61,891 bases of DNA, from IMG/VR virus record IMGVR_UViG_3300049893_001270, positions 1 to 61,891 of that record. The stretch is one strand, 5' to 3'. This stretch comes from a virus. Below the pieces are notes generated by a model. That model was given only the letters and a program-made list of their open reading frames with translations, did not search any database and was not told where the DNA came from. Position 1 is the stretch's first letter, and each line of letters starts with the position of its first letter. The position numbers and the translations under genes are program-made. This document shows positions 1-61,891 of the stretch, piece by piece.

Positions 1-1
1 C

Positions 2-43
2 TCATTCGAGTCCATGCTCGACGAAGCGGAGTACCGCGCGTGA
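2..43 (+). CDS. 3' end of an upstream gene (partial)
   Basis: Only the last 13 codons are present, ending EAEYRA and TGA at 41-43. The stop overlaps the GTG start of the next gene in a GTGA junction, the same coupling seen through most of this arm. Product unknown. Confidence 0.6.
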   Translation, partial: SFESMLDEAEYRA

Positions 44-600
44 TCTCAACCCCAAGGGAGTACCCGCTGCTGAATCTGTTTCAGCAGCGGAGGGATGACG
101 AGCTGGAGGAGTTTGTCCGCGCGCATATGAAAGCGTGCGGCATGGCACCGCCCCTCTCGCGTCCATCACGGGAGCTCTCGACCCGCGACGCTGGCGTGAT
201 TGCCTTTCTCGGGCTCGCGCGTCTGCTCAAGACCAGCGCGCTGTTCGCGCCGATGGGAACCGATGTCAGCGACCCCCGCTGGCAAGCAAACGTTGTCGCG
301 GCGGTAGCTGACCAATACGATCCGATCGCGGGTCATCTGCCGCCGTGCGGCAAGAACATCACTGGCGTGCTCGACGAGGCGCTCGTCAAGGCGGGCGTCA
401 ACGGTGAGGGCGAGATTTTTGTTTCGTACGCTCACGCAGGATTCCCCGTCGTGACGTTCTGCGAAAACCCGCACGCGATCCTCCATCACGCTGTGAGGGG
501 GCTTGGTGGTGTCCGCGACGAAACGCCGCTCACGATGCGCGAGCGGATTACGAGGAGTATGATCGACTTCGTCAGCGAGTACGCTGATGTCAACTCGTAA
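40..600 (+). CDS. Hypothetical protein, 186 aa
   Basis: Starts at GTG (40-42), overlapping the upstream stop by 4 nt. The predicted protein is soluble, with a helical N-terminus rich in Arg/Glu and no motif I recognise. It ends 2 nt before the primase start, so the two are probably co-transcribed and possibly translationally coupled. Function unknown; a replication role is suggested only by position. Confidence 0.8.
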   Translation: MISTPREYPLLNLFQQRRDDELEEFVRAHMKACGMAPPLSRPSRELSTRDAGVIAFLGLARLLKTSALFAPMGTDVSDPRWQANVVAAVADQYDPIAGHLPPCGKNITGVLDEALVKAGVNGEGEIFVSYAHAGFPVVTFCENPHAILHHAVRGLGGVRDETPLTMRERITRSMIDFVSEYADVNS

Positions 601-602
601 AC

Positions 603-1442
603 ATGCGGTACGGAGAGCTAAAGCAATACGTGCTGGCGCACATCAAGAGCGCCGGTAAGCACCGCATCGCTTGCCCAGCCTGCGAGGAATCGGGTAAGCG
701 AGACGTAAAAAAGTCGCTCGGCATCAACATGGATGCCGGGTTTTTTCACTGCTTCCGCTGCGGCGTCAGCGGCAAGCTGCGTGATACCCCAACCGATCTG
801 ATCGAAGAGGAGGAAACGCAAAGCCCGCAACCAAGCTGGTTTGTACCCGTTGGGTACGGGCCAGGAGCGAGCGCAGAGAGCACCGCGCCCGTGCGAGACT
901 ATCTCGCATCACGCCGGATCGACCATAACGTGATCGTCGAAGCCGACCTTGGTACGGCGTTCGAAGGCCACGCTGCTGGTAGGGTTGTGTGCCCGCTGAA
1001 GCAAGGTGGTGACGATTGGTGGGGCTATTCAGCTCGGCTGATCGGCAAGGTCGCGAACCCTGCTACGCCAAAGTACGTTTACCCGAAAGGGATGCACTTT
1101 GGGCGGCGGATGTACAACCAGCATGTGCTCTCCGTGCCAACGGAGCAGCCCGCGATCGTCACTGAGGGCGTTTTTGACGCGCTCTCACAATGGCCCAACG
1201 GGATCGCGCTGCTTGGTAAACCGAGCGAACGCCACATTCAATCGCTGTGTTTGGCGTGGCGTCCGGTTGTCATCGTGCTCGATGGCGACGCTACGAAGGA
1301 TGCTTGGCAGCTAGCCGTTCGGCTGCGGTTGGAATCTGTACCATCGGGGATGGTACAGCTCCCTGTGGGGCTCGATCCTGATGAAGTGGATCGAGAATGG
1401 CTTGAAAGAGAAGCCGTTAAATCTCTCTCCGAGAAGCTGTAA
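603..1442 (+). CDS. DNA primase (zinc ribbon + TOPRIM)
   Basis: Predicted primase making RNA primers for phage DNA replication. The N-terminus has a zinc ribbon with Cys24-x2-Cys27 and Cys50-x2-Cys53 (CPAC and CFRC), as in DnaG and T7 gp4-type primases. A TOPRIM domain follows: the metal-binding Glu188 lies in IVTEGVFDAL and the DxD pair is Asp227/Asp229 in VIVLDGD. A C-terminal LDPDEV box resembles the GxDPDE segment of DnaG-type primases. At 279 aa it is short and lacks a helicase domain; a DnaB-like helicase is encoded separately at 14.4 kb. The ATG at 603 follows the upstream stop by 2 nt. Family assignment is strong; activity is inferred. Confidence 0.9.
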   Translation: MRYGELKQYVLAHIKSAGKHRIACPACEESGKRDVKKSLGINMDAGFFHCFRCGVSGKLRDTPTDLIEEEETQSPQPSWFVPVGYGPGASAESTAPVRDYLASRRIDHNVIVEADLGTAFEGHAAGRVVCPLKQGGDDWWGYSARLIGKVANPATPKYVYPKGMHFGRRMYNQHVLSVPTEQPAIVTEGVFDALSQWPNGIALLGKPSERHIQSLCLAWRPVVIVLDGDATKDAWQLAVRLRLESVPSGMVQLPVGLDPDEVDREWLEREAVKSLSEKL

Positions 1443-1525
1443 GCGGCTTCTTGCAGAAAAAAAGATTCTCCTTTTGTCGCTTTGAGACGGGGGTGCGCAT
1501 ACCTCTGTCGGTCCCCAAGAATTCA

Positions 1526-1575
1526 GATAGATTGATGAATGCTTGATTAGATTGATTGATTCTTACGCTTGATGA
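1526..1575. repeat. AT-rich short iterated repeats (GATTGAT/CTTGAT)
   Basis: An AT-rich patch in a GC-rich genome carries several copies of GATTGAT and GCTTGAT-like words within 50 nt. It lies in the gap between primase and the MoxR-like gene, immediately before three strong hairpins. Such a patch could be an unwinding element or protein-binding iterons, possibly a replication origin, but nothing here proves it. Confidence 0.5.
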
Positions 1576-1580
1576 TCTCG

Positions 1581-1603
1581 CTGAGAGGCCCCCGGCCTCT
1601 CAG
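1581..1603. other. Perfect hairpin 1 of 3 (10-bp stem)
   Basis: CTGAGAGGCC (1581-1590) and GGCCTCTCAG (1594-1603) form a perfect 10-bp stem closed by a CCC loop. It is the first of three unrelated perfect inverted repeats in 80 nt. No T-run follows, so this one alone is not a standard intrinsic terminator. Confidence 0.75.
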
Positions 1604-1614
1604 CCCAATTCACC

Positions 1615-1637
1615 GTACGTTAGCTTCGCTAACGTAC
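1615..1637. other. Perfect hairpin 2 of 3 (10-bp stem)
   Basis: GTACGTTAGC (1615-1624) and GCTAACGTAC (1628-1637) form a perfect 10-bp stem with a TTC loop. It lies 11 nt after hairpin 1 and 2 nt before hairpin 3. It could act as a protein site in DNA or as part of a folded 5' leader of the downstream operon. Confidence 0.75.
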
Positions 1638-1639
1638 TC

Positions 1640-1668
1640 GCGAACGCTTCCGCGTTCGCATCTTTTCT
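1640..1668 (+). terminator. Hairpin 3 of 3 with T-rich tail, possible terminator
   Basis: GCGAACGC (1640-1647) and GCGTTCGC (1652-1659) form a perfect 8-bp stem with a TTCC loop, followed by ATCTTTTCT. This resembles a weak intrinsic terminator for primase transcription. It could equally be an attenuator for the MoxR operon that starts 38 nt after its stem. Confidence 0.5.
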
Positions 1669-1696
1669 AATTCTCTAAATCGGATGGAGACGCTCA

Positions 1697-2917
1697 ATGA
1701 ACATCGATATGCAGAAGATCATCTTCGTTTCGCTGCACACTCCCCGTGGCAAGCTGGTGGGAAACCAGCTCAATTGGGGACTCCCTGTCGTGCTTTGGTC
1801 GGCACCCTCTGCTGCTAAGACCGAAACCATCGCAGCGATGGCGAGCGCAGCCAACGTGACGCTCAAAGTGCTCTCTCCCGGCCGACACGGTGAGGGAGCG
1901 TTCGGGATCGTGCCCGTTCCGATCACCACGAACGGACACGTTCGCATTCACTACCCCGCTCCAGAGTGGATCGATACGTTTCCCCAGCGGGGCATCGTGT
2001 TTCTCGATGAAATCTCGAACGCGCCGCCGAGCGTGCAGTCTCCGCTCTTGGAGCTGGTGAACTCCAAGATGATCGGTGACGCGACGCTCGGGCGCGGAGT
2101 GCGTGTGATCGCTGCGGCGAATCCCCCGGAGATGGCTGCGAACGGCTACGACATGAGCCTGCCGTTGAGCAACCGTTTCGGTCACTTCGACGTGACCCCA
2201 CCGAGCGCGTCCGAGTTCGCGGAGTTCATCACGAGCGGCGGCACGGGCGCATCCAACAACGCTCCATCGACGCCGTTCGACGTGATCGAAGACAAGGTTG
2301 CGGCCGAGTGGCCCGTCGCTTGGGCCAAGGTGGCTGGCCCGGTCAGCGCCTTTCTCAAGACCAACGAGCGCCTGCTGCACAACGTGCCGAAGCGTGGCGA
2401 AACTGGCTACGGTGGTGCGTGGCCGTCGCACCGTACCTGGGAGCTCGCCTGCCGAGCAATCGCCGGTAGCCGCATCCACTACCCCGGCGATGCGACGCTC
2501 GAACACACAATGTTGCGTGGCTTCGTCGGTGATGGCGCAGCCACCGAGCTGGTTTCGTTCCTCAAGAACCAAGACCTGCCCGACGTGGAGCGGCTGCTCG
2601 ACGGCAAGCTGACGTGGCGGCACAACAAGAGCCGCCTCGACGTGACGCACGCAGTGATCGGGTCCGCGGTCGCGCTCATCAAGAGTATGCCGCCGACCGC
2701 AGCGACGCGTAAGCCACGCGCCGAGGTGATGGCAGACATCCTGATGGGCGTGATCAACGACGGCGCGCCGGATCTCGCTGGCTCCGCTGTGAAGTATCTC
2801 GTCGATCCGCGGTCGGCGCTGTTCGACGGGCATCTCAACAACAAGACCGTCATCGCTCTCCTCCGAGCGATGAAGGACTTCACCAGCCAGATCGTCTCGC
2901 TGGAATCGCAAATCTGA
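1697..2917 (+). CDS. MoxR-like AAA+ ATPase
   Basis: AAA+ ATPase of the MoxR/AAA_5 type; such proteins act as chaperones that insert cofactors or remodel partners carrying VWA domains. Walker B is clear (GIVFLDEIS, Asp104/Glu105), as are a sensor-1 Asn (AAANPP, Asn142) and an arginine-finger-like SNRF (Arg160). The P-loop is unusual: residues 35-42 read SAPSAAKT, so both glycines of GxxxxGK[ST] are Ser and Ala while Lys41 and Thr42 remain. The HExxH/VWA protein two genes on (3298-4554) is the expected partner. The ATG at 1697 is preceded by GGATGGAG. Family is confident; the substrate is unknown. Confidence 0.88.
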   Translation: MNIDMQKIIFVSLHTPRGKLVGNQLNWGLPVVLWSAPSAAKTETIAAMASAANVTLKVLSPGRHGEGAFGIVPVPITTNGHVRIHYPAPEWIDTFPQRGIVFLDEISNAPPSVQSPLLELVNSKMIGDATLGRGVRVIAAANPPEMAANGYDMSLPLSNRFGHFDVTPPSASEFAEFITSGGTGASNNAPSTPFDVIEDKVAAEWPVAWAKVAGPVSAFLKTNERLLHNVPKRGETGYGGAWPSHRTWELACRAIAGSRIHYPGDATLEHTMLRGFVGDGAATELVSFLKNQDLPDVERLLDGKLTWRHNKSRLDVTHAVIGSAVALIKSMPPTAATRKPRAEVMADILMGVINDGAPDLAGSAVKYLVDPRSALFDGHLNNKTVIALLRAMKDFTSQIVSLESQI

Positions 2918-2926
2918 GCGAGAGCC

Positions 2927-2967
2927 GCCCGTGATGGTGCACGCTGGTTCGACTCCAGCGCACGGGC
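2927..2967 (+). other. tRNA-like minihelix (acceptor stem + T arm only)
   Basis: GCCCGTG (2927-2933) pairs with CACGGGC (2961-2967). Nested inside is CGCTGG-TTCGACT-CCAGCG (2942-2960), whose 7-nt loop matches the T-loop consensus TTCRANN. The 3' strand of the T arm runs directly into the acceptor strand, as in tRNA. Only 8 nt (2934-2941) replace the D and anticodon arms. No CCA follows. It sits in the 60-nt gap after the MoxR-like gene. It could be a degenerate tRNA, a tRNA mimic or a chance fold. Confidence 0.5.
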
Positions 2968-2977
2968 CTACACAACG

Positions 2978-3298
2978 ATGGACAATCAAGCTCTTGTAGA
3001 GTTGCTCATCGAGCTTGTTCTGACCGGGCAAGCCTATGTGGCGGACGTTGTCAGGATCACAGGCATCGAACCACAAACGGTGGCAGCTCACATACGCGGT
3101 AGTGAGTTCATCAAGCTCGTACGCGGGGGCACGTCGCCCAGCTATGGCTACCTCACGATGCGCAACCGTGACGAAGCGTACGCTTTTCCAATCAGGTCCA
3201 TCGTCTACGACTTTTACTTTACGCTTAAACTATCACCGCCTACACCAGACTTCATCGATCTGGTCGTCGAGCACTACCGGATCAGAAAGACGTTCTAA
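2978..3298 (+). CDS. Hypothetical protein with possible helix-turn-helix, 106 aa
   Basis: No known family recognised. Residues about 20-40 (YVADVVRITGIEPQTVAAHI) have the spacing of a helix-turn-helix, so DNA binding is possible. The stop TAA shares its last base with the ATG of the metallopeptidase/VWA gene (TAATG). That places it inside the MoxR-VWA operon and suggests a role with that pair. Confidence 0.75.
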   Translation: MDNQALVELLIELVLTGQAYVADVVRITGIEPQTVAAHIRGSEFIKLVRGGTSPSYGYLTMRNRDEAYAFPIRSIVYDFYFTLKLSPPTPDFIDLVVEHYRIRKTF

Positions 3299-4554
3299 TG
3301 CAATTGAGCCCTGAGAAAAAGCTGGCCGCCGCAAGGTGGCTCGCGCTGAAGAAGATGCCGTACTTCAGCAGCGTGCTTCTCGGCCTGCGCCCTGTGCGCA
3401 TCGAGAACATGAACCCGCCCACGATGGCTGTCACATCCGACGGTCGCTTGCTGTGGTGCGACGAGGATCTCAACAAGTTGAGCGTGGCCGAGGTCGCCGC
3501 CTCGCTTTTGCACGAAGTCGGGCATGTCATTCTGCGGCATCACGACCGCAGAGCAGCCTACGGGGCTGACCCGGCGACGTTCAACATCGCTGGGGACATG
3601 GAGTGGAACGATGATCTGCGCGAAGCAGGTCTGAAAATGTTCACGATGGTGCTCCCCGAGCACGCTGGGTTCCCCGCGGGTAAGACCGCTGAGTGGTACT
3701 ACAACGAGCTCGTGAAGAAAGAGTCGCACGGGGTGCGTCAACCTCACTGCGGCTCTTGCTCTGGGCACAAGCACCCGCAAGAGCCCAACGACGGCGACGG
3801 TGGCGGGCAACCCAACGCGCAGAATCAAGGCGGCAATCAGCCGGACGCCAACGGTCAGAGCAACGCTCCCGCTCCTGGCATGACCAAGAGCGAAATGGAG
3901 TCGATGCTGGCCCAAGCTGCGCGCGACATCAAGGACGCGGCCGAGAAGCGTATCGGGAATGTCCCTGGTGGGCTGGTTCGCTGGGCCGACGCCCAGCTTG
4001 CCCCGCCTGTGGTGGATTGGCGTCGGCAGCTCGCGCAGCACGTCAGGTTCAACCTGCAACGTGCCGAGGGTGAGCACGACCGCACATACGCGAAGCCGCA
4101 CCGACTGCAACCTGCGCTGGGGTACGGCCCCGGTCGCCCGCTGCTCGCTCGTAGCGTTGGGTACAAGCAGCGCATCCTCGTGGCGGTGGATACATCGGGC
4201 TCCATTGGCACCGAGGAGCTCAACCTGTTCATGCCAGAGATCGACGCCGTGCTCCGCGCAGTTAACAGCGAAGTACACTTCGTTTCGTGCGACGCGCGGA
4301 TCAACGACGCGGGTAAGATCAACCACTGGCGCGACGCACTCAAGTTGCTCAAGGGCGGTGGCGGAACGGACTTCAATCCCGTGTTCGAGTACGCGAAGAA
4401 CATGCCCGAGCGACCGACGCTGGTCATCTTCTTCACGGACGGCTATGGCCCTGCGCCGCTCGTCGAGCCGCATGATATGGCGACGATCTGGCTGCTGACC
4501 CCATCGTCCATGCGCCCAGCGAAGTGGGGCACATACATCGACCTCAAGAAGTAG
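3298..4554 (+). CDS. HExxH metallopeptidase-like protein with C-terminal VWA domain
   Basis: Resembles the putative metallopeptidase/VWA-like family (DUF2201 type). A zinc-binding HEVGH (His72-Glu73, His76) lies in the N-terminal part. Residues about 155-200 are a Gln/Asn/Gly/Pro-rich linker. The C-terminal VWA-like fold carries the metal-ion-dependent adhesion motif DTSGS (Asp298-Ser302), a later GGGGTDF and IFFTDGYG. Such proteins are commonly encoded beside MoxR ATPases, as here, suggesting an ATPase-driven complex acting on metal or protein partners. Proteolysis is untested; some family members may have lost activity. Start ATG overlaps the previous stop. Confidence 0.85.
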   Translation: MQLSPEKKLAAARWLALKKMPYFSSVLLGLRPVRIENMNPPTMAVTSDGRLLWCDEDLNKLSVAEVAASLLHEVGHVILRHHDRRAAYGADPATFNIAGDMEWNDDLREAGLKMFTMVLPEHAGFPAGKTAEWYYNELVKKESHGVRQPHCGSCSGHKHPQEPNDGDGGGQPNAQNQGGNQPDANGQSNAPAPGMTKSEMESMLAQAARDIKDAAEKRIGNVPGGLVRWADAQLAPPVVDWRRQLAQHVRFNLQRAEGEHDRTYAKPHRLQPALGYGPGRPLLARSVGYKQRILVAVDTSGSIGTEELNLFMPEIDAVLRAVNSEVHFVSCDARINDAGKINHWRDALKLLKGGGGTDFNPVFEYAKNMPERPTLVIFFTDGYGPAPLVEPHDMATIWLLTPSSMRPAKWGTYIDLKK

Positions 4555-4563
4555 GAGCGCCCA

Positions 4564-4932
4564 ATGGCAGCATCAGTTGAGCAATTCGATACAACGCCGC
4601 TCACTCCCGACCAGCGCGCGATCGTCGTTGCGTTTGGCAGAGAGCTCGGTACCTGCCGCGTAACCGGAGTGCGCATCGACGGGTTCGCCCAGCGGTGCGG
4701 CAGTCAACTGTACCCGCTCACGGCGAAGATCCTCAAGTCGTACAACGAGTACGAGGAGACTGCTTTCGTCGAGGTTCGCCAAGCGTGGCTGGCCGTGATG
4801 TTCGCGTGCGGCGTGAGCGACATACTGGTCAACGGCACGAGCGACGATCTCACGGAGGAAGCAGTGAAGCTGCTTGCCGAAGAAGTGGTCCCGGTCATCA
4901 AGTCGGCGCTCGAAGTGAAGGACACGCTGTGA
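4564..4932 (+). CDS. Hypothetical protein, 122 aa
   Basis: Soluble, mostly helical by composition, with no recognised motif. Start ATG at 4564 follows a GGAG at 4552-4555. The end overlaps the next GTG start by 4 nt, so it continues the MoxR-VWA operon. Confidence 0.75.
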   Translation: MAASVEQFDTTPLTPDQRAIVVAFGRELGTCRVTGVRIDGFAQRCGSQLYPLTAKILKSYNEYEETAFVEVRQAWLAVMFACGVSDILVNGTSDDLTEEAVKLLAEEVVPVIKSALEVKDTL

Positions 4933-5210
4933 CCACGCTGACCTGGGCCGACGCGCTCACCGCGATCAAGTCGCGCTCCAAGTTCATCGAGCGCGTCAAC
5001 GTTCAACACGAGAAGCAGGAACAAGACTCGCACGACATCGAGTCGGCGCTCACGGCCAGCTTGTTCATTGTCTCCGAGCAGATCGGAGCCAGTGAGTACA
5101 CCGTGCATATCGCGATTCAGTCGGATCAGATTCCGTCCGAGTGGGTCGAGCGAATGTTGGGCATCCTCGACTCGGACGAGCTGGTCGAGGCAATCGCGGA
5201 GCTGTTCTGA
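4929..5210 (+). CDS. Hypothetical protein, 93 aa
   Basis: Starts at GTG 4929 in a GTGA overlap with the upstream stop. The N-terminal half is basic and polar, the C-terminal half acidic (DSDELVEAIAELF). No family recognised. A longer in-frame reading to 4695 is possible but gives an Arg/Gly-rich extension that looks like an out-of-frame shadow of the previous gene. Confidence 0.7.
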   Translation: MTTLTWADALTAIKSRSKFIERVNVQHEKQEQDSHDIESALTASLFIVSEQIGASEYTVHIAIQSDQIPSEWVERMLGILDSDELVEAIAELF

Positions 5211-5653
5211 TGTACGACGCGGACAAAGCGATCTCGTACTTTATGAGCTACACATGGGTGGTAGCTCAGAGCTTCATCGATCTGCTGGATGACAGCGGTA
5301 AGAACTTCGAGCCGGTCCTCTCGATCACCGATCTTCAAATTGCGCTGCGCAACTGGCGGCAGCAGTTCGTCAAACTGCGCGGTGCGCCCGTCGTAGCGCC
5401 GCTGTTGTTCGTAACGGACATCATCTACATCGATTCTGGGTACAAAACCTACCCAGCGGTTCGCCTCGACGTGACGCAAGCACTGTCGCTGCGCAGGCAC
5501 TCCAAGCAGGACAGCTACTGGCGACCGGCGACGATCACCGAGCGGGCGCACGAGCAGTACATCGAGTCTGTCGCGAAGTATCTTTTCAAGCCTTGTTACG
5601 CCGACATGGTGCGTAACTCGCTCACCTTCAAGCATCTGAACAACACATTTTGA
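5210..5653 (+). CDS. Hypothetical protein, 147 aa
   Basis: ATG at 5210 overlaps the upstream TGA by one base. The sequence has many aromatic residues (YFMSYTWVVAQSF near the N-terminus) and no catalytic motif I recognise. It is co-directional and coupled with its neighbours. Confidence 0.75.
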   Translation: MYDADKAISYFMSYTWVVAQSFIDLLDDSGKNFEPVLSITDLQIALRNWRQQFVKLRGAPVVAPLLFVTDIIYIDSGYKTYPAVRLDVTQALSLRRHSKQDSYWRPATITERAHEQYIESVAKYLFKPCYADMVRNSLTFKHLNNTF

Positions 5654-5664
5654 GGAGAGATCAA

Positions 5665-6528
5665 ATGAACATCATCGCTACGCCGAGCATCAACGGAGTC
5701 ACGGGTGGGGTCGTGTACTGGACGCTCAAGGGAGCCATCGCGCACGACACCCTGCGCGATGCGTGGGACATGGAGGGGCTCGACGCCGACCTGCTGCCCA
5801 GCAAGCCCAGCATCGCGCAGGCCATGCACCGCGCGATCGGGGACGCGTGCGACGAGACGATCATCGCACGCAGCGCACCGGGCACCAACAGCGGGTACAA
5901 CCTGCTGCGCCAGACGATCCGCAACGGTCGCCCGTCGTACGATACGCGCTGGTTCGCGGTCGCGCCTGCCAAGCTCCCAGGTGCCCCGGCGGTGCTGGAC
6001 GTGGCGACGCTGATGAGCCCCTCGGACGCCGAGGGTACGCGTATCGCGGACACGGTGGCCGACAGCTTCGCACGCCACCTGACGTTGCTCACGTCGAGCG
6101 ACATCGGCGCGTGGCTCGTGTCCCTGGCGAAGAGCCTGCACGCAACCCCGCTGCGCCAGACGGGCGGTATGTACTTCATTCCGGCTGGTAAGCTGGAGTT
6201 GTGGATGCGCTGGAGCGCCGCGCTCGAAGTGACGGGAGCGGCGACCATGTTCTGCATCCCCGCGATGCCCACGCAGGGCGTCATCAAGGCTGTGATCGAC
6301 GCGATCACGAACGAAACGGCTGACTTCGTCAGCGACATCGACGCGAAGATCGAGAAGTCTGGTCTGCGCGCGCTCGACTCTCGCAAGCGCGACATCGACC
6401 TGTTCGCTGGCAAGATCGAGTCGTACGCAGCGATCATCGGTGACGCGACCAATGGACTGAACGAGAAGCTCGACGCGCTGAAGACGCGGGTGGAAGCCGC
6501 ACGGATGTCGGCGTTCGCTGATCTGTGA
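5665..6528 (+). CDS. Hypothetical phage protein (possibly DUF6744-type), 287 aa
   Basis: A well-formed phage protein with a strong Shine-Dalgarno (GAGGAGA) before ATG 5665. The N-terminus (about residues 1-100) recalls a domain of unknown function in phage and bacterial proteins of the DUF6744 kind, a recollection I cannot check. The C-terminal third (about 205-287) is helical and probably coiled coil. No catalytic motif is visible. Its good ribosome site suggests higher expression than its neighbours. Confidence 0.78.
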   Translation: MNIIATPSINGVTGGVVYWTLKGAIAHDTLRDAWDMEGLDADLLPSKPSIAQAMHRAIGDACDETIIARSAPGTNSGYNLLRQTIRNGRPSYDTRWFAVAPAKLPGAPAVLDVATLMSPSDAEGTRIADTVADSFARHLTLLTSSDIGAWLVSLAKSLHATPLRQTGGMYFIPAGKLELWMRWSAALEVTGAATMFCIPAMPTQGVIKAVIDAITNETADFVSDIDAKIEKSGLRALDSRKRDIDLFAGKIESYAAIIGDATNGLNEKLDALKTRVEAARMSAFADL

Positions 6529-6542
6529 TCGGTGGTGAAGCG

Positions 6543-7082
6543 ATGGATGAGGAGCAGTTCATCGACAGCGCGGTATCGCGCGCCATCAGGCGGTACAAGA
6601 ACACGGCGTGGTGGTCCGAGCGGGAGGAACTCGGGCAGCAGCTTCGCGTCGAGTTGTTGGCGTCCATCCGTGCGGTTGGCTTGCCACGCACAAAAGAGCT
6701 GGCCTCGGTGATCGCGCACCGATCGTTGGCGCGGCACATTCGCAAGTTTCGGCTGCCAGTGAGCGGCGATGTCTGGCGTGAACAGCGCACAGCGCACATA
6801 TCCCGAGCGGGAGACGAGGTGCTCGATACCACCGTCTCTCACTTCGAGAACCCAGAGGCTCACGCGATCTCGTCCGAGCGGACGCGCATTGTCCGCGCGT
6901 ACGTTGGTCTGGTGTACACGGACAGCAAGGACATCGACATCTGCCTCATGTGGGCAGATGATGTGCCCCTGTTCGAGATCGCTCGTAGAATGGGGTGCAG
7001 CATCGGCACCGTGGGCAACCGCATTCGTCGCCTACGACAAGTGCTGGTGCGGTCCCGGCTGCGGGAGCTTTGGTTGGACTAA
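6543..7082 (+). CDS. Sigma-70-like (ECF-type) transcription factor
   Basis: Candidate phage sigma factor that could redirect host RNA polymerase. Residues about 125-175 form a region-4-like helix-turn-helix (FEIARRMGCSIGTVGNRIRR), the -35-recognition module. The N-terminal half is helical with basic patches, as in region 2, but poorly conserved, so the protein could instead be an anti- or co-regulator. The ATG at 6543 has a GGTGAAG just upstream; a GTG at 6525 overlapping the previous stop is the alternative start. It lies upstream of the ParB/OB-fold/helicase genes. Confidence 0.7.
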   Translation: MDEEQFIDSAVSRAIRRYKNTAWWSEREELGQQLRVELLASIRAVGLPRTKELASVIAHRSLARHIRKFRLPVSGDVWREQRTAHISRAGDEVLDTTVSHFENPEAHAISSERTRIVRAYVGLVYTDSKDIDICLMWADDVPLFEIARRMGCSIGTVGNRIRRLRQVLVRSRLRELWLD

Positions 7083-7141
7083 TGCGGTGGTAGCGGGACT
7101 GCACATCCCGCACGCCGCTAACAAAAAAAACAGGAGTGCCT

Positions 7142-7750
7142 ATGATCAAAGTCGAATCTGTGGAGATCAACAAGCTCCACAAGCAAAGCCGAAATCCCAA
7201 TTCGATGGGTGAGGCAGAGATGGCTGCGCTCCGCGCTTCGATCGAAGAGTACGGATTTCTTCAGCCAATCCTCGTACGCAGCCGAGAGGATGGCTTCGAG
7301 ATCGTCGATGGACACCATCGACGCGACGTGATGGCGAGCATGGGAGCTACGACGATCCCAGCGGTTGTCGTGGACAACCTGTCGCGTCGGCAGATCGACA
7401 TGCTCCAGCTCGCCATGAACAAGAATCGAGGATCGCTCCAGCTCGACGTGGTCGAGGCGATCTTTCGTGATCTGATGGAAGACGGACTCTCCGATCGAGA
7501 GTTGCTCGCCACGGGGTACTCTGACGAGGACGTGAACCGGCTACTGAAGCTGTCGGCGGCTGACACCGCCCCTGTGAAGGCTGGCGGCGCGTCGAGCGAC
7601 ATGGAGTTGCCGAGCAGGCCCGTGTCGTTGGAGATCCCGATGGAGAGCGCAGAGCAGCTCCGCATCGTCAAGGACAAGCTGAAGAAGGCCAGCGGCAAGG
7701 CCAGCGACGTGACAGTGGGGCTGCTCAACCTGTTGGGGATGATCGAATGA
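7142..7750 (+). CDS. ParB-like nuclease-domain protein 1
   Basis: The N-terminal about 110 residues match the ParB/Sulfiredoxin nuclease-like domain. An LRASIEEYGFLQPILV helix is followed by DGFEIVDGHHRRDV, where Asp56-His58-His59-Arg60 stand in place of the GERR box. A helical tail with DRELLATGYSDEDVNRLL follows. Phage ParB-like proteins serve as DNA nucleases, CTP-dependent switches or transcription regulators; which applies cannot be told. ATG 7142 follows AGGAG at 7131. A second, diverged copy lies at 28597-29250. Confidence 0.85.
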   Translation: MIKVESVEINKLHKQSRNPNSMGEAEMAALRASIEEYGFLQPILVRSREDGFEIVDGHHRRDVMASMGATTIPAVVVDNLSRRQIDMLQLAMNKNRGSLQLDVVEAIFRDLMEDGLSDRELLATGYSDEDVNRLLKLSAADTAPVKAGGASSDMELPSRPVSLEIPMESAEQLRIVKDKLKKASGKASDVTVGLLNLLGMIE

Positions 7751-8064
7751 ACGCCGCAGAGTCGCTGATGTCTTTGACGGTTACTACCATCACCGACGCG
7801 ATCACCGATCTGCTGGACGAGTGCATTGGCGAAGTAGAGCTCTCGGCCGAAGCCGAGAACTGCTCGCGCAGTGTGAGCACGCCAGTGTTCGTGTATGTCG
7901 CGCTCACGGACAACGGGCGCAACCGAATCTACGCTCGTGGCAAGTACCCGACGGATCTACCGCTGCCGAGCCCAGGGCAGAAAGTGCGGCTCGTGGGGAA
8001 GTTTGTTTTCTACCCGCCGAAAGGCAATCTCCAGTTTCACTTCTCACACATGGAGTTGGCATGA
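7747..8064 (+). CDS. Stand-alone OB-fold protein resembling exonuclease VII large-subunit N-terminus
   Basis: About 105 aa. Residues 45-105 follow the OB-fold of XseA: a VFVYVALTD strand, a charged turn, then GQKVRLVGKFVFYPPKGNLQF, closely matching the XseA pattern of VRVRGxVSxYPPRGxYQ. The XseA catalytic and coiled-coil parts are absent. It probably binds single-stranded nucleic acid in replication or repair. The ATG sits in an ATGA overlap with the ParB-like gene, and an SF2 helicase follows. Confidence 0.72.
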   Translation: MNAAESLMSLTVTTITDAITDLLDECIGEVELSAEAENCSRSVSTPVFVYVALTDNGRNRIYARGKYPTDLPLPSPGQKVRLVGKFVFYPPKGNLQFHFSHMELA

Positions 8065-8348
8065 CAGAGCCAGAACCCCGCAAACGCGCAGCGTACGTGT
8101 ATCAGCACGACAAGCAGCGCGAGTACGCGATGGTCGGGATGATCCCCGCCATTGCCGTGTGCAAGGCGCTCGGACTGAGCCCGAGCACAGTGAACCGCAA
8201 GCTGGACGCTGGGAAAATCTCTGGTATGAGAGATGGCAAGCGTCGCTTCATCTCCGTGGAGTGGCTGCGCTCCAATTATCCGATTGGGTCGGAGGAGCGA
8301 GCCAAACTCGACATCTTGATTGCGGAGGTGCTCGACGACGCGCTCTAG
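8061..8348 (+). CDS. Small helix-turn-helix protein (excisionase/MerR-like)
   Basis: 95 aa. Residues about 28-70 (IPAIAVCKALGLSPSTVNRK, then LDAGKISGMRDGKRRFISVEW) form a winged helix-turn-helix like those of excisionases and MerR-type DNA-binding domains. The pattern is helix-turn-helix, then a wing with a basic DGKRRF strand. ATG at 8061 overlaps the previous stop (ATGA). It is a likely DNA-binding regulator or accessory factor; no integrase was seen, so excision is unlikely. Confidence 0.75.
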   Translation: MTEPEPRKRAAYVYQHDKQREYAMVGMIPAIAVCKALGLSPSTVNRKLDAGKISGMRDGKRRFISVEWLRSNYPIGSEERAKLDILIAEVLDDAL

Positions 8349-8355
8349 GCGTCGA

Positions 8356-9795
8356 GTGGAAATCGAGCTGACGAACACAGTCGCGCGCGTGGTGAAAAAA
8401 ACAGCGCACGAAGCATCCTGGCTCCACAACTTCCTGACCTACAACGAAAAGAAGAGAACGCAGTTCGGCTTTTCGAGTCAGGCAGTCAGCCTGATGCACA
8501 TGGTAGATCAGACCTTCCCCGCTGGCCTCGTTACGCTGGTGAAGCGCGTAGCCAAGCGGGAGGGGTTCTCGATCGACGTATACGATCACCGAAAGTTCGA
8601 CGTACCGATCAACACGTCGGCCGATCTAGATTGGCTGCGTGACTACCAGATGGAAGCGTTAGAGTGGTGCGTACACGCGAAGCGAGGCATCATTCACGCC
8701 GCCACGGGCAGCGGTAAGACGGAAGTAATCATCGCAGCCACGATGGTGCTGCCGTGTAAATGGCTGGTGCTGGTTCACCGAAAAGAACTGCTGCACCAGT
8801 TCGCTGGCCGCTACAAGACTCGCACGGGGGAGGATTGCGGTGTTTGGGGTGACGGGCAATTCAAGGACGGCAGGGTGATTGTTGCCAGCGTGCAGACGGT
8901 TGCACGCGCGCTCGCCAAACGCGACCCACGCGCAGTCAAGCGTCTCGCGGGCATGAAGGGGCTGATCATCGACGAGTGCCACATCTCGGGCGCTCAGTCT
9001 GTCGTGACGATTGCAAACAACATGCATCAAGCGTCGTACAGGCTTGGGTTCAGCGCGACGCCTCTGGATCGTTCGGATGAAAAGAACCTTCTGGTGATCG
9101 GCGTGATTGGCGAGGTGATTTTTTCGATCAACGCCAAGAAGCTGATCGAGATGGAGGCTATCGCCAAACCGAAGATCCGGCTTGTACGGGCACCGATGTC
9201 TCCCGGCGTGGCAGAGAAGCTGACTGGGTATGGTGACTACGCTGCGACCTACAGACGGCTGATCTCGGGCGGTAAGTACAGGATCGTGACCACGGTTGAG
9301 ACGGTGATGAAAGCCGTGAAGCCGTGCATGGTGTTCGTGAAACTTATCGACCACGGCAAGGCGCTCGCCAAGGCGTTGTGTGAGTCTGGCGCTCGGGCTG
9401 AGTTTGTGTGGGGCGGCAAGAACAGCTACGCGCGCAAAATGGCGATCAAGCGTTTGCGGGACGGCGACATCGACGTGCTGGTCGCGAACGTGATCATGCA
9501 AGAGGGCGTGGACATCCCAGAGCTGATGTCCGTGGTGCTGGCCGACGGCGGCAAGTCTGTGATCGCTTCTGTGCAGTCCACAGGGCGTGGGTCACGCACA
9601 AAGGATCAGCACGGCAATACAATCAAGACCGAGTTCGACGTGTACGACATCGCGGATCGTGACTGCGGATGCCGCTACAAAGATCCATACGGCGGTTGGT
9701 CTTACGCGCACCCGCCGTGCAAGTGGCTCGACAGCCACACACGCAAGCGTATCCAGACCTACAAGCGCGAAGGGTACGAGATCATTGAAGAGTGA
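8356..9795 (+). CDS. SF2 DNA helicase (UvsW/DEAD-DECH type)
   Basis: ATP-dependent helicase of superfamily 2. An about 90-residue N-terminal domain resembles UvsW-type accessory domains. The Q-like LRDYQ precedes motif I AATGSGKT (residues 115-122), then motif II DECH (206-209) and motif III SATP (233-236). The second RecA-like lobe contains VLVANVIMQEGVDIPEL and ends with a motif VI-like QSTGRGSR. A Cys-rich insert CGCRYKDPYGG..PPC near the C-terminus may bind metal. Likely roles are branch migration or replication restart, as for T4 UvsW. Start is uncertain: GTG 8356 is the first codon after the upstream stop. Confidence 0.88.
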   Translation: MEIELTNTVARVVKKTAHEASWLHNFLTYNEKKRTQFGFSSQAVSLMHMVDQTFPAGLVTLVKRVAKREGFSIDVYDHRKFDVPINTSADLDWLRDYQMEALEWCVHAKRGIIHAATGSGKTEVIIAATMVLPCKWLVLVHRKELLHQFAGRYKTRTGEDCGVWGDGQFKDGRVIVASVQTVARALAKRDPRAVKRLAGMKGLIIDECHISGAQSVVTIANNMHQASYRLGFSATPLDRSDEKNLLVIGVIGEVIFSINAKKLIEMEAIAKPKIRLVRAPMSPGVAEKLTGYGDYAATYRRLISGGKYRIVTTVETVMKAVKPCMVFVKLIDHGKALAKALCESGARAEFVWGGKNSYARKMAIKRLRDGDIDVLVANVIMQEGVDIPELMSVVLADGGKSVIASVQSTGRGSRTKDQHGNTIKTEFDVYDIADRDCGCRYKDPYGGWSYAHPPCKWLDSHTRKRIQTYKREGYEIIEE

Positions 9796-10268
9796 TGTTG
9801 AGAAGCTACGTTGAAACACGCTCGCAGATTCTAACAATGCTGGCAGAGCTGACCCGCAGGTTTCAAGAAGAGTACCCCAACGACAACGTCAAGAGCTTCA
9901 TCGTTGGCGGCAACGAACGCTTGGTCATCAGAGGCGCGGCCATCCCGCATACTCGCTACGTTACGTCGGACTTCATTTTCAGCACGCCGTTCGGGATGCT
10001 CAAAGCTGAGTCCCCAAGAAGTGTGTGGGGCGGTACAACGATCGCTGTGGCTGGCCTAGCGAACACAGGCCACCGTAAGCGCCGAGCATTCATGGTCGGG
10101 CTGCCGTACATTCGCGAAGAAGAGCGGGCGATGTTGTACCGTATGCACATCGGGCAAGTAGTACAGACGGAAAACCCCAGCGCAGCGTTTCAAATGGTGC
10201 GCATGGCACGGCAGCTCGGAGAGCACGGCAGTACGCTGTTCACGCTGGAGCGCGCCTTTGCAGAATAA
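9795..10268 (+). CDS. Hypothetical protein, 157 aa
   Basis: ATG at 9795 overlaps the helicase stop by one base. The protein is basic with a helical N-terminus and a middle rich in beta-branched residues. I recognise no family. Position suggests it belongs to the helicase operon. Confidence 0.72.
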   Translation: MLRSYVETRSQILTMLAELTRRFQEEYPNDNVKSFIVGGNERLVIRGAAIPHTRYVTSDFIFSTPFGMLKAESPRSVWGGTTIAVAGLANTGHRKRRAFMVGLPYIREEERAMLYRMHIGQVVQTENPSAAFQMVRMARQLGEHGSTLFTLERAFAE

Positions 10269-10524
10269 CAGCTTGTTGCAGCAAGTCGCAAAAGCCTTGG
10301 CGGCTACCACCCCGCCACACCCCGATATGTTCTATGCGGGTGACACGCTGGTGCACCTGCTGACCAGCCCGATATCGTCGGTTCAGCAGACGCACGACGA
10401 TCTGCTTCGAGTGCGTGCATTCGACGAACTGAAAGATCGAATTCGCGTTGCCGAGTGGCTGGTAGCAGCCGAGCAGGTAGATCGCCGCATCCTGCGCTGG
10501 CTTTACCGAGGGGACTGGTACTGA
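10258..10524 (+). CDS. Small hypothetical protein, 88 aa (first of the small-gene array)
   Basis: Reading starts at TTG 10258, overlapping the previous gene by 11 nt; an internal ATG at 10327 is an alternative. It carries the FYAGDTLV segment that resembles the aromatic-x-x-[AS]-D-x-x-V motif recurring through the next 3 kb. Function unknown. Confidence 0.55.
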   Translation: MQNNSLLQQVAKALAATTPPHPDMFYAGDTLVHLLTSPISSVQQTHDDLLRVRAFDELKDRIRVAEWLVAAEQVDRRILRWLYRGDWY

Positions 10525-10547
10525 TAATCGACAAGCCGGTCAGCCTG

Positions 10548-10679
10548 TTGTTCGGCTGTGCAGACCGTATGATCTGGGACACCTTTAAAGAGGTGTCGCT
10601 CGGGCATCATGTCTTTCTGAACTACGCGCGCAGACGGCGCTTGTTGTTCGTCAGGCTGAACCATGACCCACCTCGATAA
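10548..10679 (+). CDS. Possible tiny ORF, 36-43 aa
   Basis: An open frame ending TAA 10677-10679 fills an otherwise empty gap. Starts are TTG 10548 or ATG 10569 (MIWDTFKEVSLGHHVFL). It overlaps the next ATG at 10663 as other genes here do. Coding status is uncertain. Confidence 0.3.
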   Translation: MFGCADRMIWDTFKEVSLGHHVFLNYARRRRLLFVRLNHDPPR

Positions 10680-10848
10680 AAAAGAAGCTGCGTCGCTGTT
10701 CGGGTACATCGACTCGCAAATTGAGTCAGCCATATGTACCCCGTTTCAACGATCATCCACGCGACGATCTAGGGTGATGCCCGAGATCATCAGCACGCTG
10801 GCGTCTGTGCGTGTGCTGCTTCTTTTAGGGTTGGTGTGGCGGCGATGA
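10663..10848 (+). CDS. Small array protein A, 61 aa
   Basis: Contains YIDSQIESAI and ends LLLLGLVWRR. The C-terminal LVWR also ends the next two proteins (10845-11015 and 11006-11221), so the three look like diverged tandem paralogues. Predicted mostly helical, soluble or peripheral. No known family. Confidence 0.6.
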   Translation: MTHLDKKEAASLFGYIDSQIESAICTPFQRSSTRRSRVMPEIISTLASVRVLLLLGLVWRR

Positions 10849-11015
10849 GCTCACACAACGATCGCCAATTGATCGACATGATCAAGTCCACACACGCAAG
10901 CATGTTCGAGTTTGCCGATAGCGCGGTCATGGTTGCGATGGATCGCGGCGTGCTGCCCACCGGCATGATGCGGCTACTGAGGCTGTGCGCAGCGGGGTCG
11001 TTGGTATGGCGCTAG
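10845..11015 (+). CDS. Small array protein B, 56 aa
   Basis: ATG 10845 overlaps the previous TGA. Core FEFADSAVMVAMDRG and C-terminus MMRLLRLCAAGSLVWR align with protein C (FADAAISAVMN, MRSLKSIACGLLVWR). The TAG stop lies inside a 14-nt sequence repeated at the next junction. Function unknown. Confidence 0.6.
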   Translation: MSSHNDRQLIDMIKSTHASMFEFADSAVMVAMDRGVLPTGMMRLLRLCAAGSLVWR

Positions 11016-11221
11016 CGAAAGGTAACGGTACGGTGAATCACACATATCCGACTACGCCGACCAAGTACGCCACGACCCGGCGCACGATCACTAACATGCG
11101 AGCGTTCGCTGACGCCGCTATCAGCGCCGTGATGAATGCCGTCAATGGCCGAAATGAGGTCGCTCCTGTGGCGATGCGATCCCTCAAGTCGATAGCCTGT
11201 GGGTTACTGGTATGGCGCTAG
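11006..11221 (+). CDS. Small array protein C, 71 aa
   Basis: ATG 11006 overlaps the stop of protein B by 10 nt. A polar N-terminus of about 30 residues precedes RAFADAAISAVMNAV and a C-terminal LLVWR, the same architecture as protein B. Its stop overlaps the next ATG in an identical 14-nt junction. Likely paralogue of A and B. Confidence 0.62.
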   Translation: MALAKGNGTVNHTYPTTPTKYATTRRTITNMRAFADAAISAVMNAVNGRNEVAPVAMRSLKSIACGLLVWR

Positions 11222-11409
11222 TATTCGTACCCATCAACGATTTGCACCGCCTTGCAGCGGACGGCATGTATCGTAGGGCTGACGAAACGATCCGCGCGCG
11301 GATTAACCGTGGCCGTCAGGTTTCCTGGCTGGCTCCGTGGGTTGTCATAGGTCGGGCAAGGATCGACGAGCTCATCTGGATGGTGGCGAGTGCGCGATCC
11401 CAACCATAA
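11212..11409 (+). CDS. Small array protein D, 65 aa
   Basis: ATG 11212 lies in the second copy of the junction repeat. It contains YRRADETIRARINRG, again the aromatic-x-x-A-D-x-x-I pattern, followed by a Trp-rich segment. Basic; function unknown. Confidence 0.6.
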   Translation: MALVFVPINDLHRLAADGMYRRADETIRARINRGRQVSWLAPWVVIGRARIDELIWMVASARSQP

Positions 11410-11578
11410 TCACGCGTGCGTGTTCGAATTAGCGGACATTGAAGTCTTCGATTTCAACAGCATGTACCGCCCGCCGATCTACTTCTACGCGCACTCTGGA
11501 TTCACTCAGCTTCGTTGGCGGCGGGCGCGTATGCGGGAGCTGCTGATAGCGTTCAACAAAGGCGGCGTGTATGCGTAA
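11390..11578 (+). CDS. Small array protein E, 62 aa
   Basis: GTG 11390 start overlaps protein D by 20 nt; GTG 11420 is an alternative. It contains VFELADIEVFDF and a basic LRWRRARMRELL C-terminal helix. Its pattern fits the array motif loosely. Function unknown. Confidence 0.5.
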   Translation: MRDPNHNHACVFELADIEVFDFNSMYRPPIYFYAHSGFTQLRWRRARMRELLIAFNKGGVYA

Positions 11579-11981
11579 CACCACAATGATGCGCGCGGCT
11601 GACGGGCTGACCGCAGAGGCGGTGTGTGAGCCGCAGCCGCACAGGCACACAACACCCAACCCACCAACGTCGCGGCACAGCAACCTCTCGCGCGGGCCGT
11701 TGATGCGCTCACTGGCAGCGTACAAGACCCTAACCGACCCATCGCGCCTGCCTGCCACAGACGATTGGGTTTATCGGGTGGGCAATTTCCCAGCATGGAA
11801 GCGAGACTTCTACACGCACCTCTGCGCCGTGGCAGCCAACTTCGTAGAGGAGATGCTTTTCACATACGACAGCGCGCGACTGCGGTATCTTCGCCAGCAC
11901 TACAGGATTTTTACGGTCAACAGATCGCGCGAGCTTGACATGGAGTGCAAGCGTCGAGAGGTGCGGTATGGGTACTGGTAA
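11571..11981 (+). CDS. Hypothetical protein F of the small-gene array, 136 aa
   Basis: ATG 11571 overlaps the previous stop by 8 nt. About 50 low-complexity N-terminal residues (Pro/Thr/His/Arg) precede a helical C-terminal half with CAVAANFVEEMLF and a basic RSRELDMECKRREVRYGYW tail. Only the C-terminal half resembles its neighbours, so the true start could be the internal ATG at 11703. Confidence 0.55.
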   Translation: MRNTTMMRAADGLTAEAVCEPQPHRHTTPNPPTSRHSNLSRGPLMRSLAAYKTLTDPSRLPATDDWVYRVGNFPAWKRDFYTHLCAVAANFVEEMLFTYDSARLRYLRQHYRIFTVNRSRELDMECKRREVRYGYW

Positions 11982-12186
11982 TCGCACGACGTATGTGACG
12001 CTGGACGGGCGCGAGCTTTCGACCCTGTACACGAAGAGCATCCACGAGCTCCTCGTATGTGCAGATGTCTGCGTACTGAGCGCAGCCCGCGGCAGCACGT
12101 ACTGGATGAGCGCCGAGAACAGCGCACGCCGCCAAGCTATCCTCGGGCTGCTGAAGAGGACGCGCGATGACGATTACGATTACTAG
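11968..12186 (+). CDS. Small array protein G, 72 aa
   Basis: ATG 11968 overlaps protein F by 14 nt. It contains LLVCADVCVLSAARGSTYW then ARRQAILGLLKR, matching the ADxxV helix, linker, basic helix layout. The tail is acidic (DDDYDY). Function unknown. Confidence 0.6.
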   Translation: MGTGNRTTYVTLDGRELSTLYTKSIHELLVCADVCVLSAARGSTYWMSAENSARRQAILGLLKRTRDDDYDY

Positions 12187-12376
12187 CCAGGACTATGCCC
12201 GCTTTGCGGGCAACATGTGGCGGTATGCGGACACAGTGGTGTTCAACGCTGCGGCGTCCGGCGTAAAAACACGCGCGTCCGTGTTCAACTACTTCGCCAA
12301 TGGGAAAGAGCTAATGGCTGTGCTGTCGGTTATTTTCGATCCTCGAAAAGACAGAGAAAGGGTGGTCGGGCTGTGA
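12167..12376 (+). CDS. Small array protein H, 69 aa
   Basis: ATG 12167 overlaps protein G by 20 nt. Core MWRYADTVVFNAAASGVK, then a second helix FNYFANGKELMAVLSVIF, is one of the clearest examples of the shared helical hairpin. Function unknown. Confidence 0.62.
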   Translation: MTITITSQDYARFAGNMWRYADTVVFNAAASGVKTRASVFNYFANGKELMAVLSVIFDPRKDRERVVGL

Positions 12377-12612
12377 AACCGTACAACTTGAACAAGTACA
12401 GCAGCGTTGGGTCGTACCCGTTGTTCATGGCACGGGGTGGCCGTGCCTACTGCATCGACTGCGCGAACGAGGAGCTACCGAGTCCGCACGACGTGATCGA
12501 CGCAAACTGGGAGAACCCAGAATTCTTCTGCGATCAGTGTGACGCCAGGATCGAGTCCGCGTACGCAGAGCACCTACGGGGGTATCATGGCGACCCGCCC
12601 ACCGACGGATAG
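12373..12612 (+). CDS. Small zinc-ribbon-like protein, 79 aa
   Basis: GTG 12373 overlaps the previous stop (GTGA). Two CxxC knuckles, CIDC and CDQC, about 30 residues apart and followed by HLRGYHGD, suggest a zinc ribbon for protein or nucleic-acid binding. It lacks the ADxxV motif of its neighbours, so it is a different family inside the array. Confidence 0.68.
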   Translation: MKPYNLNKYSSVGSYPLFMARGGRAYCIDCANEELPSPHDVIDANWENPEFFCDQCDARIESAYAEHLRGYHGDPPTDG

Positions 12613-12766
12613 CTCGTCGTACTACCTGCACCGCCTAGCAGACGCGATGGTGCGCGTAGTCCTTGTTGTACCGCCTCTCCTAGACGCACCTCGCCTACGC
12701 TCCAAGGATCGGGTTGTCACGTTCAACCGGCTGCTGGACATCTTCACCACGGGGCTAGACGACTGA
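12587..12766 (+). CDS. Small array protein J, 59 aa
   Basis: ATG 12587 overlaps the zinc-ribbon gene by 26 nt. Contains YYLHRLADAMVRVVLVV and then VTFNRLLDIF. Layout matches proteins H and N. Function unknown. Confidence 0.6.
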   Translation: MATRPPTDSSSYYLHRLADAMVRVVLVVPPLLDAPRLRSKDRVVTFNRLLDIFTTGLDD

Positions 12767-12769
12767 CCG

Positions 12770-12967
12770 ATGATTAGTTCCCTGACACCCACTGACGCAA
12801 TCGACTATGCGTACTTCTGTGCAGATCGATTGATTCCGATCGCCATAACGGAGGGCAGCGTGCGTCTGGCTCGGCATTTAGGTGTGCGGTCGGATTGGCG
12901 AACAGCCTGCTTTCAGACAGTGAGCACACCCGGATCGTACGTGCTCTACCGTTGGATAGACCCATGA
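12770..12967 (+). CDS. Small array protein K, 65 aa
   Basis: ATG 12770 is 3 nt after the previous stop. Contains YAYFCADRLIPIAITEG and a basic segment (RLARHLGVRSDWR). The stop overlaps the next ATG in ATGA. Function unknown. Confidence 0.6.
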   Translation: MISSLTPTDAIDYAYFCADRLIPIAITEGSVRLARHLGVRSDWRTACFQTVSTPGSYVLYRWIDP

Positions 12968-13218
12968 AAGCGCAAATCAAAGAAGTGTTCGCCTTCAGCG
13001 ACGAGCTGCTGTTCTTGTGTACGACTTATAGCGTGACTTGGCGTCGCGGTGTTCGCCCACTACTGATGAACAAACTACGAAAAAGGTTCACGGTCTGCGG
13101 CGTGTACGATTACGCTGACTGGGTCGTCGCAAACTTGCACTCACCCTCTTTCACGAATGGGCGTGATCGTAAATGGTTTACGCGCGTAATGATGCACAGT
13201 CCCTCGCTACACGGGTAG
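12964..13218 (+). CDS. Small array protein L, 84 aa
   Basis: ATG 12964. Contains VFAFSDELLFLCTTYSVTWR followed by a basic RPLLMNKLRKRF helix; a second YDYADWVVANL occurs at about residue 50. Thus the aromatic-x-[AS]-D-x-x-V element may be present twice. Function unknown. Confidence 0.6.
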   Translation: MKAQIKEVFAFSDELLFLCTTYSVTWRRGVRPLLMNKLRKRFTVCGVYDYADWVVANLHSPSFTNGRDRKWFTRVMMHSPSLHG

Positions 13219-13502
13219 CCCTAGACTACGGGTTGTATAACGACTCCATCGCGATGGTCGTCGCGCTGGGTTTGCGCGGGCGTATGCACCGCCGACATCT
13301 CACGCTCTTGACGCGCCCACCAATGCGCGGGCTGGCAGTGAAATTGCTCTTCTTACTGGCTGACAAATCGGTCAGAAACACGGTGCTGTTTGGCGATATC
13401 ACTACGCGCGCAGCATGGTACATGGCGAACATTTTCCCATCCAGCTACAGAATGGGCGTGCTCAATGAACTCGCTAACAGCGCAATTCAGCTCGACGAGT
13501 GA
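13173..13502 (+). CDS. Small array protein M, 109 aa (possible two-unit protein)
   Basis: From ATG 13173, overlapping the previous gene by 46 nt. It shows LYNDSIAMVVALGLRGRM and then LLADKSVRNTVLFGDI, giving two copies of the array motif about 50 residues apart. It could be a fusion of two units. A later ATG at 13254 is an alternative start. Function unknown. Confidence 0.58.
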   Translation: MVYARNDAQSLATRVALDYGLYNDSIAMVVALGLRGRMHRRHLTLLTRPPMRGLAVKLLFLLADKSVRNTVLFGDITTRAAWYMANIFPSSYRMGVLNELANSAIQLDE

Positions 13503-13650
13503 CTCGTCATACTTCGCGGTGTTCACGGGAGCAGACGCGATGGTGTACTTGGCGATGATGCACTTGACGAGGCTCTCGCAGAACGCGAGCGTACGACTGA
13601 CGCCCAGGCCCATACTCATGGAGCGGCTGAAACTTCGACTGGCCGCGTAG
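13465..13650 (+). CDS. Small array protein N, 61 aa
   Basis: ATG 13465 overlaps the previous gene by 38 nt. Contains FAVFTGADAMVYLAMMHLTR and ends in a basic helix (PILMERLKLRLAA). It is the last member of the array; a larger unrelated gene with a real ribosome site follows. Confidence 0.6.
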   Translation: MNSLTAQFSSTSDSSYFAVFTGADAMVYLAMMHLTRLSQNASVRLTPRPILMERLKLRLAA

Positions 13651-13668
13651 CCAACAGGAGTGATCGAC

Positions 13669-14370
13669 GTGTTTCGAGAGCTGCTGGAGTCCCCCGAGGA
13701 TTTCGACGGGGGTGGAGACTTCGTCTGCCCGCCCAACAACATGGCGTCAGTGCTTCGCGCGCTGAACACAGGAGAGTTTCCGCGTGACCCGGCTGACCTT
13801 GTTGTCAGCGTACCGGCTCCTCCGTTTCTGCACGAAGTCTCGCCGTTGTACGAGACGCAAGCGGTGTTTCTAGCGCAAGCGTACGAGCACTATTGCCGCC
13901 ACAAATACGGGCACGTTCCTGCGTGCAAGATCAAGCGTGCGGCGCGAAAGCCGATGCTGATGAGCGCCGCGGCCTTCTTCGTAGCGCACAAGCTCGCCCC
14001 GCATGAATGGTTCGTGTTCATGTCGTTTGTGTGGCACAGCTACATGGATCACCCGGCCAACGAGCCGCCACCGATGCGCATGGTGTTCGACCTCGAACGC
14101 ATCCGAAAGAACCGCGGCTGGTGTCGAAGTGAAACCCGCTTGTTCCCTCAACGGTTGTCGCTTGTCCCCACGGTGGCACATTACCTCGCGGGGTATCTCG
14201 CGTGTTACCGAGCCGCGGAGTCTGGGAGCGTCGCGCGCACACGGTATACGATCGGCCTGTTTTTTCCTAACGGCTGGCAGCGGGTGTATGACACAGCCCT
14301 AGCCGCCGCGACCAAACACAAAGACGAGCTGCTCGCCAAGCGAAACGCTGGTCTTTTTCTCTGGGAGTAA
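13669..14370 (+). CDS. Hypothetical protein, 233 aa
   Basis: GTG 13669 has AGGAG 8 nt upstream, which favours it over the in-frame GTG at 13660. The N-terminal 60 residues are acidic; the rest is helical with many Tyr, His and Trp. No family recognised. It lies directly upstream of the replicative helicase, so a loader or partner role is conceivable but unsupported. Confidence 0.72.
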   Translation: MFRELLESPEDFDGGGDFVCPPNNMASVLRALNTGEFPRDPADLVVSVPAPPFLHEVSPLYETQAVFLAQAYEHYCRHKYGHVPACKIKRAARKPMLMSAAAFFVAHKLAPHEWFVFMSFVWHSYMDHPANEPPPMRMVFDLERIRKNRGWCRSETRLFPQRLSLVPTVAHYLAGYLACYRAAESGSVARTRYTIGLFFPNGWQRVYDTALAAATKHKDELLAKRNAGLFLWE

Positions 14371-14381
14371 TGGAGCCGTAG

Positions 14382-15719
14382 ATGTCCAGTTACGGAATGG
14401 CGCTGGCGTTTGAGCAAACCGTTGCCTGCATGGCAGCGCAACGCCCAAAGTTCTTTTCAACCGTCGTCGAGTCGATCGACCCTGAGCTGTTCAGCGACAC
14501 GCACGCTCGAACGATCGTGACGGCGGCGCAGCTCATCTACCGCGAGACGGGCAACTGCCCGTCATCCCCCGTCGTGACTGCGCAGCGGCTCGCCCGTATG
14601 CATATCGACGGGAAGCTCACCGAGGCGGCGAAGGACGCCGCTATTGATCTTCTCATCGACTTGGACATCGGCAACATCAAGGACGAGGAGATCATCGATC
14701 AGCTTCGTCCTGTGATGCTGTCGTTCGTGAACAAATCGATTGCGCGTGCAGCCATCGACGCCGTTGGCTCGGGCAACTTCAAGCCGGTTCGCGACGCCAT
14801 CGACATGGCCGACAAGATCGGCCGCATGGACTCGGATCTCGGCGTGTCCGACGATATGGATGTCAACTCTTACATCCGATCGTGCGCTGTGCGCGACAAG
14901 CTGACGACCGGGATAATGGAGCTCGACATTCTCTGCGGTAACGGTGGTACGAACATCGGCACGCTAGAAACGATGGTCGCAAAGACATCGGGCGGAAAGT
15001 CGATGTGGCTCGTGCACCGTGCGAAGCACGCACTGCGTGCTGGTCGTTTCACCGGGATCGTCACGCTGGAGCTCAACCAGGCCAAGTGGCTCGCGCGTCT
15101 GTATGCCAGCTTCACGGGCATCCCGACCAACCTGATTCTGAACGAAACGATGCTGCGCGAGGCGTGCGGAATCATGGAGTCCATCAAGCCAAACATCGCA
15201 CCGTTCGTGTTGAAGTACATGAACCCGGTCAACACCAAGCTCTCTGACATCCAGCAGTGGGTCGAACAGATCGAGCAGCGCCGCGGGCGTAAGATGGACG
15301 TGTTGGTCGTGGACTACCTCGACAAGATCGTCACGGACAGCGACGCGACCGACTACAAAGCTCTCGGTCGCGTGTTCGAGGGTACGCGGGTGTGGATGGA
15401 GGACACGAACCGCTGGGGGATCACCGCGTCGCAGCCCAAGCGCCAGGATGGCAAAAACAGGCTCGCGGTTCTTACCACAGAGGATCTGTCCGACTCGCAG
15501 AACAAAGCCCGCATCGTGGACTACATCTTCACTGCGAACCGCAACGAAGAGAACCACGTCACAATCACCAAGCTGAAAGACCGCCACGACGGCAATGAGG
15601 GCAAGAGCGTCGGCCCGTACCCGTCGAACTTCGCGTGCGCCCAGATCGTGCCCGACAACGCAGCAGTGATGTCGATGGCCGACATGGTCGCCAGGGGCGA
15701 CAATGGGAAACTGGAATAA
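14382..15719 (+). CDS. DnaB-like replicative helicase
   Basis: Hexameric 5'-3' helicase of the DnaB/RecA-like family unwinding the phage fork. The N-terminal helical domain (about 1-150) is followed by the ATPase: Walker A AKTSGGKS (residues 200-207), a LELNQ segment with the catalytic Glu near 230, and Walker B VLVVDYLD (Asp311). ITASQPKR (about 347-354) holds the Gln of motif H4. KLKDRHDG near the C-terminus fits the arginine-finger region. The primase is a separate protein at 603-1442. ATG 14382 follows GGAG at 14371. Confidence 0.9.
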   Translation: MSSYGMALAFEQTVACMAAQRPKFFSTVVESIDPELFSDTHARTIVTAAQLIYRETGNCPSSPVVTAQRLARMHIDGKLTEAAKDAAIDLLIDLDIGNIKDEEIIDQLRPVMLSFVNKSIARAAIDAVGSGNFKPVRDAIDMADKIGRMDSDLGVSDDMDVNSYIRSCAVRDKLTTGIMELDILCGNGGTNIGTLETMVAKTSGGKSMWLVHRAKHALRAGRFTGIVTLELNQAKWLARLYASFTGIPTNLILNETMLREACGIMESIKPNIAPFVLKYMNPVNTKLSDIQQWVEQIEQRRGRKMDVLVVDYLDKIVTDSDATDYKALGRVFEGTRVWMEDTNRWGITASQPKRQDGKNRLAVLTTEDLSDSQNKARIVDYIFTANRNEENHVTITKLKDRHDGNEGKSVGPYPSNFACAQIVPDNAAVMSMADMVARGDNGKLE

Positions 15720-16311
15720 GCGCGGCGTCGGTAAACTGCTCGATCTTCAAGCTCTGTCAGTACCGCTGCTCAACGTCGCCAGCAACGTAGGACTTTGGAC
15801 AGAGTTTCACGCCACCGAGTTCGCGTCGCCAACAGAGCGGGTCGGCTGGTATGACTGGCGCATAGACAGGTTGCTGCGTAGTGACGCGCCGACTGACGTG
15901 TTGCTGTCTCTGCCCGACAAAGAAAAACTACTCTGGTACCTGCTGCTACACACCCACGCGCGCCACGGGTGGGTCAATCGTAGGTCCAACATCTACGACA
16001 GCTCTGTGCTAGGCGCGGTTTTATTGAACCCAGATAAGTGCATCCCGCTGATGGTGAGCCATCCGGTGACTGTGCTGATGCGTCTGAACGACAGCACGTT
16101 GATGACGCTCAACAAAGAAAAGTACCGGCGCGCACGCGGGCGGTGGCTCGCTCGGATGCCTGAGATAGTGACCGCGCTACGGCTACAGAGCACGATCCAC
16201 CTGACCGCGCTGGGTCTGCACCCATTCTTTACTATTCACCTACCGAAACGGGTGATGCGCGCTTTTGAGCTAGGCGAAACAGCGCACCGCCTTTCCACTA
16301 CCTTCAAGTGA
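15703..16311 (+). CDS. Hypothetical protein, 202 aa
   Basis: ATG 15703 overlaps the helicase end by 17 nt. Highly helical and basic. It contains IYDSSVLGAVL and RLNDSTLMTLNKEKYRRAR, faintly like the small-gene array motif upstream. No recognised domain. Confidence 0.7.
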   Translation: MGNWNKRGVGKLLDLQALSVPLLNVASNVGLWTEFHATEFASPTERVGWYDWRIDRLLRSDAPTDVLLSLPDKEKLLWYLLLHTHARHGWVNRRSNIYDSSVLGAVLLNPDKCIPLMVSHPVTVLMRLNDSTLMTLNKEKYRRARGRWLARMPEIVTALRLQSTIHLTALGLHPFFTIHLPKRVMRAFELGETAHRLSTTFK

Positions 16312-16318
16312 GAAATCG

Positions 16319-17113
16319 ATGCCATCCAAAGTAACACCAGTGTTCGTGCGCCCGATGGTTGATCGGTGCGCACCGATGACGCTCGTTGGGCCAGACGCGT
16401 ATGGTACACCACGCGCGATCCCGCAGTTCACTGTCAGACACTATTACGATGCGTGGAAGCTGGAAGCTGGGGAGCGGATCATGCCCTTCGGCGTCGGCTC
16501 GATCAGCGAGTACGGCGACCACTACAACGCCGTTCTGAACGCGTGGCTAAACGCCGACTACAGCGGCACGATCCCACCCGGCGTTTGGCTGACCCCGGAG
16601 TCCGACATCAAGATCGGGTCGGACGTTTGGTGGGAGCTGGTAGCTTCGCCCGCAGTGGTCGTGCCGGTGAGCGACCTTCGTCGGTTGTTGTTTGCAGCGT
16701 GGCGCGCCACCGATGGCAGCCGGGACTATGGCGGGTGGCCTTACCACGCGAACAACAACAGATCCAAGCACGCCGCGGTGGTGTACGCAGAGTACCTCAC
16801 TAGAATCTCCCGCCTCAACGACACGAGCATCGACATCCGCTACAGGGAGCTTTACGGGAGCAGACTGCCTAACGTCGATATGTGCTTCGCGCATGGCAAG
16901 CGCGTAAAGGAGGCGACTCGTAGCGATTTCGTGCTCTACGATCACAACACGGGGGCCAGTCTCAGCCAAAGCGACTGCAACGATATCTTCGTCAGCTTTC
17001 ACGCCAAGCACGGACTGATCACAATGCTGCACGCCGCAATGCGGGTTCAATACAACAAGCCCAGTGTCTTGTCGGACACGTTGTTCACGGCGTGCACGCT
17101 GAGTTTGTCCTAG
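16319..17113 (+). CDS. Hypothetical protein, 264 aa
   Basis: ATG 16319, 7 nt after the previous stop. A mixed alpha/beta composition with several Trp/Tyr-rich segments (WLTPESDIKIGSDVWWEL). No catalytic signature recognised. An about 77-nt gap follows, which includes the small palindrome TTTACC-GG-GGTAAA near 17150. Confidence 0.7.
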   Translation: MPSKVTPVFVRPMVDRCAPMTLVGPDAYGTPRAIPQFTVRHYYDAWKLEAGERIMPFGVGSISEYGDHYNAVLNAWLNADYSGTIPPGVWLTPESDIKIGSDVWWELVASPAVVVPVSDLRRLLFAAWRATDGSRDYGGWPYHANNNRSKHAAVVYAEYLTRISRLNDTSIDIRYRELYGSRLPNVDMCFAHGKRVKEATRSDFVLYDHNTGASLSQSDCNDIFVSFHAKHGLITMLHAAMRVQYNKPSVLSDTLFTACTLSLS

Positions 17114-17190
17114 TTGTTGCTTGGACTCTCCCACGCACATACCCCCCTTTACCGGGGTAAACACACCCTCATTCAGCAAAGCGAAAAACA

Positions 17191-18228
17191 ATGTCATCTA
17201 AATCTGCACTGGAAAAACTCAACGACGCCGTCTACGCCCTTTCTGATCGGTACGCCGACGCGACCAACACGAACAAGCGTATGCTGCGCACGGCACTCCT
17301 CGACGATCAATGCGGGGGGCTCTGGTACAACAAAACCGACGGCGTGCAGCAGTTCAACGCGATCCCCGTCGAAATCCTCGAAGGCGCGACTGCTCGCGCA
17401 AACACCTTGCGGGCGCTGACGAACCCGGCCGCAGCCGTCGTCTCCATCAACGAGATGATGGCCCGCTCGGCGGGCTGGCGCGAGTCGATCCGGCGTACGC
17501 GCCGTGCCAACAAGGGAAAGACATCCGACCAGATCGATGACGAGCGCGCGTACTACAAGAAGCGCACGCTGATGGACCAAGCGTACGCCTACGCCAAGCG
17601 CGCCGCACTGCGCCTGACCGACAGCAACAGCCTCGATCTTCTGGAAGACGTGATCCCGGCTTCGAAGGCGCGAGGCGGTGTTCGTCCGAGTGAGCAGTTG
17701 TTGCGGCTGGTGTTCGATCTGGCAACGGGCACCTGCCCCTGGTGGGAGTTCGACGCCCACGTCAAGCGCGAGCGAAAGTTCGCGAACCTTCCCACCCCTG
17801 TGGTGCGTGACGCACACAAGATGCTGCTCGACATCTGCACTTGCCCCGACAACACGCTGCGGGACACCGTGACGACCTTTGTGAACGATTGGCGCGAGCT
17901 GCCGCATCGCGCGCCCCCGCCGGTCAGCAATCAGCCCCAGACATGCGAAACCCCCAGCGACAACAACTCTACTGCGCTCTTTTCGCAAGCTGCCCAGTCT
18001 GCGAAGAGCGCACTGCACGGACACCGACCGATCAAGGAGATCATGGACGATGTTCTGCGCGCGAGAGCCAGCTTGTTTGCCTTGATGGCTTCGTACGCCA
18101 ACGTCTGCTTGAAGAACCAGACGACCCCGTACCTCGCCCAAGTCGAAGCAATCGCTGCGGATATGAAATCACTTGCGTCCTTCGAAAACGAGTGGTCCGC
18201 AGCCCTGGTCGCCCAGGCAAACGACTGA
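17191..18228 (+). CDS. Hypothetical protein, 345 aa
   Basis: ATG 17191. The N-terminal 130 residues are helical and basic (ESIRRTRRANKGKTSD), the centre has a TCPWWEF segment, and a Pro/Gln/Asn/Thr-rich linker lies at about 235-265 before a helical C-terminal domain. No family recognised. The C-terminus overlaps the reading frame of the next gene. Confidence 0.72.
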   Translation: MSSKSALEKLNDAVYALSDRYADATNTNKRMLRTALLDDQCGGLWYNKTDGVQQFNAIPVEILEGATARANTLRALTNPAAAVVSINEMMARSAGWRESIRRTRRANKGKTSDQIDDERAYYKKRTLMDQAYAYAKRAALRLTDSNSLDLLEDVIPASKARGGVRPSEQLLRLVFDLATGTCPWWEFDAHVKRERKFANLPTPVVRDAHKMLLDICTCPDNTLRDTVTTFVNDWRELPHRAPPPVSNQPQTCETPSDNNSTALFSQAAQSAKSALHGHRPIKEIMDDVLRARASLFALMASYANVCLKNQTTPYLAQVEAIAADMKSLASFENEWSAALVAQAND

Positions 18229-18701
18229 TTTGTGGGACACGATTTGCGTGGCTCACGGTTGTTCGCCCCGTTGGGCTAGTACGGCACAACAAAACACGCA
18301 ACGCGACGGGCTACCTTTGCGTGTGTGACTGCGGGCAGACGATCGTCGTTGAAGTAGACGACCTGATGAACAACAGCAAACGGCATTGCGGGTGCCGTCA
18401 TGGAAAATCCGCCCGCTTGCCCAGCGGGTCTAACAAATACCGACGCCAGCTCACACGTTCCGCAGGGTTGAACACGCACGACAACGCCATCTTGCTGAAA
18501 ATGGTGAAAAAAGTAGCGGCCTTGTGGGGGCCGCTGACCATCGTGAAGCTCACGTCGGTACACGAATTTGGTCGTGAAGAGCGACAGGCCAACAACACGC
18601 GCACAATCTCGATCGAAGATGTCGCGTCTGGAAAAAAGATTGAGGTGACAGCGCGCTCGTACGGTAGGGCGCTATCGAAAATCAAAGAAAGGGTAACATG
18701 A
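18192..18701 (+). CDS. Small Cys-motif DNA-associated phage protein (AP2/HNH-associated N-terminal type)
   Basis: The segment GTRFAWLTVVRPVG, then GYLCVCDCGQTIVV, a DDL element and KRHCGCRHG reproduce a pattern common in small phage proteins annotated as AP2- or HNH-associated (GxRFGxLTV ... CxCDCG ... SCGC). The Cys cluster probably binds zinc. The basic C-terminal part could contact DNA, but no complete HNH motif is seen. The start is unclear: GTG 18192 overlaps the previous gene by 37 nt and no better start lies close to the motif. Confidence 0.65.
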   Translation: MVRSPGRPGKRLICGTRFAWLTVVRPVGLVRHNKTRNATGYLCVCDCGQTIVVEVDDLMNNSKRHCGCRHGKSARLPSGSNKYRRQLTRSAGLNTHDNAILLKMVKKVAALWGPLTIVKLTSVHEFGREERQANNTRTISIEDVASGKKIEVTARSYGRALSKIKERVT

Positions 18702-19039
18702 CTCAGCCGTCATCGTGGGTAGACATCATCCATCTGAACGTCGCTGGCTACGGCCACCACGCAAAGTTCACCGCTGACGACGCAGCGGCCAACCCATCTG
18801 GTATTGGAAAACTCGACCCTGACATTGCGAACGTGTTTGACACGTTCGCACTCGCTGTCGTACCCGTCACGCCGGGTTACAGCACGACAGGGCAGCGCAT
18901 TGGGTATGTACCCCGTGCGTTCAGCGAGATCGTCTCAGGGTTTCTGAGAGCTGGCGTGCCCATGCGCGTGAAGCTCCTACTCCCGCAGAACCCCAAGTCA
19001 TCCCCAACGATGATTTTGCAGACAAAGAAAGGTACATGA
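18698..19039 (+). CDS. Hypothetical protein, 113 aa
   Basis: ATG in an ATGA overlap with the upstream stop. A compact, beta-rich sequence ending LLLPQNPKSSPTMILQTKKGT. No family recognised. Confidence 0.7.
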   Translation: MTQPSSWVDIIHLNVAGYGHHAKFTADDAAANPSGIGKLDPDIANVFDTFALAVVPVTPGYSTTGQRIGYVPRAFSEIVSGFLRAGVPMRVKLLLPQNPKSSPTMILQTKKGT

Positions 19040-19851
19040 TGAGCGCCAAGAACGTCGCATTCGAAGTGGTCGATGTCGTCACGCACGACGACCAGTGCCG
19101 CACCCGCTTCCAAGTCTCGCTCGACTTCGAGAAGGACGACACAGACGGCATCGTCGCAGCGGTGCAGTTCGCGACCATGCTGCTGACGCACAAGATCGAT
19201 CTGCACGACGTGGTGATGTCGGCGTCGAAGTCCCCGATGCTGGTGCCGATCCCGCGCCACGCTGCCCCATCGGAGAGCGAAGAGGCTTCTCCCCCGGCTG
19301 CGGAGCCCAAGCGGCGTGGGCGACCGCCCAAGTCGGCCAAGCCTGACGAAGACAAGCACGACGATGCCCCGGCCACGCCCGCCATCGCCGCACCGGAGAA
19401 CAAAGCCGAGACGATCTCGGCATTGCAATCCGCAATCAACGCCGTGCAGAAGGGCGAAGTGGCTGCGGCCGACGTGTCGATCACCGGGCGTACGTACACC
19501 GCGTCCGCGACGATCTCTGCCACCCCGGCCCCGCTGCCGACCACGCCCACCCCTGCGCATGTCGCGCCCGCGGTGGAGCCTCCCCCCACGGAGGATCTCA
19601 CGTCCGACGATTCGGAGGATGCTGACGCAGCACTCGTCCCTGCGGTGGTTGGGAGCAACGAGGGCAGACCGGCCACTCTTCGTACGGTGCTGACCTATCT
19701 GCTCAACACCCCCGGCATCTCGACGTACAAGAACAAGGAGCGCACGAAGGCGTGGTGCTTGGCTTACCACGACCGCGTGCCCTGCTTGGCAGAAGCGCCG
19801 GATCTCCCCAACCGTCTGGACCGCGCCATCGCGCTGGTCTTCACGGGCTGA
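19036..19851 (+). CDS. AT-hook-like protein with long Pro/Ala linker, 271 aa
   Basis: Residues 1-70 form a small folded domain, then KRRGRPPKSAK (about 92-101) matches an AT-hook for minor-groove DNA binding. A disordered Pro/Ala/Thr/Ser-rich stretch runs to about 205, and a second folded domain of about 65 residues closes the protein (TLRTVLTYLLNTPGIS). ATG 19036 overlaps the previous stop; ATG 19039 has better spacing from AAAGG. It may be a DNA-organising or regulatory protein; the role is inferred only from the motif. Confidence 0.72.
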   Translation: MMSAKNVAFEVVDVVTHDDQCRTRFQVSLDFEKDDTDGIVAAVQFATMLLTHKIDLHDVVMSASKSPMLVPIPRHAAPSESEEASPPAAEPKRRGRPPKSAKPDEDKHDDAPATPAIAAPENKAETISALQSAINAVQKGEVAAADVSITGRTYTASATISATPAPLPTTPTPAHVAPAVEPPPTEDLTSDDSEDADAALVPAVVGSNEGRPATLRTVLTYLLNTPGISTYKNKERTKAWCLAYHDRVPCLAEAPDLPNRLDRAIALVFTG

Positions 19852-20033
19852 CACAGCTTTCCGGTAGAGTAGAACTACCGGCTCGGTAGGTGGACCTAGC
19901 CACTTACCGATGGGGGCAAGCGGGGTGTGCCCAACGATGCAGCGCGATGCACCGCTGCAAAACTCCCGCAGCCGCGCGCGGCGCATCTCCATCGTCAGCG
20001 CAAACCGGCCGGTTAGCCCACGATACGGGCCAT
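19852..20033 (+). ncRNA. Structured non-coding interval upstream of tRNA-Lys
   Basis: No convincing ORF. Consecutive helices are visible. CCGGTAG/CTACCGG (19861-19867 with 19875-19881) is followed 2 nt later by CGGTAGGTGG/CCACTTACCG (19884-19893 with 19900-19909, one G-U, 6-nt loop). After these come short G/C stems including GCAGCG/CGCTGC near 19950. The interval may be a leader or processing element for the tRNA and polymerase transcript, a small RNA, or a replication origin. No known family was recognised. Confidence 0.45.
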
Positions 20034-20106
20034 GAGACGCTAACTCAATTGGTAGAGTACCCGGCTTTTAACCGGAGTGTTCGGGGTTCGACCCCCCGGC
20101 GTCTCA
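20034..20106 (+). tRNA. tRNA-Lys (anticodon TTT)
   Basis: Full cloverleaf. Acceptor GAGACGC/GCGTCTC (20034-20040 with 20099-20105) with discriminator A20106; D arm ACTC/GAGT. The anticodon loop CTTTTAA (20065-20071) gives UUU. T arm CGGGG-TTCGACC-CCCCG. CCA is not encoded. It lies immediately upstream of the polymerase start. It reads AAA/AAG codons and may offset codon bias between phage and host. Confidence 0.95.
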
Positions 20107-20121
20107 CTCCCTGGTGAATTC

Positions 20122-22770
20122 ATGCCGAAGCTGCCCATGTACCAACCCGCTCAGGCAGCAACGTTGCTGCCTCCCACCCCAACCACGTCGGTCTACGACG
20201 AAACGTGCACCCGCTGCTCACGACACAGCGTGACAAAAACAGTCTGCATCAAACCAACCCTCGTACGAGTTGGCGACAGCGACAAAAACAGAGTGCTGCT
20301 GCTGGCCGACCGACCAACAAAGAACATCGACATGTCGGGTCGAGCGTTCAGCGACGGCGCGCAGCACCAGTTGGTGTCTGTGGTCAAGAACAGCACTGTC
20401 GATGGAACGTTCCTCTTCGACTACGCCGTGCGCTGCTACGGCGACGCTAACGAGATCGAGCCTGCGCACACCCTGGCGTGCGCAGGCGCGACAACCTTGC
20501 TGTACAGAGAATTCGCGCCTCACAGAATCATCGCGATGGGACGCACGACCATCGCCGCGCTGACGGGGCGATCGATCGACCCGCACGACGTGCGAGGCGG
20601 GTGGTCGCCGCTGATCGACGCGGACGTGGCAGATGTTTTCGGTGTGGCTGACACACAGATCACGCCTGTTTATTTCATGCCCGACTTCTCGATGGTGGCG
20701 AACAACCGCTTTCTCCGAGCGGACTTCGTGTCGGACCTGCACCACGCCATTACCCGGCCGCTCCCGTCTCGTCGTGAGCTGGCTCACGTCTACGGTGAGC
20801 TTTTCTACGTAGACGTGAAGTCCCCCAAAGAAGCCAGCGCAGCCTTGTCAGCCTGCCAAAACAGCGGTGTTGTCAGCTTCGACTGCGAAACGCAGGGCCA
20901 GATTTTCGACAGTGAGTTTCGTGTCAGGTCGATCGCGTTTACGACGGACGCCGACGAAACGTTCGTGTTCGACGGGGACGCCGTGCCTATGTACGCGTCC
21001 ACGATTCGCTCGATCCTGTCGCTGCCTTCTCCCAAGGTGGGCCACAACGTCAAGTACGACGCGATTGCCTGCAAGTCCGATCCGTCGATCGCCATGCTGC
21101 CCGTCAACGCGTACGTGGACACGCGGCTCATGCGCAAGCTGGTCGAACCTACCGTCAGCGGTCGGTTGGAAGAAAACTCGGAGCTCATCGGATTCGGTGG
21201 GCACAAGGCCGAGGCGCAAGAACACATTGCGCTGGTCAAGCGTGAGCTCAACGCCGTCGCCAAGTACGACCCGACGGCGCGCACTCCAACCGGGCGGTTG
21301 AAGTCCCCACCAAAGCTGTCGCTCATCAACCCGGTTGATGTCACGGATCGCACGCGATACCTGATCCGTGGCGGCGTCGAGCCGGACACGTTTGCGTACG
21401 GGTTGATGTCGCCGGACATTCGTACGCGGTACAACGCCAGGGACGCGTACACGACGTACCGGCTGTACAACGTGGTGCGCTCGCGGGAGACACCGCAGTC
21501 TCGCTTCGTCTACGAGAAGATCACACAGCCCGCACTACGCGCGCTGACCCAGATGGAATCCTGGGGCCTGCCGATCGACAAGAGCCGTGTGGAGGCCACA
21601 GCAGCCATGCTGCAAACAGAGACCCGCGCGGCGAAAGCTCGTCTGGATCTTCATGGTGAACTGAACTGGAACAGCCCGAAGCAGATCGCGCATCTCCTGT
21701 ACGACAAGCTGGGGCTACCAGTCATCGAGTACACTGAATCGGGCACACCGGGCACCGGCAAAGAAGTGCTCGAAGAGTTGGCGAAGCGCGGCAATCAGGT
21801 TGCGAAAGACCTGATCAACTATCGCAAGTTGTCCAAGCTGGACTCGGTCTATGCGACGGGAATGCTCCCGCACATTCGGTTTGACGGGCGTGTTTACCCG
21901 TCGTTCCTTCTCGATGGCGCTGAGTCCGGCCGCATCAGCAGCCAGAACCCCAACGCGCAGAACATTCCATCCGCCGAGCGCGACCCCGTCTACGGCAAAA
22001 TGATTCGCTCCATGTTCCGTGTCCCCAAGGGGCGCGTGCTGCTTGAGGGCGACATGTCCCAGCAAGAGCTGCGCGTGCTGGCGATGCTGTCTCAAGATCC
22101 TGTGTTGATCGACGCGTTCAAGAACAAGGTCGATATTCACAAAGCCACTGCCGCCGTCGTGTATGGCGTGCCATTGGAGGCTGTGACGAAAGAACAGCGC
22201 ACCCGGTCCAAGACCGTCACGTTCGGGCTGATCTACGGCAAGACGGACTACGGTCTGGCGCAGCAGCTCCTCATCACGGAGGACGAGTCGAAGACGATCC
22301 GCAAGGCAGTGCTCGGCCGATACAAACAGGCCGACAAGTACATGCGCGAGACAATCGCGTTTGCCCAAGAACACGGGGGCGTGTGGACACTCTGGGACGG
22401 CCAGAAGGCCCGTTGGCGACCGTTGCCGGACATCGGGCTACTGGGTGACGACAAGGGGCTGCACGGCCGACGGTTCAACGCGACCAACGCATCGATCAAC
22501 ACGCCAATTCAAGGGCTGGCCGCAGATTTTGTCACGGCATCCCTATGGCCGATCGTAGACATGATCGTCAAGTTTTTCCCTACCGCTCGTGTTGTGTGCA
22601 CTGTGCACGACTCGATCATGGTCGAGTGTGACGAGGCCGACGCTGTTTTTATCGCGCACGAAATGAAGAACGTGATGCAGTCCCACCCCAGCATGGGTGT
22701 GCCGCTCGAAGCAGAGTTCAAGATGGGGCCGTCATGGGGTGAGATGGACACGCTGCACCTTGTCGCTTAA
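20122..22770 (+). CDS. DNA polymerase I (family A) with N-terminal UDG-like Fe-S domain
   Basis: Replicative family A polymerase, 882 aa from ATG 20122; a start at 20077 would lie inside the tRNA. Residues about 25-210 resemble family 4/5 uracil-DNA glycosylases and keep four cysteines in the Fe-S pattern (Cys29, Cys32, Cys105, Cys120). The GEAPG active-site loop is ADRPT (62-66), so glycosylase activity is doubtful. 3'-5' exonuclease motifs are intact: Asp254-x-Glu256, Asn309-x3-Asp313, Tyr437-x3-Asp441. Polymerase motif A is GDMSQQELR (Asp644; Met replaces the usual Tyr), motif B is Arg693-x3-Lys697-x3-Phe701-Gly, motif C is HDS (829-831). Confidence 0.93.
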   Translation: MPKLPMYQPAQAATLLPPTPTTSVYDETCTRCSRHSVTKTVCIKPTLVRVGDSDKNRVLLLADRPTKNIDMSGRAFSDGAQHQLVSVVKNSTVDGTFLFDYAVRCYGDANEIEPAHTLACAGATTLLYREFAPHRIIAMGRTTIAALTGRSIDPHDVRGGWSPLIDADVADVFGVADTQITPVYFMPDFSMVANNRFLRADFVSDLHHAITRPLPSRRELAHVYGELFYVDVKSPKEASAALSACQNSGVVSFDCETQGQIFDSEFRVRSIAFTTDADETFVFDGDAVPMYASTIRSILSLPSPKVGHNVKYDAIACKSDPSIAMLPVNAYVDTRLMRKLVEPTVSGRLEENSELIGFGGHKAEAQEHIALVKRELNAVAKYDPTARTPTGRLKSPPKLSLINPVDVTDRTRYLIRGGVEPDTFAYGLMSPDIRTRYNARDAYTTYRLYNVVRSRETPQSRFVYEKITQPALRALTQMESWGLPIDKSRVEATAAMLQTETRAAKARLDLHGELNWNSPKQIAHLLYDKLGLPVIEYTESGTPGTGKEVLEELAKRGNQVAKDLINYRKLSKLDSVYATGMLPHIRFDGRVYPSFLLDGAESGRISSQNPNAQNIPSAERDPVYGKMIRSMFRVPKGRVLLEGDMSQQELRVLAMLSQDPVLIDAFKNKVDIHKATAAVVYGVPLEAVTKEQRTRSKTVTFGLIYGKTDYGLAQQLLITEDESKTIRKAVLGRYKQADKYMRETIAFAQEHGGVWTLWDGQKARWRPLPDIGLLGDDKGLHGRRFNATNASINTPIQGLAADFVTASLWPIVDMIVKFFPTARVVCTVHDSIMVECDEADAVFIAHEMKNVMQSHPSMGVPLEAEFKMGPSWGEMDTLHLVA

Positions 22771-22817
22771 CCGCGCGTGTGCACATACTATCCGTGGGGG
22801 AGGTAAGGTAACGCGGC

Positions 22818-23267
22818 GTGTCGGATATCATCAAAAACGCACAGTCCGTCACAGCGCATACGTCACCCGCTGACGTATCGATTGACACGACAGACCTGAG
22901 CGGCGAGTTCGTCCGAATCGTTGCCCAAATCAGCCGAGCAAATCAACTGCTGGTGGAAGCAGAGGAAATTTGCGAGTACATCGAACATCTTCTAGAAGTA
23001 GAGGACGCTCGGCTGACGCTGCGGTACCGAGACTTGCTCAAAGCCAAGGGAGAGAAACCAACCGAATCTATCATCGACGCACACGTTAAATGCGACATCA
23101 ACCGAATCAACCTGTGCAACAGAGCTATTTCTGCAAGAGCGTATAAGTCGCGCTGCCGACGTGAAGTGGAGTCTCTTGAAGCCAAGAGCTCCATGTTGAT
23201 CTCGCTAGGCGCGCATATTCGCGCTGAAATGAACATCGACCCAAACATCAGAGGACGAAAACCATGA
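22818..23267 (+). CDS. Hypothetical helical protein, 149 aa
   Basis: GTG 22818 with AGGTAAGG upstream. Residues about 30-130 are strongly helical and probably coiled coil. It lies between polymerase and the single-strand binding protein, with its stop overlapping the latter's ATG, so it is probably a replication accessory factor. No homologue recognised. Confidence 0.75.
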   Translation: MSDIIKNAQSVTAHTSPADVSIDTTDLSGEFVRIVAQISRANQLLVEAEEICEYIEHLLEVEDARLTLRYRDLLKAKGEKPTESIIDAHVKCDINRINLCNRAISARAYKSRCRREVESLEAKSSMLISLGAHIRAEMNIDPNIRGRKP

Positions 23268-24049
23268 CGAAGCTGTGGGAAGAGTGGGACGAGACGACGG
23301 CCAAGGCCGAGGTGGAAACTGCCCGCAAGTCGGCTGGGTTCAGCAAGTGGCTGCCCAAGTTCGCGATCGGCAAGAACGTCGTGCGCATTCTCCCGGCGCG
23401 TGTCGGCTGCACAAGCCCGTTCCGCGTGACGTACATTCACTACATCGACCTGCCTGGATCGAAGGTCAGCTTCGTCTGCCCGATGCAAGAGGCGAGTCAG
23501 CCCTGCCCGGTGTGCACGACGATCGCGCGCCTTCAAGTCAGCGAGAACCCGCTCGACAAGGACCGCGCCAAGCGCATGAACGCGCAGTACACCGTGTACG
23601 CCAACGTGTACTCGGTGTTGCCCGAGGCTGCGCAGCCGCGCGCTCAGATCGCCCGGTTCACCCAGAAGGTTCACAAGACCATCCTCTCGTACAAGACCGA
23701 TTTCGGCGTGCCGTTCGATCACCCCGTCAGAGGCACGAACATTGTGCTGGTGCGCGAGGGATCGACGCAGACAGATACCAAGTACACCCTGATGCTCGAC
23801 CCGATGGGGGCCAGCAAGCTGTCCAACGACGATCAGGTGATGACCCAGATTCTCCAGAGCATGTGGAATCTGGACAACGAAGTGATGGTGCCCACCTTCG
23901 ATCAGGTGCAGCGAATGCTGCGCGGTGAGAAGGTGGACCTGTACAAAGAGCGCGGGTCGATGCCCGCGGTGAGCGGCGGTAGCCGTGCGGTCAAGGCGAT
24001 TGCCGCTACCACCAACCACATCTCCGACGACGACCTGCTCGACGGATGA
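23264..24049 (+). CDS. Single-stranded DNA-binding protein (T4 gp32-like)
   Basis: Predicted replication ssDNA-binding protein. SKWLPKFAIGKNVVRILPA opens the core domain. A zinc site His59-x12-Cys72-x8-Cys81-x2-Cys84 closely mirrors gp32 (His-x12-Cys-x9-Cys-x2-Cys). The C-terminus is acidic (SDDDLLDG), as in proteins that recruit replication partners through the tail. Length 261 aa is slightly below T4 gp32. ATG 23264 overlaps the upstream stop. The gene sits directly after polymerase and its helical partner. Confidence 0.85.
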   Translation: MTKLWEEWDETTAKAEVETARKSAGFSKWLPKFAIGKNVVRILPARVGCTSPFRVTYIHYIDLPGSKVSFVCPMQEASQPCPVCTTIARLQVSENPLDKDRAKRMNAQYTVYANVYSVLPEAAQPRAQIARFTQKVHKTILSYKTDFGVPFDHPVRGTNIVLVREGSTQTDTKYTLMLDPMGASKLSNDDQVMTQILQSMWNLDNEVMVPTFDQVQRMLRGEKVDLYKERGSMPAVSGGSRAVKAIAATTNHISDDDLLDG

Positions 24050-24080
24050 CACACTGGCGTGGTCAAACCACGCCAGCCAC

Positions 24081-24155
24081 GCCAAAGTAGCTCAGTGGAA
24101 GAGCACCCGATTTGTAATCGGGCGGTCGCGAGTTCGATGCTCGTCTTTGGCTCCA
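24081..24155 (+). tRNA. tRNA-Thr (anticodon TGT)
   Basis: Acceptor GCCAAAG/CTTTGGC (24081-24087 with 24145-24151), D arm GCTC/GAGC, anticodon stem CCCGA/TCGGG with loop TTTGTAA giving UGU. T arm GCGAG-TTCGATG-CTCGT with one G-U. Discriminator T24152 is followed by CCA at 24153-24155, so the 3' end appears encoded, unlike tRNA-Lys. It lies 31 nt after the SSB gene. Confidence 0.95.
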
Positions 24156-24173
24156 AGGGTGTTGAACCACTCT

Positions 24174-24201
24174 ACCAACGGACAACATATCATCCGTTGG
24201 T
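24174..24201. other. Hairpin after tRNA-Thr
   Basis: ACCAACGG (24174-24181) and CCGTTGGT (24194-24201) form a perfect 8-bp stem with a 12-nt loop. No T-run follows, so it may be an RNA-processing or stability element rather than a terminator. The rest of 24156-24323 holds no gene I can support. Confidence 0.5.
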
Positions 24202-24323
24202 ATGGATTGCGGCCCTTATCCTGCGCGAGTCCGCAAGTCAAATGAGCCCTAGCCTCACCGAATGGGGCGATCTGAAGACTCTAAAGAGATACAGCTCGCG
24301 CGGGGCTAATTTACACTACGACC

Positions 24324-24536
24324 ATGCGAAACATTCAAGGCGTTGCGTTCGCCACGGGTAACGGTGGCTTTTTCCTTCACCTCTGGGCGTCGAGCAGCAT
24401 CGACGTTGATATTTTCACGCAAAACCGATCGGCGTTTGCCCAAGCCGCTCTTTCGTGGATGATGGGGTCGCAGACGCCTATGTGGGGTCTGCTGGACCCG
24501 ATCGAAACACCACTCGAAAGGATGCCTTCGCTGTGA
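24324..24536 (+). CDS. Hypothetical protein, 70 aa
   Basis: ATG 24324 after the tRNA gap. It contains glycine- and aromatic-rich GNGGFFLHLWASSS and is not clearly membrane-spanning. The stop overlaps the next GTG (GTGA). Function unknown. Confidence 0.62.
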   Translation: MRNIQGVAFATGNGGFFLHLWASSSIDVDIFTQNRSAFAQAALSWMMGSQTPMWGLLDPIETPLERMPSL

Positions 24537-24811
24537 CAACGCTCAAGAACCCGCTCGTGGTCGTTCACACGGACAGGACGGTGTGGTCCTTTTTCGAAGG
24601 CAACGCCATTGTTGCCTCCATTCGGCACAATCACATCGACACCATGCGTGCAGACGGTCGTACGCGTCTGGATATCTCATGTTTCAAGCCGGGGTGCGAA
24701 TCGTACATCTCGGTCGTCTCTGACTTTCAAGGAGCAGTGAACCACCTTGCAGCCTCCATCGCGAACTCCCTGGACAGTCCATCCAAGCGCGCACGACCCA
24801 AGCGTACGTAG
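24533..24811 (+). CDS. Hypothetical protein, 92 aa
   Basis: GTG 24533 coupled to the previous stop. Beta-rich start (NPLVVVHTDRTVWSFFEGN), one CFKPGC pair, and a basic C-terminus (SKRARPKRT). No family recognised. It precedes the SbcD-like nuclease. Confidence 0.65.
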   Translation: MTTLKNPLVVVHTDRTVWSFFEGNAIVASIRHNHIDTMRADGRTRLDISCFKPGCESYISVVSDFQGAVNHLAASIANSLDSPSKRARPKRT

Positions 24812-24878
24812 CTTGACCTGCATCGCGTCGCGTAACCTGATGGACTCAGGTTACTTTAGCGAGAACTGCTGCCGCCGC

Positions 24879-26093
24879 ATGATGTACGCGGTAGTTTCCG
24901 ATGTTCATATCGGATCGTACAAGGGGGAAGTGCCCATCACCGCTGGGATGGTTGACTACCGCGGGGCGGCGCGGCTGTTGGCGCTCTCCAACGCTGCGAG
25001 AATGTACAGAGAGAGACTCAGCGAGTCTCTCGATGACGCCCAGCGTGCGCGTATGTTCTTTGCGTCCCCCACGAAGCCCCCACCGAGATCGATGGTGTAC
25101 GAGCGCCTGCTCGTAGCGGGTGACCTCTTCGATTCGCCAAAAACCCACCCGGCATGGCTGTCTCTACTAAGTCGAGGCGTAGTGGAGATCCTTAGCGCGA
25201 TCAGCGGCAACCATGAGATGTCGAGCGTGTCGCTGTGGGACCAGTCAATCCTTACCGCGTCTCGAATCGGGCGCGCTGTGTGCCACGAGCCGAGCGTAAT
25301 CGCGCCTGGGGTCGCAGCCATTCCGTACGCGCCGAGCACAAGTCAGATTGACTACCTCTCTCGCGCAATGGCGCACCCCAACCTGCGCGGCCACCACGAA
25401 ACACACGACGTGTGCGTAGCGCACGTTGGGGTATGGGACGGTGCCCCGCCCATGATCCCGAACCACTCGGCAAGCTCGGTTGGTGCGCGCGATCTGATCA
25501 CATCGATGGGGGCAAACAGCATCTCGGTCATGTTCGTGGGCGATTGGCATAAATCTGGGGTTTTCTCGCACGACGGAAAGGTCATCGTTCAGTGCGGCAC
25601 TACGTGCCCGATCGACTGGTCTGACAGCGGACCAAACAACGGGTTCGTGTACTACCTGTCTCTTCTGCACACGATCGAGACGCACGCCACGAAGCGCGAG
25701 TATTTCGCCACGGCGATCTGGCGTGAAGGCATCCCAGGCGTGCCTCAGTTCGAGACTGTCACGTTTGGGCCGAACGCTGCGGCAGAGATCGCCAGAATTT
25801 GCGGCGAAATTCGCCGCAACAACCGCATCCCGTTCATCGCGCTGGCCGCAGCGCCCCAAGAGATCGCCTCTGCTCGTCAACTGGCAGACACAATCGAGGA
25901 ATCCGTGACCCCGACGATCATCGCAGCAGACGCGGCGGCGTCGTTTGACCGCGCGAAGAATCAGTTGGTCAATCTGGGCGACTTGGAGGCTGGCGTAGCG
26001 AGCTACGTTGCAAACAACGTGAAGCCTGAGATTCAGTCCGAGGTTCAATCGCGGCTACTGGAGTACATTCGTGAAGCCAGACGAGCAAAATAG
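24879..26093 (+). CDS. SbcD/Mre11-like nuclease (T4 gp47-like)
   Basis: Calcineurin-like metallophosphoesterase that with SbcC processes DNA ends for recombination-dependent replication. Motifs: SDVH (Asp8, His10), AGDLFD (Asp82), GNHE (Asn111-Glu113), then AHVG and GDWH in the C-terminal half of the catalytic domain. The C-terminal about 130 residues are helical, as in the SbcC-contacting region. Start ambiguous: ATG 24879 or 24882 gives the usual M(M)YAVVSDVH start; ATG 24840 would add 13 residues. The partner ATPase is two genes on. Confidence 0.88.
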   Translation: MMYAVVSDVHIGSYKGEVPITAGMVDYRGAARLLALSNAARMYRERLSESLDDAQRARMFFASPTKPPPRSMVYERLLVAGDLFDSPKTHPAWLSLLSRGVVEILSAISGNHEMSSVSLWDQSILTASRIGRAVCHEPSVIAPGVAAIPYAPSTSQIDYLSRAMAHPNLRGHHETHDVCVAHVGVWDGAPPMIPNHSASSVGARDLITSMGANSISVMFVGDWHKSGVFSHDGKVIVQCGTTCPIDWSDSGPNNGFVYYLSLLHTIETHATKREYFATAIWREGIPGVPQFETVTFGPNAAAEIARICGEIRRNNRIPFIALAAAPQEIASARQLADTIEESVTPTIIAADAAASFDRAKNQLVNLGDLEAGVASYVANNVKPEIQSEVQSRLLEYIREARRAK

Positions 26094-26328
26094 CGCCATT
26101 GTTCAGCGCGCGGAGCTGATCGAGGCTGTCGTTCGACGCCACCACACAGGGAACCCAACAATGGTCGCGCTCGCGGTTGCCTGCACGGCGGCGTGCAAGT
26201 CACCACCGGCCGACCCTGTGTTGCGAAAAAAGACCTACGCATGGGCGAGTGTACTGCTCACCATGATGACCGATCTGAACAAGTACAGTCCGCTGCTGAC
26301 CGCGGACATCGACGACGGAACCGCGTAA
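26071..26328 (+). CDS. Hypothetical protein between SbcD and SbcC, 85 aa
   Basis: GTG 26071 overlaps the nuclease gene by 23 nt, and its TAA shares a base with the SbcC ATG. Helical with an AVACTAACKSPP segment. Its location inside the gp47-gp46 pair suggests a linked role; no family recognised. Confidence 0.65.
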   Translation: MKPDEQNSAIVQRAELIEAVVRRHHTGNPTMVALAVACTAACKSPPADPVLRKKTYAWASVLLTMMTDLNKYSPLLTADIDDGTA

Positions 26329-27761
26329 TGCGTGTACGACAAGTCAAACTGCGCAACTTCAGATCGCACGCGAGCCTGGACGTGTCCCTGCCGGACACAG
26401 GCGTGGTTCTTGTCACGGGCGATAGTGGCTCGGGTAAGTCGAGCATCGTGTCGGCGGTTGATTGGGCTGCTCACGGCGGGTCTGGCGCACGCGTGATCCG
26501 CGTGGGCGAGTCCCAGTGTGAGGTTGTGCTGACCCTCGACACGGGTGTGATCCACCGTACCCGGACTCGTACAACTACAAAGCTGCAAGCCCGCTATGGG
26601 TCCGAGTGGCGAACGGCTACGCAGGCGCAGGAGTATATCGATCAGCACGTACTGCCGCTGCCAAAGAGCTTGTGGCGCAAGGTGCTGACCTTTTCAGAGG
26701 ACGCGGGCAATCGAGGGTTCGCCGGTACCGCGTCGGATGAAAAATACAAGCTGCTCGAAGGGCTCGCAGATGTATCCGGTGTCGTTCCCCTCGCGCTGGT
26801 CGCGGCAAAGCGGGACCATCACACACTGCGTGAAAAAAAGACCACCAAACAGATCGACGCGTCGGCGGCAACCGCAGCGATCGAAAAACTCAACGCGCTG
26901 AAGAACTCTCCGCACCGCGTGAACGCTGCACGGCAGCTCATATACGTCAAAAGCGCGGTCGAAATCATGGACGACTGGTTCGCGTACACGTCCGATCTAT
27001 CGCACAAAGTGAAAGAGAGGCAGATCGCTGCCGCACCGCAGGTACAAACATGCCCGACCTGTGGCGCGGTAACGTCTGGCGGGAGCGTGGCCGCGCATTC
27101 CCCATACGTTACCGACCATCTCGTGCGTCGCATGATGCGCCACGTAGCGATGAAGCGAACGAACGCGCTGTCTGCCTTGGCGCACGTAAAAAACACGCTG
27201 CGGCAGCTCACTGCCGACATCGACAGTCAGTTGGACGATCTATTCGACAAGGCTCTCTCAGCTTCCACCGAGGCAGAGAAGCTGTCCACCGATCTCGTCT
27301 ACGTAGACGAGTGCGTTCGTGCACTGTCCAGCAGCGGACTACGCGCCCACATGGTGAGTATGACCCTCTCTGCCATGTCCGACCTGACCAATCGATATCT
27401 GGCGATCCTTTTTCCGAGCGTACAGGTACGGTTCGAGATCGACGCGTCGCTGGACTCTCGCCCGATCGTTACTCGCATCGAGGGGCACTCGCTGGGGGTC
27501 AACGACATCGACGATATGTCACGCGGCGAGCGTCGGCGCGTACAGGTTGCCAGTGCATTGGCGTTGGCGGACTTCGCGCGCAGTCAGACCATGTTTCTCG
27601 ACGAGGTAGCGGACGGCGTGGACGCCACCAACGTTGGTCTTATGGCAGACGCGATCCATCAGGCCGCGTCCGACCGCTGCGTTGTTGTTATCACGCACAA
27701 CCCAAACCTGATCGCCGCCCTGTCCGGCAGGCACAGCCACCACATCAGGCTATCGCCATGA
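26328..27761 (+). CDS. SbcC/Rad50-like ATPase (T4 gp46-like)
   Basis: ABC-type ATPase partner of the SbcD-like nuclease. It opens with the typical MRVRQVKLRNFRSH, followed by P-loop GDSGSGKS (31-38). A short coiled-coil region carries a zinc-hook-like CPTC (Cys242, Cys245). The C-terminal lobe has the signature DMSRGERRRV and Walker B MFLDEVAD, then VVVITHN with the switch His. At 477 aa it is much shorter than bacterial SbcC and somewhat shorter than T4 gp46, with minimal coiled-coil arms. ATG 26328 in a TAATG junction. Confidence 0.9.
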   Translation: MRVRQVKLRNFRSHASLDVSLPDTGVVLVTGDSGSGKSSIVSAVDWAAHGGSGARVIRVGESQCEVVLTLDTGVIHRTRTRTTTKLQARYGSEWRTATQAQEYIDQHVLPLPKSLWRKVLTFSEDAGNRGFAGTASDEKYKLLEGLADVSGVVPLALVAAKRDHHTLREKKTTKQIDASAATAAIEKLNALKNSPHRVNAARQLIYVKSAVEIMDDWFAYTSDLSHKVKERQIAAAPQVQTCPTCGAVTSGGSVAAHSPYVTDHLVRRMMRHVAMKRTNALSALAHVKNTLRQLTADIDSQLDDLFDKALSASTEAEKLSTDLVYVDECVRALSSSGLRAHMVSMTLSAMSDLTNRYLAILFPSVQVRFEIDASLDSRPIVTRIEGHSLGVNDIDDMSRGERRRVQVASALALADFARSQTMFLDEVADGVDATNVGLMADAIHQAASDRCVVVITHNPNLIAALSGRHSHHIRLSP

Positions 27762-28594
27762 CAATGGATACGTTCGATGTGGGAGAGGTAGAAAGACAGC
27801 CTGGGCTCACGCTTCGCCAATCACGCGACGTGACACGCATCGCCAACTCGATGTTGGCAGACTTTCTGTACGCTAACGATGGGACGTCGAACATCTGGTA
27901 CAGCGGGCTGCACGCCATCTCGAACGCTACGATTCACTCGCTACACGAGGGCGCGCGCTACTTTTATCGATTTCCAAATTCAGACATCAGCACGCGCAGC
28001 CATTCGCGGGCGTTCGGCAGCTTCGACGAGTTGTCCAAGCTGATCTACTACACGTCAGCGGTCATGTTCGGTGACGTGGTCCACCCGGACACGTACTTCA
28101 CGACACCGACCGGCCCTATGATCGCTCGATGGGCGGTCATCCCCTCGCACCGTATGCGGACGTACGGGTATCACCCTAACCAGCGCAGTCTTAGGGTGCT
28201 GCTGCCCGCGATCACGGCGTCTGTCGATCCGATCCCATCGCGCGGGGCGTACCCGCTCCCGTGCTGGTACGCGGCTAAGACGCACAAAGAGCTGGCAGAC
28301 ATGATGTATACCGTGTCGGTCGATACGTTTCGGTCGGACATACTGCGCCTGCTCTCGCACAATCTGCGGTTCTTCGCGCACGATCTCATGTCGCACGTCC
28401 CATTGAACCCTGGGGAGTCCCCGTATTTGTGCCTTCGTAAATCACGCGACGACGGTATTACGGATCACCCGCTAACTGCGTACAAGTTCGAGCGATGGGT
28501 TGCTGGACACCGCGGGGTGTTCGCTGGTGTCTGTGAATATCTAGCCGATCTGTTCGACACGGCTAGAATATCCGTTGACCTCAAAAGGATGTAA
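27758..28594 (+). CDS. Hypothetical protein, 278 aa
   Basis: ATG 27758 overlaps the SbcC stop (ATGA). Helical and rich in Tyr, His and Arg; contains RQSRDVTRIANSMLADFLYA. No known domain. Co-directional with the recombination genes. Confidence 0.72.
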   Translation: MTMDTFDVGEVERQPGLTLRQSRDVTRIANSMLADFLYANDGTSNIWYSGLHAISNATIHSLHEGARYFYRFPNSDISTRSHSRAFGSFDELSKLIYYTSAVMFGDVVHPDTYFTTPTGPMIARWAVIPSHRMRTYGYHPNQRSLRVLLPAITASVDPIPSRGAYPLPCWYAAKTHKELADMMYTVSVDTFRSDILRLLSHNLRFFAHDLMSHVPLNPGESPYLCLRKSRDDGITDHPLTAYKFERWVAGHRGVFAGVCEYLADLFDTARISVDLKRM

Positions 28595-28596
28595 CC

Positions 28597-29250
28597 GTGC
28601 TCACAAACAAAACTGTCATCGGAGATGTCGTGGTTGGCACCGTCAACCCGGCAGAGCTTCTCAAACGCCGCCAGAACTTCCGCAGCATGACCCCCAAGGA
28701 GCGCAACGCACTACGCGCTTCGATCGTTAAGTACGGGTTCAAGTCATTCATCCTCGTGCGGGAGCGCGCCGACGGGTTCGAGATCATCGACGGCCACCAT
28801 CGCACTTCGATCGCGGGGGAGCTCGGCATCGCGCAGATCCCAGCGGTCGTGCTCGGTCCTGACCAAGACGCAGGCGCGGTGGATCTCGCCATGCTTTCGT
28901 TCAACGTGCACGCGCAGCCCGTCGCAGACCAGATGTTCGCCTTTCTCAAAGAGATCGCTGAGTCTGGCACGAGCTCGACAGAGATCGCTGCGCTGACGGG
29001 GATGGACGATACCTTCGTGACCGCGCTGCTGGACGCAGCCGTGGCGTCCCCGACGCCGATCGAAACGTCCCCTGACCCCGCGCCGCGTCCTGACCTGCCC
29101 GCTACCTCCGAGTCCAAGCCTGCGACTGCGCCGCAGGACAAGTCTACGTACTTGGAGTTTTTCAAGTCTCGATATGGCGTCACTTCGACGAGTGAAGCCA
29201 CGCAGCGCGCTATGGCAGAGCTGTACGAGATGCTCGTGCTGGGCGACTGA
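28597..29250 (+). CDS. ParB-like nuclease-domain protein 2
   Basis: GTG 28597, 2 nt after the previous stop. The ParB-like domain resembles that at 7142-7750: LRASIVKYGFKSFILV and DGFEIIDGHHRTSIAG align well with LRASIEEYGFLQPILV and DGFEIVDGHHRRDVMA. A Pro/Ala-rich linker (about 150-185) separates a C-terminal helical segment (YLEFFKSRYGV). The tails of the two paralogues differ, suggesting distinct partners or targets. Confidence 0.83.
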   Translation: MLTNKTVIGDVVVGTVNPAELLKRRQNFRSMTPKERNALRASIVKYGFKSFILVRERADGFEIIDGHHRTSIAGELGIAQIPAVVLGPDQDAGAVDLAMLSFNVHAQPVADQMFAFLKEIAESGTSSTEIAALTGMDDTFVTALLDAAVASPTPIETSPDPAPRPDLPATSESKPATAPQDKSTYLEFFKSRYGVTSTSEATQRAMAELYEMLVLGD

Positions 29251-29305
29251 TTTCAGTTGCAGTCACTTCACGCTCGGTTTATCACCTTTCGCAAAGGAGC
29301 CACAC

Positions 29306-29830
29306 ATGCGTCCGTTTGGAAAGTTCGTTCGCGAAATTCGCGTCAATCACGGTCTGACTTTGGCGCAACTCGCCAAGAAAATCGGCATCACTGCTGGGTA
29401 TCTTTCTCAGTTGGAGCGCAGCGATACCGCGGTCATCACTGACCGCAAGATGCTGCTCGCTCTCGCTCGCGCGACAAACACGCCGTTGACGCGTGTCGCG
29501 ATGCGCGCGTTTCAGTCCAGCGGGCACGCTCCGCTGCCGGTACTCAAGCGCGCCAACAAGGCCAGCGATCTGGCCGTGAAGCTCTCCCTCAACTGGGAGA
29601 ACCTCACCGACGCCGCGCTGGACGAGATCGACAAGATCGTCAGTATGCTGACCCCGAGCGTCCCCGCTGACATCGCGCCGGTTTCCGAGGATGCGGCTGC
29701 CCCGACCCTGGATCTGGTCGATCCGCCCAGCACCACGGGCATCAACGGCTTGGTCATCGACGGGACGACCGATGCCCCGCGCCCGGTCATGGCTGAGATG
29801 GCTGTCATCCACGCGTCCCCCGCTGAGTGA
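29306..29830 (+). CDS. Cro/CI-type helix-turn-helix regulator
   Basis: N-terminal HTH of the XRE family: LTLAQLAKKIGITAGYLSQL (about residues 16-36) and the following ERSD. The C-terminal 110 residues lack a LexA-type peptidase motif and end in a Pro/Ala-rich tail. The gene has a strong ribosome site (AAAGGAG) and a 55-nt upstream gap that may hold its promoter. It is a likely transcription repressor or switch protein; no lysogeny module is visible nearby. Confidence 0.85.
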   Translation: MRPFGKFVREIRVNHGLTLAQLAKKIGITAGYLSQLERSDTAVITDRKMLLALARATNTPLTRVAMRAFQSSGHAPLPVLKRANKASDLAVKLSLNWENLTDAALDEIDKIVSMLTPSVPADIAPVSEDAAAPTLDLVDPPSTTGINGLVIDGTTDAPRPVMAEMAVIHASPAE

Positions 29831-30249
29831 CATCAATGGAAAAGGGCGCTGAAAAAAAGAAGCGCGTCCTTTCCGGTCGAGGCAGGCGGGCAAAAGGGGC
29901 GGGGTTCGAGCGTGAGATCGCGCACGCCCTGGCCGACCTGTTTCCGCACGCCAAGCGTGGGCTAGGACAAGCGCGAGCGGGGAACGAAGTCCCTGACGTG
30001 ACCGGCACCGACTACTGGATCGAGTGCAAACGACAAAAACAGCCGAACATTCGGCGGGCGTACAAGCAGGCTACCGACGCCACCGCTTCTACACCGAACC
30101 CGGACTACAAAGACCGCCCCGTGGTGGTCGTTACCCAAGCCAACGCCGAGAAGGCGCTCGTAACAGTCTCGCTAGACCTCTTCCTCACGCTGCTGCGAAA
30201 GGCCACCGAGCATGACGATGACCGAGCGCCGGTATCTGCCGGTTCTTGA
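29827..30249 (+). CDS. PD-(D/E)XK nuclease, possibly Holliday-junction resolvase-like
   Basis: Restriction-like nuclease core: Glu28/Glu30 in GAGFEREIAHAL, Asp57 in EVPDVTG, and Glu66-x-Lys68 in YWIECKRQ. This layout fits Hjc-like resolvases and other phage endonucleases. The basic N-terminus (KKKRVLSGRGRRAKG) may bind DNA. Start GTG 29827 overlaps the regulator stop; ATG 29836 is an alternative. It would fit with SbcCD in recombination, but substrate specificity is unknown. Confidence 0.78.
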   Translation: MTSMEKGAEKKKRVLSGRGRRAKGAGFEREIAHALADLFPHAKRGLGQARAGNEVPDVTGTDYWIECKRQKQPNIRRAYKQATDATASTPNPDYKDRPVVVVTQANAEKALVTVSLDLFLTLLRKATEHDDDRAPVSAGS

Positions 30250-30790
30250 TGGTGCCCCGCCGCACACCCGCCGACACCACGCACCAAAAGTTCGCGCGCG
30301 TACCGAAAACATGAACAGATATTCCAAGCGCAAGCTGGAATACTGGCGTGTGAGGCGGTTGGAAATGGCAGAGTCCGACGATTTCGGTGACGTGCACCCG
30401 CCGACTACCTACGGCGACTGCCAAGCTCTTGGTCTTGGCACCAAAGAAAACCCGTGCCCCTGGGCGCGCTGCAAGCACAACTTGGCGATCGACGTGAACC
30501 CAGAGAACGGGTCGATCACCACGCGATTTCCTGACAAGGACATCGACGAACTCGACGCGACGTGCGCGATCCGCCAAGCAGAAGAGGGGCCGTTGCACCT
30601 CTGGCGCGTGGGGGAGCTTATGAACATCACGAGAGAACGCGTGCGACAGATTGAAGCCGTCGCACTGAAAAAAGCAGCCAGAAACAACGCCGCGCTGCGT
30701 GAGATCCTTCTCGATTTTCTCGAAGAAGATCACACATGCGCCGCGTCGGCTACCGTGGCGGCTATCCGTGCAAAGCGCGGCGTCAAATAG
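30212..30790 (+). CDS. Sigma-70 region-4-like DNA-binding protein with Cys motif
   Basis: The C-terminal domain WRVGELMNITRERVRQIEAV (about 131-150) is a classic region-4 helix-turn-helix. Upstream are CPWARCKHNLAIDV and a TCAIRQAEEG segment. The combination of CP..CK, beta hairpin and TCAL..A..G followed by an HTH occurs, to my recollection, in small bacterial and phage proteins of former Deltaproteobacteria. It may recruit host RNA polymerase or act as a repressor. ATG 30212 overlaps the nuclease gene. Confidence 0.8.
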   Translation: MTMTERRYLPVLDGAPPHTRRHHAPKVRARTENMNRYSKRKLEYWRVRRLEMAESDDFGDVHPPTTYGDCQALGLGTKENPCPWARCKHNLAIDVNPENGSITTRFPDKDIDELDATCAIRQAEEGPLHLWRVGELMNITRERVRQIEAVALKKAARNNAALREILLDFLEEDHTCAASATVAAIRAKRGVK

Positions 30791-31061
30791 CTTCTGTCAG
30801 TGTTGCGGCACTGACTTCGTAATCGAGTGCGGGCTCTGTGTTTTTTGCTTTATGGTGTGTCCGCACATACACCATGAGTGGGGGGTCGAGGCGCATCTTC
30901 ACCTGCGCCGGATCACGTATCACGTTGCGCGGGATCGTCTGATCTTGTGCGGGTTTACCGCGCAAGAAGCAGGGGATGCGGTGCGCCGTGGTCTTGCCGC
31001 GTACGCTATTAGAAGCGCCGACTCACTCACTCACTGCGACATCACAAAATGGAGCCGCTAA
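30768..31061 (+). CDS. Small Cys-rich protein, 97 aa
   Basis: The segment FCQCCGTDFVIECGLCVFC carries two closely spaced Cys pairs suggestive of a zinc ribbon; a helical C-terminal half follows. GTG 30768 retains the Cys motif and overlaps the previous gene by 23 nt; ATG 30852 would remove it. Function unknown. Confidence 0.58.
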   Translation: MQSAASNSFCQCCGTDFVIECGLCVFCFMVCPHIHHEWGVEAHLHLRRITYHVARDRLILCGFTAQEAGDAVRRGLAAYAIRSADSLTHCDITKWSR

Positions 31062-31294
31062 TGCGATCGAAACGCAAGCTAGACATGCGCGCCGCCGCCC
31101 GACACATCGGGCTGGCTGCGATGTGTCAATCATCCGCGGTTGCGACCTTTTTCTCCATCTGCACGTCCAACCAACCGCTTTGGGTCGTCTTCGTTGGCTA
31201 CACGATTATGACCGCGCTGTTGTTTGCGGCGCTGATGTTGATGGCGCTGGCTATCGCAACCATGATCGGCGGCTCCCATGCAGGCTCCGACTAG
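31061..31294 (+). CDS. Small membrane protein with two hydrophobic segments, 77 aa
   Basis: ATG 31061 in a TAATG junction. A basic N-terminus (MRSKRKLDMRAAARH) precedes SSAVATFFSI and a long hydrophobic stretch WVVFVGYTIMTALLFAALML. Two membrane spans or one span plus a re-entrant segment are possible. It could be a superinfection-exclusion or holin-like protein; placement among regulators argues against assigning lysis. Confidence 0.62.
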   Translation: MRSKRKLDMRAAARHIGLAAMCQSSAVATFFSICTSNQPLWVVFVGYTIMTALLFAALMLMALAIATMIGGSHAGSD

Positions 31295-31562
31295 CCCGCT
31301 GACCCCGTCACAACAGCGCGTGTACGACTTCATCAAGGCGTACATGGAGCAACACAAGTACGCGCCAACCTACCGGGAGATCGCCGCCGGGATTGGCGTT
31401 CGCAGCACAAACGGCATCGCGGACCTGCTGCTGTTGATGGAGCGCAAAGGTTGGCTCAAACGCGGTGTGAACCGCGCGCGCACCATCGTGCTGTGGGAGC
31501 ACGCCACCCCAACCACAGGTGACCCCGACAATGCTGACGCTGTTCAACAGCAGCACACTTGA
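31278..31562 (+). CDS. LexA-like DNA-binding domain protein lacking the peptidase
   Basis: LTPSQQRVYDFIKAYMEQ, then YAPTYREIAAGIGV, matches the winged helix-turn-helix of LexA almost residue for residue (LTxRQxxxxxFIxxYxxxxGxxPTxREIAxxxGxxS). The Ser/Lys autoprotease domain is missing; the protein stops at 94 aa with a polar tail. It could occupy host SOS-like operators without being cleavable, or regulate phage promoters. ATG 31278 overlaps the previous gene by 17 nt. Confidence 0.82.
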   Translation: MQAPTSPLTPSQQRVYDFIKAYMEQHKYAPTYREIAAGIGVRSTNGIADLLLLMERKGWLKRGVNRARTIVLWEHATPTTGDPDNADAVQQQHT

Positions 31563-31689
31563 GTGGACTGCGCTGGTTTTCGCAGGAGTGATGCTTGAAC
31601 GGGGGCACTACGCAGTGGCTATGGCCTGCGTCTTTGTTGCAGTGCTCTGCACATGGGAACCGCCACACAACGCAGACGAGGACAACTAA
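31531..31689 (+). CDS. Tiny membrane protein, 52 aa
   Basis: ATG 31531 lies within the LexA-like gene in another frame; TAA 31687-31689 abuts the lipoprotein ATG (TAATG). WTALVFAGVMLERGHYAVAM and CVFVAVLCTW make one or two membrane helices, with an acidic tail (NADEDN). The adjacency of a small membrane protein and a small lipoprotein is reminiscent of spanin or exclusion gene pairs, but this is inference. Confidence 0.55.
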   Translation: MLTLFNSSTLEWTALVFAGVMLERGHYAVAMACVFVAVLCTWEPPHNADEDN

Positions 31690-31832
31690 TGCGCGCCGCT
31701 TTCGTACTCTTTTTTGCACTGGCCGGGTGCGCCCCCAACGTGGAGCCAACATGCCCTGTCGGGCAATGCTGGGTAAACGGGTACCACCGCTCGGATGGGC
31801 GCTACGTCAACGGATACTGTCGGCGCTGCTAG
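31689..31832 (+). CDS. Small lipoprotein, 47 aa
   Basis: Signal peptide MRAAFVLFFALAGC with lipobox LAGC and Cys14 as the acylation site, leaving a mature peptide of about 34 aa. It has four further Cys and a WVNGYHRSDGRYVNGYCR segment (GYxRxDGxYVxGYxR pattern known in small bacterial proteins). It should localise to the inner or outer membrane of a Gram-negative host. Possible roles are outer spanin or superinfection exclusion; it is very short for a spanin. Confidence 0.65.
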   Translation: MRAAFVLFFALAGCAPNVEPTCPVGQCWVNGYHRSDGRYVNGYCRRC

Positions 31833-31835
31833 CCC

Positions 31836-32120
31836 ATGACGTGCGAAGAAAAGGACGCCCTTCTGTCGCTGCTGGCGCTGCATGGGTTTGTGGTCACACA
31901 CCAAGACGCAGGGTCGGTCGTTATTCGTGGGCTGCACAAATTCGGCGGTCTGCCGAGATACACCAAGCTCGTCCTGCGGGTTAAACACCGCCGTAAAGGC
32001 GATGTCTGGCACATCACAGACATTACCGCCTCGGCACATCAACGCTACCGCATCTACGACGCCAACCAGATCATCGACAAGCTGTTTCCACGGGAGGCAG
32101 ACCACAATGCCAACACCTGA
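31836..32120 (+). CDS. Hypothetical protein, 94 aa
   Basis: ATG 31836. Alpha/beta composition with a basic VLRVKHRRKGDVWHITDIT strand pair and a C-terminal helix. No family recognised. Confidence 0.65.
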   Translation: MTCEEKDALLSLLALHGFVVTHQDAGSVVIRGLHKFGGLPRYTKLVLRVKHRRKGDVWHITDITASAHQRYRIYDANQIIDKLFPREADHNANT

Positions 32121-32520
32121 TCTTCAAATCAGGCTCGATGCGTGGGCCAAGCGACACGTCACCATCGGCGCGCCTGGGCACCAGCACCTTCTGACTCTCG
32201 AAGGTGCGGGTGCGCGGAATGGCAGCGCGCACTTCGTGGATTTTCTATACGCGTTCGTGCGTCCTGGCGCTGACCCACGCGCAAAGTGGCGGGGCACTCG
32301 GCCGCGTCTGAGCGAGCTCGACCGCACGGTACCCTCGGTATTCGAGGCTGGTGATCGCGCACAGCCGCGCCCGGTGGTGGCCCTCGCTGCATCGCGGCGC
32401 GACGATTGCCGATACGTTCCTATCGACGTGTGTCGCTGGCGCAACCCCAAGCACCGCGCCGAGCTGACCCGCCGAGCGCGCGAGCTCGCCGCAGCGGTGC
32501 GAAAAGCGAGAGGTGAGTAA
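32107..32520 (+). CDS. Hypothetical protein, 137 aa
   Basis: ATG 32107 overlaps the previous gene by 14 nt. Arg-rich, with a C-terminal basic helix (RRARELAAAVRKARGE). No family recognised; nucleic-acid binding is conceivable. Stop and next start share TAATG. Confidence 0.65.
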   Translation: MPTPDLQIRLDAWAKRHVTIGAPGHQHLLTLEGAGARNGSAHFVDFLYAFVRPGADPRAKWRGTRPRLSELDRTVPSVFEAGDRAQPRPVVALAASRRDDCRYVPIDVCRWRNPKHRAELTRRARELAAAVRKARGE

Positions 32521-32990
32521 TGGCTAACAACATGACAGTCAGCGAGGCGCTGGAGATCGTCAAGCAGCAGATGCGCATTTGGTGCGATCAGTGCGACGAA
32601 GAGACGGGCGAGCAATGCCCCGAGACTCCCGTGTGGAAGCTCACGAATTCCAAGCACAACACTCGATCGCTGTGGTGTGAAAAACACAAGCCATCCAGGC
32701 GTCACTACGCGGACTTTATCGACCCCTACAAAGGCGCGGCTGCGTTCGCTGTGCTTGTGGAAAAGATCGAGTCTACTTCCGCACCTTCACCCGACGCCGT
32801 CACGACGGCCGTCGAGTCAGAGCGTAAAGCATGTGCATCGGTCGCTGACGATCTTGCCAATATGTATGCGGAGAGCCGCGAGGTTCACCGCACGCGTGGC
32901 GATAAAGTCACCGTCATGCTCAACGCCGCAAAGAACGCGTGCGCCCAGGACATTGCACGCGCGATTCGCAAACGTGGAGTGACGCGATGA
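32520..32990 (+). CDS. Hypothetical Cys-containing protein, 156 aa
   Basis: ATG 32520. An N-terminal CDQCDEETGEQC cluster plus CEKH suggests a metal site. The C-terminal ESERKACASVADD segment resembles the AAERxxCAxIA motif common in small phage proteins and is shared with the next gene. Function unknown. Confidence 0.68.
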   Translation: MANNMTVSEALEIVKQQMRIWCDQCDEETGEQCPETPVWKLTNSKHNTRSLWCEKHKPSRRHYADFIDPYKGAAAFAVLVEKIESTSAPSPDAVTTAVESERKACASVADDLANMYAESREVHRTRGDKVTVMLNAAKNACAQDIARAIRKRGVTR

Positions 32991-33388
32991 AGTTCGAGTG
33001 GGCAGAGCTCGCCCCCGGCCGGTACTCCGCGGTCGTCGGAGACTGGACGCTGGTAGCGTGGACCGCGGCGCACGACAACGCGCACAGAGGGGCCGTGCAG
33101 CTTGAAGGCGTCGAGGTGCTCAGGGCGCGTTTCGCCTCGCTCGACGAGGCGAAAGCCGTGGCGGAGCGGTGGGTGCGTGAGTACGTCGCACCGTTCGTCG
33201 AGGCTGCTGTCGCGGCAGAGCGGGCGGCGTGCGCGAAGATCGCGGGGGATATCGCGGAGAACAACCTCACCGCGCTCAATCGCCTGTTCGACCCGTCGAA
33301 TGCAACAGTGCGGGTCGTCGAGGCGCGCATCGAAACCGCCAACGGCATCGCGCAGGCGATCCGCGCGCGAAGGGACGGTGCGAGGTGA
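32987..33388 (+). CDS. Hypothetical protein, 133 aa
   Basis: ATG 32987 overlaps the previous stop (ATGA). N-terminal beta-rich domain (WAELAPGRYSAVVGDWTLVA), then helices with AAERAACAKIAGDIAE, parallel to the tail of the preceding protein. The two may share a C-terminal module. Function unknown. Confidence 0.68.
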   Translation: MKFEWAELAPGRYSAVVGDWTLVAWTAAHDNAHRGAVQLEGVEVLRARFASLDEAKAVAERWVREYVAPFVEAAVAAERAACAKIAGDIAENNLTALNRLFDPSNATVRVVEARIETANGIAQAIRARRDGAR

Positions 33389-33431
33389 TCGCTTGTTCAA
33401 GGTGGGGCTGTAAAGCATAGAAAGAACAACG

Positions 33432-33902
33432 ATGAAAAAATCACTCGGCAAACTGATCGCATCCGCAGGCGCAGTCATCCGCAACCTGGGCATCGACATC
33501 GAGAACCTTGGCGATGCTCTGCCACGGCTGGTTCTGGTAGACAGCTTGGATCTGGCCCGGTGGAAAAAGTGTGAGCAAGAGCTGTCAGCAACCCGTGTAG
33601 AGCTGATGCGCATGGAAAAAGAGCTGGACGACAAACGCGCCGCCGACGGAGTATCCCAAGACGACTGGCGTAAGATCGCGATGCAGGCACGCGCCGAGAT
33701 CGAGGTGCACAGGGCTACGCTTCGGCTTGTAGCATGGTCGTTGTTGAACCCACGCGCACCAATAGTGTTGAAAAACAGTCATGCGGCGAGCACAGTGTCC
33801 AACAACGCGTGCGAACTGCGCGACAAGATGGGCGAGACGGACAATCTGTTCTCGCGCAACGACATTGCCGTCATGTACTCAGCACGCGACGTGTTGCCGT
33901 AA
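33432..33902 (+). CDS. Hypothetical coiled-coil protein, 156 aa
   Basis: ATG 33432. A weakly hydrophobic N-terminal region, then a charged coiled coil (about 50-75: KKCEQELSATRVELMRMEKE). No family recognised. It precedes a membrane-anchored gene with a good open frame. Confidence 0.65.
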   Translation: MKKSLGKLIASAGAVIRNLGIDIENLGDALPRLVLVDSLDLARWKKCEQELSATRVELMRMEKELDDKRAADGVSQDDWRKIAMQARAEIEVHRATLRLVAWSLLNPRAPIVLKNSHAASTVSNNACELRDKMGETDNLFSRNDIAVMYSARDVLP

Positions 33903-33918
33903 AACAAAAGGCCGATCG

Positions 33919-34194
33919 ATGACCCCGTTTATCGCAAAACTCGTGTTCGCCGTGGGGTTCGGCATGTACCTGCTGGGGTGGTACTTGCTTGGGTGCTCCA
34001 GGGCTGTCCTGGCGCAGTCAACTGACGTGCTCAATCGTGCGAAATACTTCCACGACGAAGCCAACGCGCGGTCAGAGAGTATTTCGCGCATGTTGAGCCA
34101 GTACGCGGACCACGCAAAGGCGTTCGAACAATACGAGTTTGGCGCTGCCATGCGCGCGAACGCAGTTATGCGCGAAAAGGACCGGGAATCGTGA
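33919..34194 (+). CDS. Membrane-anchored coiled-coil protein, 91 aa
   Basis: ATG 33919. One N-terminal membrane segment (LVFAVGFGMYLLGWYLLGC), then a soluble helical tail. This topology fits inner-membrane spanin subunits or other type II envelope proteins, but no sequence signature confirms it. The stop overlaps the next GTG. Confidence 0.62.
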   Translation: MTPFIAKLVFAVGFGMYLLGWYLLGCSRAVLAQSTDVLNRAKYFHDEANARSESISRMLSQYADHAKAFEQYEFGAAMRANAVMREKDRES

Positions 34195-34337
34195 GCGGCC
34201 CGAGATCACGCAAGGTCGTCGCACGCCGAATCAAACACGTTCGCAGTGAGCAAAAATTCGACCGCCAGTACAGCTACAGAGACGCGCGTCGAGATGAGCG
34301 CGGTTTTATTAGGAGGCAGCGTGAAAGGTCTGGCTAG
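34191..34337 (+). CDS. Tiny basic protein, 48 aa
   Basis: GTG 34191 in a GTGA overlap. 48 residues, very rich in Arg and Lys (RSRKVVARRIKHVRSEQK), consistent with nucleic-acid binding or simply a basic phage peptide. The end overlaps the following tiny gene by 17 nt. Confidence 0.5.
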   Translation: MSGPRSRKVVARRIKHVRSEQKFDRQYSYRDARRDERGFIRRQRERSG

Positions 34338-34419
34338 CCTAATCGGCACGATCATTGGCGTAGCGATGGGTGCCATCGCGCGTCTGAAAACAAGGACCGC
34401 GGCCAATGCCCTACCGTGA
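34321..34419 (+). CDS. Tiny membrane peptide, 32 aa
   Basis: GTG 34321 has a very strong Shine-Dalgarno (AGGAGG, 34311-34316), one of the best in the window. The peptide VKGLASLIGTIIGVAMGAIA is one membrane helix followed by a basic tail. Its size and strong ribosome site suggest a functional small membrane effector, perhaps holin- or antiholin-like. Confidence 0.55.
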   Translation: MKGLASLIGTIIGVAMGAIARLKTRTAANALP

Positions 34420-34459
34420 ACTAGGGGACAATGGCCCGCACTACGAAAGGATGCCACGC

Positions 34460-34810
34460 ATGGGTGACTCAGCTCCGTTCGCATGGACCGTCGTACTCGT
34501 TTTGGTGATCGCGATGATCGTGGAAGTGTGCGGCGAGCACCCTCCCACGCCCGACGTGCGCGTACCGGCGCGTATCACTGTGATCGACTATGACAAAGTG
34601 ACGATGCCGACAGGCAACCCGCGCGCCCCGCTGACGCAGCTCAGGTCTGCTATCCACGTCGTCCAGCTCGACACGCACATCTACGCGCACGCGACCGAGC
34701 GGCAGCTACGTGGGCTACGTCTGTGGCAGTGCGTCTGGGTTCGGTGGAACACCGATCGTCTTCAGTGGGACTACGAGTCCCCGGCGGTGCCCGCTGCGTG
34801 CCTGGATTAG
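34460..34810 (+). CDS. Membrane-anchored periplasmic-type protein, 116 aa
   Basis: ATG 34460 follows GAAAGGA with good spacing; upstream in-frame ATGs at 34406 and 34451 are less likely. One N-terminal membrane helix (FAWTVVLVLVIAMIVEV), then an about 90-residue soluble domain. Its last 4 nt overlap the minus-strand transglycosylase end, so the two genes converge. Possibly part of a lysis or envelope module; no family recognised. Confidence 0.65.
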   Translation: MGDSAPFAWTVVLVLVIAMIVEVCGEHPPTPDVRVPARITVIDYDKVTMPTGNPRAPLTQLRSAIHVVQLDTHIYAHATERQLRGLRLWQCVWVRWNTDRLQWDYESPAVPAACLD

Positions 34811-35262
34811 CCAGAGCACTCGCCAGCGAGCACTGCTTCAATCCGGTGCGCCAGCCTACGCACCTCGCGCCAGTAGGCCACCCCCTGCCGCGCTACCAAT
34901 GGCGAGGATGACCGACGCGAGTCGCACAACCCCGTGCGAAACCGCGTAACCGCCCCCTCGACCGACCCGCACACCGCAAACGATCGATCCAACGCACGCG
35001 CGGCGTGGAGATGCGTACCCGGTGTGTGCCGGTGCGCCGAGTCGATCGGTGCACCCCAATCCGCCTCATCGCAACCAAGGTGAGTCTCCTTGAACGCGAC
35101 AGCAGCGATGACCTCTTTCGGTACGTTCGGAGACGCGGCGTGCGCGGCGTCAAGCTGCGCACCAATTCGAGTCTGGTTGCGCTCGATACACGCGCGATTG
35201 TCCCTACTCATGTAGGGGTAGATCGCGAGAATGGCGCGAACGATCATAATTCCGGCAGTCAT
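34807..35262 (-). CDS. Lytic transglycosylase (SLT-like), antisense in the early arm
   Basis: Peptidoglycan hydrolase. PKEVIAAVAFKETHLGC holds the helix with the catalytic Glu of SLT-type transglycosylases. The later CGSVEGAVTRFRTGLCD and a C-terminal REVRRLAHRI match a short transglycosylase type known from phages and Gram-negative bacteria. The N-terminal MIVRAILAIYPYM could act as a short export anchor. It is the only minus-strand gene left of 36 kb, convergent with the upstream gene and divergent from the gene at 35293. Start 35262 or ATG 35247. Confidence 0.72.
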   Translation of the reverse strand: MTAGIMIVRAILAIYPYMSRDNRACIERNQTRIGAQLDAAHAASPNVPKEVIAAVAFKETHLGCDEADWGAPIDSAHRHTPGTHLHAARALDRSFAVCGSVEGAVTRFRTGLCDSRRSSSPLVARQGVAYWREVRRLAHRIEAVLAGECSG

Positions 35263-35292
35263 GCCGGTGGCATAGCAGCGAAGTTACCAACC

Positions 35293-36171
35293 ATGCAAGC
35301 ACGAAAAACGCCGACAAAATACACGAAGCTGGTCCCGACACACGGGGTGTCGCGCACTTCACCTGCACCGCAGAGTGAGAAAACTAAGCGCAAGGCGCGC
35401 GGCGAATGGGTCGTCTCGGAGATCCTACGAGAAAAAGTAGCCGAGCTGCCAGCGACGAAACGCGCGCTGAAAAACACAGTGAACGGTGTGTCTATCGCGC
35501 TCGAAGACTTCGAGCAGTTCTTCGGATCGCCAGAAAAAATCGCTGCGGAAATCACGCAATCACTAGTGACGCGCGTCATCTCGTCGGTGATCGACGAGAT
35601 GAACTTGTCCGATGGCTCTCAAGCCATTCACCATATGGCAGCGATGGTGGACAAGCTGTGCCAACCACCAGACGATAGTGAAGCGCCGTCAGGTGAAATC
35701 ACGTCTATGGACGCGTCACACATGCCGCTGCTGCTTCAGCATGTCGCGGTGTGCGTAGCACGCGAACTGCGGTCCCCGTCACCGCAGGCACTCGAAGCCG
35801 CAGAACGCGCGGTCAAAGAAATTTTCGCGTCCGGTGATCCTTGGGCACCGAGCTTCAAAAAGGTCGTACGGTCGTCGCTATGGAGCGCGTTCTCTGACGT
35901 GATGCGCTCCCACGCAAACCTGCTGATCGAAGAAGAACTCAGCCGCCTGATCGGATACGCGGTAAGGTGCCCCTATGACGTATCACGGTCGATCACTAGC
36001 CGAGTTGACACAGCTCTTGTCGCGGCTGGCGAACTGTCGCACACGAGAAGAAGCAGCGACAGTCGGAAGTCTGGAAATGGTGCAAGCTCGCCTGCAAACG
36101 GAAAGCGCCGAAAAGGCGCTTCGCTGCTGGCAGGCAAGCCGACTAACGCAAAGAAGAGACGAGTGAAATAA
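35293..36171 (+). CDS. Hypothetical protein with basic C-terminal tail, 292 aa
   Basis: ATG 35293 just across from the minus-strand transglycosylase. The N-terminal 40 residues are basic and disordered, the central about 200 are helical, and the last about 45 are extremely basic (GKRRKGASLLAGKPTNAKKR), typical of nucleic-acid-binding tails. A second frame inside its 3' end also looks coding. The 3' end overlaps the amidase gene on the other strand by 29 nt. Function unknown. Confidence 0.7.
   Translation: MQARKTPTKYTKLVPTHGVSRTSPAPQSEKTKRKARGEWVVSEILREKVAELPATKRALKNTVNGVSIALEDFEQFFGSPEKIAAEITQSLVTRVISSVIDEMNLSDGSQAIHHMAAMVDKLCQPPDDSEAPSGEITSMDASHMPLLLQHVAVCVARELRSPSPQALEAAERAVKEIFASGDPWAPSFKKVVRSSLWSAFSDVMRSHANLLIEEELSRLIGYAVRCPYDVSRSITSRVDTALVAAGELSHTRRSSDSRKSGNGASSPANGKRRKGASLLAGKPTNAKKRRVK
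35975..36166 (+). CDS. Candidate overlapping gene in +1 frame, 63 aa
   Basis: ATG 35975 with GTAAGGTG upstream opens a frame nested in the 3' end of the previous gene. The product MTYHGRSLAELTQLLSRLAN and the following residues form a regular amphipathic helix pattern ending RLTQRRDE. It looks more protein-like than the low-complexity tail of the host frame. Either it is a true overlapping gene or the main gene shifts frame here. Confidence 0.45.
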   Translation: MTYHGRSLAELTQLLSRLANCRTREEAATVGSLEMVQARLQTESAEKALRCWQASRLTQRRDE

Positions 36172-36961
36172 TCGCCGCATCGTTGGGGCGCGTAACCCAA
36201 ACCGGCGATCCGTTCTTCTTTTCAAGCGCACGGCAGGTTTCGGTCAGCGGAATGCCGTCGATCGTCGCGCACCCGATCGCGCTCTGCCTGCCGCGCCAGA
36301 CCTGCTTGTCCTCTTCGACACGGTAGTCGAATCGGTCGTACCCCGCGTCGGCCAACGCCAGAAACGGCGCGGCCCCAGGATCACCAGGGCCGCGGCTGTT
36401 GGTGTTGTGGCAGTGGGCGAAGATGCCGACCATGTCCTGTCCGCCCTTACCGTGCTCGTCTGCACGAGGGATGCGCGAGAGGCACGGGCCGTTCGCCTCG
36501 GGTGCCCAAGCGATCTGTCGCTGGATTCCGAGCGCCATCGTGTAGAAGTCCACGACCGCAACCAACGCTGCGATCTGGTCGGCGTAGAGAACACCACCCG
36601 GACCCTGCACGAGCTCGATGCCCATGCTCAGGGAGTTCCACGCAGTAGCGTGCCAGGAGTAGTTCTTCACCACGTCGTTCTGAACGATGACATCGCCATC
36701 CAAGTCGATCGTCACGTCCCACGACACCTTACGCTCGGTACGTGTCTGATACCGCGCGAGCACTTCGGCCCGCGTAGAAGCGACCGACCCGGCCGCAACC
36801 TTACCCGTAGCCGTTCCGCTCGTCGTGTGGAGTACGATCGCGCGGATACGACGCGTGCGAGGCGTGCTGTCTGTGATCTGCGGGGCGATCTTCGCGTTGT
36901 CGAGATAACTGAGCGTCCGCGCTCCGGGGATCTCGACGCTGTGCCCGTTGAAGGGGATCAC
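36143..36961 (-). CDS. N-acetylmuramoyl-L-alanine amidase endolysin
   Basis: Amidase_2/PGRP-like hydrolase cleaving peptidoglycan at lysis. IVLHTTSG supplies a zinc His (His45). SWDVTIDLDGDVI and YSWHATAWNSLSMGIEL (His102) form the substrate groove, and AHCHNTNSRGPGDPG (His181/His183, Asp192) completes the zinc and catalytic site. The C-terminal about 70 residues may bind the wall. No signal peptide, so holin-dependent release is expected; holin-like genes lie at 41.5-42.3 kb in the same operon. Its end overlaps the plus-strand gene. Confidence 0.87.
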   Translation of the reverse strand: MIPFNGHSVEIPGARTLSYLDNAKIAPQITDSTPRTRRIRAIVLHTTSGTATGKVAAGSVASTRAEVLARYQTRTERKVSWDVTIDLDGDVIVQNDVVKNYSWHATAWNSLSMGIELVQGPGGVLYADQIAALVAVVDFYTMALGIQRQIAWAPEANGPCLSRIPRADEHGKGGQDMVGIFAHCHNTNSRGPGDPGAAPFLALADAGYDRFDYRVEEDKQVWRGRQSAIGCATIDGIPLTETCRALEKKNGSPVWVTRPNDAAIISLVSSLR

Positions 36962-37596
36962 GTACGCACCCTACCAACGATGTCGATGTTGTTGTTGGCG
37001 CACCACTGAATCGCAGCGCGCCCAGCGGGGGTCAGAATGAGTCCGTCGTTCTGCAACTGAGCGCCAAACGACGCGATGGCAGACTCGTGCGTAGGCCGGT
37101 ACGCGGCGTCCAGCGCGTACCCACCCTCGACCATGCGGGACACGTCGGCCATGCTGGGAAACCCGCCCGTCAGCGCGTAGTGCACTTCCATCTCGGCGCG
37201 AATCGCCCACAGTTCGAGACGCCATCGAGCTTCCTGGCTCGTCAGGTAGAGCCAAGCAAACGCGACGTGCTTGTCGATCTGCGCCAGCTCCTTGTCGCCA
37301 GAGTGGAACTGCTCTCCGTGCTGGCATTCGTGCGCCATGATGCGCACCCGCGTCAGCGGATCGGTCGGCAGCTTCTTGGGGCGTACCAGAAGCGGGCCGA
37401 ACATGGTCCAGTAGTTCTCCATCCACTCTTTCGCCGTGGGCAGCTTCGCCCCCAACGTGCGCGCGATCTCGAACCCAGTGCCGATCGCCTCCATCAACGG
37501 AACGTCGCTCTTGTTGACGATCATCACGTTGAACTGACGCGCCATATGCGCGTCGTACTCGGCCAGCATCTCGGGCGTAACGTCGTTGATGTTCAT
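36958..37596 (-). CDS. HExxH zinc metalloprotein, 212 aa
   Basis: RIMAHECQHGEQFHSG contains HECQH (His89-Glu90, His93), a gluzincin-like zinc site. The downstream helix EARWRLELWAIRAEMEVHY offers a Glu for the third ligand. The ATG at 37596 has GGAG 9 nt upstream. The gene overlaps the amidase start (ATGA) and follows a lipoprotein, so it is in the lysis end of the operon. It may be a protease or an inactive metal-binding virion protein; the substrate is unknown. Confidence 0.78.
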   Translation of the reverse strand: MNINDVTPEMLAEYDAHMARQFNVMIVNKSDVPLMEAIGTGFEIARTLGAKLPTAKEWMENYWTMFGPLLVRPKKLPTDPLTRVRIMAHECQHGEQFHSGDKELAQIDKHVAFAWLYLTSQEARWRLELWAIRAEMEVHYALTGGFPSMADVSRMVEGGYALDAAYRPTHESAIASFGAQLQNDGLILTPAGRAAIQWCANNNIDIVGRVRT

Positions 37597-37597
37597 G

Positions 37598-37858
37598 TCA
37601 GTTGGCTCCAACGCAGGTCAGCAGAGGGGTACAGGCGTACGCAGGGCGTCCGTACGGGCTGGGGGCGAGGCAGCACGCCAGACCACGGTCTGTGCACCGA
37701 GTATCCAGCGGGGCCTTCCTACCCTCCGGGGTGCACACGAACGGGCGTCCCTCGGTCGTGCATCCCATCGACCCGGCGGGTGCGCAGTTGTCCGTGGGGG
37801 GAAGCCGCGGGCACCCCGCCAGAACAGCGACAAGAACAGCGAGCAGTGTTTTTTTCAC
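37598..37858 (-). CDS. Cys-rich lipoprotein, 86 aa
   Basis: Signal peptide MKKTLLAVLVAVLAGC with lipobox LAGC (Cys16). The mature part has seven more Cys in a compact pattern with CTTEGRPFVCTPEGRK, suggesting a disulphide-bonded periplasmic domain. Location beside amidase and metalloprotein suggests an outer spanin-like or envelope role; superinfection exclusion is an alternative. Confidence 0.75.
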   Translation of the reverse strand: MKKTLLAVLVAVLAGCPRLPPTDNCAPAGSMGCTTEGRPFVCTPEGRKAPLDTRCTDRGLACCLAPSPYGRPAYACTPLLTCVGAN

Positions 37859-38208
37859 GTCGATGGCTCCTGGGTCAGATCGTAGACTTTGAGCATGACA
37901 GGGTAGTCCTCGTCCGGCGAAGGAACCGTCATAATGGTGCCGTCGCTCAGCGTGACTCTGTACCTGCCCTTGTACTCGCCGGGGACAAAAGAGCTCGACT
38001 GCGCTTCGTACCCAATCGAGATGGTGCCCTCTGCTGCGTCAACGACCGTAACCGTGATCGCTGGGCTGTGAAGCCTGCCAGCGGGGTTCACAAGTTCAAG
38101 AGTCACGCTTGTGATGGTTGTGCCAGCGGGCGCGATGATCCGGTCGTCCCACGGTCGGGTATCACCGGGGCGAATGTGCATCGTAGGGTAGGTCGAGCAG
38201 CAGCTCAT
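37855..38208 (-). CDS. BppU-like baseplate/tail accessory protein, 117 aa
   Basis: ATG 38208 follows AGGAG. HIRPGDTRPWDDRI opens an immunoglobulin-like beta domain, and SSFVPGEYKGRYRVTLSDGT matches the PGxYxxxxxVTxSDG end of BppU N-terminal domains. A second protein of this type is at 42303-42695. Likely a receptor-binding or baseplate-linker domain. Confidence 0.68.
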   Translation of the reverse strand: MSCCSTYPTMHIRPGDTRPWDDRIIAPAGTTITSVTLELVNPAGRLHSPAITVTVVDAAEGTISIGYEAQSSSFVPGEYKGRYRVTLSDGTIMTVPSPDEDYPVMLKVYDLTQEPST

Positions 38209-38209
38209 T

Positions 38210-39571
38210 TTATCGTCTCCTGCGAGCCGCAAGTCTCACGGCCCCGCGGCTGATTCTGGGCACCGAGTTTCCGGTCGCGTCGATAATAACAACAGCGATG
38301 GGGGCGCGTACAGCAGGGGTAACTTCGCAAATAGCAGTGCTGCTGATGGCAGCGACGCCGCCGATTTCGCACGAAACAGACCCGGCGATACTTCCGGTGA
38401 TCTCTGCCTGACAAAAACTGCTACCCGCTGCGCTGCCCGCGATCTGAACGATCGCAACCATTGCCGCAGAGCACGTACTCGCCCCGCTCGCATTAGCGGT
38501 CGCGCGGCCGTAACCGTGCAGACCTGCAAGGGTAGTGGACTGTCCTTGCGCTGTCGCACTCGATCGGGCAGTACCGGCGACAGTACCCGTAACAGTCGAT
38601 GCGCCAGCCGCGTCTCCAGCAGCAATGGCAACGCCTCGCAGGCTTGCCGCGCATGTAGACGTAGCCGTGATCGATCCCGTGATAGGCGAAGTGCCGCCGC
38701 TCGCGATCAGCGTTCCGCTAACAGACGCGGACCCGTTTGCGGTAGCACTAATTGGTGCCAGCCCACGGATCGCAGCAGTGACAACCGCCGCCCCAGCGGC
38801 AGTACCGATCGCACGCCCGTACGCAACCAGAGTTGCGGAGGCGCTGCTGGTACCAGACGACGCGCCGACTGCCTGCGCGTCACCGGACACCGTGCCCGTG
38901 ACCGATGCAACGCCGGACGTGCTCGCGGCCAAACTGCCACGCCCAACTACTGTGGCGTTCGTGGTGGACGACGCCGTGATAGCCCCGGCCAGTGCGCCAC
39001 GCCCAATGATGGTCGCGCCAACACTGCTTGTACCAGCGGCGCTGCCAGACGCTTGAACGCGCGCGATGAGTTGCGCGCTGACCGTCGCTACGCCTGTAGA
39101 CGACCCAGCGAGCGCCCCGTCACCAACGAGTGTGGCCGACGTTGTTGCAACGGACGATACAGACGCGGCCATCGCGCCGCGCCCTGTTACCGTCGCACTA
39201 GCAGTGCTTGTCCCGGCAATACTTCCGTCGATACGGGAGATCGAAGACAGCGTTGCGCTCGTACTGGCAGACCCGGCCGTACTACCAGCGAGCGCACCGT
39301 CACCGGACAGACCAGCAGTTGGCGTAGCTACGCCATTGGTCGTCCCAGCTAGTGTGCCCTTGGCTGAAGCTGTCGCGCTAGCTGTAGACGACCCAGCGAT
39401 CGTTCCGCTGATCTGACTTGTGCTGCTGCCAGCGTCCCAAAAAGACGCGCCAAAAACAACGTACGCAGATTGGCCGCTCCCTGTAGCGTACGGCACAAGC
39501 TGATATGGCGGCACCAACAAGTTGGTGCCGCGCCTATCACTCGCTACCGGGTACCTAAACGGGAGCGCCAC
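38210..39571 (-). CDS. Tail protein built of about 17 tandem 20-residue Ala/Ser/Gly/Thr repeats
   Basis: After about 50 N-terminal residues (probable attachment part), the protein is a nearly regular 20-residue repeat with consensus S-x-x-G-x-[AS]-[ST]-x-[ST]-A-T-[LV]-x-G-x-G-x-[LI]-[AS]-G, to about residue 410. A short C-terminal region ends in a basic RISRGAVRLAARRRR. The composition (small residues, alternating beta-branched positions) suggests a beta-solenoid or silk-like fibre, perhaps an adhesin or tail-fibre shaft. It starts at GTG 39571, close to the previous stop. Confidence 0.8.
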   Translation of the reverse strand: MALPFRYPVASDRRGTNLLVPPYQLVPYATGSGQSAYVVFGASFWDAGSSTSQISGTIAGSSTASATASAKGTLAGTTNGVATPTAGLSGDGALAGSTAGSASTSATLSSISRIDGSIAGTSTASATVTGRGAMAASVSSVATTSATLVGDGALAGSSTGVATVSAQLIARVQASGSAAGTSSVGATIIGRGALAGAITASSTTNATVVGRGSLAASTSGVASVTGTVSGDAQAVGASSGTSSASATLVAYGRAIGTAAGAAVVTAAIRGLAPISATANGSASVSGTLIASGGTSPITGSITATSTCAASLRGVAIAAGDAAGASTVTGTVAGTARSSATAQGQSTTLAGLHGYGRATANASGASTCSAAMVAIVQIAGSAAGSSFCQAEITGSIAGSVSCEIGGVAAISSTAICEVTPAVRAPIAVVIIDATGNSVPRISRGAVRLAARRRR

Positions 39572-39574
39572 GCA

Positions 39575-40390
39575 TTACCCCTGGGTGTAAACGAATGTCC
39601 CAAGAATATTGCCCGTGTTGGTCGCAGAGCACATGACCATCATCGCCAAGCACGACGAGTCGTAGATGCGCGGCAGCCCACTGGACACGAGATCCACAGC
39701 CCCGCCCACGTTGACGACAGCAATCGGAATTTCAGCGATGCGTCGAAGCAGCGTGATACCAATATCACCCGCTGTTCCAGAGCTGATCGAACACGTCAGC
39801 GATGCAACGGCGCGCACGCCCGTGTCACCAGAAGCAAGCGTGAAGGGGAACATTTGGCCGACGGACTCGGCGTTCGCAGGGTGGGTGTAGGTCGCGCTCT
39901 GTCCAGCCGTGCCGCCCTGGTTTGTGTAGCTCACCGTCCACGTTGCTCCAGTTGCGCCAGGAGCCGTGTAGACCTCACCCCAGAGCTCGACGCCCGCGCC
40001 GAGCGCGGCACCGTTCGCATCGCGCGATGCGATCGTGCCCGGAGTGGTGACGTTCTGCGCGGTCGTGACGACCGTGCCGAACCCAGAGCAGCACCAGATT
40101 CGGTCGTAGAGGATGAGCGTGCCGACGGTGGACCCTGCCGCAGCAAGTTTCGCCAAATAGCTGTTGCCAGACACCGGGTTGGTGAATGGCAACGCGCCCG
40201 CTGTAGCGTTCGTGGGCGAGTACCCGGACCCTGCTGTGTACGCGGGCGGGTTAGACCCGGCCGCAGGATACCCCGCCGCCTTCCAAAGCGAGTGCCACGT
40301 ACCGGCACCTTCGGAAGTCTGGCTGGCTTTGAAGAAGTTGGACGGCGGCTTCATCCCAGCGATGGCACCGTCCAAGGTCGTGATTGCCAT
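39575..40390 (-). CDS. Phage structural protein (tail/fibre-associated), 271 aa
   Basis: Starts MAITTLDGAIAGMKPPSNFF and has a beta-rich Gly/Ala/Thr sequence with WHSLWKAAGYPAAG and YDRIWCCSGFG. This type is common among virion proteins of unknown exact position. Two short Cys-containing strands occur. In the operon it lies among tail-fibre-like genes, so a virion surface role is likely. Confidence 0.72.
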   Translation of the reverse strand: MAITTLDGAIAGMKPPSNFFKASQTSEGAGTWHSLWKAAGYPAAGSNPPAYTAGSGYSPTNATAGALPFTNPVSGNSYLAKLAAAGSTVGTLILYDRIWCCSGFGTVVTTAQNVTTPGTIASRDANGAALGAGVELWGEVYTAPGATGATWTVSYTNQGGTAGQSATYTHPANAESVGQMFPFTLASGDTGVRAVASLTCSISSGTAGDIGITLLRRIAEIPIAVVNVGGAVDLVSSGLPRIYDSSCLAMMVMCSATNTGNILGTFVYTQG

Positions 40391-40410
40391 ACCCCCCTTC
40401 TAGCACGAAA

Positions 40411-40707
40411 TCACGACTCGATAATGTGCTCGTGCTCCACGATGGCGTGCCCATCGCGCAGCTTGAGATGCTGCGCACAGGGCGTCTGCGATCCGGCAGT
40501 AGCGGACGCCTGCACGCACATCGGGCAGCGCGAATCGTACACGTCGCGGCCATCCCAGGTCTTCACCCCGCCGGGGAGCTCTGTCGCTCCCTGCGGAGCG
40601 TCCACGCTGATCTGGAGATTCTCCGTGACGACCAGGAAACCTTCGCCACCGACCGTCGCGCCGTTCACTGTCTCGGGCGTGGATCGCATGATGCTCGTGA
40701 CCTTCAT
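40411..40707 (-). CDS. Small Cys-motif protein, 98 aa
   Basis: ATG 40707 follows GGAGGA. A beta-rich N-terminal half precedes SRCPMCVQASATAGSQTPC and two His-rich elements (AQHLKLRDGHAIVEHEH), so a Cys/His metal site is possible. It sits between two virion-type genes. Function unknown. Confidence 0.65.
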   Translation of the reverse strand: MKVTSIMRSTPETVNGATVGGEGFLVVTENLQISVDAPQGATELPGGVKTWDGRDVYDSRCPMCVQASATAGSQTPCAQHLKLRDGHAIVEHEHIIES

Positions 40708-40709
40708 GT

Positions 40710-41150
40710 TCAGTCCTCCGTGATGGTGATTGCGCTGGCCGCGAACTCAGGCGTGATACCAGCACTGACCGCCAGCGACGCAGTCAGCGCACCCTTGTAG
40801 AGAATCTTGCCCGCGCCGGACAAATCCATGCCCACGGCGAAGTGCGTGATGCTGTTGCTACCCGCAGTGCACGGGTCGAACGTGACTGCGGACGTGTTGC
40901 TCACAGAGTTGGTCGAAACGGTCCAACCGCCAGCACTACGCGCGACAGCTTTTCGTGCGTACCCCGTGTAGTTGGCCTCGTTCGTAGTCTGCGAACCTGC
41001 CTCGCCAGGGTCGCCCGTGTGCAGAGAGACGTACAGGCTCCCAGCCACAGACGATCCACGCAAACCAGTCGCGTCACCGATGCCAGCGATGTTGGTGTTG
41101 TTGAAGATCAACAACAGCAAGTCGTTCTCGAACGTATTGCCCTTGCTCAT
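40710..41150 (-). CDS. Phage tail-fibre-like structural protein, 146 aa
   Basis: Contains LYVSLHTGDPGEAGSQTTNE and YTGYARKAVARSAGGWTV, a conserved signature of a widespread small phage virion protein family. ATG 41150 has GGAG upstream. Likely part of tail fibre or capsid decoration; exact position unknown. Confidence 0.78.
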   Translation of the reverse strand: MSKGNTFENDLLLLIFNNTNIAGIGDATGLRGSSVAGSLYVSLHTGDPGEAGSQTTNEANYTGYARKAVARSAGGWTVSTNSVSNTSAVTFDPCTAGSNSITHFAVGMDLSGAGKILYKGALTASLAVSAGITPEFAASAITITED

Positions 41151-41153
41151 TGG

Positions 41154-41561
41154 TTACTCCGCGACCGTGAAAGTGAGAGTCGGCACGGACACGCGTGCGC
41201 CGACCGGAATATACGTGGACGATCCGGGGAATTCCATGTCAGCCCCGCTGCCAAGCGGGCCAACGGTCCCCTGGATGATCACCGTGGTGTTGTCCGACGC
41301 AACAACACGAAAAAAAGAGGCGACGCCGCTGTCATTCGCGCTCAAATCCGTCGAAATGGCGTTGGCAGTAGCCACCCCAGCCACCGCAGACGCGAACGCC
41401 GTCGCGCCAAGCACGCACTCAGCGAGGAGAGTCTGGGCGACCAGCGCATCGTTTGGCGTCGTGGGCACGGTACCGGCATAAATGCGCAAAAACGCGTTGT
41501 TGCAGAGCGCAGCAATCGCGTTCGCACCAGCGTTTCGTGCAGCCGTAGACGCCTTCGCCAC
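41154..41561 (-). CDS. Phage structural protein, 135 aa
   Basis: NAFLRIYAGTVPTTPNDAL and SGVASFFRVVASDNTTVIIQ resemble another common small virion protein family found beside the previous one. Beta-rich and Ala/Val-rich. The two adjacent genes probably encode cooperating fibre or decoration subunits. Confidence 0.75.
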   Translation of the reverse strand: MAKASTAARNAGANAIAALCNNAFLRIYAGTVPTTPNDALVAQTLLAECVLGATAFASAVAGVATANAISTDLSANDSGVASFFRVVASDNTTVIIQGTVGPLGSGADMEFPGSSTYIPVGARVSVPTLTFTVAE

Positions 41562-41565
41562 CTGA

Positions 41566-41952
41566 CTACTCCGATTTGCGCCCGCGCTCGACGCTGGCTT
41601 CGACGGCGGTCTTCACCAGCTCGTCCACCTTGCTTCGATCGCCGCCCATGTGCGCGAGAAGCTCCTCATAGGCGGGGCGCGCCTGCGACTTGACCGCAGT
41701 GATCGCCTGATTGAGCACGAGCTGGGCGGTTTCCTTGTCCCAGGTACCCGGTTTCTGCGGGTCTTTGAGATCGCGCACGTTGTTTGCCGTCTCGGCAACC
41801 ACGTTGCTGGCGATCAGAGTGATCGTCTCGACCGCGTCGCGCACCTTGCCAGCCTTCAGTCGGCTGCGGATCAGCGGCACGACGAACATCGTGACGAGCA
41901 GCACGAGGATTTCGAGCAGCGAAGAGATGAGTTCGGCTGTTTTGTTGTTCAT
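41566..41952 (-). CDS. Holin-like protein (LLH-type)
   Basis: One N-terminal membrane segment (LLEILVLLVTMFVVPLI), then RSRLKAGKVRDAVETI and a long helical C-terminal domain with DKETAQLVLNQAITAVKS. This order resembles phage LL-H-type holins. It would form inner-membrane lesions that release the amidase. The start overlaps the stop of the next membrane protein gene. Confidence 0.72.
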   Translation of the reverse strand: MNNKTAELISSLLEILVLLVTMFVVPLIRSRLKAGKVRDAVETITLIASNVVAETANNVRDLKDPQKPGTWDKETAQLVLNQAITAVKSQARPAYEELLAHMGGDRSKVDELVKTAVEASVERGRKSE

Positions 41953-42275
41953 CGTACGGACCTGTTTCGAACAGTCGCTTCGAGGTTGGTCAAACGCGTG
42001 TCCATCGACTCGCCGCGGGACCGATATTCTTGCTGCGAACCGTCAACTTTGACTTCCAGCACGCGCAAACGCTCGCGGGTGTCCTCTTGCTGATCCAGCT
42101 TTCGTGAAATGCTGTTGATCTGGTCAGCAAACTGCTTTCGCGTCTCGCGAAGCTCAGTCTCAATCGCCCCTTTCCACGTTGACGCGGTGATAATCGTGCC
42201 CGCGCCTGCGATCAGGTTGGTCGCGATCAGCCCAATCGCCCATGCGGGCATCTTGATTCCGTCGTCAGCGGCCAT
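41949..42275 (-). CDS. Membrane protein with coiled coil (XhlA-like), 108 aa
   Basis: One hydrophobic segment near the N-terminus (AWAIGLIATNLIAGAGTIIT) is followed by a charged coiled coil (ETELRETRKQFADQINSISR onward). XhlA-type proteins from phage lysis cassettes have a hydrophobic segment plus coiled coil, though usually in reverse order. It probably works with the adjacent holin; the two overlap by 4 nt. Confidence 0.62.
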   Translation of the reverse strand: MAADDGIKMPAWAIGLIATNLIAGAGTIITASTWKGAIETELRETRKQFADQINSISRKLDQQEDTRERLRVLEVKVDGSQQEYRSRGESMDTRLTNLEATVRNRSVR

Positions 42276-42302
42276 TTTCGCCCTACCAGTGTAGCAGGTT
42301 CT

Positions 42303-42695
42303 CTAAAAGGTCGCAGCAGGACTGAAAAAAACAGCCAAAACAGGCGTCAGCGGTGTTTTCGAGAGCGTTCCCACCGTAATCCACACGTCGAACACGTACC
42401 GACCGGGCGGGATGTTCGCCGTGGCGCTGGCCGAGATGGCAAAATCAACGACGTTGGGGCCATCCGACGGCTGCAACGTGCCGGTCACGCTCAACCGAGT
42501 GAAGTTCGCCGCAGTGTTGTCGCGCACGGTGAGCACAACGGTGTGCCCAGCCAGTGCGACAGGCACCCCGTTGGGGTAGTGCGCGATCACCCGCACTGTT
42601 TCCGTCTGTCCGATGCGCAGGGCGAGCGGAGACGGCCACGCGATACGATCGCTGGAGCTCGGGGCGTTGCCGAACGTTCCGTAAATCTTCTGCAT
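42303..42695 (-). CDS. BppU-like Ig-domain tail protein, 130 aa
   Basis: ATG 42695 follows GAGG; an upstream extension to 42770 overlaps the previous gene. LALRIGQTETVRVIAHYPNG, HTVVLTVRDNT and PPGRYVFDVWITVG fit the BppU-like beta sandwich. It parallels the protein at 37855-38208. Likely baseplate or fibre associated. Confidence 0.65.
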   Translation of the reverse strand: MQKIYGTFGNAPSSSDRIAWPSPLALRIGQTETVRVIAHYPNGVPVALAGHTVVLTVRDNTAANFTRLSVTGTLQPSDGPNVVDFAISASATANIPPGRYVFDVWITVGTLSKTPLTPVLAVFFSPAATF

Positions 42696-42702
42696 GGCTA
42701 CC

Positions 42703-44001
42703 TCAGAGCACCGGCTCGATCTCGGAGGAAAACCCTGTTTGGGCTGCGTTGGGCTCGTTGTCCCCGGCAATCGCGATTGCGTGCACGATCACAAGGTAGT
42801 CTCGCAGCCTCCACGGGGCCGTCCCGATGATGTTCTGGGTGTTACGCATGGACGGGTACTCCGTTCCGCTCGTCTCCCAGATCGTTGCGAAGTAGTCGGT
42901 GAACGTGTCCAGCGCGACAGGGGAAGCAAACGTACCCGTGTACCACCCTGTAGTGGTCACGTTCACGTCCACGTTGGCCTGAGACACGCCGCCAGCCCAC
43001 AAACGGCACTTCACGGTGCGGGCCTGGTTGCCGCTCCAGTAGAAACGGACGCCAGAGCAGCTCTTCCCGGTGGTCATCGGGCGGAACTTGATACCAAACG
43101 TCCAGTTACCAGCGGTCATGCCAGCATCAGTGTTGAAAAGCTGCTTGATGAAGTCGGCCCAGGACGCCGGAGCCGAGTCAGACGCAGCAGTCGCAACGGG
43201 GCCGACCATGATATCGACCGTGGTCCCGCTGACCACACGCATCACGGTGCCGATGGGGCGCACAATGGTGCCCGGTGTATCGGCCATCTGCCCGTCGGTA
43301 TCGCTCGCATACACGATGTCGCCCACCGCAGGCGACCCTGTGACGGTCACGTTCGGCACGTACCCAGCGACCGCCACGTAAACCATCGTGTTCGTAGCGG
43401 ACGGGGTGGTGCCTTTCACCGAGTTGAGGAGCACACCAACGGTCTGATCGACAGAAGCGGTGGCGTCGCCAAGGTCAACCAGCCCGATATTCGGCACGTA
43501 CTCTTCGCCGGGGAGGCTGTTTTTGATCTTGGTGGCCGAAACAAACCTCACAAGATCGCCGTAGGCGAACGTCGAGGACGCTGCGGTGTACCCCACCACG
43601 CGGATCTGCTTCTTGCCCGCGTCGATATCCTTCAGCGCGGCGGTGATTTCGGGTGCCCACCCGTCAGTACCGGCTTCATCGGCCTCGCTGGGGGCTGGAA
43701 ATCGCAGGTCGCTCTTGAATGCGCGGATGCCGAGCACGACAGAGTCGATTTTCTGGGTGGTCAGGTCTTTGTTGACCGTGAGCCGCACCAGATAGGTGCC
43801 CTCTTTTTTCGGCGTGAGGGTGCACGACGAAGAAGTAGGCGACCCCAGCGCGTCTGCCGCACCGTCAGGCTGCTCCAACAGCTCCCACAGATACGTGATT
43901 TCCCCGCCGGTACCGACGTTACTCAGCGTAGCGAGGGTGTCGATCGGCATATCTGTGTCGCTGCCGGTCTGACCATTGATCTGAATAAGCGCCTGTACCA
44001 T
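42703..44001 (-). CDS. Tail fibre/adhesin protein with PKD-like and DUF4082-like domains
   Basis: The N-terminus (about 1-85) is PKD/Ig-like (GGEITYLWELLEQPDG, GTYLVRLTVN). The middle part carries beta-rich repeats. The C-terminal NWTFGIKFRPMTTGKSCSGV region (about 315-410) resembles DUF4082 carbohydrate-binding-like domains (FTLGxKFxxxxxGxVxGIRFY). Such a layout suggests host-surface or polysaccharide recognition. It lies just downstream of the baseplate fibre gene. Confidence 0.75.
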   Translation of the reverse strand: MVQALIQINGQTGSDTDMPIDTLATLSNVGTGGEITYLWELLEQPDGAADALGSPTSSSCTLTPKKEGTYLVRLTVNKDLTTQKIDSVVLGIRAFKSDLRFPAPSEADEAGTDGWAPEITAALKDIDAGKKQIRVVGYTAASSTFAYGDLVRFVSATKIKNSLPGEEYVPNIGLVDLGDATASVDQTVGVLLNSVKGTTPSATNTMVYVAVAGYVPNVTVTGSPAVGDIVYASDTDGQMADTPGTIVRPIGTVMRVVSGTTVDIMVGPVATAASDSAPASWADFIKQLFNTDAGMTAGNWTFGIKFRPMTTGKSCSGVRFYWSGNQARTVKCRLWAGGVSQANVDVNVTTTGWYTGTFASPVALDTFTDYFATIWETSGTEYPSMRNTQNIIGTAPWRLRDYLVIVHAIAIAGDNEPNAAQTGFSSEIEPVL

Positions 44002-44011
44002 CGGGTTACCC

Positions 44012-45196
44012 TCACATCACACGAAGCGCGCCGATGATTCGGAGCGTACGGTTCGAAGCCGCGGTGTGTCGCGTAGTCACACCGGCAGCTTGATTGATGG
44101 GCGCGACGGAGATCCGCACGTACGGCTGCCCAACCGCTGCGCTGAGTGCAGGCAGCGCGGCAGCGCCGTTCACAATCGCCTGTTCGGCACCCGTAAGGTT
44201 GCCGAAAATCACGTACGTCTTCGCCAGATCCAGCGTAGCGGCAGGATCAACGACGCCGCCGAACGCTGTAGCGGAGTCAACCGAGGCTGCGAACGCGACA
44301 TCGGCCGATGTCAGCAGCGCGGGGGTCATAATCCACACGTCCACGAAGGCAGCGGCACCATTGTTCCACCCAACGCCGCACACTTGGAGCCCCTCTGCGC
44401 CCATCACGCTGAACGAAGTGGGGGCACCCGGCGATCCAACCGTACCGAGCACCTCCGTAACCACCCCAAACGGGATGATTCCGTCGAACCCGGCAATGGT
44501 GCGAACGTCTTGGATCTCAGTGTTGTTGATGGCAACAACAGCAGGGCCAACGTAGATGACGGCGATCGGTACGTATCCAGGCGTAGCGGACGGCACAACC
44601 GCCGCACCAACGCCAGCAGCCACGCCCGTCTTGATGCCAATGGCCGTTGTAGAGGGAGCGGGGTCCACGACGGTGCCCGTCTGCCCCGACATATCCCAAC
44701 TCAGCGTCTTGTTGACGAGGGTGGCGGCAAACTCACCCGTACCCGTGTCCAGTACGTCGCGCGACGCAGAATCCGTCACGTCGCGGACGTACTTGACCTC
44801 GATCAGATCGTACCGTTCCTGCCCAGGACCGGGGGCGGCGGCGAGCGTGACAGTCTCGTCCGCGCTGAGATAGACCGGCTTGTACCGTTCAAGGTCGTCA
44901 AGCCCGCTGATCGTGCTGATCGAGGATGGCACAGACGTGCCGTCATCCATGAACCCGAAACCGGATTTGATGACCACGTCCATCGAAGCGGGCGACGCTT
45001 CAACGACTCGAAACGAGTTGCGCAAAAACCCGTTCACGATGTTCGGGGAGATGTCCGCGCCAGACGTTCGCTGGCTGAACAGGTACCGAAACATGAAACG
45101 CAGGGTTTCACGCTGCCGCGATTGCAGCGCATTGATGTCGCCAGAGAGCGGGCGCTCTCGTGCGTTGATAATCGTGGCGTCGAATCGCTCAGTCAT
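44012..45196 (-). CDS. Baseplate/tail-fibre structural protein, 394 aa
   Basis: MTERFDATIINARERPLSGD followed by QSRQRETLRFMFRYLF resembles N-termini of phage baseplate-attached fibre proteins. SGFGFMDDG and later beta-rich Ala/Gly/Val segments are consistent with a trimeric fibre base. The ATG at 45196 overlaps the upstream stop (TGATG). Confidence 0.72.
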   Translation of the reverse strand: MTERFDATIINARERPLSGDINALQSRQRETLRFMFRYLFSQRTSGADISPNIVNGFLRNSFRVVEASPASMDVVIKSGFGFMDDGTSVPSSISTISGLDDLERYKPVYLSADETVTLAAAPGPGQERYDLIEVKYVRDVTDSASRDVLDTGTGEFAATLVNKTLSWDMSGQTGTVVDPAPSTTAIGIKTGVAAGVGAAVVPSATPGYVPIAVIYVGPAVVAINNTEIQDVRTIAGFDGIIPFGVVTEVLGTVGSPGAPTSFSVMGAEGLQVCGVGWNNGAAAFVDVWIMTPALLTSADVAFAASVDSATAFGGVVDPAATLDLAKTYVIFGNLTGAEQAIVNGAAALPALSAAVGQPYVRISVAPINQAAGVTTRHTAASNRTLRIIGALRVM

Positions 45197-46383
45197 CACG
45201 TAACTCCGTTGACTTCGATCCCGTAGGAAATGCCCGCTGCTTTCACAGCGTCGAGTGTTTGCGCGAGGCGCAGGTAGAAAGACGACTTTCCAGCGTCTTT
45301 CCCGTCGTACGCGCCGTTTTTGATGTAGTCAGACGGGACAGTATCGTACGCAGTTTGCGCTCGCCAGCCCGTTGTATCCCCGATCGTCACGGTGTGGTCC
45401 GCGAGCGTCATAGCAGTGTCGTCGTACGCCATGCCCCGGTACGTGACCGTGGGCAAATTGGGTACCTGCACGATGAATGCGCCGCGGTAGTCCTTGCTGT
45501 CCAGCCATCGGTTCTCAAGTGGGTCGCCCGGACGCCGATAATCGTAGACAAACTGGTTTCGAACGTAGGGCGGCTGCGGAGGCATCGTTGCCGCGTACGT
45601 CGGGGTACCGGCGTTTGGCGACGGACCATCCCAGCACTCCTGATATTCGTGTTGGAATGTCTCGCGCAGCGTGTACACGAGATCAAAGGGCTGAAGAAGC
45701 TGCGCCAGAGCGCGGTTCACCGCACCCAGCGAAACAACATCCGGCAGCTTGATTACGCGCCACCTGTACTGGTCGTCTGTTTCTGTGTTGTGCCGAGAGA
45801 TCCCGCGGTCTTTTCCGATCGCGTCCAACGTGGCGTGCTTACCGCCGGACATCAGTGCGCTGGAAGACACGCTGATCGTGGCGTCCCCGTAGGGCGGGTC
45901 GAGAATCAAGAACTCGATCTCGTCCAACCAACCCTGCGTGGTGTTCCCGCTGATGATACCAGTGACGGGGCCGGGTAGATTCCACTGCGGCGAGGGCTGG
46001 CTCGCGCGTACATCAACAGTGATGCTCGCAATACCAACCCCGAACGTGTTGTCTTTCGTCGTGACAAACCGGCGGTTGCCGATCGACGACTTGAAAACCG
46101 ACCCTGCTTTGACAGTAACTTCTGCCGCTACCGTAGTGCGCGTCAGCGTCACTGTGCCTGTGGCGTATGCTCCCCCCGTAGCGTAGATCGCGAACAGCCC
46201 ACGCTCGACATTGGCAATGGCCGACGAAACGCGCTCTCCAACGGCCGCAAACGCCCGGAAAAACTCGTACCCGCTGCCGTTGTTTTCGTACGCCTTCAGC
46301 GGTGCAATGTAGCTGTCGGGGAAAATGCGGTCGAAGAGGCGCAGAAACCCGCTGGCGTCGATCGACTTAACGTCGTCCGTCAT
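45196..46383 (-). CDS. Baseplate wedge-associated protein, 395 aa
   Basis: Follows the J-like gene as gpI-type tail proteins do. The N-terminal SGFLRLFDRIFPDSYIAPLK and a domain with TVTLTRTTVAAEVTVKAGSVFK (a J-like beta element) are visible. The C-terminus YLRLAQTLDAVKAAGISYGI recalls wedge proteins. The exact equivalence to Mu or T4 proteins is not certain. Starts with ATG overlapping the J gene stop. Confidence 0.7.
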   Translation of the reverse strand: MTDDVKSIDASGFLRLFDRIFPDSYIAPLKAYENNGSGYEFFRAFAAVGERVSSAIANVERGLFAIYATGGAYATGTVTLTRTTVAAEVTVKAGSVFKSSIGNRRFVTTKDNTFGVGIASITVDVRASQPSPQWNLPGPVTGIISGNTTQGWLDEIEFLILDPPYGDATISVSSSALMSGGKHATLDAIGKDRGISRHNTETDDQYRWRVIKLPDVVSLGAVNRALAQLLQPFDLVYTLRETFQHEYQECWDGPSPNAGTPTYAATMPPQPPYVRNQFVYDYRRPGDPLENRWLDSKDYRGAFIVQVPNLPTVTYRGMAYDDTAMTLADHTVTIGDTTGWRAQTAYDTVPSDYIKNGAYDGKDAGKSSFYLRLAQTLDAVKAAGISYGIEVNGVT

Positions 46384-47552
46384 CGGTACACCGTCCCGCT
46401 GTGCACAATGTTGATCGTTGCAGGCAGCGCGCGCAGCACTTGCAGCTTGCTCGCCTCGATATCGCCAGCGGGGCTGATGATTTCATCGCCTGTCACGCGC
46501 AAACCCTGGATCGCGCGCAAAACAGCGTAGAGCTCGCTGACAACAAGATCCTGCCCAGGGGCCAGCTCGTTGATCTTCGCGAGAATCTTCGCCTTCGCCG
46601 TTGTAGCGACAGCGTCCACGTCCACACCAGCCTTGAACTTCAAGATCATCGTGACGCCCACGATGACCACAGACGCTACTCGGACGCTCACGTACATCCC
46701 AGCGGGGCGGTACTCAGTGAGCGCGCTCTCAACCTCGTTGACGAGCAACGCACTCTGCGTCTGGTACGTCGGCGGGTCTTCATCCTGCGACGCCAGCACG
46801 TCTGTGAACGTATCCGCGATGATCAAATCCACGAAGCGCGCGGGCAACCCAGCCTCATCGCTACCCTCGAAGACGCTAGCGGACTTCACACCCTCGACAG
46901 TGAGCGCGCCAAACCGCACCGCAGCCAACGTTCCACGCCGCGCAGAGACGAAAAAATCTCTGGCGCGCGAACGCAGGTCGTTGTCCGACTCCTCGTCGGA
47001 CGCTCCAACAGACGCGACCGTGTTGGTGACAACAAGATCAGCCGGTGCGCCAGCCAGCGAGTCCTTGATGCTGTTGATCGCGCCGATTTTGACCTGCTGT
47101 TCTGCGCCAGCCAGAACAGACCGGCAGGATGCCGTGATCGGTCCCGTGCTTCCCATCGGAAAGTTCACGCCGTCGTACACGATGAACTCTCGCCCATCGC
47201 TGGTACCGACGCGCGTGCCCTGTGGGATGGCAAACGCGCCGAGCGTAGGCGTGGTTGTGGAAAACTCCACATCGACGAGTGCCGGGGCCGCGGACTTTCG
47301 CACCATCCCGCCGAACCTGTCAAAAACAAGTCGGTCGAGCTTCTGCCCGCGCGCCGAGTCGAGGAACTGCCCCGCTGCGACCGCGGTAATCTGCGCGATG
47401 CACTCATCGCCAACGGCAGCAATCGCGGCCGTGATCGCGTTGGCGTCCGATCCATCACGCTCAATGACAGCCTTGGTGATCTTTTTCGAGATCCCAATGA
47501 TGGTGTCACGAGCAATGCCGAACAGGTCGCGCTGAGAGGGGAAGTCGGCCAT
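46380..47552 (-). CDS. Baseplate J-like protein
   Basis: Homologue of Mu gp47/P2 gpJ, which forms the baseplate wedge. Typical features: LDRLVFDRFGGMVRKSAAPA, then IPQGTRVGTSDGREFIV, and the central AGAPADLVVTNTVASVGASD and DLRSRARDFFVSARRGTLAA. The C-terminal domain has a periodic beta-alpha pattern ending LRALPATINIVHSGTVYR. ATG 47552. It lies between a gp25-like wedge gene and the following wedge protein, the usual order. Confidence 0.9.
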   Translation of the reverse strand: MADFPSQRDLFGIARDTIIGISKKITKAVIERDGSDANAITAAIAAVGDECIAQITAVAAGQFLDSARGQKLDRLVFDRFGGMVRKSAAPALVDVEFSTTTPTLGAFAIPQGTRVGTSDGREFIVYDGVNFPMGSTGPITASCRSVLAGAEQQVKIGAINSIKDSLAGAPADLVVTNTVASVGASDEESDNDLRSRARDFFVSARRGTLAAVRFGALTVEGVKSASVFEGSDEAGLPARFVDLIIADTFTDVLASQDEDPPTYQTQSALLVNEVESALTEYRPAGMYVSVRVASVVIVGVTMILKFKAGVDVDAVATTAKAKILAKINELAPGQDLVVSELYAVLRAIQGLRVTGDEIISPAGDIEASKLQVLRALPATINIVHSGTVYR

Positions 47553-47553
47553 A

Positions 47554-48375
47554 TCACACCACCGAATCGGACTTGATGTCGAAGTTCATCGTCTCGCCCG
47601 TGACCCTTCTTGTAGCACTGATCGTAATGCTCAGTACACCATCCTGGGTGGACTGCGAGACGGACACAACCGCAGACGCAACGTCAGGCTCGGACAGCAC
47701 TTCCCGCTCGACAGCGTTGCGCAACTCCACGAGATCCGTGATGCGCAGCACTTCTTTCGGCTGAAGCCCGAGGCCAAAAAGCCGGTTGCGAAGGTGTGCA
47801 AACTCACCCTGCGCCGTCGTAAGGCGGCGAATGATGATTTTCTTTAGCAGCGCAGTCCCAGACTCCACGTCCAGATCACCCCCGGCTGTGAAACGAAGAA
47901 TTCCGCCGATCTCGTTGTTGCTGTTGGGGACGCTGCGAATATCCGAGGGGTCTTGCCGCCTGCTAAACTTCTTTGCAAGCGTCGCGCACCCTTCGATGTC
48001 GAAGGTGCGCGCCCCACCAAGCACGCGAAGCGTGTCGTCGAGGATATCTCCGAAAAGAACGCGCACTTTGCCTGGGTATGCGGGCATCTTTTGCAGCAAC
48101 GCGATGTCGAACTGTCGCATCGACGACCCTTCGACCATCGCGACGCCAAGAACAACCTGCTGCTCGCCAGTAATCAGGTTCGTGATTGTGTACGACCCTG
48201 GGTTGAACACAGACCCGGCCTTTGTTTCAGCCAGATCGGCGCACGGGTACGTAGTTGTGAAACGAACAGCCTGATCGCTGACCGCAAAGACATCTTCGAT
48301 CTCGAAAACACCCAGGGCCGCGGCGATCCCAAACGCCCCAGTACCGAACGCAGAGATTCCGTACGATGCGCTCAT
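47554..48375 (-). CDS. Baseplate wedge protein with gp25-like domain
   Basis: The C-terminal about 110 residues, LLKKIIIRRLTTAQGEFAHL through LRNAVEREVLSEPDVASA, match the GpW/gp25 baseplate fold. An N-terminal extension of about 150 residues (beta-rich, FTTTYPCADLAETKAGSVFN) is unusual compared with stand-alone gp25 proteins of about 130 aa. ATG 48375 overlaps the spike gene stop (TGATG). Confidence 0.82.
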   Translation of the reverse strand: MSASYGISAFGTGAFGIAAALGVFEIEDVFAVSDQAVRFTTTYPCADLAETKAGSVFNPGSYTITNLITGEQQVVLGVAMVEGSSMRQFDIALLQKMPAYPGKVRVLFGDILDDTLRVLGGARTFDIEGCATLAKKFSRRQDPSDIRSVPNSNNEIGGILRFTAGGDLDVESGTALLKKIIIRRLTTAQGEFAHLRNRLFGLGLQPKEVLRITDLVELRNAVEREVLSEPDVASAVVSVSQSTQDGVLSITISATRRVTGETMNFDIKSDSVV

Positions 48376-49085
48376 CACTCACCCTTGATCTTGGTCGAGA
48401 GGTACGTTGTGCGCGCGTTCTTGAACGTGTCGATCGTCAGATTGAACGCGTCGATCGCGAGCCCAAGTGCAGTTCCCGCGGGCGCGAGAGCCGGGACTGC
48501 CCCACCGGCAGCAGTCGCGTAGGCTTTGATCGCGAGCATGATGACTTTCAGAGCGTCTAGAAAAACTCCGAGTGCGTCGGCGTACGTCTCGCCGCGAACA
48601 AAGCTCTGATTGGCAGCCTGCATCTTCACGACGTTGGCTGTCATGGTAAAATCTGCATTTTGGGCGATCATCACCAACTTCGCCCCGCCTTTTGTCTTGA
48701 GCACAACGTTAGGCGAAACGTCGGTGTTGTCGCTCCCAGTTCCGCGCGCCTCGGAGGGTGGCGGATACTCGGTGTTCCAAATCTGTCCGATGATCACCGG
48801 GCCTGCGTTGGGATCGCCCTGTGGCACAACGACAACAACAAGGTCGCCAACCTCAACAGCAGGCCAGAACCCATAGGACGGGCCGGTGTACAGCGACGAA
48901 ATCATCGCCGTCTGCTCTTCGCCCGTGGGGATCATCGTTACGTCGGCAAAAAAGCCTTCGTTCTCGTCGTATCCAACGTCGGTTACGCGAGCAAGCGCCA
49001 CCCACACACGCGGATCGACGCCAGGGCGCGCGACCAGCCTGGAAAGCCGCCCGATATCGATTGTGCGGCGAGCTCTAGCGACCAT
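48375..49085 (-). CDS. Baseplate spike protein (gpV/gp5 OB-fold type)
   Basis: VWVALARVTDVGYDENEGFF and GPSYGFWPAVEVGDLVVVVV followed by PQGDPNAGPVIIGQIWN are hallmarks of the OB-fold of gpV/gp5-like spikes. A shorter C-terminal helical region replaces the usual long beta-helix. ATG 49085 follows GAGGA; the gene overlaps the hub gene end by 11 nt. It caps the tail tube and pierces the host envelope. Confidence 0.83.
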   Translation of the reverse strand: MVARARRTIDIGRLSRLVARPGVDPRVWVALARVTDVGYDENEGFFADVTMIPTGEEQTAMISSLYTGPSYGFWPAVEVGDLVVVVVPQGDPNAGPVIIGQIWNTEYPPPSEARGTGSDNTDVSPNVVLKTKGGAKLVMIAQNADFTMTANVVKMQAANQSFVRGETYADALGVFLDALKVIMLAIKAYATAAGGAVPALAPAGTALGLAIDAFNLTIDTFKNARTTYLSTKIKGE

Positions 49086-50934
49086 TTGTCCTCGGGCGGT
49101 CGGGTACGACAAGCTGGGTGACGGTTGTACCGTTGGTGGATTGGTTGCCGCCAACGTCGTACCGCACAACGAAGTAGTTCTGGAAGTCGATACCGACGCT
49201 GAACCCGCTCTGGGACCAACCAAGGCTCACAGACGACGCGCGAAACACGCGCTGGAGCTGGTTGACCGCCCCACGCTGTGCGGCGGCAATAGCGGCGGCG
49301 AGATTTGGGTCGCCCACACGCCGCTGGATCTCTTGAACGAGCTGCTCGTACGGCATCCGGTAGAAGTCGTTCGTGGTCGAGGTGATGCCAGAGATCGTAC
49401 CCACAGGATTCGCAGCTTGATCGATGAAAAACTCGATCGCGTCACCGGGGCGAATGCGCAGCAGGTCGGGGTCTTCGTTCGACCCACCGAAGCTGGCGAG
49501 ATTCTTCGTATCGACGTGCCCGCCGATCTCGTTTCGCCCGATCTCTTCGTATAGACCACGCGCAATTGCGGTCAGCCGCTCTACGTCCGTGATGCCATAA
49601 ACAGGCACCGTGATGATCTCTGCTTGATCCTCGCCAGCACCAGGGGCGGCGACGTTGCGTGCCGCGTTTGCGTGCGCCTGTTGCGCACGAGGATCGCGAA
49701 CCTGTCCGCGCGTTGCAGCAGGGGTGGGCGACGACAGCCTGCGAGGCGGCACGAGCGGCCACCGCGCCTCAACAACCCGCGTGTCTTGCCCACCCGTCGG
49801 GTCGGCCGAAACGCACCGCACAACCTTGGGCTTCTGGTTGCCTGCGAACTTTCGGTTGAACGTCAGTTTTTCGATGTCGCGCCCGTAAACCATGCGGCGA
49901 AAGGTGTACGGCGTGCTGCCGTCCATCAGACGCGGCTCGTCGGGGTCGAACGGCGTGGCCTCCCGATCGTTCGCCGCACGCCTACCCTCACCACGCGCGA
50001 TACCTGTCTGCTCGAACAAGGTGCGCACCGGCTTGATCGTGAGCGTACGCCCAAGAAAAACAGGCACCGCGCCCACGAAGAAGCACAGCTTGACGATCAA
50101 ATCCCAGTAGCTCATGTCGCCGCCGCCCCCTGCGTGGGCAGGAGATCCCGCCCGCCTACCACGCGCACCACGGCGATGCCGCGGTACAAGCTGCTGGGGT
50201 AGACACCCTGGAATGACACCGTTTGCCCAATCACTCGGAAATGCTCTCACCCTCAGATGAGAGCTCATCGGGTGGTGAAAGATAATCGCCTCCACGATCT
50301 CGTTGATCGGAAGGTCCATCGGCAGCTTGTTGACGAACCTGGGGTCGATCGGGCTGTCCAGCAGCATCCCGCGCAGGTCACGCCCGCGAATCGAGATTTC
50401 TGCCCCGCTGCTGGAGAAGTCGATGTCAGCTTCGTCAACGACGCCGACCATCATCAGCGTCGATTCGTTGGGCGACCCGTCGTCGTTACGCGTGCGAAGC
50501 AGGCTGGTCCGTCGGTTGGCGGGCACACGATCCTGCACACCGCGCGCGTAGTCCTGCGCCGGGACCGTGCCGAAATGGATCTCAGCAGCCATCGCGCGCA
50601 GTGTGCGCGGGTCAATCGGCATGTCAGCGAAGTCGAACTTGATGTCGAACGTCGCTGCCTGACGGACGCTGGGAAACTCAACCGAACAGCTCTTGGGCTG
50701 TCGGTTCATAATGAACGTCTCTCGCCCTTCGTCGCTCACAACGTCAGGGCGTGCCGTCTTTCGAAATGGGTCGGGGCGCGACCGACTGCGCCGCGTCGGT
50801 ACGGTAGGTACATCGTCGAGCGTAGACGCCAGCGGAGGCGGGTTGGCGACGCGCCTGAGCAACGCCTCGTCGAAGCGCGCCGTGAAGTTCACGACGCAGC
50901 TTGGGTAGTAGACGTTGTTACGGTTGGCCGTCAC
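49075..50934 (-). CDS. Baseplate hub protein (gpD/gp27-like)
   Basis: 619 aa between the LysM-type protein and spike, as expected for the hub. SCSVEFPSVRQAATFDIKFD and FSSSGAEISIRGRDLRGMLL are typical of the gpD-type phage late control fold, with LDSPIDPRFVNK following. The C-terminal part has RIRPGDAIEFFI. A low-complexity linker at about 250-270 (Arg/Gly/His) and one at about 400-440 (Pro/Ala/Arg) split the domains, making it longer than most hubs. Confidence 0.8.
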   Translation of the reverse strand: MTANRNNVYYPSCVVNFTARFDEALLRRVANPPPLASTLDDVPTVPTRRSRSRPDPFRKTARPDVVSDEGRETFIMNRQPKSCSVEFPSVRQAATFDIKFDFADMPIDPRTLRAMAAEIHFGTVPAQDYARGVQDRVPANRRTSLLRTRNDDGSPNESTLMMVGVVDEADIDFSSSGAEISIRGRDLRGMLLDSPIDPRFVNKLPMDLPINEIVEAIIFHHPMSSHLRVRAFPSDWANGVIPGCLPQQLVPRHRRGARGRRAGSPAHAGGGGDMSYWDLIVKLCFFVGAVPVFLGRTLTIKPVRTLFEQTGIARGEGRRAANDREATPFDPDEPRLMDGSTPYTFRRMVYGRDIEKLTFNRKFAGNQKPKVVRCVSADPTGGQDTRVVEARWPLVPPRRLSSPTPAATRGQVRDPRAQQAHANAARNVAAPGAGEDQAEIITVPVYGITDVERLTAIARGLYEEIGRNEIGGHVDTKNLASFGGSNEDPDLLRIRPGDAIEFFIDQAANPVGTISGITSTTNDFYRMPYEQLVQEIQRRVGDPNLAAAIAAAQRGAVNQLQRVFRASSVSLGWSQSGFSVGIDFQNYFVVRYDVGGNQSTNGTTVTQLVVPDRPRTNGR

Positions 50935-52052
50935 TGCCGCACCTCTTGAGCACGACGGGGCACATAGATGATCTGCCCAGGAGCCAGTTCTGCTGTCTGA
51001 AGCTGGTTATAGACCATCAGATCGCGCCACTGATCGTTGCTGCCGTAGTAGGCGAACGACACGTCGCGTAGATCATCGCCTGCTCGCGCGGTGTAGACAC
51101 CCAGAATCTCTTCATCCACGACGTTGATCGCGTCAACGGTGGACGCTCCCTCGCGGCCGAGCTGGTTGTACTGGGACACCAACCCGCGCCGCCACGACTC
51201 AGCGACGAGGTACTCCCCAAACCCCAGAATCGGCGTGATCGGGGAGAGCAGCGTAGACTTGCTGATGTCATACAGGTCGTCGAACGACTTGACGTTGAAC
51301 ATATCTCCGATCGGCGTCTCTGCGATTTCAACCGCCGCCGCGTAGGCGCGGCTTGCGACCGACGTAATGGCAGACGACGATCGGCTGATCGCATCCCCAG
51401 CGGACGTGATCGTGCTGAACTGCGCGTTGACGCTGTCCTCGATACCCGTCACAGCCGTTTGCACGTCAGCAAACAGGTCGTTGATCCGGTCAAGAAAATC
51501 CGGGTCGGCATCGAAGTCGGGGGTGCTCGCCGTTTCGATGTCCTCGGCACGGCGGCGCATTCGGCGCGCGGTGTTCGACGCGTCAGTGTCGTTGACGATC
51601 GGCACGGAGACAGGGGCGGCGTTGCTCGTCCATTTGAACGACATCGACCACGCAACGTCACACGTATTGATCCAATCGTGCTTGAACGACTCAATGTGTC
51701 CGTACCGCCGCCTGCGCCCCCAGGTGACCTCGATCAGCGTGCCAGCGCGTGTCATCGACTCGCACAGGTCCACCAGCGCGTCGATGTCCTTGATCTCTAC
51801 GTTGTTCAAGAACGCCATGCCGCCGCGTCCAATGAACTTGAACTTCCAAGTGCCGCCGATGCTTGTGCCACCTTCCTCCGTGCCGAGCAGCGTGGACGTA
51901 GCCACCGGGTTGCCCTGGTAGTACGTGATCTCCATGCGCTGCTTGACCTCAAAGGAAAGCTGTCCTTGAGGCAATGCGCGCTGAGTCAGACGCAGCTCTC
52001 GACGCTGCGCCCCGACTTCGCGAATCACTACGGAGGGGATGTTGTCCGTCAT
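50931..52052 (-). CDS. LysM-domain baseplate protein (gp53/gpX-like)
   Basis: The C-terminal LysM-like domain VYTARAGDDLRDVSFAYYGS...QWRDLMVYNQL...AELAPGQIIYVPR (about 315-368) is characteristic of tail proteins that link hub and tape measure. The N-terminal 160 residues form a beta-rich domain with TLIEVTWGRRRRYGHIESF, and the middle is helical. Start ATG 52052. Sits between tape measure and hub. Confidence 0.82.
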   Translation of the reverse strand: MTDNIPSVVIREVGAQRRELRLTQRALPQGQLSFEVKQRMEITYYQGNPVATSTLLGTEEGGTSIGGTWKFKFIGRGGMAFLNNVEIKDIDALVDLCESMTRAGTLIEVTWGRRRRYGHIESFKHDWINTCDVAWSMSFKWTSNAAPVSVPIVNDTDASNTARRMRRRAEDIETASTPDFDADPDFLDRINDLFADVQTAVTGIEDSVNAQFSTITSAGDAISRSSSAITSVASRAYAAAVEIAETPIGDMFNVKSFDDLYDISKSTLLSPITPILGFGEYLVAESWRRGLVSQYNQLGREGASTVDAINVVDEEILGVYTARAGDDLRDVSFAYYGSNDQWRDLMVYNQLQTAELAPGQIIYVPRRAQEVRQ

Positions 52053-52060
52053 GGGCGACT

Positions 52061-54109
52061 CTACCTATGCACGCTGAACAGCGGGTCGAACCCGGACTGC
52101 AACCGGCGGTCAGCCATCGCTTCGAGATCGGAGGCGAAGGCCACAGCGATTCGGTCTGGGTCGAACCCGTCCGCGAACTTCTGGTTGATATCAAACCGGC
52201 TGTTTCGAAAATCGTTGTGCACGTTGCTCCCGCCGCGTGCTGTAGGTGCGCCGCGCCTTCGACCGGCAGCAGTAGTGGGAGACTCGCCCGCCGCTGTAGA
52301 CGGCCCGTTCAGCGAGCTCATAAGCTGATCGATCGTCCCCAACAGCGGGTTGTTGACCATGCCGCGGCCTGCGGCAGCCTCCATCCTGCGCCCGAGACGC
52401 GCCAAAATGTCCGAGATGAAGTTAATCAGCATCGTGAGCGCGGTGATAAGTCCGTTCACAACTGTGGTAATCGGCCCACGGAACCTATCCCACAACCAAA
52501 TCGCCGCCACCGCGAGCCCGCGCAGCAGGGGTAGCAAAAACATGCCGAGGTTGCGGAACAGCCCACCAATCGCTTCGCCAAGCGCGGCCAACCCAGGCTT
52601 GATCGTCTCGTAGATCGAGTTGATGACGGGGTAAATGCCGTTCAAAAACTCGGAGATGCCCTGTGCCACGAACGAGATGCCGTCAACAAGCCCAACGAGC
52701 GCGCCCTGCGCAACATCCGCAATCGCGCGGTTCAGCACACCAAAAATGGCGATGATTGGGCGCAGCATAGTCAACACCCACCCAAACAGCACCGCCAAGC
52801 TGTTCACGAACCGTTCGATGAACTCTGTGCGACTGCCGAGCTCCATGAACGCGCCAGCGAGAATTCCAACAGGCCCAAGCAGCATTCGCCCGATCAGCGC
52901 GACGCCGCCAGTACGCATGTTGTGCGCTTCTTCACTGTCGCCTTGGAAACTCTGACCAAAACGCTGACCCCACGCAGTCATGCGCTCTTGAATTTGGGCG
53001 AAAATCGGCGCGTTGCGGATGGTGTTAACCATCCGCTCGAAATACCCCATCGCGACTCGAATTCCGCCGACGATCCCCTCGCTGATGCTGCGGCCAATCT
53101 CGATGATCTTGTCCTGTGCTTGATTGAGGCGGTCATTGAACGCCGACAGCCCTTGCTTCGCAAAGTCGAAGAACGGGCGGGTAATGCCGCTGGCAATCGT
53201 CGAAGCCGTCGCGTTGATGGAGCCAGAAATAGCACTCCACGACTGCGCAGCGCGCCCAACCATGTCGTTGAGCCCGCCAAACGCGTTTTGCATCACCTCA
53301 AAACGCTTCTTCTGCGACAACCTGTTGAACGACTCAGCCGTGAGCTCTGTCTCGTTTCGCGCGCGGCGTGCTGCGTTCACGAATGGCAAAAACTGCTGCC
53401 ACGTCGCTACGTCGGCTCCTGCGCCGCCAGTGCCAGCACGCATCATCAGCGCCATGTCGCGGCCGATTTGGTCAGCGTCTACACCGAATGTACGCCCGAT
53501 CGCTGCAAACCGATTCGAGAACTCCACCATCCGGTCCATGTTGTTGTCCAACCCGGACGCGAGATGGGGCAACCCAGCGCGAAACACCGAGATATACTCG
53601 GACGCCTCACCTGGGAGCGGCGCGGCAGCGCGGTTGATCTGACTCATCACGCGGGACGTGAGAGCAAGACCTGCGTTCATGTCTGGCACAAAGCCGAGCG
53701 CCTGGAGCGTACCGGCCATTGTGTTGTTCAGATCCTCCGATTGGGAGTGCATCTGCATGATCGGGTTGTTTGCGCCTAGCGTCGCTCCGACGTTCTGGAT
53801 CGCACCAACAAGCGTGTTGAACGACCCAGCAAGGCCCATGATCCCCATGCCCCCGCCGCCGCCCTGTAGACCTTGAAGCAGCGCGGCCATGCCGCCCCCA
53901 CCAGCCATACCAGCGAACGCGCTGTTCACTGCTTGGCTGGACTGCTGCGACTGCTTCTCAGTCTTCTTGAACAGCGACTTCACGCGCTCAAGCGCGTACG
54001 CCATTCGCGTGACTGTCTTGCTGGTCTTATCGAGCACCTGCAAGACGACACCGACGTTGTACGCCAGTGCTACTGCCTTGGATGGTGCCTCGCCGCCTTC
54101 TTCAGCCAT
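52061..54109 (-). CDS. Tail tape measure protein
   Basis: Largest helical protein of the tail operon, 682 aa, right after the chaperone genes. N-terminal coiled coil (KTVTRMAYALERVKSLFKKT), a Gly-rich GMAGGGG region (about 68-95), long helical segments, and several hydrophobic membrane-like stretches between about 400 and 560 (FGWVLTMLRPIIAIFGVL, FLLPLLRGLAVAAIWLW). The tape measure length implies a tail of roughly 100 nm at 0.15 nm per residue, an estimate from the usual rule. ATG 54109. Confidence 0.9.
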   Translation of the reverse strand: MAEEGGEAPSKAVALAYNVGVVLQVLDKTSKTVTRMAYALERVKSLFKKTEKQSQQSSQAVNSAFAGMAGGGGMAALLQGLQGGGGGMGIMGLAGSFNTLVGAIQNVGATLGANNPIMQMHSQSEDLNNTMAGTLQALGFVPDMNAGLALTSRVMSQINRAAAPLPGEASEYISVFRAGLPHLASGLDNNMDRMVEFSNRFAAIGRTFGVDADQIGRDMALMMRAGTGGAGADVATWQQFLPFVNAARRARNETELTAESFNRLSQKKRFEVMQNAFGGLNDMVGRAAQSWSAISGSINATASTIASGITRPFFDFAKQGLSAFNDRLNQAQDKIIEIGRSISEGIVGGIRVAMGYFERMVNTIRNAPIFAQIQERMTAWGQRFGQSFQGDSEEAHNMRTGGVALIGRMLLGPVGILAGAFMELGSRTEFIERFVNSLAVLFGWVLTMLRPIIAIFGVLNRAIADVAQGALVGLVDGISFVAQGISEFLNGIYPVINSIYETIKPGLAALGEAIGGLFRNLGMFLLPLLRGLAVAAIWLWDRFRGPITTVVNGLITALTMLINFISDILARLGRRMEAAAGRGMVNNPLLGTIDQLMSSLNGPSTAAGESPTTAAGRRRGAPTARGGSNVHNDFRNSRFDINQKFADGFDPDRIAVAFASDLEAMADRRLQSGFDPLFSVHR

Positions 54110-54118
54110 TGTGTTACC

Positions 54119-54672
54119 TCAGTCGTTCGATCCTGGGACACGCGTCTCCTCATCGAGCAGCGAGGCAATGGCGTCAGCAAAGGCTTCTAGGTCGCGCCGT
54201 TCCCATCGCAGCAACTCCGACGCCGACGTGTGTCCGTATCTGGCAGCAAACGCGATCAGCTTCCAAGTGTCTTTCAGCCCCTCACCGCCATCACGCGCGT
54301 GGTAGGTGAGCAGGCCGATCGTTGTTAGGTAACCTTTGTTTTCTTCGTCTTGAGAAAATTTCGGGAGTCCGATTCTCCCGCCATGTTGGCTTCGCCGTAC
54401 GCGGCGATCACGAGGTTGCGCAGCTTCGGCCCGATGTCCCGCCAAGCGCGGTCGGCGCTCTCATCCGCGGTCGTAATCGCCGTGTCGTTGATGCGCACAA
54501 GCGACATCTTGGCGAGCTGAAAAGCCATCGCAGTGCTGTCGCCACCAGCACGCTTGGCAGCGATCATCTCGTCCTCGGGGCGAAGCTCGCGCACACAGAT
54601 CGTGGTGATCTTGCCCCAGGCTGTGTCCTGCAAGGCTTCGGGGACATCGTACTCGTACGTAACGTTCGGCAT
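54119..54672 (-). CDS. Tail assembly chaperone G-T fusion (by -1 frameshift), 184 aa
   Basis: The lambda-like arrangement: the upstream frame (G) continues into a second frame (T) after slipping back one base at 54355-54361. Residues 1-106 are shared with G; from Phe106 the frame changes to SQDEENKGYLTTIGLL and continues about 78 residues to stop at 54119. The T frame has no ATG or ribosome site of its own near its beginning, so fusion is its only plausible route. The long form normally chaperones the tape measure encoded next. Confidence 0.82.
54325..54672 (-). CDS. Tail assembly chaperone G (short form), 115 aa
   Basis: ATG 54672. Contains TTICVRELRPEDEMIAAKRA, the usual compact helical chaperone start, ending FLKTKKTKVT in the 0 frame when no slip occurs. 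Located between tail tube and tape measure, the canonical position in myo- and siphoviruses. Produced in excess over the G-T form. Confidence 0.85.
   Translation of the reverse strand: MPNVTYEYDVPEALQDTAWGKITTICVRELRPEDEMIAAKRAGGDSTAMAFQLAKMSLVRINDTAITTADESADRAWRDIGPKLRNLVIAAYGEANMAGESDSRNFLKTKKTKVT
54355..54361 (-). promoter_or_regulatory. -1 ribosomal frameshift slippery site A-AAT-TTT
   Basis: On the minus strand the G frame reads CGA AAT TTT CTC. The heptamer A AAT TTT satisfies X XXY YYZ (A-site TTT and P-site AAT re-pair as TTT and AAA after slipping one base). The minus-one frame then reads TCT CAA GAC and stays open for 78 codons. Position before the tape measure matches programmed frameshifts of tail chaperone genes. 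Confidence 0.85.
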
Positions 54673-54698
54673 GGTGTGGCTCCTTTTGGTCGGTCAGG

Positions 54699-55130
54699 TC
54701 AGACCTCGGTGCAATCGCTGCACACGAAGTCAAGCGAGGTGGACACGTAGTCGGTGCGCGACCCGATGTTGACCGGGATCTCACCGAACTCAACGTCGGG
54801 AAACACCACACGCAGGCGCTCCCCGTTGTTGTAGTTGATCGTCGCCTTGATGTTCACGGTCACACCCGGCGTGCGACGCTTGGCGCGATCAACGAGGCTG
54901 CGAAACATCTCGAAGAGCGTCTTCTTCTCGTGGTGGATCTCGAAGCTGCCCGAGATCCCCTTGAAGATCGAGTCCTTCCGTTCGGTACGCTCGCCAAGGT
55001 AGCCCTCGGACTGCGTCTCCATCTCGTACTTGAACTCGAACGACTTGATGTTGGCGATGGCGTCGAGGGGCTGGCCGTCCTTGACCAGCGTAATCTCGAC
55101 TTCCTGACCACGTACACGATTGCTCGGCAT
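54699..55130 (-). CDS. Tail tube protein
   Basis: 143 aa, preceded by AAGGAG. Contains VEITLVKDGQPLDAIANIKS and SFEFKYEMETQSEGYLGERT, then DSIFKGISGSFEIHHEKKTL, a pattern typical of phage tail tube (XkdM/gpFII-like) proteins, with a FPDVEFGEIPV strand near the end. Forms the inner tube through which DNA passes. It is separated from the sheath gene by a 142-nt intergenic with a terminator-like hairpin, so tube dosage can be set separately. Confidence 0.83.
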   Translation of the reverse strand: MPSNRVRGQEVEITLVKDGQPLDAIANIKSFEFKYEMETQSEGYLGERTERKDSIFKGISGSFEIHHEKKTLFEMFRSLVDRAKRRTPGVTVNIKATINYNNGERLRVVFPDVEFGEIPVNIGSRTDYVSTSLDFVCSDCTEV

Positions 55131-55143
55131 GGCTGCGACTCCT

Positions 55144-55186
55144 TAAAAAGAACAGGGCTCGTTCAGTGTTTTACCGAACGAGCCCT
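55144..55186 (-). terminator. Terminator-like hairpin between sheath and tube
   Basis: AGGGCTCGTTC (55154-55164) and GAACGAGCCCT (55176-55186) form a perfect 11-bp stem with an 11-nt loop. Read on the minus strand the stem is followed by GTTCTTTTTAA, a canonical intrinsic terminator shape. It lies downstream of the sheath gene and upstream of tube, so it would reduce transcription into the tube, chaperones and tape measure, or define the end of a sheath transcript. Confidence 0.75.
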
Positions 55187-55236
55187 ATCCCGACAAGATG
55201 GTGCGGCTCTCACCCCCCGGCCGACCAAGGGGTACA

Positions 55237-55269
55237 TGACGAAGCTACCCTATCAAGGTAGCTTCGTCA
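55237..55269 (-). other. 13-bp perfect hairpin just after the sheath gene
   Basis: TGACGAAGCTACC (55237-55249) pairs with GGTAGCTTCGTCA (55257-55269) with a 7-nt loop. No T-run follows on the minus strand. Position 4 nt after the sheath stop suggests a 3'-end stabilising or processing element of the sheath mRNA, about 50 nt ahead of the terminator-like hairpin. Confidence 0.6.
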
Positions 55270-55272
55270 ACG

Positions 55273-57264
55273 TCAGGTCGCGGTGACGTTGACCGACTCG
55301 CCAATCTCCGTCTGGAGAACAAACGAATCGATGCTGCCCAGCAGCCGCACCTTCACGATGATCGTGTGGATGCCGTCCGCGCTGTCATCCGCGGTATTTC
55401 CGCTGCTGTCATCGACGAGGTACCCGTCGATGCGCTGCGCAACCGGGTTGTTCTTGGAGAGCAGCCCCTCCAAGAACGCCACGACCTCCGAGCTGGCCGT
55501 GTCCTTCAACGCCTGACGCGCGACGTTCTTCGACAACAGGTTCAGCCGCGCGGCGATCGAGTCCTGCGTGTAGTCAGCCATCCGGCGGCGAGAGATGTTC
55601 TTTTCACCGGATGTCAGGCTGCTGGTGATGCCGCTCTGGAAGATCGGCCCAGCGATGCGGTCGAACCGAACCCCAACGATCCCGTACGATCGGAACGTCG
55701 TGTACTCGGCAATGGTCAAATCCGGCGTCCCGCGCGCAAACGCGGTGATCGGAGCCATGATCGTCGGCACGGGCTCCGACGCCTGACCGGGGTTGTTCTC
55801 GGGGGGCAGGTTGGCCTCAACCGAAGCCAGCCAAACGTCCGCGCTGTCATCGAGGTACCCATCCGTCGTCGTGGTGGCGTCCGAGCAGTCAATGGTGGAC
55901 CCCACCGCCTCGGGCACAAAGTGCCGCACACCCGGCCACGCGTAGTCCACGCGCTCATCGCGCGCGTACCCGACGCCGCCAGACCCCGTGCTGACCGCGG
56001 TGTCAACGGACAGCATCGTGAGCTTGGGCGACCAGATCGCGCGACGGCTGAGTCCGCGACCGGACGCAACCTTGACGTGCGACTTCAGCTTGGTCGCGAT
56101 CGTGTCGCTCTTTCGAGCCGCGACCACGATGTTGATGTCACGCGTCGGGTCTTTGTCCGACAGCAACGCGTCGATGGCCGACGTGTATCGGGCGTCCAGC
56201 GTGGCGCTCGACGCGGCGTTCACGCCGTGCACCGCCGAATCATAGGTGAGCGCAGTGGCAGGCGCGGTCTTGGCACCCAGCCCAGACAGCACATCCCACG
56301 AAGACGCGGTCGCGCTGTCCGGCACGATGGTGGGGGCCATGATCGTCGCCGCAACGATAGTGGCGTCGAGCGGGCGGGCGATCACCGAGTAGCCGTTGGC
56401 GCTCGTGATCGCAACCTTGCGGCCGTCCACGTAGCCAGAATCGGCGTCGCTCCCCTTGTGAATACGCCAGGGGAGCGAGCCCTCCGTCGTAAACGCGAAG
56501 TTCGCGCCGTCCATACGCTCAAGGGTCAGCGTGGTAGCGCCGCCGATCGCGTTCACACGGAACGTCTGCGCGTTGGAGCCCAGGCTGGTGCCGATGACAC
56601 CAACAACGATCACGTCTCCAACGGAGATCGTACCGTCGTTGAACGCGCCGCTGGCCGCGGTGAAGGTCTGCGTGGCCGCAGCACCAGCCGTCGTCACAGA
56701 CCCGTCCGTCCCCGTCTTCAGCGGAGCCGTCGCGGTGAACTGAACCGTGCGCGCGATACGAACACGGTTGCTGCCGCTCTTGAACTCGCGCCCAGCCGCC
56801 ACAGCCGCAGCGGTCACCGGGACGACAGGGTTGGTGTTCGTCGTACCCTTGTTCGTCGGCAGGTCACGCCAAACGCGGATACCCTTGTTGGTCGTGCCGC
56901 TGGGCGTGATGTTGTCGATCGGGCAGACGATCAGGCGGGGGAAACGCTTGTTGCGCAGCGCGCAGTAGCCGTTGCCCAGCGTATCGCCAAAGTCTCCGAT
57001 CGTGGCGTCGAACCCGCCCAGCTTGGCGACGAGATCCTGACCGGATCGAATCTCCACCGGCACGAGATTGCTGGAAACGTCACCGTTCGCAGCGACCTTC
57101 GTTGCGTAGCTGGCGTCCACGAACTCGCCAACCAACGCAACAACACCTGTCGCAACGCCCGAAATACCGCCACTGGGCGGCAGATCGACGATGACAACAC
57201 CCTCAATCTCCGTCAGAACCGAGTTGTCCGGCCTGTAGCCGAATCGTCGAATGAAGCCCGCCAT
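55273..57264 (-). CDS. Tail sheath protein
   Basis: 663 aa contractile sheath. Key features: N-terminal GVVIVDLPPSGGISGVATGV and VALVGEF, typical of sheath N-termini; a large beta-rich insertion (about 150-330); and C-terminal FARGTPDLTIAEYTTFRSYG, then IAARLNLLSKNVARQALKDT and FLEGLLSKNNPVAQRIDGYL as in gpFI-like sheath C-terminal domains. Strong ribosome site AAGGAG before ATG 57264. It defines the phage as a myovirus. Confidence 0.9.
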   Translation of the reverse strand: MAGFIRRFGYRPDNSVLTEIEGVVIVDLPPSGGISGVATGVVALVGEFVDASYATKVAANGDVSSNLVPVEIRSGQDLVAKLGGFDATIGDFGDTLGNGYCALRNKRFPRLIVCPIDNITPSGTTNKGIRVWRDLPTNKGTTNTNPVVPVTAAAVAAGREFKSGSNRVRIARTVQFTATAPLKTGTDGSVTTAGAAATQTFTAASGAFNDGTISVGDVIVVGVIGTSLGSNAQTFRVNAIGGATTLTLERMDGANFAFTTEGSLPWRIHKGSDADSGYVDGRKVAITSANGYSVIARPLDATIVAATIMAPTIVPDSATASSWDVLSGLGAKTAPATALTYDSAVHGVNAASSATLDARYTSAIDALLSDKDPTRDINIVVAARKSDTIATKLKSHVKVASGRGLSRRAIWSPKLTMLSVDTAVSTGSGGVGYARDERVDYAWPGVRHFVPEAVGSTIDCSDATTTTDGYLDDSADVWLASVEANLPPENNPGQASEPVPTIMAPITAFARGTPDLTIAEYTTFRSYGIVGVRFDRIAGPIFQSGITSSLTSGEKNISRRRMADYTQDSIAARLNLLSKNVARQALKDTASSEVVAFLEGLLSKNNPVAQRIDGYLVDDSSGNTADDSADGIHTIIVKVRLLGSIDSFVLQTEIGESVNVTAT

Positions 57265-57278
57265 TAGCCGTCTCCTTT

Positions 57279-57965
57279 TTAGCCTTCAACGTCCAGCTTG
57301 ATTCGAGTGTTCAGCGGAGCGAACGGTCCCATCAGCCGAAGCACGGGAATCGTAGCGCGAATCGTGAACGTGCACGAAAAGATCCTTCGCTGGGCGTCCT
57401 CGGGCGAGTCGTTTTTTCTGGACGATGTTACCAGAAACGACGCGAAAACTCCGTGGTAGTACGGAATCTTCATCCTAAACCCTGCCATCCAATCGACAGG
57501 GTTGAAAAGATCACGCATTCCCTGCTGCATCAAGGATCGCTCGACCGGATCGTTGGCGAACGCCTCGACGGTCAAGGACACAGCCAGCTCGGACGCCTTC
57601 AAAAGCAGGTAGTTTTTACCAGTGAGAGAGTCTTGGATGCGCTCGGTGGACCCGTTGTACGCCATCCCAAGCCCGTTCGCCTCGTCTGTCGCGTCGCCAG
57701 ACCCACTCACAGCGACGAGAGGGAACTGGAAATCGGTTTCCAGATCGACTTGTCCCGCCGCTACGTAGGAAAACGACACAGCACGGCCGTCCTGCCCGAC
57801 GTACTGCATCGTCGCAAGGTAGTCAGCGACCGCCTGGAACAGCGCGCGCTCGGGGTCCATCGTCACCACGGTGGTGAGAACCTGCCGGTGGTTGGGCGAT
57901 CGGATGAGCACTGCCCCGCCAACGTCGGGCGGGGAGCTAAAATGTCCGTTCGGCGGTGTAGTCAT
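57279..57965 (-). CDS. Tail terminator/completion-type protein, 228 aa
   Basis: Between neck genes and the sheath gene; this is the place of tail terminators. DPERALFQAVADYLATMQYV and the later SELAVSLTVEAFANDPVERS and RRIFSCTFTIRATIPVLRLM give an alpha/beta pattern similar to gp3/gpU-like completion proteins. Family identity is not certain. ATG 57965 overlaps the previous stop. Confidence 0.65.
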   Translation of the reverse strand: MTTPPNGHFSSPPDVGGAVLIRSPNHRQVLTTVVTMDPERALFQAVADYLATMQYVGQDGRAVSFSYVAAGQVDLETDFQFPLVAVSGSGDATDEANGLGMAYNGSTERIQDSLTGKNYLLLKASELAVSLTVEAFANDPVERSLMQQGMRDLFNPVDWMAGFRMKIPYYHGVFASFLVTSSRKNDSPEDAQRRIFSCTFTIRATIPVLRLMGPFAPLNTRIKLDVEG

Positions 57966-58453
57966 CGCGCTGCCTTGAGATAGGACGTTAGCACCGCCTC
58001 AACGTCCGCGGATTTTGTCACAGTGGCAATGATCGCGTACCGGCTGCTGGGGTTTGTGCCCCGCTGCCCAATCTTCTTGGCGATCACATGCGCCGCGCGC
58101 TTCGTGTAGTTCCAGTTCTTTGCGCCAAACTGGCCGGGAAACTTTCGCTTCAGCCACGCAACAATGGCAGCGCGCGGCGGTGCTTTACCCGGTCCCCGGC
58201 CGCGCTCAACGAAGTACGCGTACGGGGCCGTGTTGATCAGCGTGACTGTTTTTTTCGTCGTCGTGAACTCGAACGACTTCATGTACAGCCCAGTAGCGAC
58301 AGCGTTTCTGGACTTGGTCATCGCAACCGCAGCCCGCACAAGCTGCTTGCCGATGTCAGACAGCGCGCGATCCGTGGCCTTCGCCGCCTTCGCGGCCGAC
58401 AGCTTCGGGATCTTGGGGATGTCGTCCAGCTTGATGGTCTGCTTGTGAGCCAT
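57962..58453 (-). CDS. HK97 gp10-like head-tail joining/completion protein, 163 aa
   Basis: ALSDIGKQLVRAAVAMTKSR, ATGLYMKSFEFTTTKKTVTL, YAYFVERGRGPGKAPP and IVAWLKRKFPGQ recall the HK97-gp10/gpV-like family of small head-tail completion proteins (NxAPYAxxVExG). ATG 58453 overlaps the upstream stop (TGATG). An upstream extension to 58516 lacks a good start. Confidence 0.75.
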   Translation of the reverse strand: MAHKQTIKLDDIPKIPKLSAAKAAKATDRALSDIGKQLVRAAVAMTKSRNAVATGLYMKSFEFTTTKKTVTLINTAPYAYFVERGRGPGKAPPRAAIVAWLKRKFPGQFGAKNWNYTKRAAHVIAKKIGQRGTNPSSRYAIIATVTKSADVEAVLTSYLKAAR

Positions 58454-59001
58454 CAGCGCACCAGCTTTCCGCTTCGGTACGGGTCGTCGTTGGCGCGCAG
58501 CAGCGTGAGCGACCACTCAAGGTTCTCAGGGTTGTACGACGGCGTATCGCTCAAGGTGAACCGACGGCGGGTACCAACCCCACCGGGGCGCGGGAAAAAC
58601 ACCTCGTAAAAGAAGTTTGTGTCAGCAGGGATGCTGGCTCCGTTGTTGTCCATCCCGCGCAAAAAGTCTTCGCTGTAACGGGCGCTGACTTCGCTGACGA
58701 TGATGCTGCCCTTCTCGATCGCACCGCCGGTCATCATCACAACCTGCACGCCGCTCAGGTCGATGATTTTGGGGGTCGGCAAGAGCACTTCGCGGCGCGT
58801 GATCTCTTCAACCCCACGTCCGCGCGCACCGCCCGTCCAGCGGGTCCAGACCAGCGCGACTTCATAGGTACGCGCGCCGATCTGCGTGGCAAAATCACGG
58901 GCCGTATCGACGGCGCAAATGAGGTTGCGCAGCGCCGTCGATGCGTTCGGATCGACGCGCGTAAATCTGCATGTGCACTCACCCGCGCATCGGCACGCCA
59001 T
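58453..59001 (-). CDS. Neck/connector-type protein with Cys-rich N-terminus, 182 aa
   Basis: The first 12 residues contain MACRCAGECTC with four Cys, a potential metal-binding knot. The rest is alpha/beta (TYEVALVWTRWTGGARGRGV, then IDLSGVQVVMMTGGAI) with a C-terminal NLEWSLTLLRAND. Its position between connector and completion proteins supports a neck role. Family not recognised. Confidence 0.68.
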   Translation of the reverse strand: MACRCAGECTCRFTRVDPNASTALRNLICAVDTARDFATQIGARTYEVALVWTRWTGGARGRGVEEITRREVLLPTPKIIDLSGVQVVMMTGGAIEKGSIIVSEVSARYSEDFLRGMDNNGASIPADTNFFYEVFFPRPGGVGTRRRFTLSDTPSYNPENLEWSLTLLRANDDPYRSGKLVR

Positions 59002-59004
59002 TGG

Positions 59005-59400
59005 TCACCTCATCACCCGCACATGCGTTCCACCGCTCGCGAAACGCTCAGACAGCGGGTAAACCGGCACGCCGAGAAAGTCCGCGAGGCGGAAAGCCCA
59101 CCTACGGTATTCGGCCTCCAGCGCGTTCGGCTGGTTCAGATTGACTTGAATCCCGCCGGTCTGCTGCACGCCAAGCGCGGACTGTGCGTTGATGAGTCTG
59201 CACTCGATGTTGTCGAGCACTTGAATCAGCTCGCGTACACGCTCTTCGCCGGTCGTGGTGAGCAACCCAAACGACTGGTCAACGAGGAAAAGCGCCTGCA
59301 TGACCTTCGGAATGCCCATCTGAATCGAGGGCACCGAGTTGGTCGCCGGGTAGCCTAGATGGTACCGGACCTTTTCTTTTTCCTCGTTGGTGAGCGCCAT
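59005..59400 (-). CDS. Head-tail connector-like protein, 131 aa
   Basis: Helical protein starting MALTNEEKEKVRYHLGYPAT with ERVRELIQVLDNIECRLINA and ALEAEYRRWAFRLADFLGVP. This order resembles small gp6/gp15-type connector adaptors. Located just upstream of neck genes in the minus-strand operon. Family assignment tentative. Confidence 0.68.
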   Translation of the reverse strand: MALTNEEKEKVRYHLGYPATNSVPSIQMGIPKVMQALFLVDQSFGLLTTTGEERVRELIQVLDNIECRLINAQSALGVQQTGGIQVNLNQPNALEAEYRRWAFRLADFLGVPVYPLSERFASGGTHVRVMR

Positions 59401-59403
59401 CGA

Positions 59404-59745
59404 TCACTCCACGCGCGTCAAGCTGACGCCCCATTCCATCGCGGCTGCGACGAATGTTTCGCCCATCTCGTTGGAGATGATGTCACCTTTTCGCAGATCG
59501 ATGGTGGCCCCGCGGTAGCTGATCTTCTTGTCAGACTGCACGCAGTACCGCACCGGCTTCACAGGGGCCGCAGCAATCGGCGGCGGGTCAGCCGGGGGGC
59601 GGGCCATCTCGTCTTCGATCGGCAGCAAGTCGGGCTGCGCGTCCTTCTCACCCGCGAGCGCAGGCAGTGGGGCAGACGCGGTACCAACCGCGCCCACGTC
59701 ACTCTTGGCTGCCTCAAGCGGATCAGTGACTCTTGCTTTCGCCAT
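59404..59745 (-). CDS. Hypothetical protein, 113 aa, with Pro/Ala-rich N-terminus
   Basis: The first gene of the tail arm after the long leader. Residues 1-60 are Pro/Ala/Asp-rich and likely disordered; the C-terminal half (RYCVQSDKKISYRGATIDLR and KGDIISNEMGETFV) is a small beta domain. Ribosome site is weak (ACGGATC). Possibly a head or neck accessory protein; no family recognised. Confidence 0.7.
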   Translation of the reverse strand: MAKARVTDPLEAAKSDVGAVGTASAPLPALAGEKDAQPDLLPIEDEMARPPADPPPIAAAPVKPVRYCVQSDKKISYRGATIDLRKGDIISNEMGETFVAAAMEWGVSLTRVE

Positions 59746-59760
59746 GATCCGTAACGGTAG

Positions 59761-59860
59761 CTCAAAACAAAAAGGGAAGCACGGAGCCCACAGTCTGTGT
59801 CCGTCTGTTACTGCGTTAACCCACGCAGAGGGGGAAGACGGTCATGTCTGTAGGCTCCGT
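59761..59860 (-). ncRNA. Structured leader with nested helices and T-rich tail
   Basis: Three nested stems: ACGGAGCC (59781-59788) with GGCTCCGT (59853-59860), extended by ACAG/CTGT; CCGTCT (59801-59806) with AGACGG (59836-59841); CTGCGT (59811-59816) with ACGCAG (59823-59828). Read on the minus strand, the structure ends GCTTCCCTTTTTGTTTTG (to 59763) just before the gene starting at 59745. This is a terminator/antiterminator-like layout and may be an attenuator controlling entry into the tail operon. Confidence 0.55.
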
Positions 59861-60185
59861 GGGAGTGTGTAGCAAAAGAGCTATAGGGACTCCCGCACAT
59901 GAGCTGATCCCGAGGGATCAGTCAACGCGCACTTCGACGGAACGCCAAGGCTTTGCCTACGCGGGTGCGAGGTTTGCCCCGGCTTGTGGGTACTGCGTGC
60001 GTGGAAATCCCCATCGCAACGCGATGGGGCGCGCGCAGCGAACTGTCCCAGCCCAGGTTCCACCCCAGGCACAGGGGTACGGAGATCAACGATCGCCGCA
60101 CAGTTCATATCGTAGCTGTACCACCCAGCCTGATCGGCCGCAAGTACAGTGTCGTTTGCACCGCCCGTGCGTGGCACAGTCAGCA
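59861..60185. other. Non-coding interval with small hairpins
   Basis: No supportable ORF in either strand over 325 nt. Two perfect stems are visible: CTGATCCC/GGGATCAG (59904-59911 with 59914-59921) and CCCCATCGC/GCGATGGGG (60009-60017 with 60021-60029, AAC loop). Together with the nested leader at 59.8 kb the whole 0.5 kb between capsid and tail genes looks regulatory, perhaps containing the promoter of the tail operon. I cannot point to a convincing -35/-10 pair. Confidence 0.5.
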
Positions 60186-60264
60186 GCTAAAAAGAAGCAG
60201 TGAAGGGGGCGGGATGGTACCGCGCGGTGGGGGAGGCAGGCACCAAGTCGCCCCCTTCACTGCT
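60186..60264 (-). terminator. Strong intrinsic terminator after the major capsid gene
   Basis: AGCAGTGAAGGGGGCG (60196-60211) and CGCCCCCTTCACTGCT (60249-60264) form a perfect 16-bp stem with a 37-nt loop. On the minus strand the stem is followed by TCTTTTTAGC, a standard terminator tail. It lies 42 nt beyond the capsid stop, so capsid mRNA can end here and be made in excess over tail mRNA. Confidence 0.85.
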
Positions 60265-60305
60265 ATGTCGGCCGGGAGAGAGGGAGCGCCCCGGCCGAAC
60301 ACCTG

Positions 60306-61715
60306 TCACTCGCCGTGCTGAAGGATGGCGAAACGCTTGTAGCGCGCTCCGTCACCCGTCGCGGCGTCCGTGCGCACCGGCCAGTCACCGATGAAGCGCC
60401 AGGACGTGCTCACCATGTCCTGCATACGGTTCATCGGCTGACGCACGATCATCTGGATGCGGTCAGAGAACACGTCGATCCCGTTGTTCGAAACCGACGC
60501 CTCGCTGACCTTGCCAGCGATGCCGACCTCGGTGATGAGCGCCGAGTAGTCCGAGTGGTACTCGAAGATCGCGTCGCGCCCCGAGAAGAGCATCCGGTGG
60601 ACCTTCACGCCCGTGGAGGCGTTGCCGTTGTTGTACAGATCGCCCGCGAAGGGATCGTCCAGCGAGAAGGTCACGCCGTCGTTGTTCGCGGTCACGACCG
60701 TCTCAGGCACCGGGCACTCGTTGTTGCGGACGAACACGCAGCCGAGCAGCTCGCCCACGGCGAACTGGCGGTACATGTAGTAGTCCGGCAGCGAGGTGTT
60801 GAGGCGCTGAAGGTCCGAGTCCTCGAACATCTTGGCGATCGACACCGGATCGCAGTGAACGTGGAAGCGGCCGTCCTCGTAGACCGGGACGTTCTGCTGC
60901 CACAGACGCGCGACCACCGAGCGGATGCCCGACAGGGTCGGCAGGTCCGAGCTGCCCACGTCGTCCACCTTGTTGCCACCGCCAGCGCGGTAGATCCAAG
61001 TGGAGTCGTTCGCCTTCACGTACGCGCGGTTCGCCACGTTCGTGACAGCCGAGCCGAGCGTCAGCACGCCGGGGCCTGTCTCGTCACCGACGTTGTCGGG
61101 CGTGTAGCCCACAACCGTGTTCGAAACCTCGGCACCGTTGTCGTACAGCTTGATCGACAGCGGGTTGGTCGCACTCACGGTGCTGAACCGCACCTTGCTC
61201 GCCCCGGCGGTCGTCGGGTTGCGGGCGCGGGTAAACCCGTTGAGGCTGCGCACGCGCAGCGAGGTGGTACCGGCCGCGCCACCGTCGGCAACCGTCCACC
61301 CGCTCTCGCCCGCATTGTACATGCGGTCGCGAACGGCGCGGTTGAGCGACTGACCAGCCTGGAGGCCAAGCTGGTGCGAGTTGCGCATGAAAAGATCAAC
61401 CACCGCCACCATGCTGGTCGGCATGTGCGAGTCGATCGAGTCGCCGTACTGCTGAAGCATCGCCTCCCACTGCTCGACAGCGTAGCTCTTCGGCGTGGGG
61501 TCAACACCCGGCTGCATCGGGCGAGCGTTCGGCGGGATCAGGCCAGGGGCCGAAAAGATCATCGAGTCGCCAACGCCCGCGGGCCAGGGCTTCGGCGTCA
61601 CTTCGCTGCGGAAAATCTGCTGGGGAAAGAGCGCGTCGTGAAACGCGCGCTCCAGCATACCTTCCTGCACCAGCCCGCGAACCTTCGCGTCTTGGAGAAT
61701 GACCGAGAAATCCAT
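60306..61715 (-). CDS. Major capsid protein (HK97-fold candidate)
   Basis: 469 aa. N-terminal MDFSVILQDAKVRGLVQEGM, then FPQQIFRSEVTPKPWPAGVG and a helical AVEQWEAMLQQYGDSIDSHM fit the N-arm and E-loop regions of large HK97-fold capsid proteins. An Ig-like insertion (about 140-260) may explain the length. The C-terminal DIQMIVRQPMNRMQDMVSTS-like segment and RRxFA-like ending are consistent with a P domain. GGAG before ATG 61715 and the strong terminator after the gene fit high expression. Confidence 0.72.
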   Translation of the reverse strand: MDFSVILQDAKVRGLVQEGMLERAFHDALFPQQIFRSEVTPKPWPAGVGDSMIFSAPGLIPPNARPMQPGVDPTPKSYAVEQWEAMLQQYGDSIDSHMPTSMVAVVDLFMRNSHQLGLQAGQSLNRAVRDRMYNAGESGWTVADGGAAGTTSLRVRSLNGFTRARNPTTAGASKVRFSTVSATNPLSIKLYDNGAEVSNTVVGYTPDNVGDETGPGVLTLGSAVTNVANRAYVKANDSTWIYRAGGGNKVDDVGSSDLPTLSGIRSVVARLWQQNVPVYEDGRFHVHCDPVSIAKMFEDSDLQRLNTSLPDYYMYRQFAVGELLGCVFVRNNECPVPETVVTANNDGVTFSLDDPFAGDLYNNGNASTGVKVHRMLFSGRDAIFEYHSDYSALITEVGIAGKVSEASVSNNGIDVFSDRIQMIVRQPMNRMQDMVSTSWRFIGDWPVRTDAATGDGARYKRFAILQHGE

Positions 61716-61806
61716 CGTGAGTGCTCCGTAGGTTCGGCGGTTTTCGCGCCGTTGGAAGTGATGTTACAAGCCCCTGGTTCTTTTTTCCAGCAGCGCGACC
61801 TATTTT

Positions 61807-61890
61807 TCAGAGAGTGACGCCGTACTTGTTCTTCAAACGCGCTTTGACTTCCTCGGGAGAAGCCTTCATCGCGTTGAATTCGCCATCCGG
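61807..61890 (-). CDS. 3' end of a capsid-region gene (partial)
   Basis: The window ends within a minus-strand gene; the last 27 codons read EFNAMKASPEEVKARLKNKY and end GVTL before TGA at 61807-61809. The helical, charged end with a small KNKYGV motif could belong to a scaffold, decoration protein or capsid protease, all common upstream of the capsid gene. Identity unknown. The 91 nt between it and the capsid start hold a small CGGCG/CGCCG hairpin. Confidence 0.6.
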   Translation of the reverse strand, partial: PDGEFNAMKASPEEVKARLKNKYGVTL

Positions 61891-61891
61891 C

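Follow-up and report, generated by a model that had tools for sequence, protein, structure and literature searches.

The array described here lies in a virus record from IMG/VR; the whole record, 61,891 bases long, is referred to below as the window. About 15-16 small plus-strand ORFs span positions 10258-13650 of the replication region, flanked on the left by an SF2 helicase and on the right by a DnaB-like helicase (Table 1). The preliminary description had placed small ORFs overlapping head to tail between these two helicases; the arrangement is present as described, and all ORFs and peptides that it quoted were located. Nearly all adjacent array ORFs overlap by 4 to 46 nt. At a typical boundary the start codon of the downstream gene immediately precedes the stop codon of the upstream gene, as in ATGA (o4/o5 and o14/o15), GTGA (o11/o12) and ATGGCGCTAG (o5/o6 and again o6/o7). 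The zinc-ribbon gene that had been noted inside the array is also real: the four cysteines of o12 form two CxxC pairs, and the PHROG matched by this ORF is annotated as DNA ligase.

Table 1. ORFs of the array and of its flanks (positions in the window)
ORF	Position	Strand	Motif	Remarks	Evidence
SF2 helicase	8353..9795	+		left flank; conserved in relatives	Pfam ResIII/DEAD/Helicase_C
o1	9792..10268	+		158 aa, between SF2 and array; non-member	0 Pfam/PHROG matches
o2	10258..10524	+	MFYAGDTLV	weak member	leave-one-out scores, jackknifed HMMs
o3	10455..10679	+	LFGCADRMI	true start uncertain	EM search, leave-one-out scores
o4	10663..10848	+	LFGYIDSQI	C-terminal LVWRR	EM search, leave-one-out scores
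o5	10845..11015	+	MFEFADSAV	closest to consensus; C-terminal LVWR; alternative start GTG 10836	
o6	11006..11221	+	MRAFADAAI	nearest paralogue o5; C-terminal LVWR	
o7	11212..11409	+	MYRRADETI		EM search, leave-one-out scores
o8	11390..11578	+	VFELADIEV		EM search, leave-one-out scores
o9	11571..11981	+		136 aa; membership unsupported, doubtful	motif-like FTYDSAR no better than 2% of random windows
o10	11968..12186	+	LLVCADVCV	weak member	good ribosome-binding site GAGAGGTG
o11	12167..12376	+	MWRYADTVV	structure modelled	EM search, jackknifed HMMs
o12	12373..12612	+		zinc-ribbon ORF inside array; non-member	PHROG 18452 E=1.4e-8; motif test negative
o13	12587..12766	+	LHRLADAMV	nearest o17	EM search, jackknifed HMMs
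o14	12770..12967	+	YFCADRLI		EM search, leave-one-out scores
o15	12964..13218	+	VFAFSDELL, VYDYADWVV	two motif copies; overlaps o14 as ATGA	
o16	13173..13502	+	LLFLLADKSV (Asp codon 13362)	LYNDSIAMV weak	
o17	13465..13650	+	VFTGADAMV	DNA in common with o13	
o18	13660..14370	+		homologous to C-terminal half of relatives' initiator-like protein	tblastn, alignment A5
DnaB-like helicase	14382..15719	+		right flank; same order in relatives	Pfam DnaB_C

No non-coding RNA in the array scored above the Rfam thresholds, and no enrichment of promoter-like sites was seen. Terminator-like sites numbered 20 between positions 7000 and 17000 against 8.3 expected from shuffles; they occur on both strands and are mostly intragenic. 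Elsewhere in the window there are two ParB_N-domain paralogues (7136-7750 and 28597-29250, 38% identical), one of them directly upstream of an OB-fold ORF and the SF2 helicase, and a DUF2201 protein (metallopeptidase plus VWA-like, 3298-4554) that is conserved across related phages. A tRNA-Lys gene (20034-20107) overlaps the start first proposed for the DNA polymerase ORF (20077), therefore the real start is probably later.

GC content was highest at the third codon position in all 17 ORFs from o1 to o17; this held for 28 of the 56 spurious ORFs located within known genes and for 5 of 16 antisense array ORFs. The Shine-Dalgarno match was 3.4 letters, as against 2.3 for random starts (p about 0.004, 0.4% of samples scoring as well; one start in 16 was placed 4 nt off). 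Codon scores favoured the annotated frame in most array ORFs, yet they were low beside those of the helicases, and for o3, o4, o14 and o17 they were no better than in non-coding frames. Because of the GC3 bias, the ribosome-binding-site matches and the codon scores, the array ORFs are likely to be translated as a set, the individual ORFs less certainly so.

An EM motif search without prior knowledge recovered in nearly all array ORFs the motif that had been noticed by eye as aromatic-x-x-[AS]-D-x-x-[VI]. Its fuller form is hydrophobic/aromatic-x-x-A-D-x-x-V/I-x-x-A with a near-invariant Asp. At width 14 the log-likelihood (LL) was 186, compared with 145.6 +/- 5.0 (maximum 157.8) for shuffled sequences. 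With trimmed starts it was 181.3 versus 141.4 +/- 4.6 (maximum 151.9) for fragments, none overlapping another, taken from the other proteins of the window, the motif strength being about 8.7 standard deviations over such fragment sets. Leave-one-out scoring of 14 anchored members, corrected for the number of windows per ORF, gave a Fisher p of about 6e-12, which is a guide figure since the members share ancestry and the motif positions were picked by eye. A profile built from the small ORFs, the check that had been proposed, also linked them: for 9 of the 14 ORFs the one left out, scored with the jackknifed HMM, ranked 1-4 against about 1,150 segments from outside the family. Two further motif copies lie outside the motif model, at Asp codons 13117 (the second copy of o15) and 13362 (o16). 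Only 19 and 8, respectively, of 82,187 six-frame windows score higher, so that both fall in the top 0.03%. The motif was found nowhere else in the window, where the next HMM match had E = 0.1.

The family thus defined comprises about 13 ORFs (o2-o8, o10, o11 and o13-o17), whose products are short and mostly basic; o2 and o10 are the weakest. Not every ORF counted at the outset is supported as a member: about 13 ORFs are supported, but the motif test failed for o9 and for the zinc-ribbon ORF o12. The peptide originally quoted for o16 is weak, and the better-supported motif of this ORF is its other copy. The information in the motif was 0.46/0.43/0.22 bits at the three codon positions, its alanine is encoded by all four codons, and the motifs occur in all three reading frames, indicating that conservation is at the protein level. 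A conserved DNA-level motif was ruled out by the codon-position test.

It could be argued that the ORFs are unrelated and that the motif is a chance impression, since it is short, pairwise BLAST among the members gave no significant match, and R and A are common in the proteome. For the group as a whole this was refuted by the EM, fragment-control, leave-one-out and jackknifed-HMM statistics, together with the tail-motif statistics and the DNA common to gene boundaries (see below), and we consider it scarcely credible; single weak members (o2, o10) may be chance matches.

A linker and a second helix had been proposed to follow the motif. A weaker motif does follow it, roughly hydrophobic-M-x-x-L-x-x-x-hydrophobic, and this tail motif exceeded 40 of 40 shuffles (103.7 vs 94.9 +/- 3.5 at W10, 144.8 vs 133.3 +/- 4.0 at W14). 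Hydrophobicity around the Asp showed a helical periodicity with a peak at 96-100 degrees (permutation p 0.04). AlphaFold2 models made with the paralogue alignment, both of low confidence, contained helices 2-36 and 42-58 in o5 (pLDDT 73.5, pTM 0.37) and helices 7-31, 46-56 and 59-67 in o11 (pLDDT 72.5, pTM 0.40). In both, at this low confidence, the motif sits in a long N-terminal helix that is followed by further helix, in agreement with the proposal; the second segments differ, being one helix in o5 and two in o11. Fold searches with the modelled members found no match. The heptad-like hydrophobic spacing around the Asp (-4, -1, +3, +6/7) would also suit a helix that self-associates, the products forming a mixed helical bundle or coat. 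Coupled, overlapping genes are appropriate for co-assembly, and o15 has two motif copies. We nevertheless regard such a heteromeric assembly as quite improbable, because divergence as extreme as that seen outside the core is unusual among subunits, and the array genes lie outside the structural module.

The boundaries of the array genes provide information on their origin. The products of o5 and o6 are 35% identical, and the two genes finish with an identical stretch, GGTATGGCGCTAG, in which the stop codon of one gene overlaps the start codon of the next. The genes o13 and o17 share the 16-mer AGCAGACGCGATGGTG and, at the stop codon of the gene before each, CTCGTCxTACT. Since these pairs share boundary DNA, whole gene units including the overlaps were copied, which shows that at least some of the array arose by duplication of whole genes. 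The motif statistics and the shared boundary DNA both bear out the earlier suggestion of diverged paralogues arising by tandem expansion, and the array looks like a lineage-specific tandem expansion, within the replication operon, of one ancestral gene for a small accessory protein. The copied start/stop overlaps argue against a long repeat protein, decayed or broken in assembly, that was split by frameshifts. The spacing of the motifs (mostly about 117-245 nt), the different frames of successive units and the poor codon scores of some ORFs would fit such an origin. However, the large neighbouring genes are intact, a start codon sits at the stop codon at nearly every boundary (ATGA, GTGA or ATGGCGCTAG), in some cases with a good ribosome-binding site, the same overlap was copied along with two units, and a zinc-ribbon gene of unrelated origin lies inside the array. 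We therefore hold a broken repeat protein to be very improbable.

The preliminary description had recognized no known family among the small ORFs, and this holds: the array members had no homologue in Pfam, PHROGs or PDB. The best profile scores (Pfam E 0.13, PHROG E 0.027) each concerned one member only, and the best PDB match (0.06), to a molecule named SAKe6AR, covered 16 positions only. Neighbours o1, o18 and o20-o22 likewise had no Pfam or PHROG match, and neither the members nor these neighbours yielded a homologue with an assigned function or an Aca-type HTH regulator in these searches. When o5 and o16 were compared with phage records by tblastn, nothing was found below E 1, and viral scans with o16 and with the o5/o6 pair gave no homologue. 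Related phages, in which the same array had been expected to be worth looking for, were gathered by SF2 (21 viral contigs, 32-42% identity), polymerase (33) and tail-sheath (15, up to 49%). A profile search of 39 related viral records detected no family member; these contigs are in many cases incomplete, and the searches may have missed close relatives of the window. One weak profile match (E 0.025, positions 28-48 within a 290-aa frame) was treated as chance. The one SF2 relative obtained in a genome scan was distant (26% identity, in a Propionibacterium MAG) and gave no usable clue to the host. Within narrow literature searches, no bacteriophage array of this kind was found described.

Many relatives, including the sheath relative L081, have the order ParB - SF2 - winged-helix initiator-like - DnaB - primase - polymerase, where "winged-helix" is a reading of the sequence pattern, Pfam having no match above cut-off. 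ORF o18 matched L008, L014 and L023 at the same genomic position (tblastn 2e-6, 7e-5 and 9e-5); it corresponds to the C-terminal half only of their initiator-like protein, and the winged-helix half is absent here. Around this site the SF2-to-polymerase cassette of L001-L024 and L081 has the same order as the window, with homologous o18 and DnaB, but it contains the winged-helix domain that the window lacks and no array was seen in it. It also differs in the primase: in these relatives the gene directly follows DnaB, whereas the window's Toprim primase homologue (603-1442) lies far upstream of SF2, so the replication cassette has been rearranged. The gap between SF2 and the initiator-like gene is variable. 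In L016 (6400-9977) and L021 (12250-17599) it holds a few different small ORFs, likewise lineage-specific and in part with CxxC pairs, and in other relatives none; the site therefore appears to accept new genes. Intein-like insertions, judged by eye, are present in the SF2 helicase of L021 (10004-13477) and L023 (8831-11605) and in the DnaB P-loop region of L010 (4711-7032).

The genomic site makes a role in the replisome the strongest rival to the interpretation that we favour (see below). The conserved helix would dock on a single protein of the phage, either the SF2 helicase, o18 or DnaB. The rest of each member, being variable, would tune or re-target this partner and so stand in, in part, for the winged-helix half that the initiator-like protein lacks here. 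The array fills precisely the interval from SF2 to o18/DnaB, where most relatives encode a protein with both the winged-helix and the C-terminal part and the window only the C-terminal half, and the single near-invariant Asp points to an interaction common to the members. However, the family alignment appeared unrelated to those of the N- or C-terminal part of the initiator-like protein (hhalign probability 0.1-0.2%). Loss of the winged helix does not require the array either, because in L010, L015 and L019 the interval encodes no more than a C-terminal-type protein, and the array is absent. In addition, thirteen copies are hard to explain by a single docking partner, and on balance we think replisome modulation unlikely.

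Small size, tandem copying, strong divergence outside a small core and absence from the relatives found lead us to favour, tentatively, a panel of small co-expressed binders that have diverged toward different host or defence proteins. The overlapping genes would couple translation, and all members would then be produced simultaneously at an early stage of infection; the conserved helix would pack on the second helix as a small hairpin scaffold, and the variable surfaces of the diverged copies would bind different host or defence proteins, acting as small binders or inhibitors. A host-inhibitor or anti-defence role is plausible from position, size and divergence. The near-invariant Asp and the conserved hydrophobic core could equally indicate one shared partner instead of many, and a location among replication genes suits a replication role no less than host takeover. 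It is possible, though more doubtful, that the array represents an expandable family of scaffolds not described before, one lineage keeping about 13 co-translated helical mini-proteins that share a core and would each use a different binding surface to neutralise a different host or defence protein.

Compact runs of tiny early genes, mostly without assigned function, are also found in the host-takeover modules of phages such as SPO1; the genes of those modules are mostly unrelated, whereas nearly all genes of the array belong to one family. Many small paralogous genes close together in one virus genome, as in the array, are found in the AcrID1 anti-CRISPR clusters of rudiviruses such as SIRV1-3, which have been read as duplication with functional diversification (PMC11065993). 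The parallel is one of pattern and not of family, because the AcrID1 clusters belong to archaeal viruses and to another protein family, with members known to be anti-CRISPRs. Most tiny phage genes, to our knowledge, resemble nothing known, and hence their origin is unclear. In the array, a single small gene has multiplied and diverged on the spot, to such an extent that its copies can no longer be connected by ordinary BLAST. Should these copies bind different targets, they would amount to a natural collection of small binders and to a compact test system for the host-takeover or counter-defence repertoires of phages.
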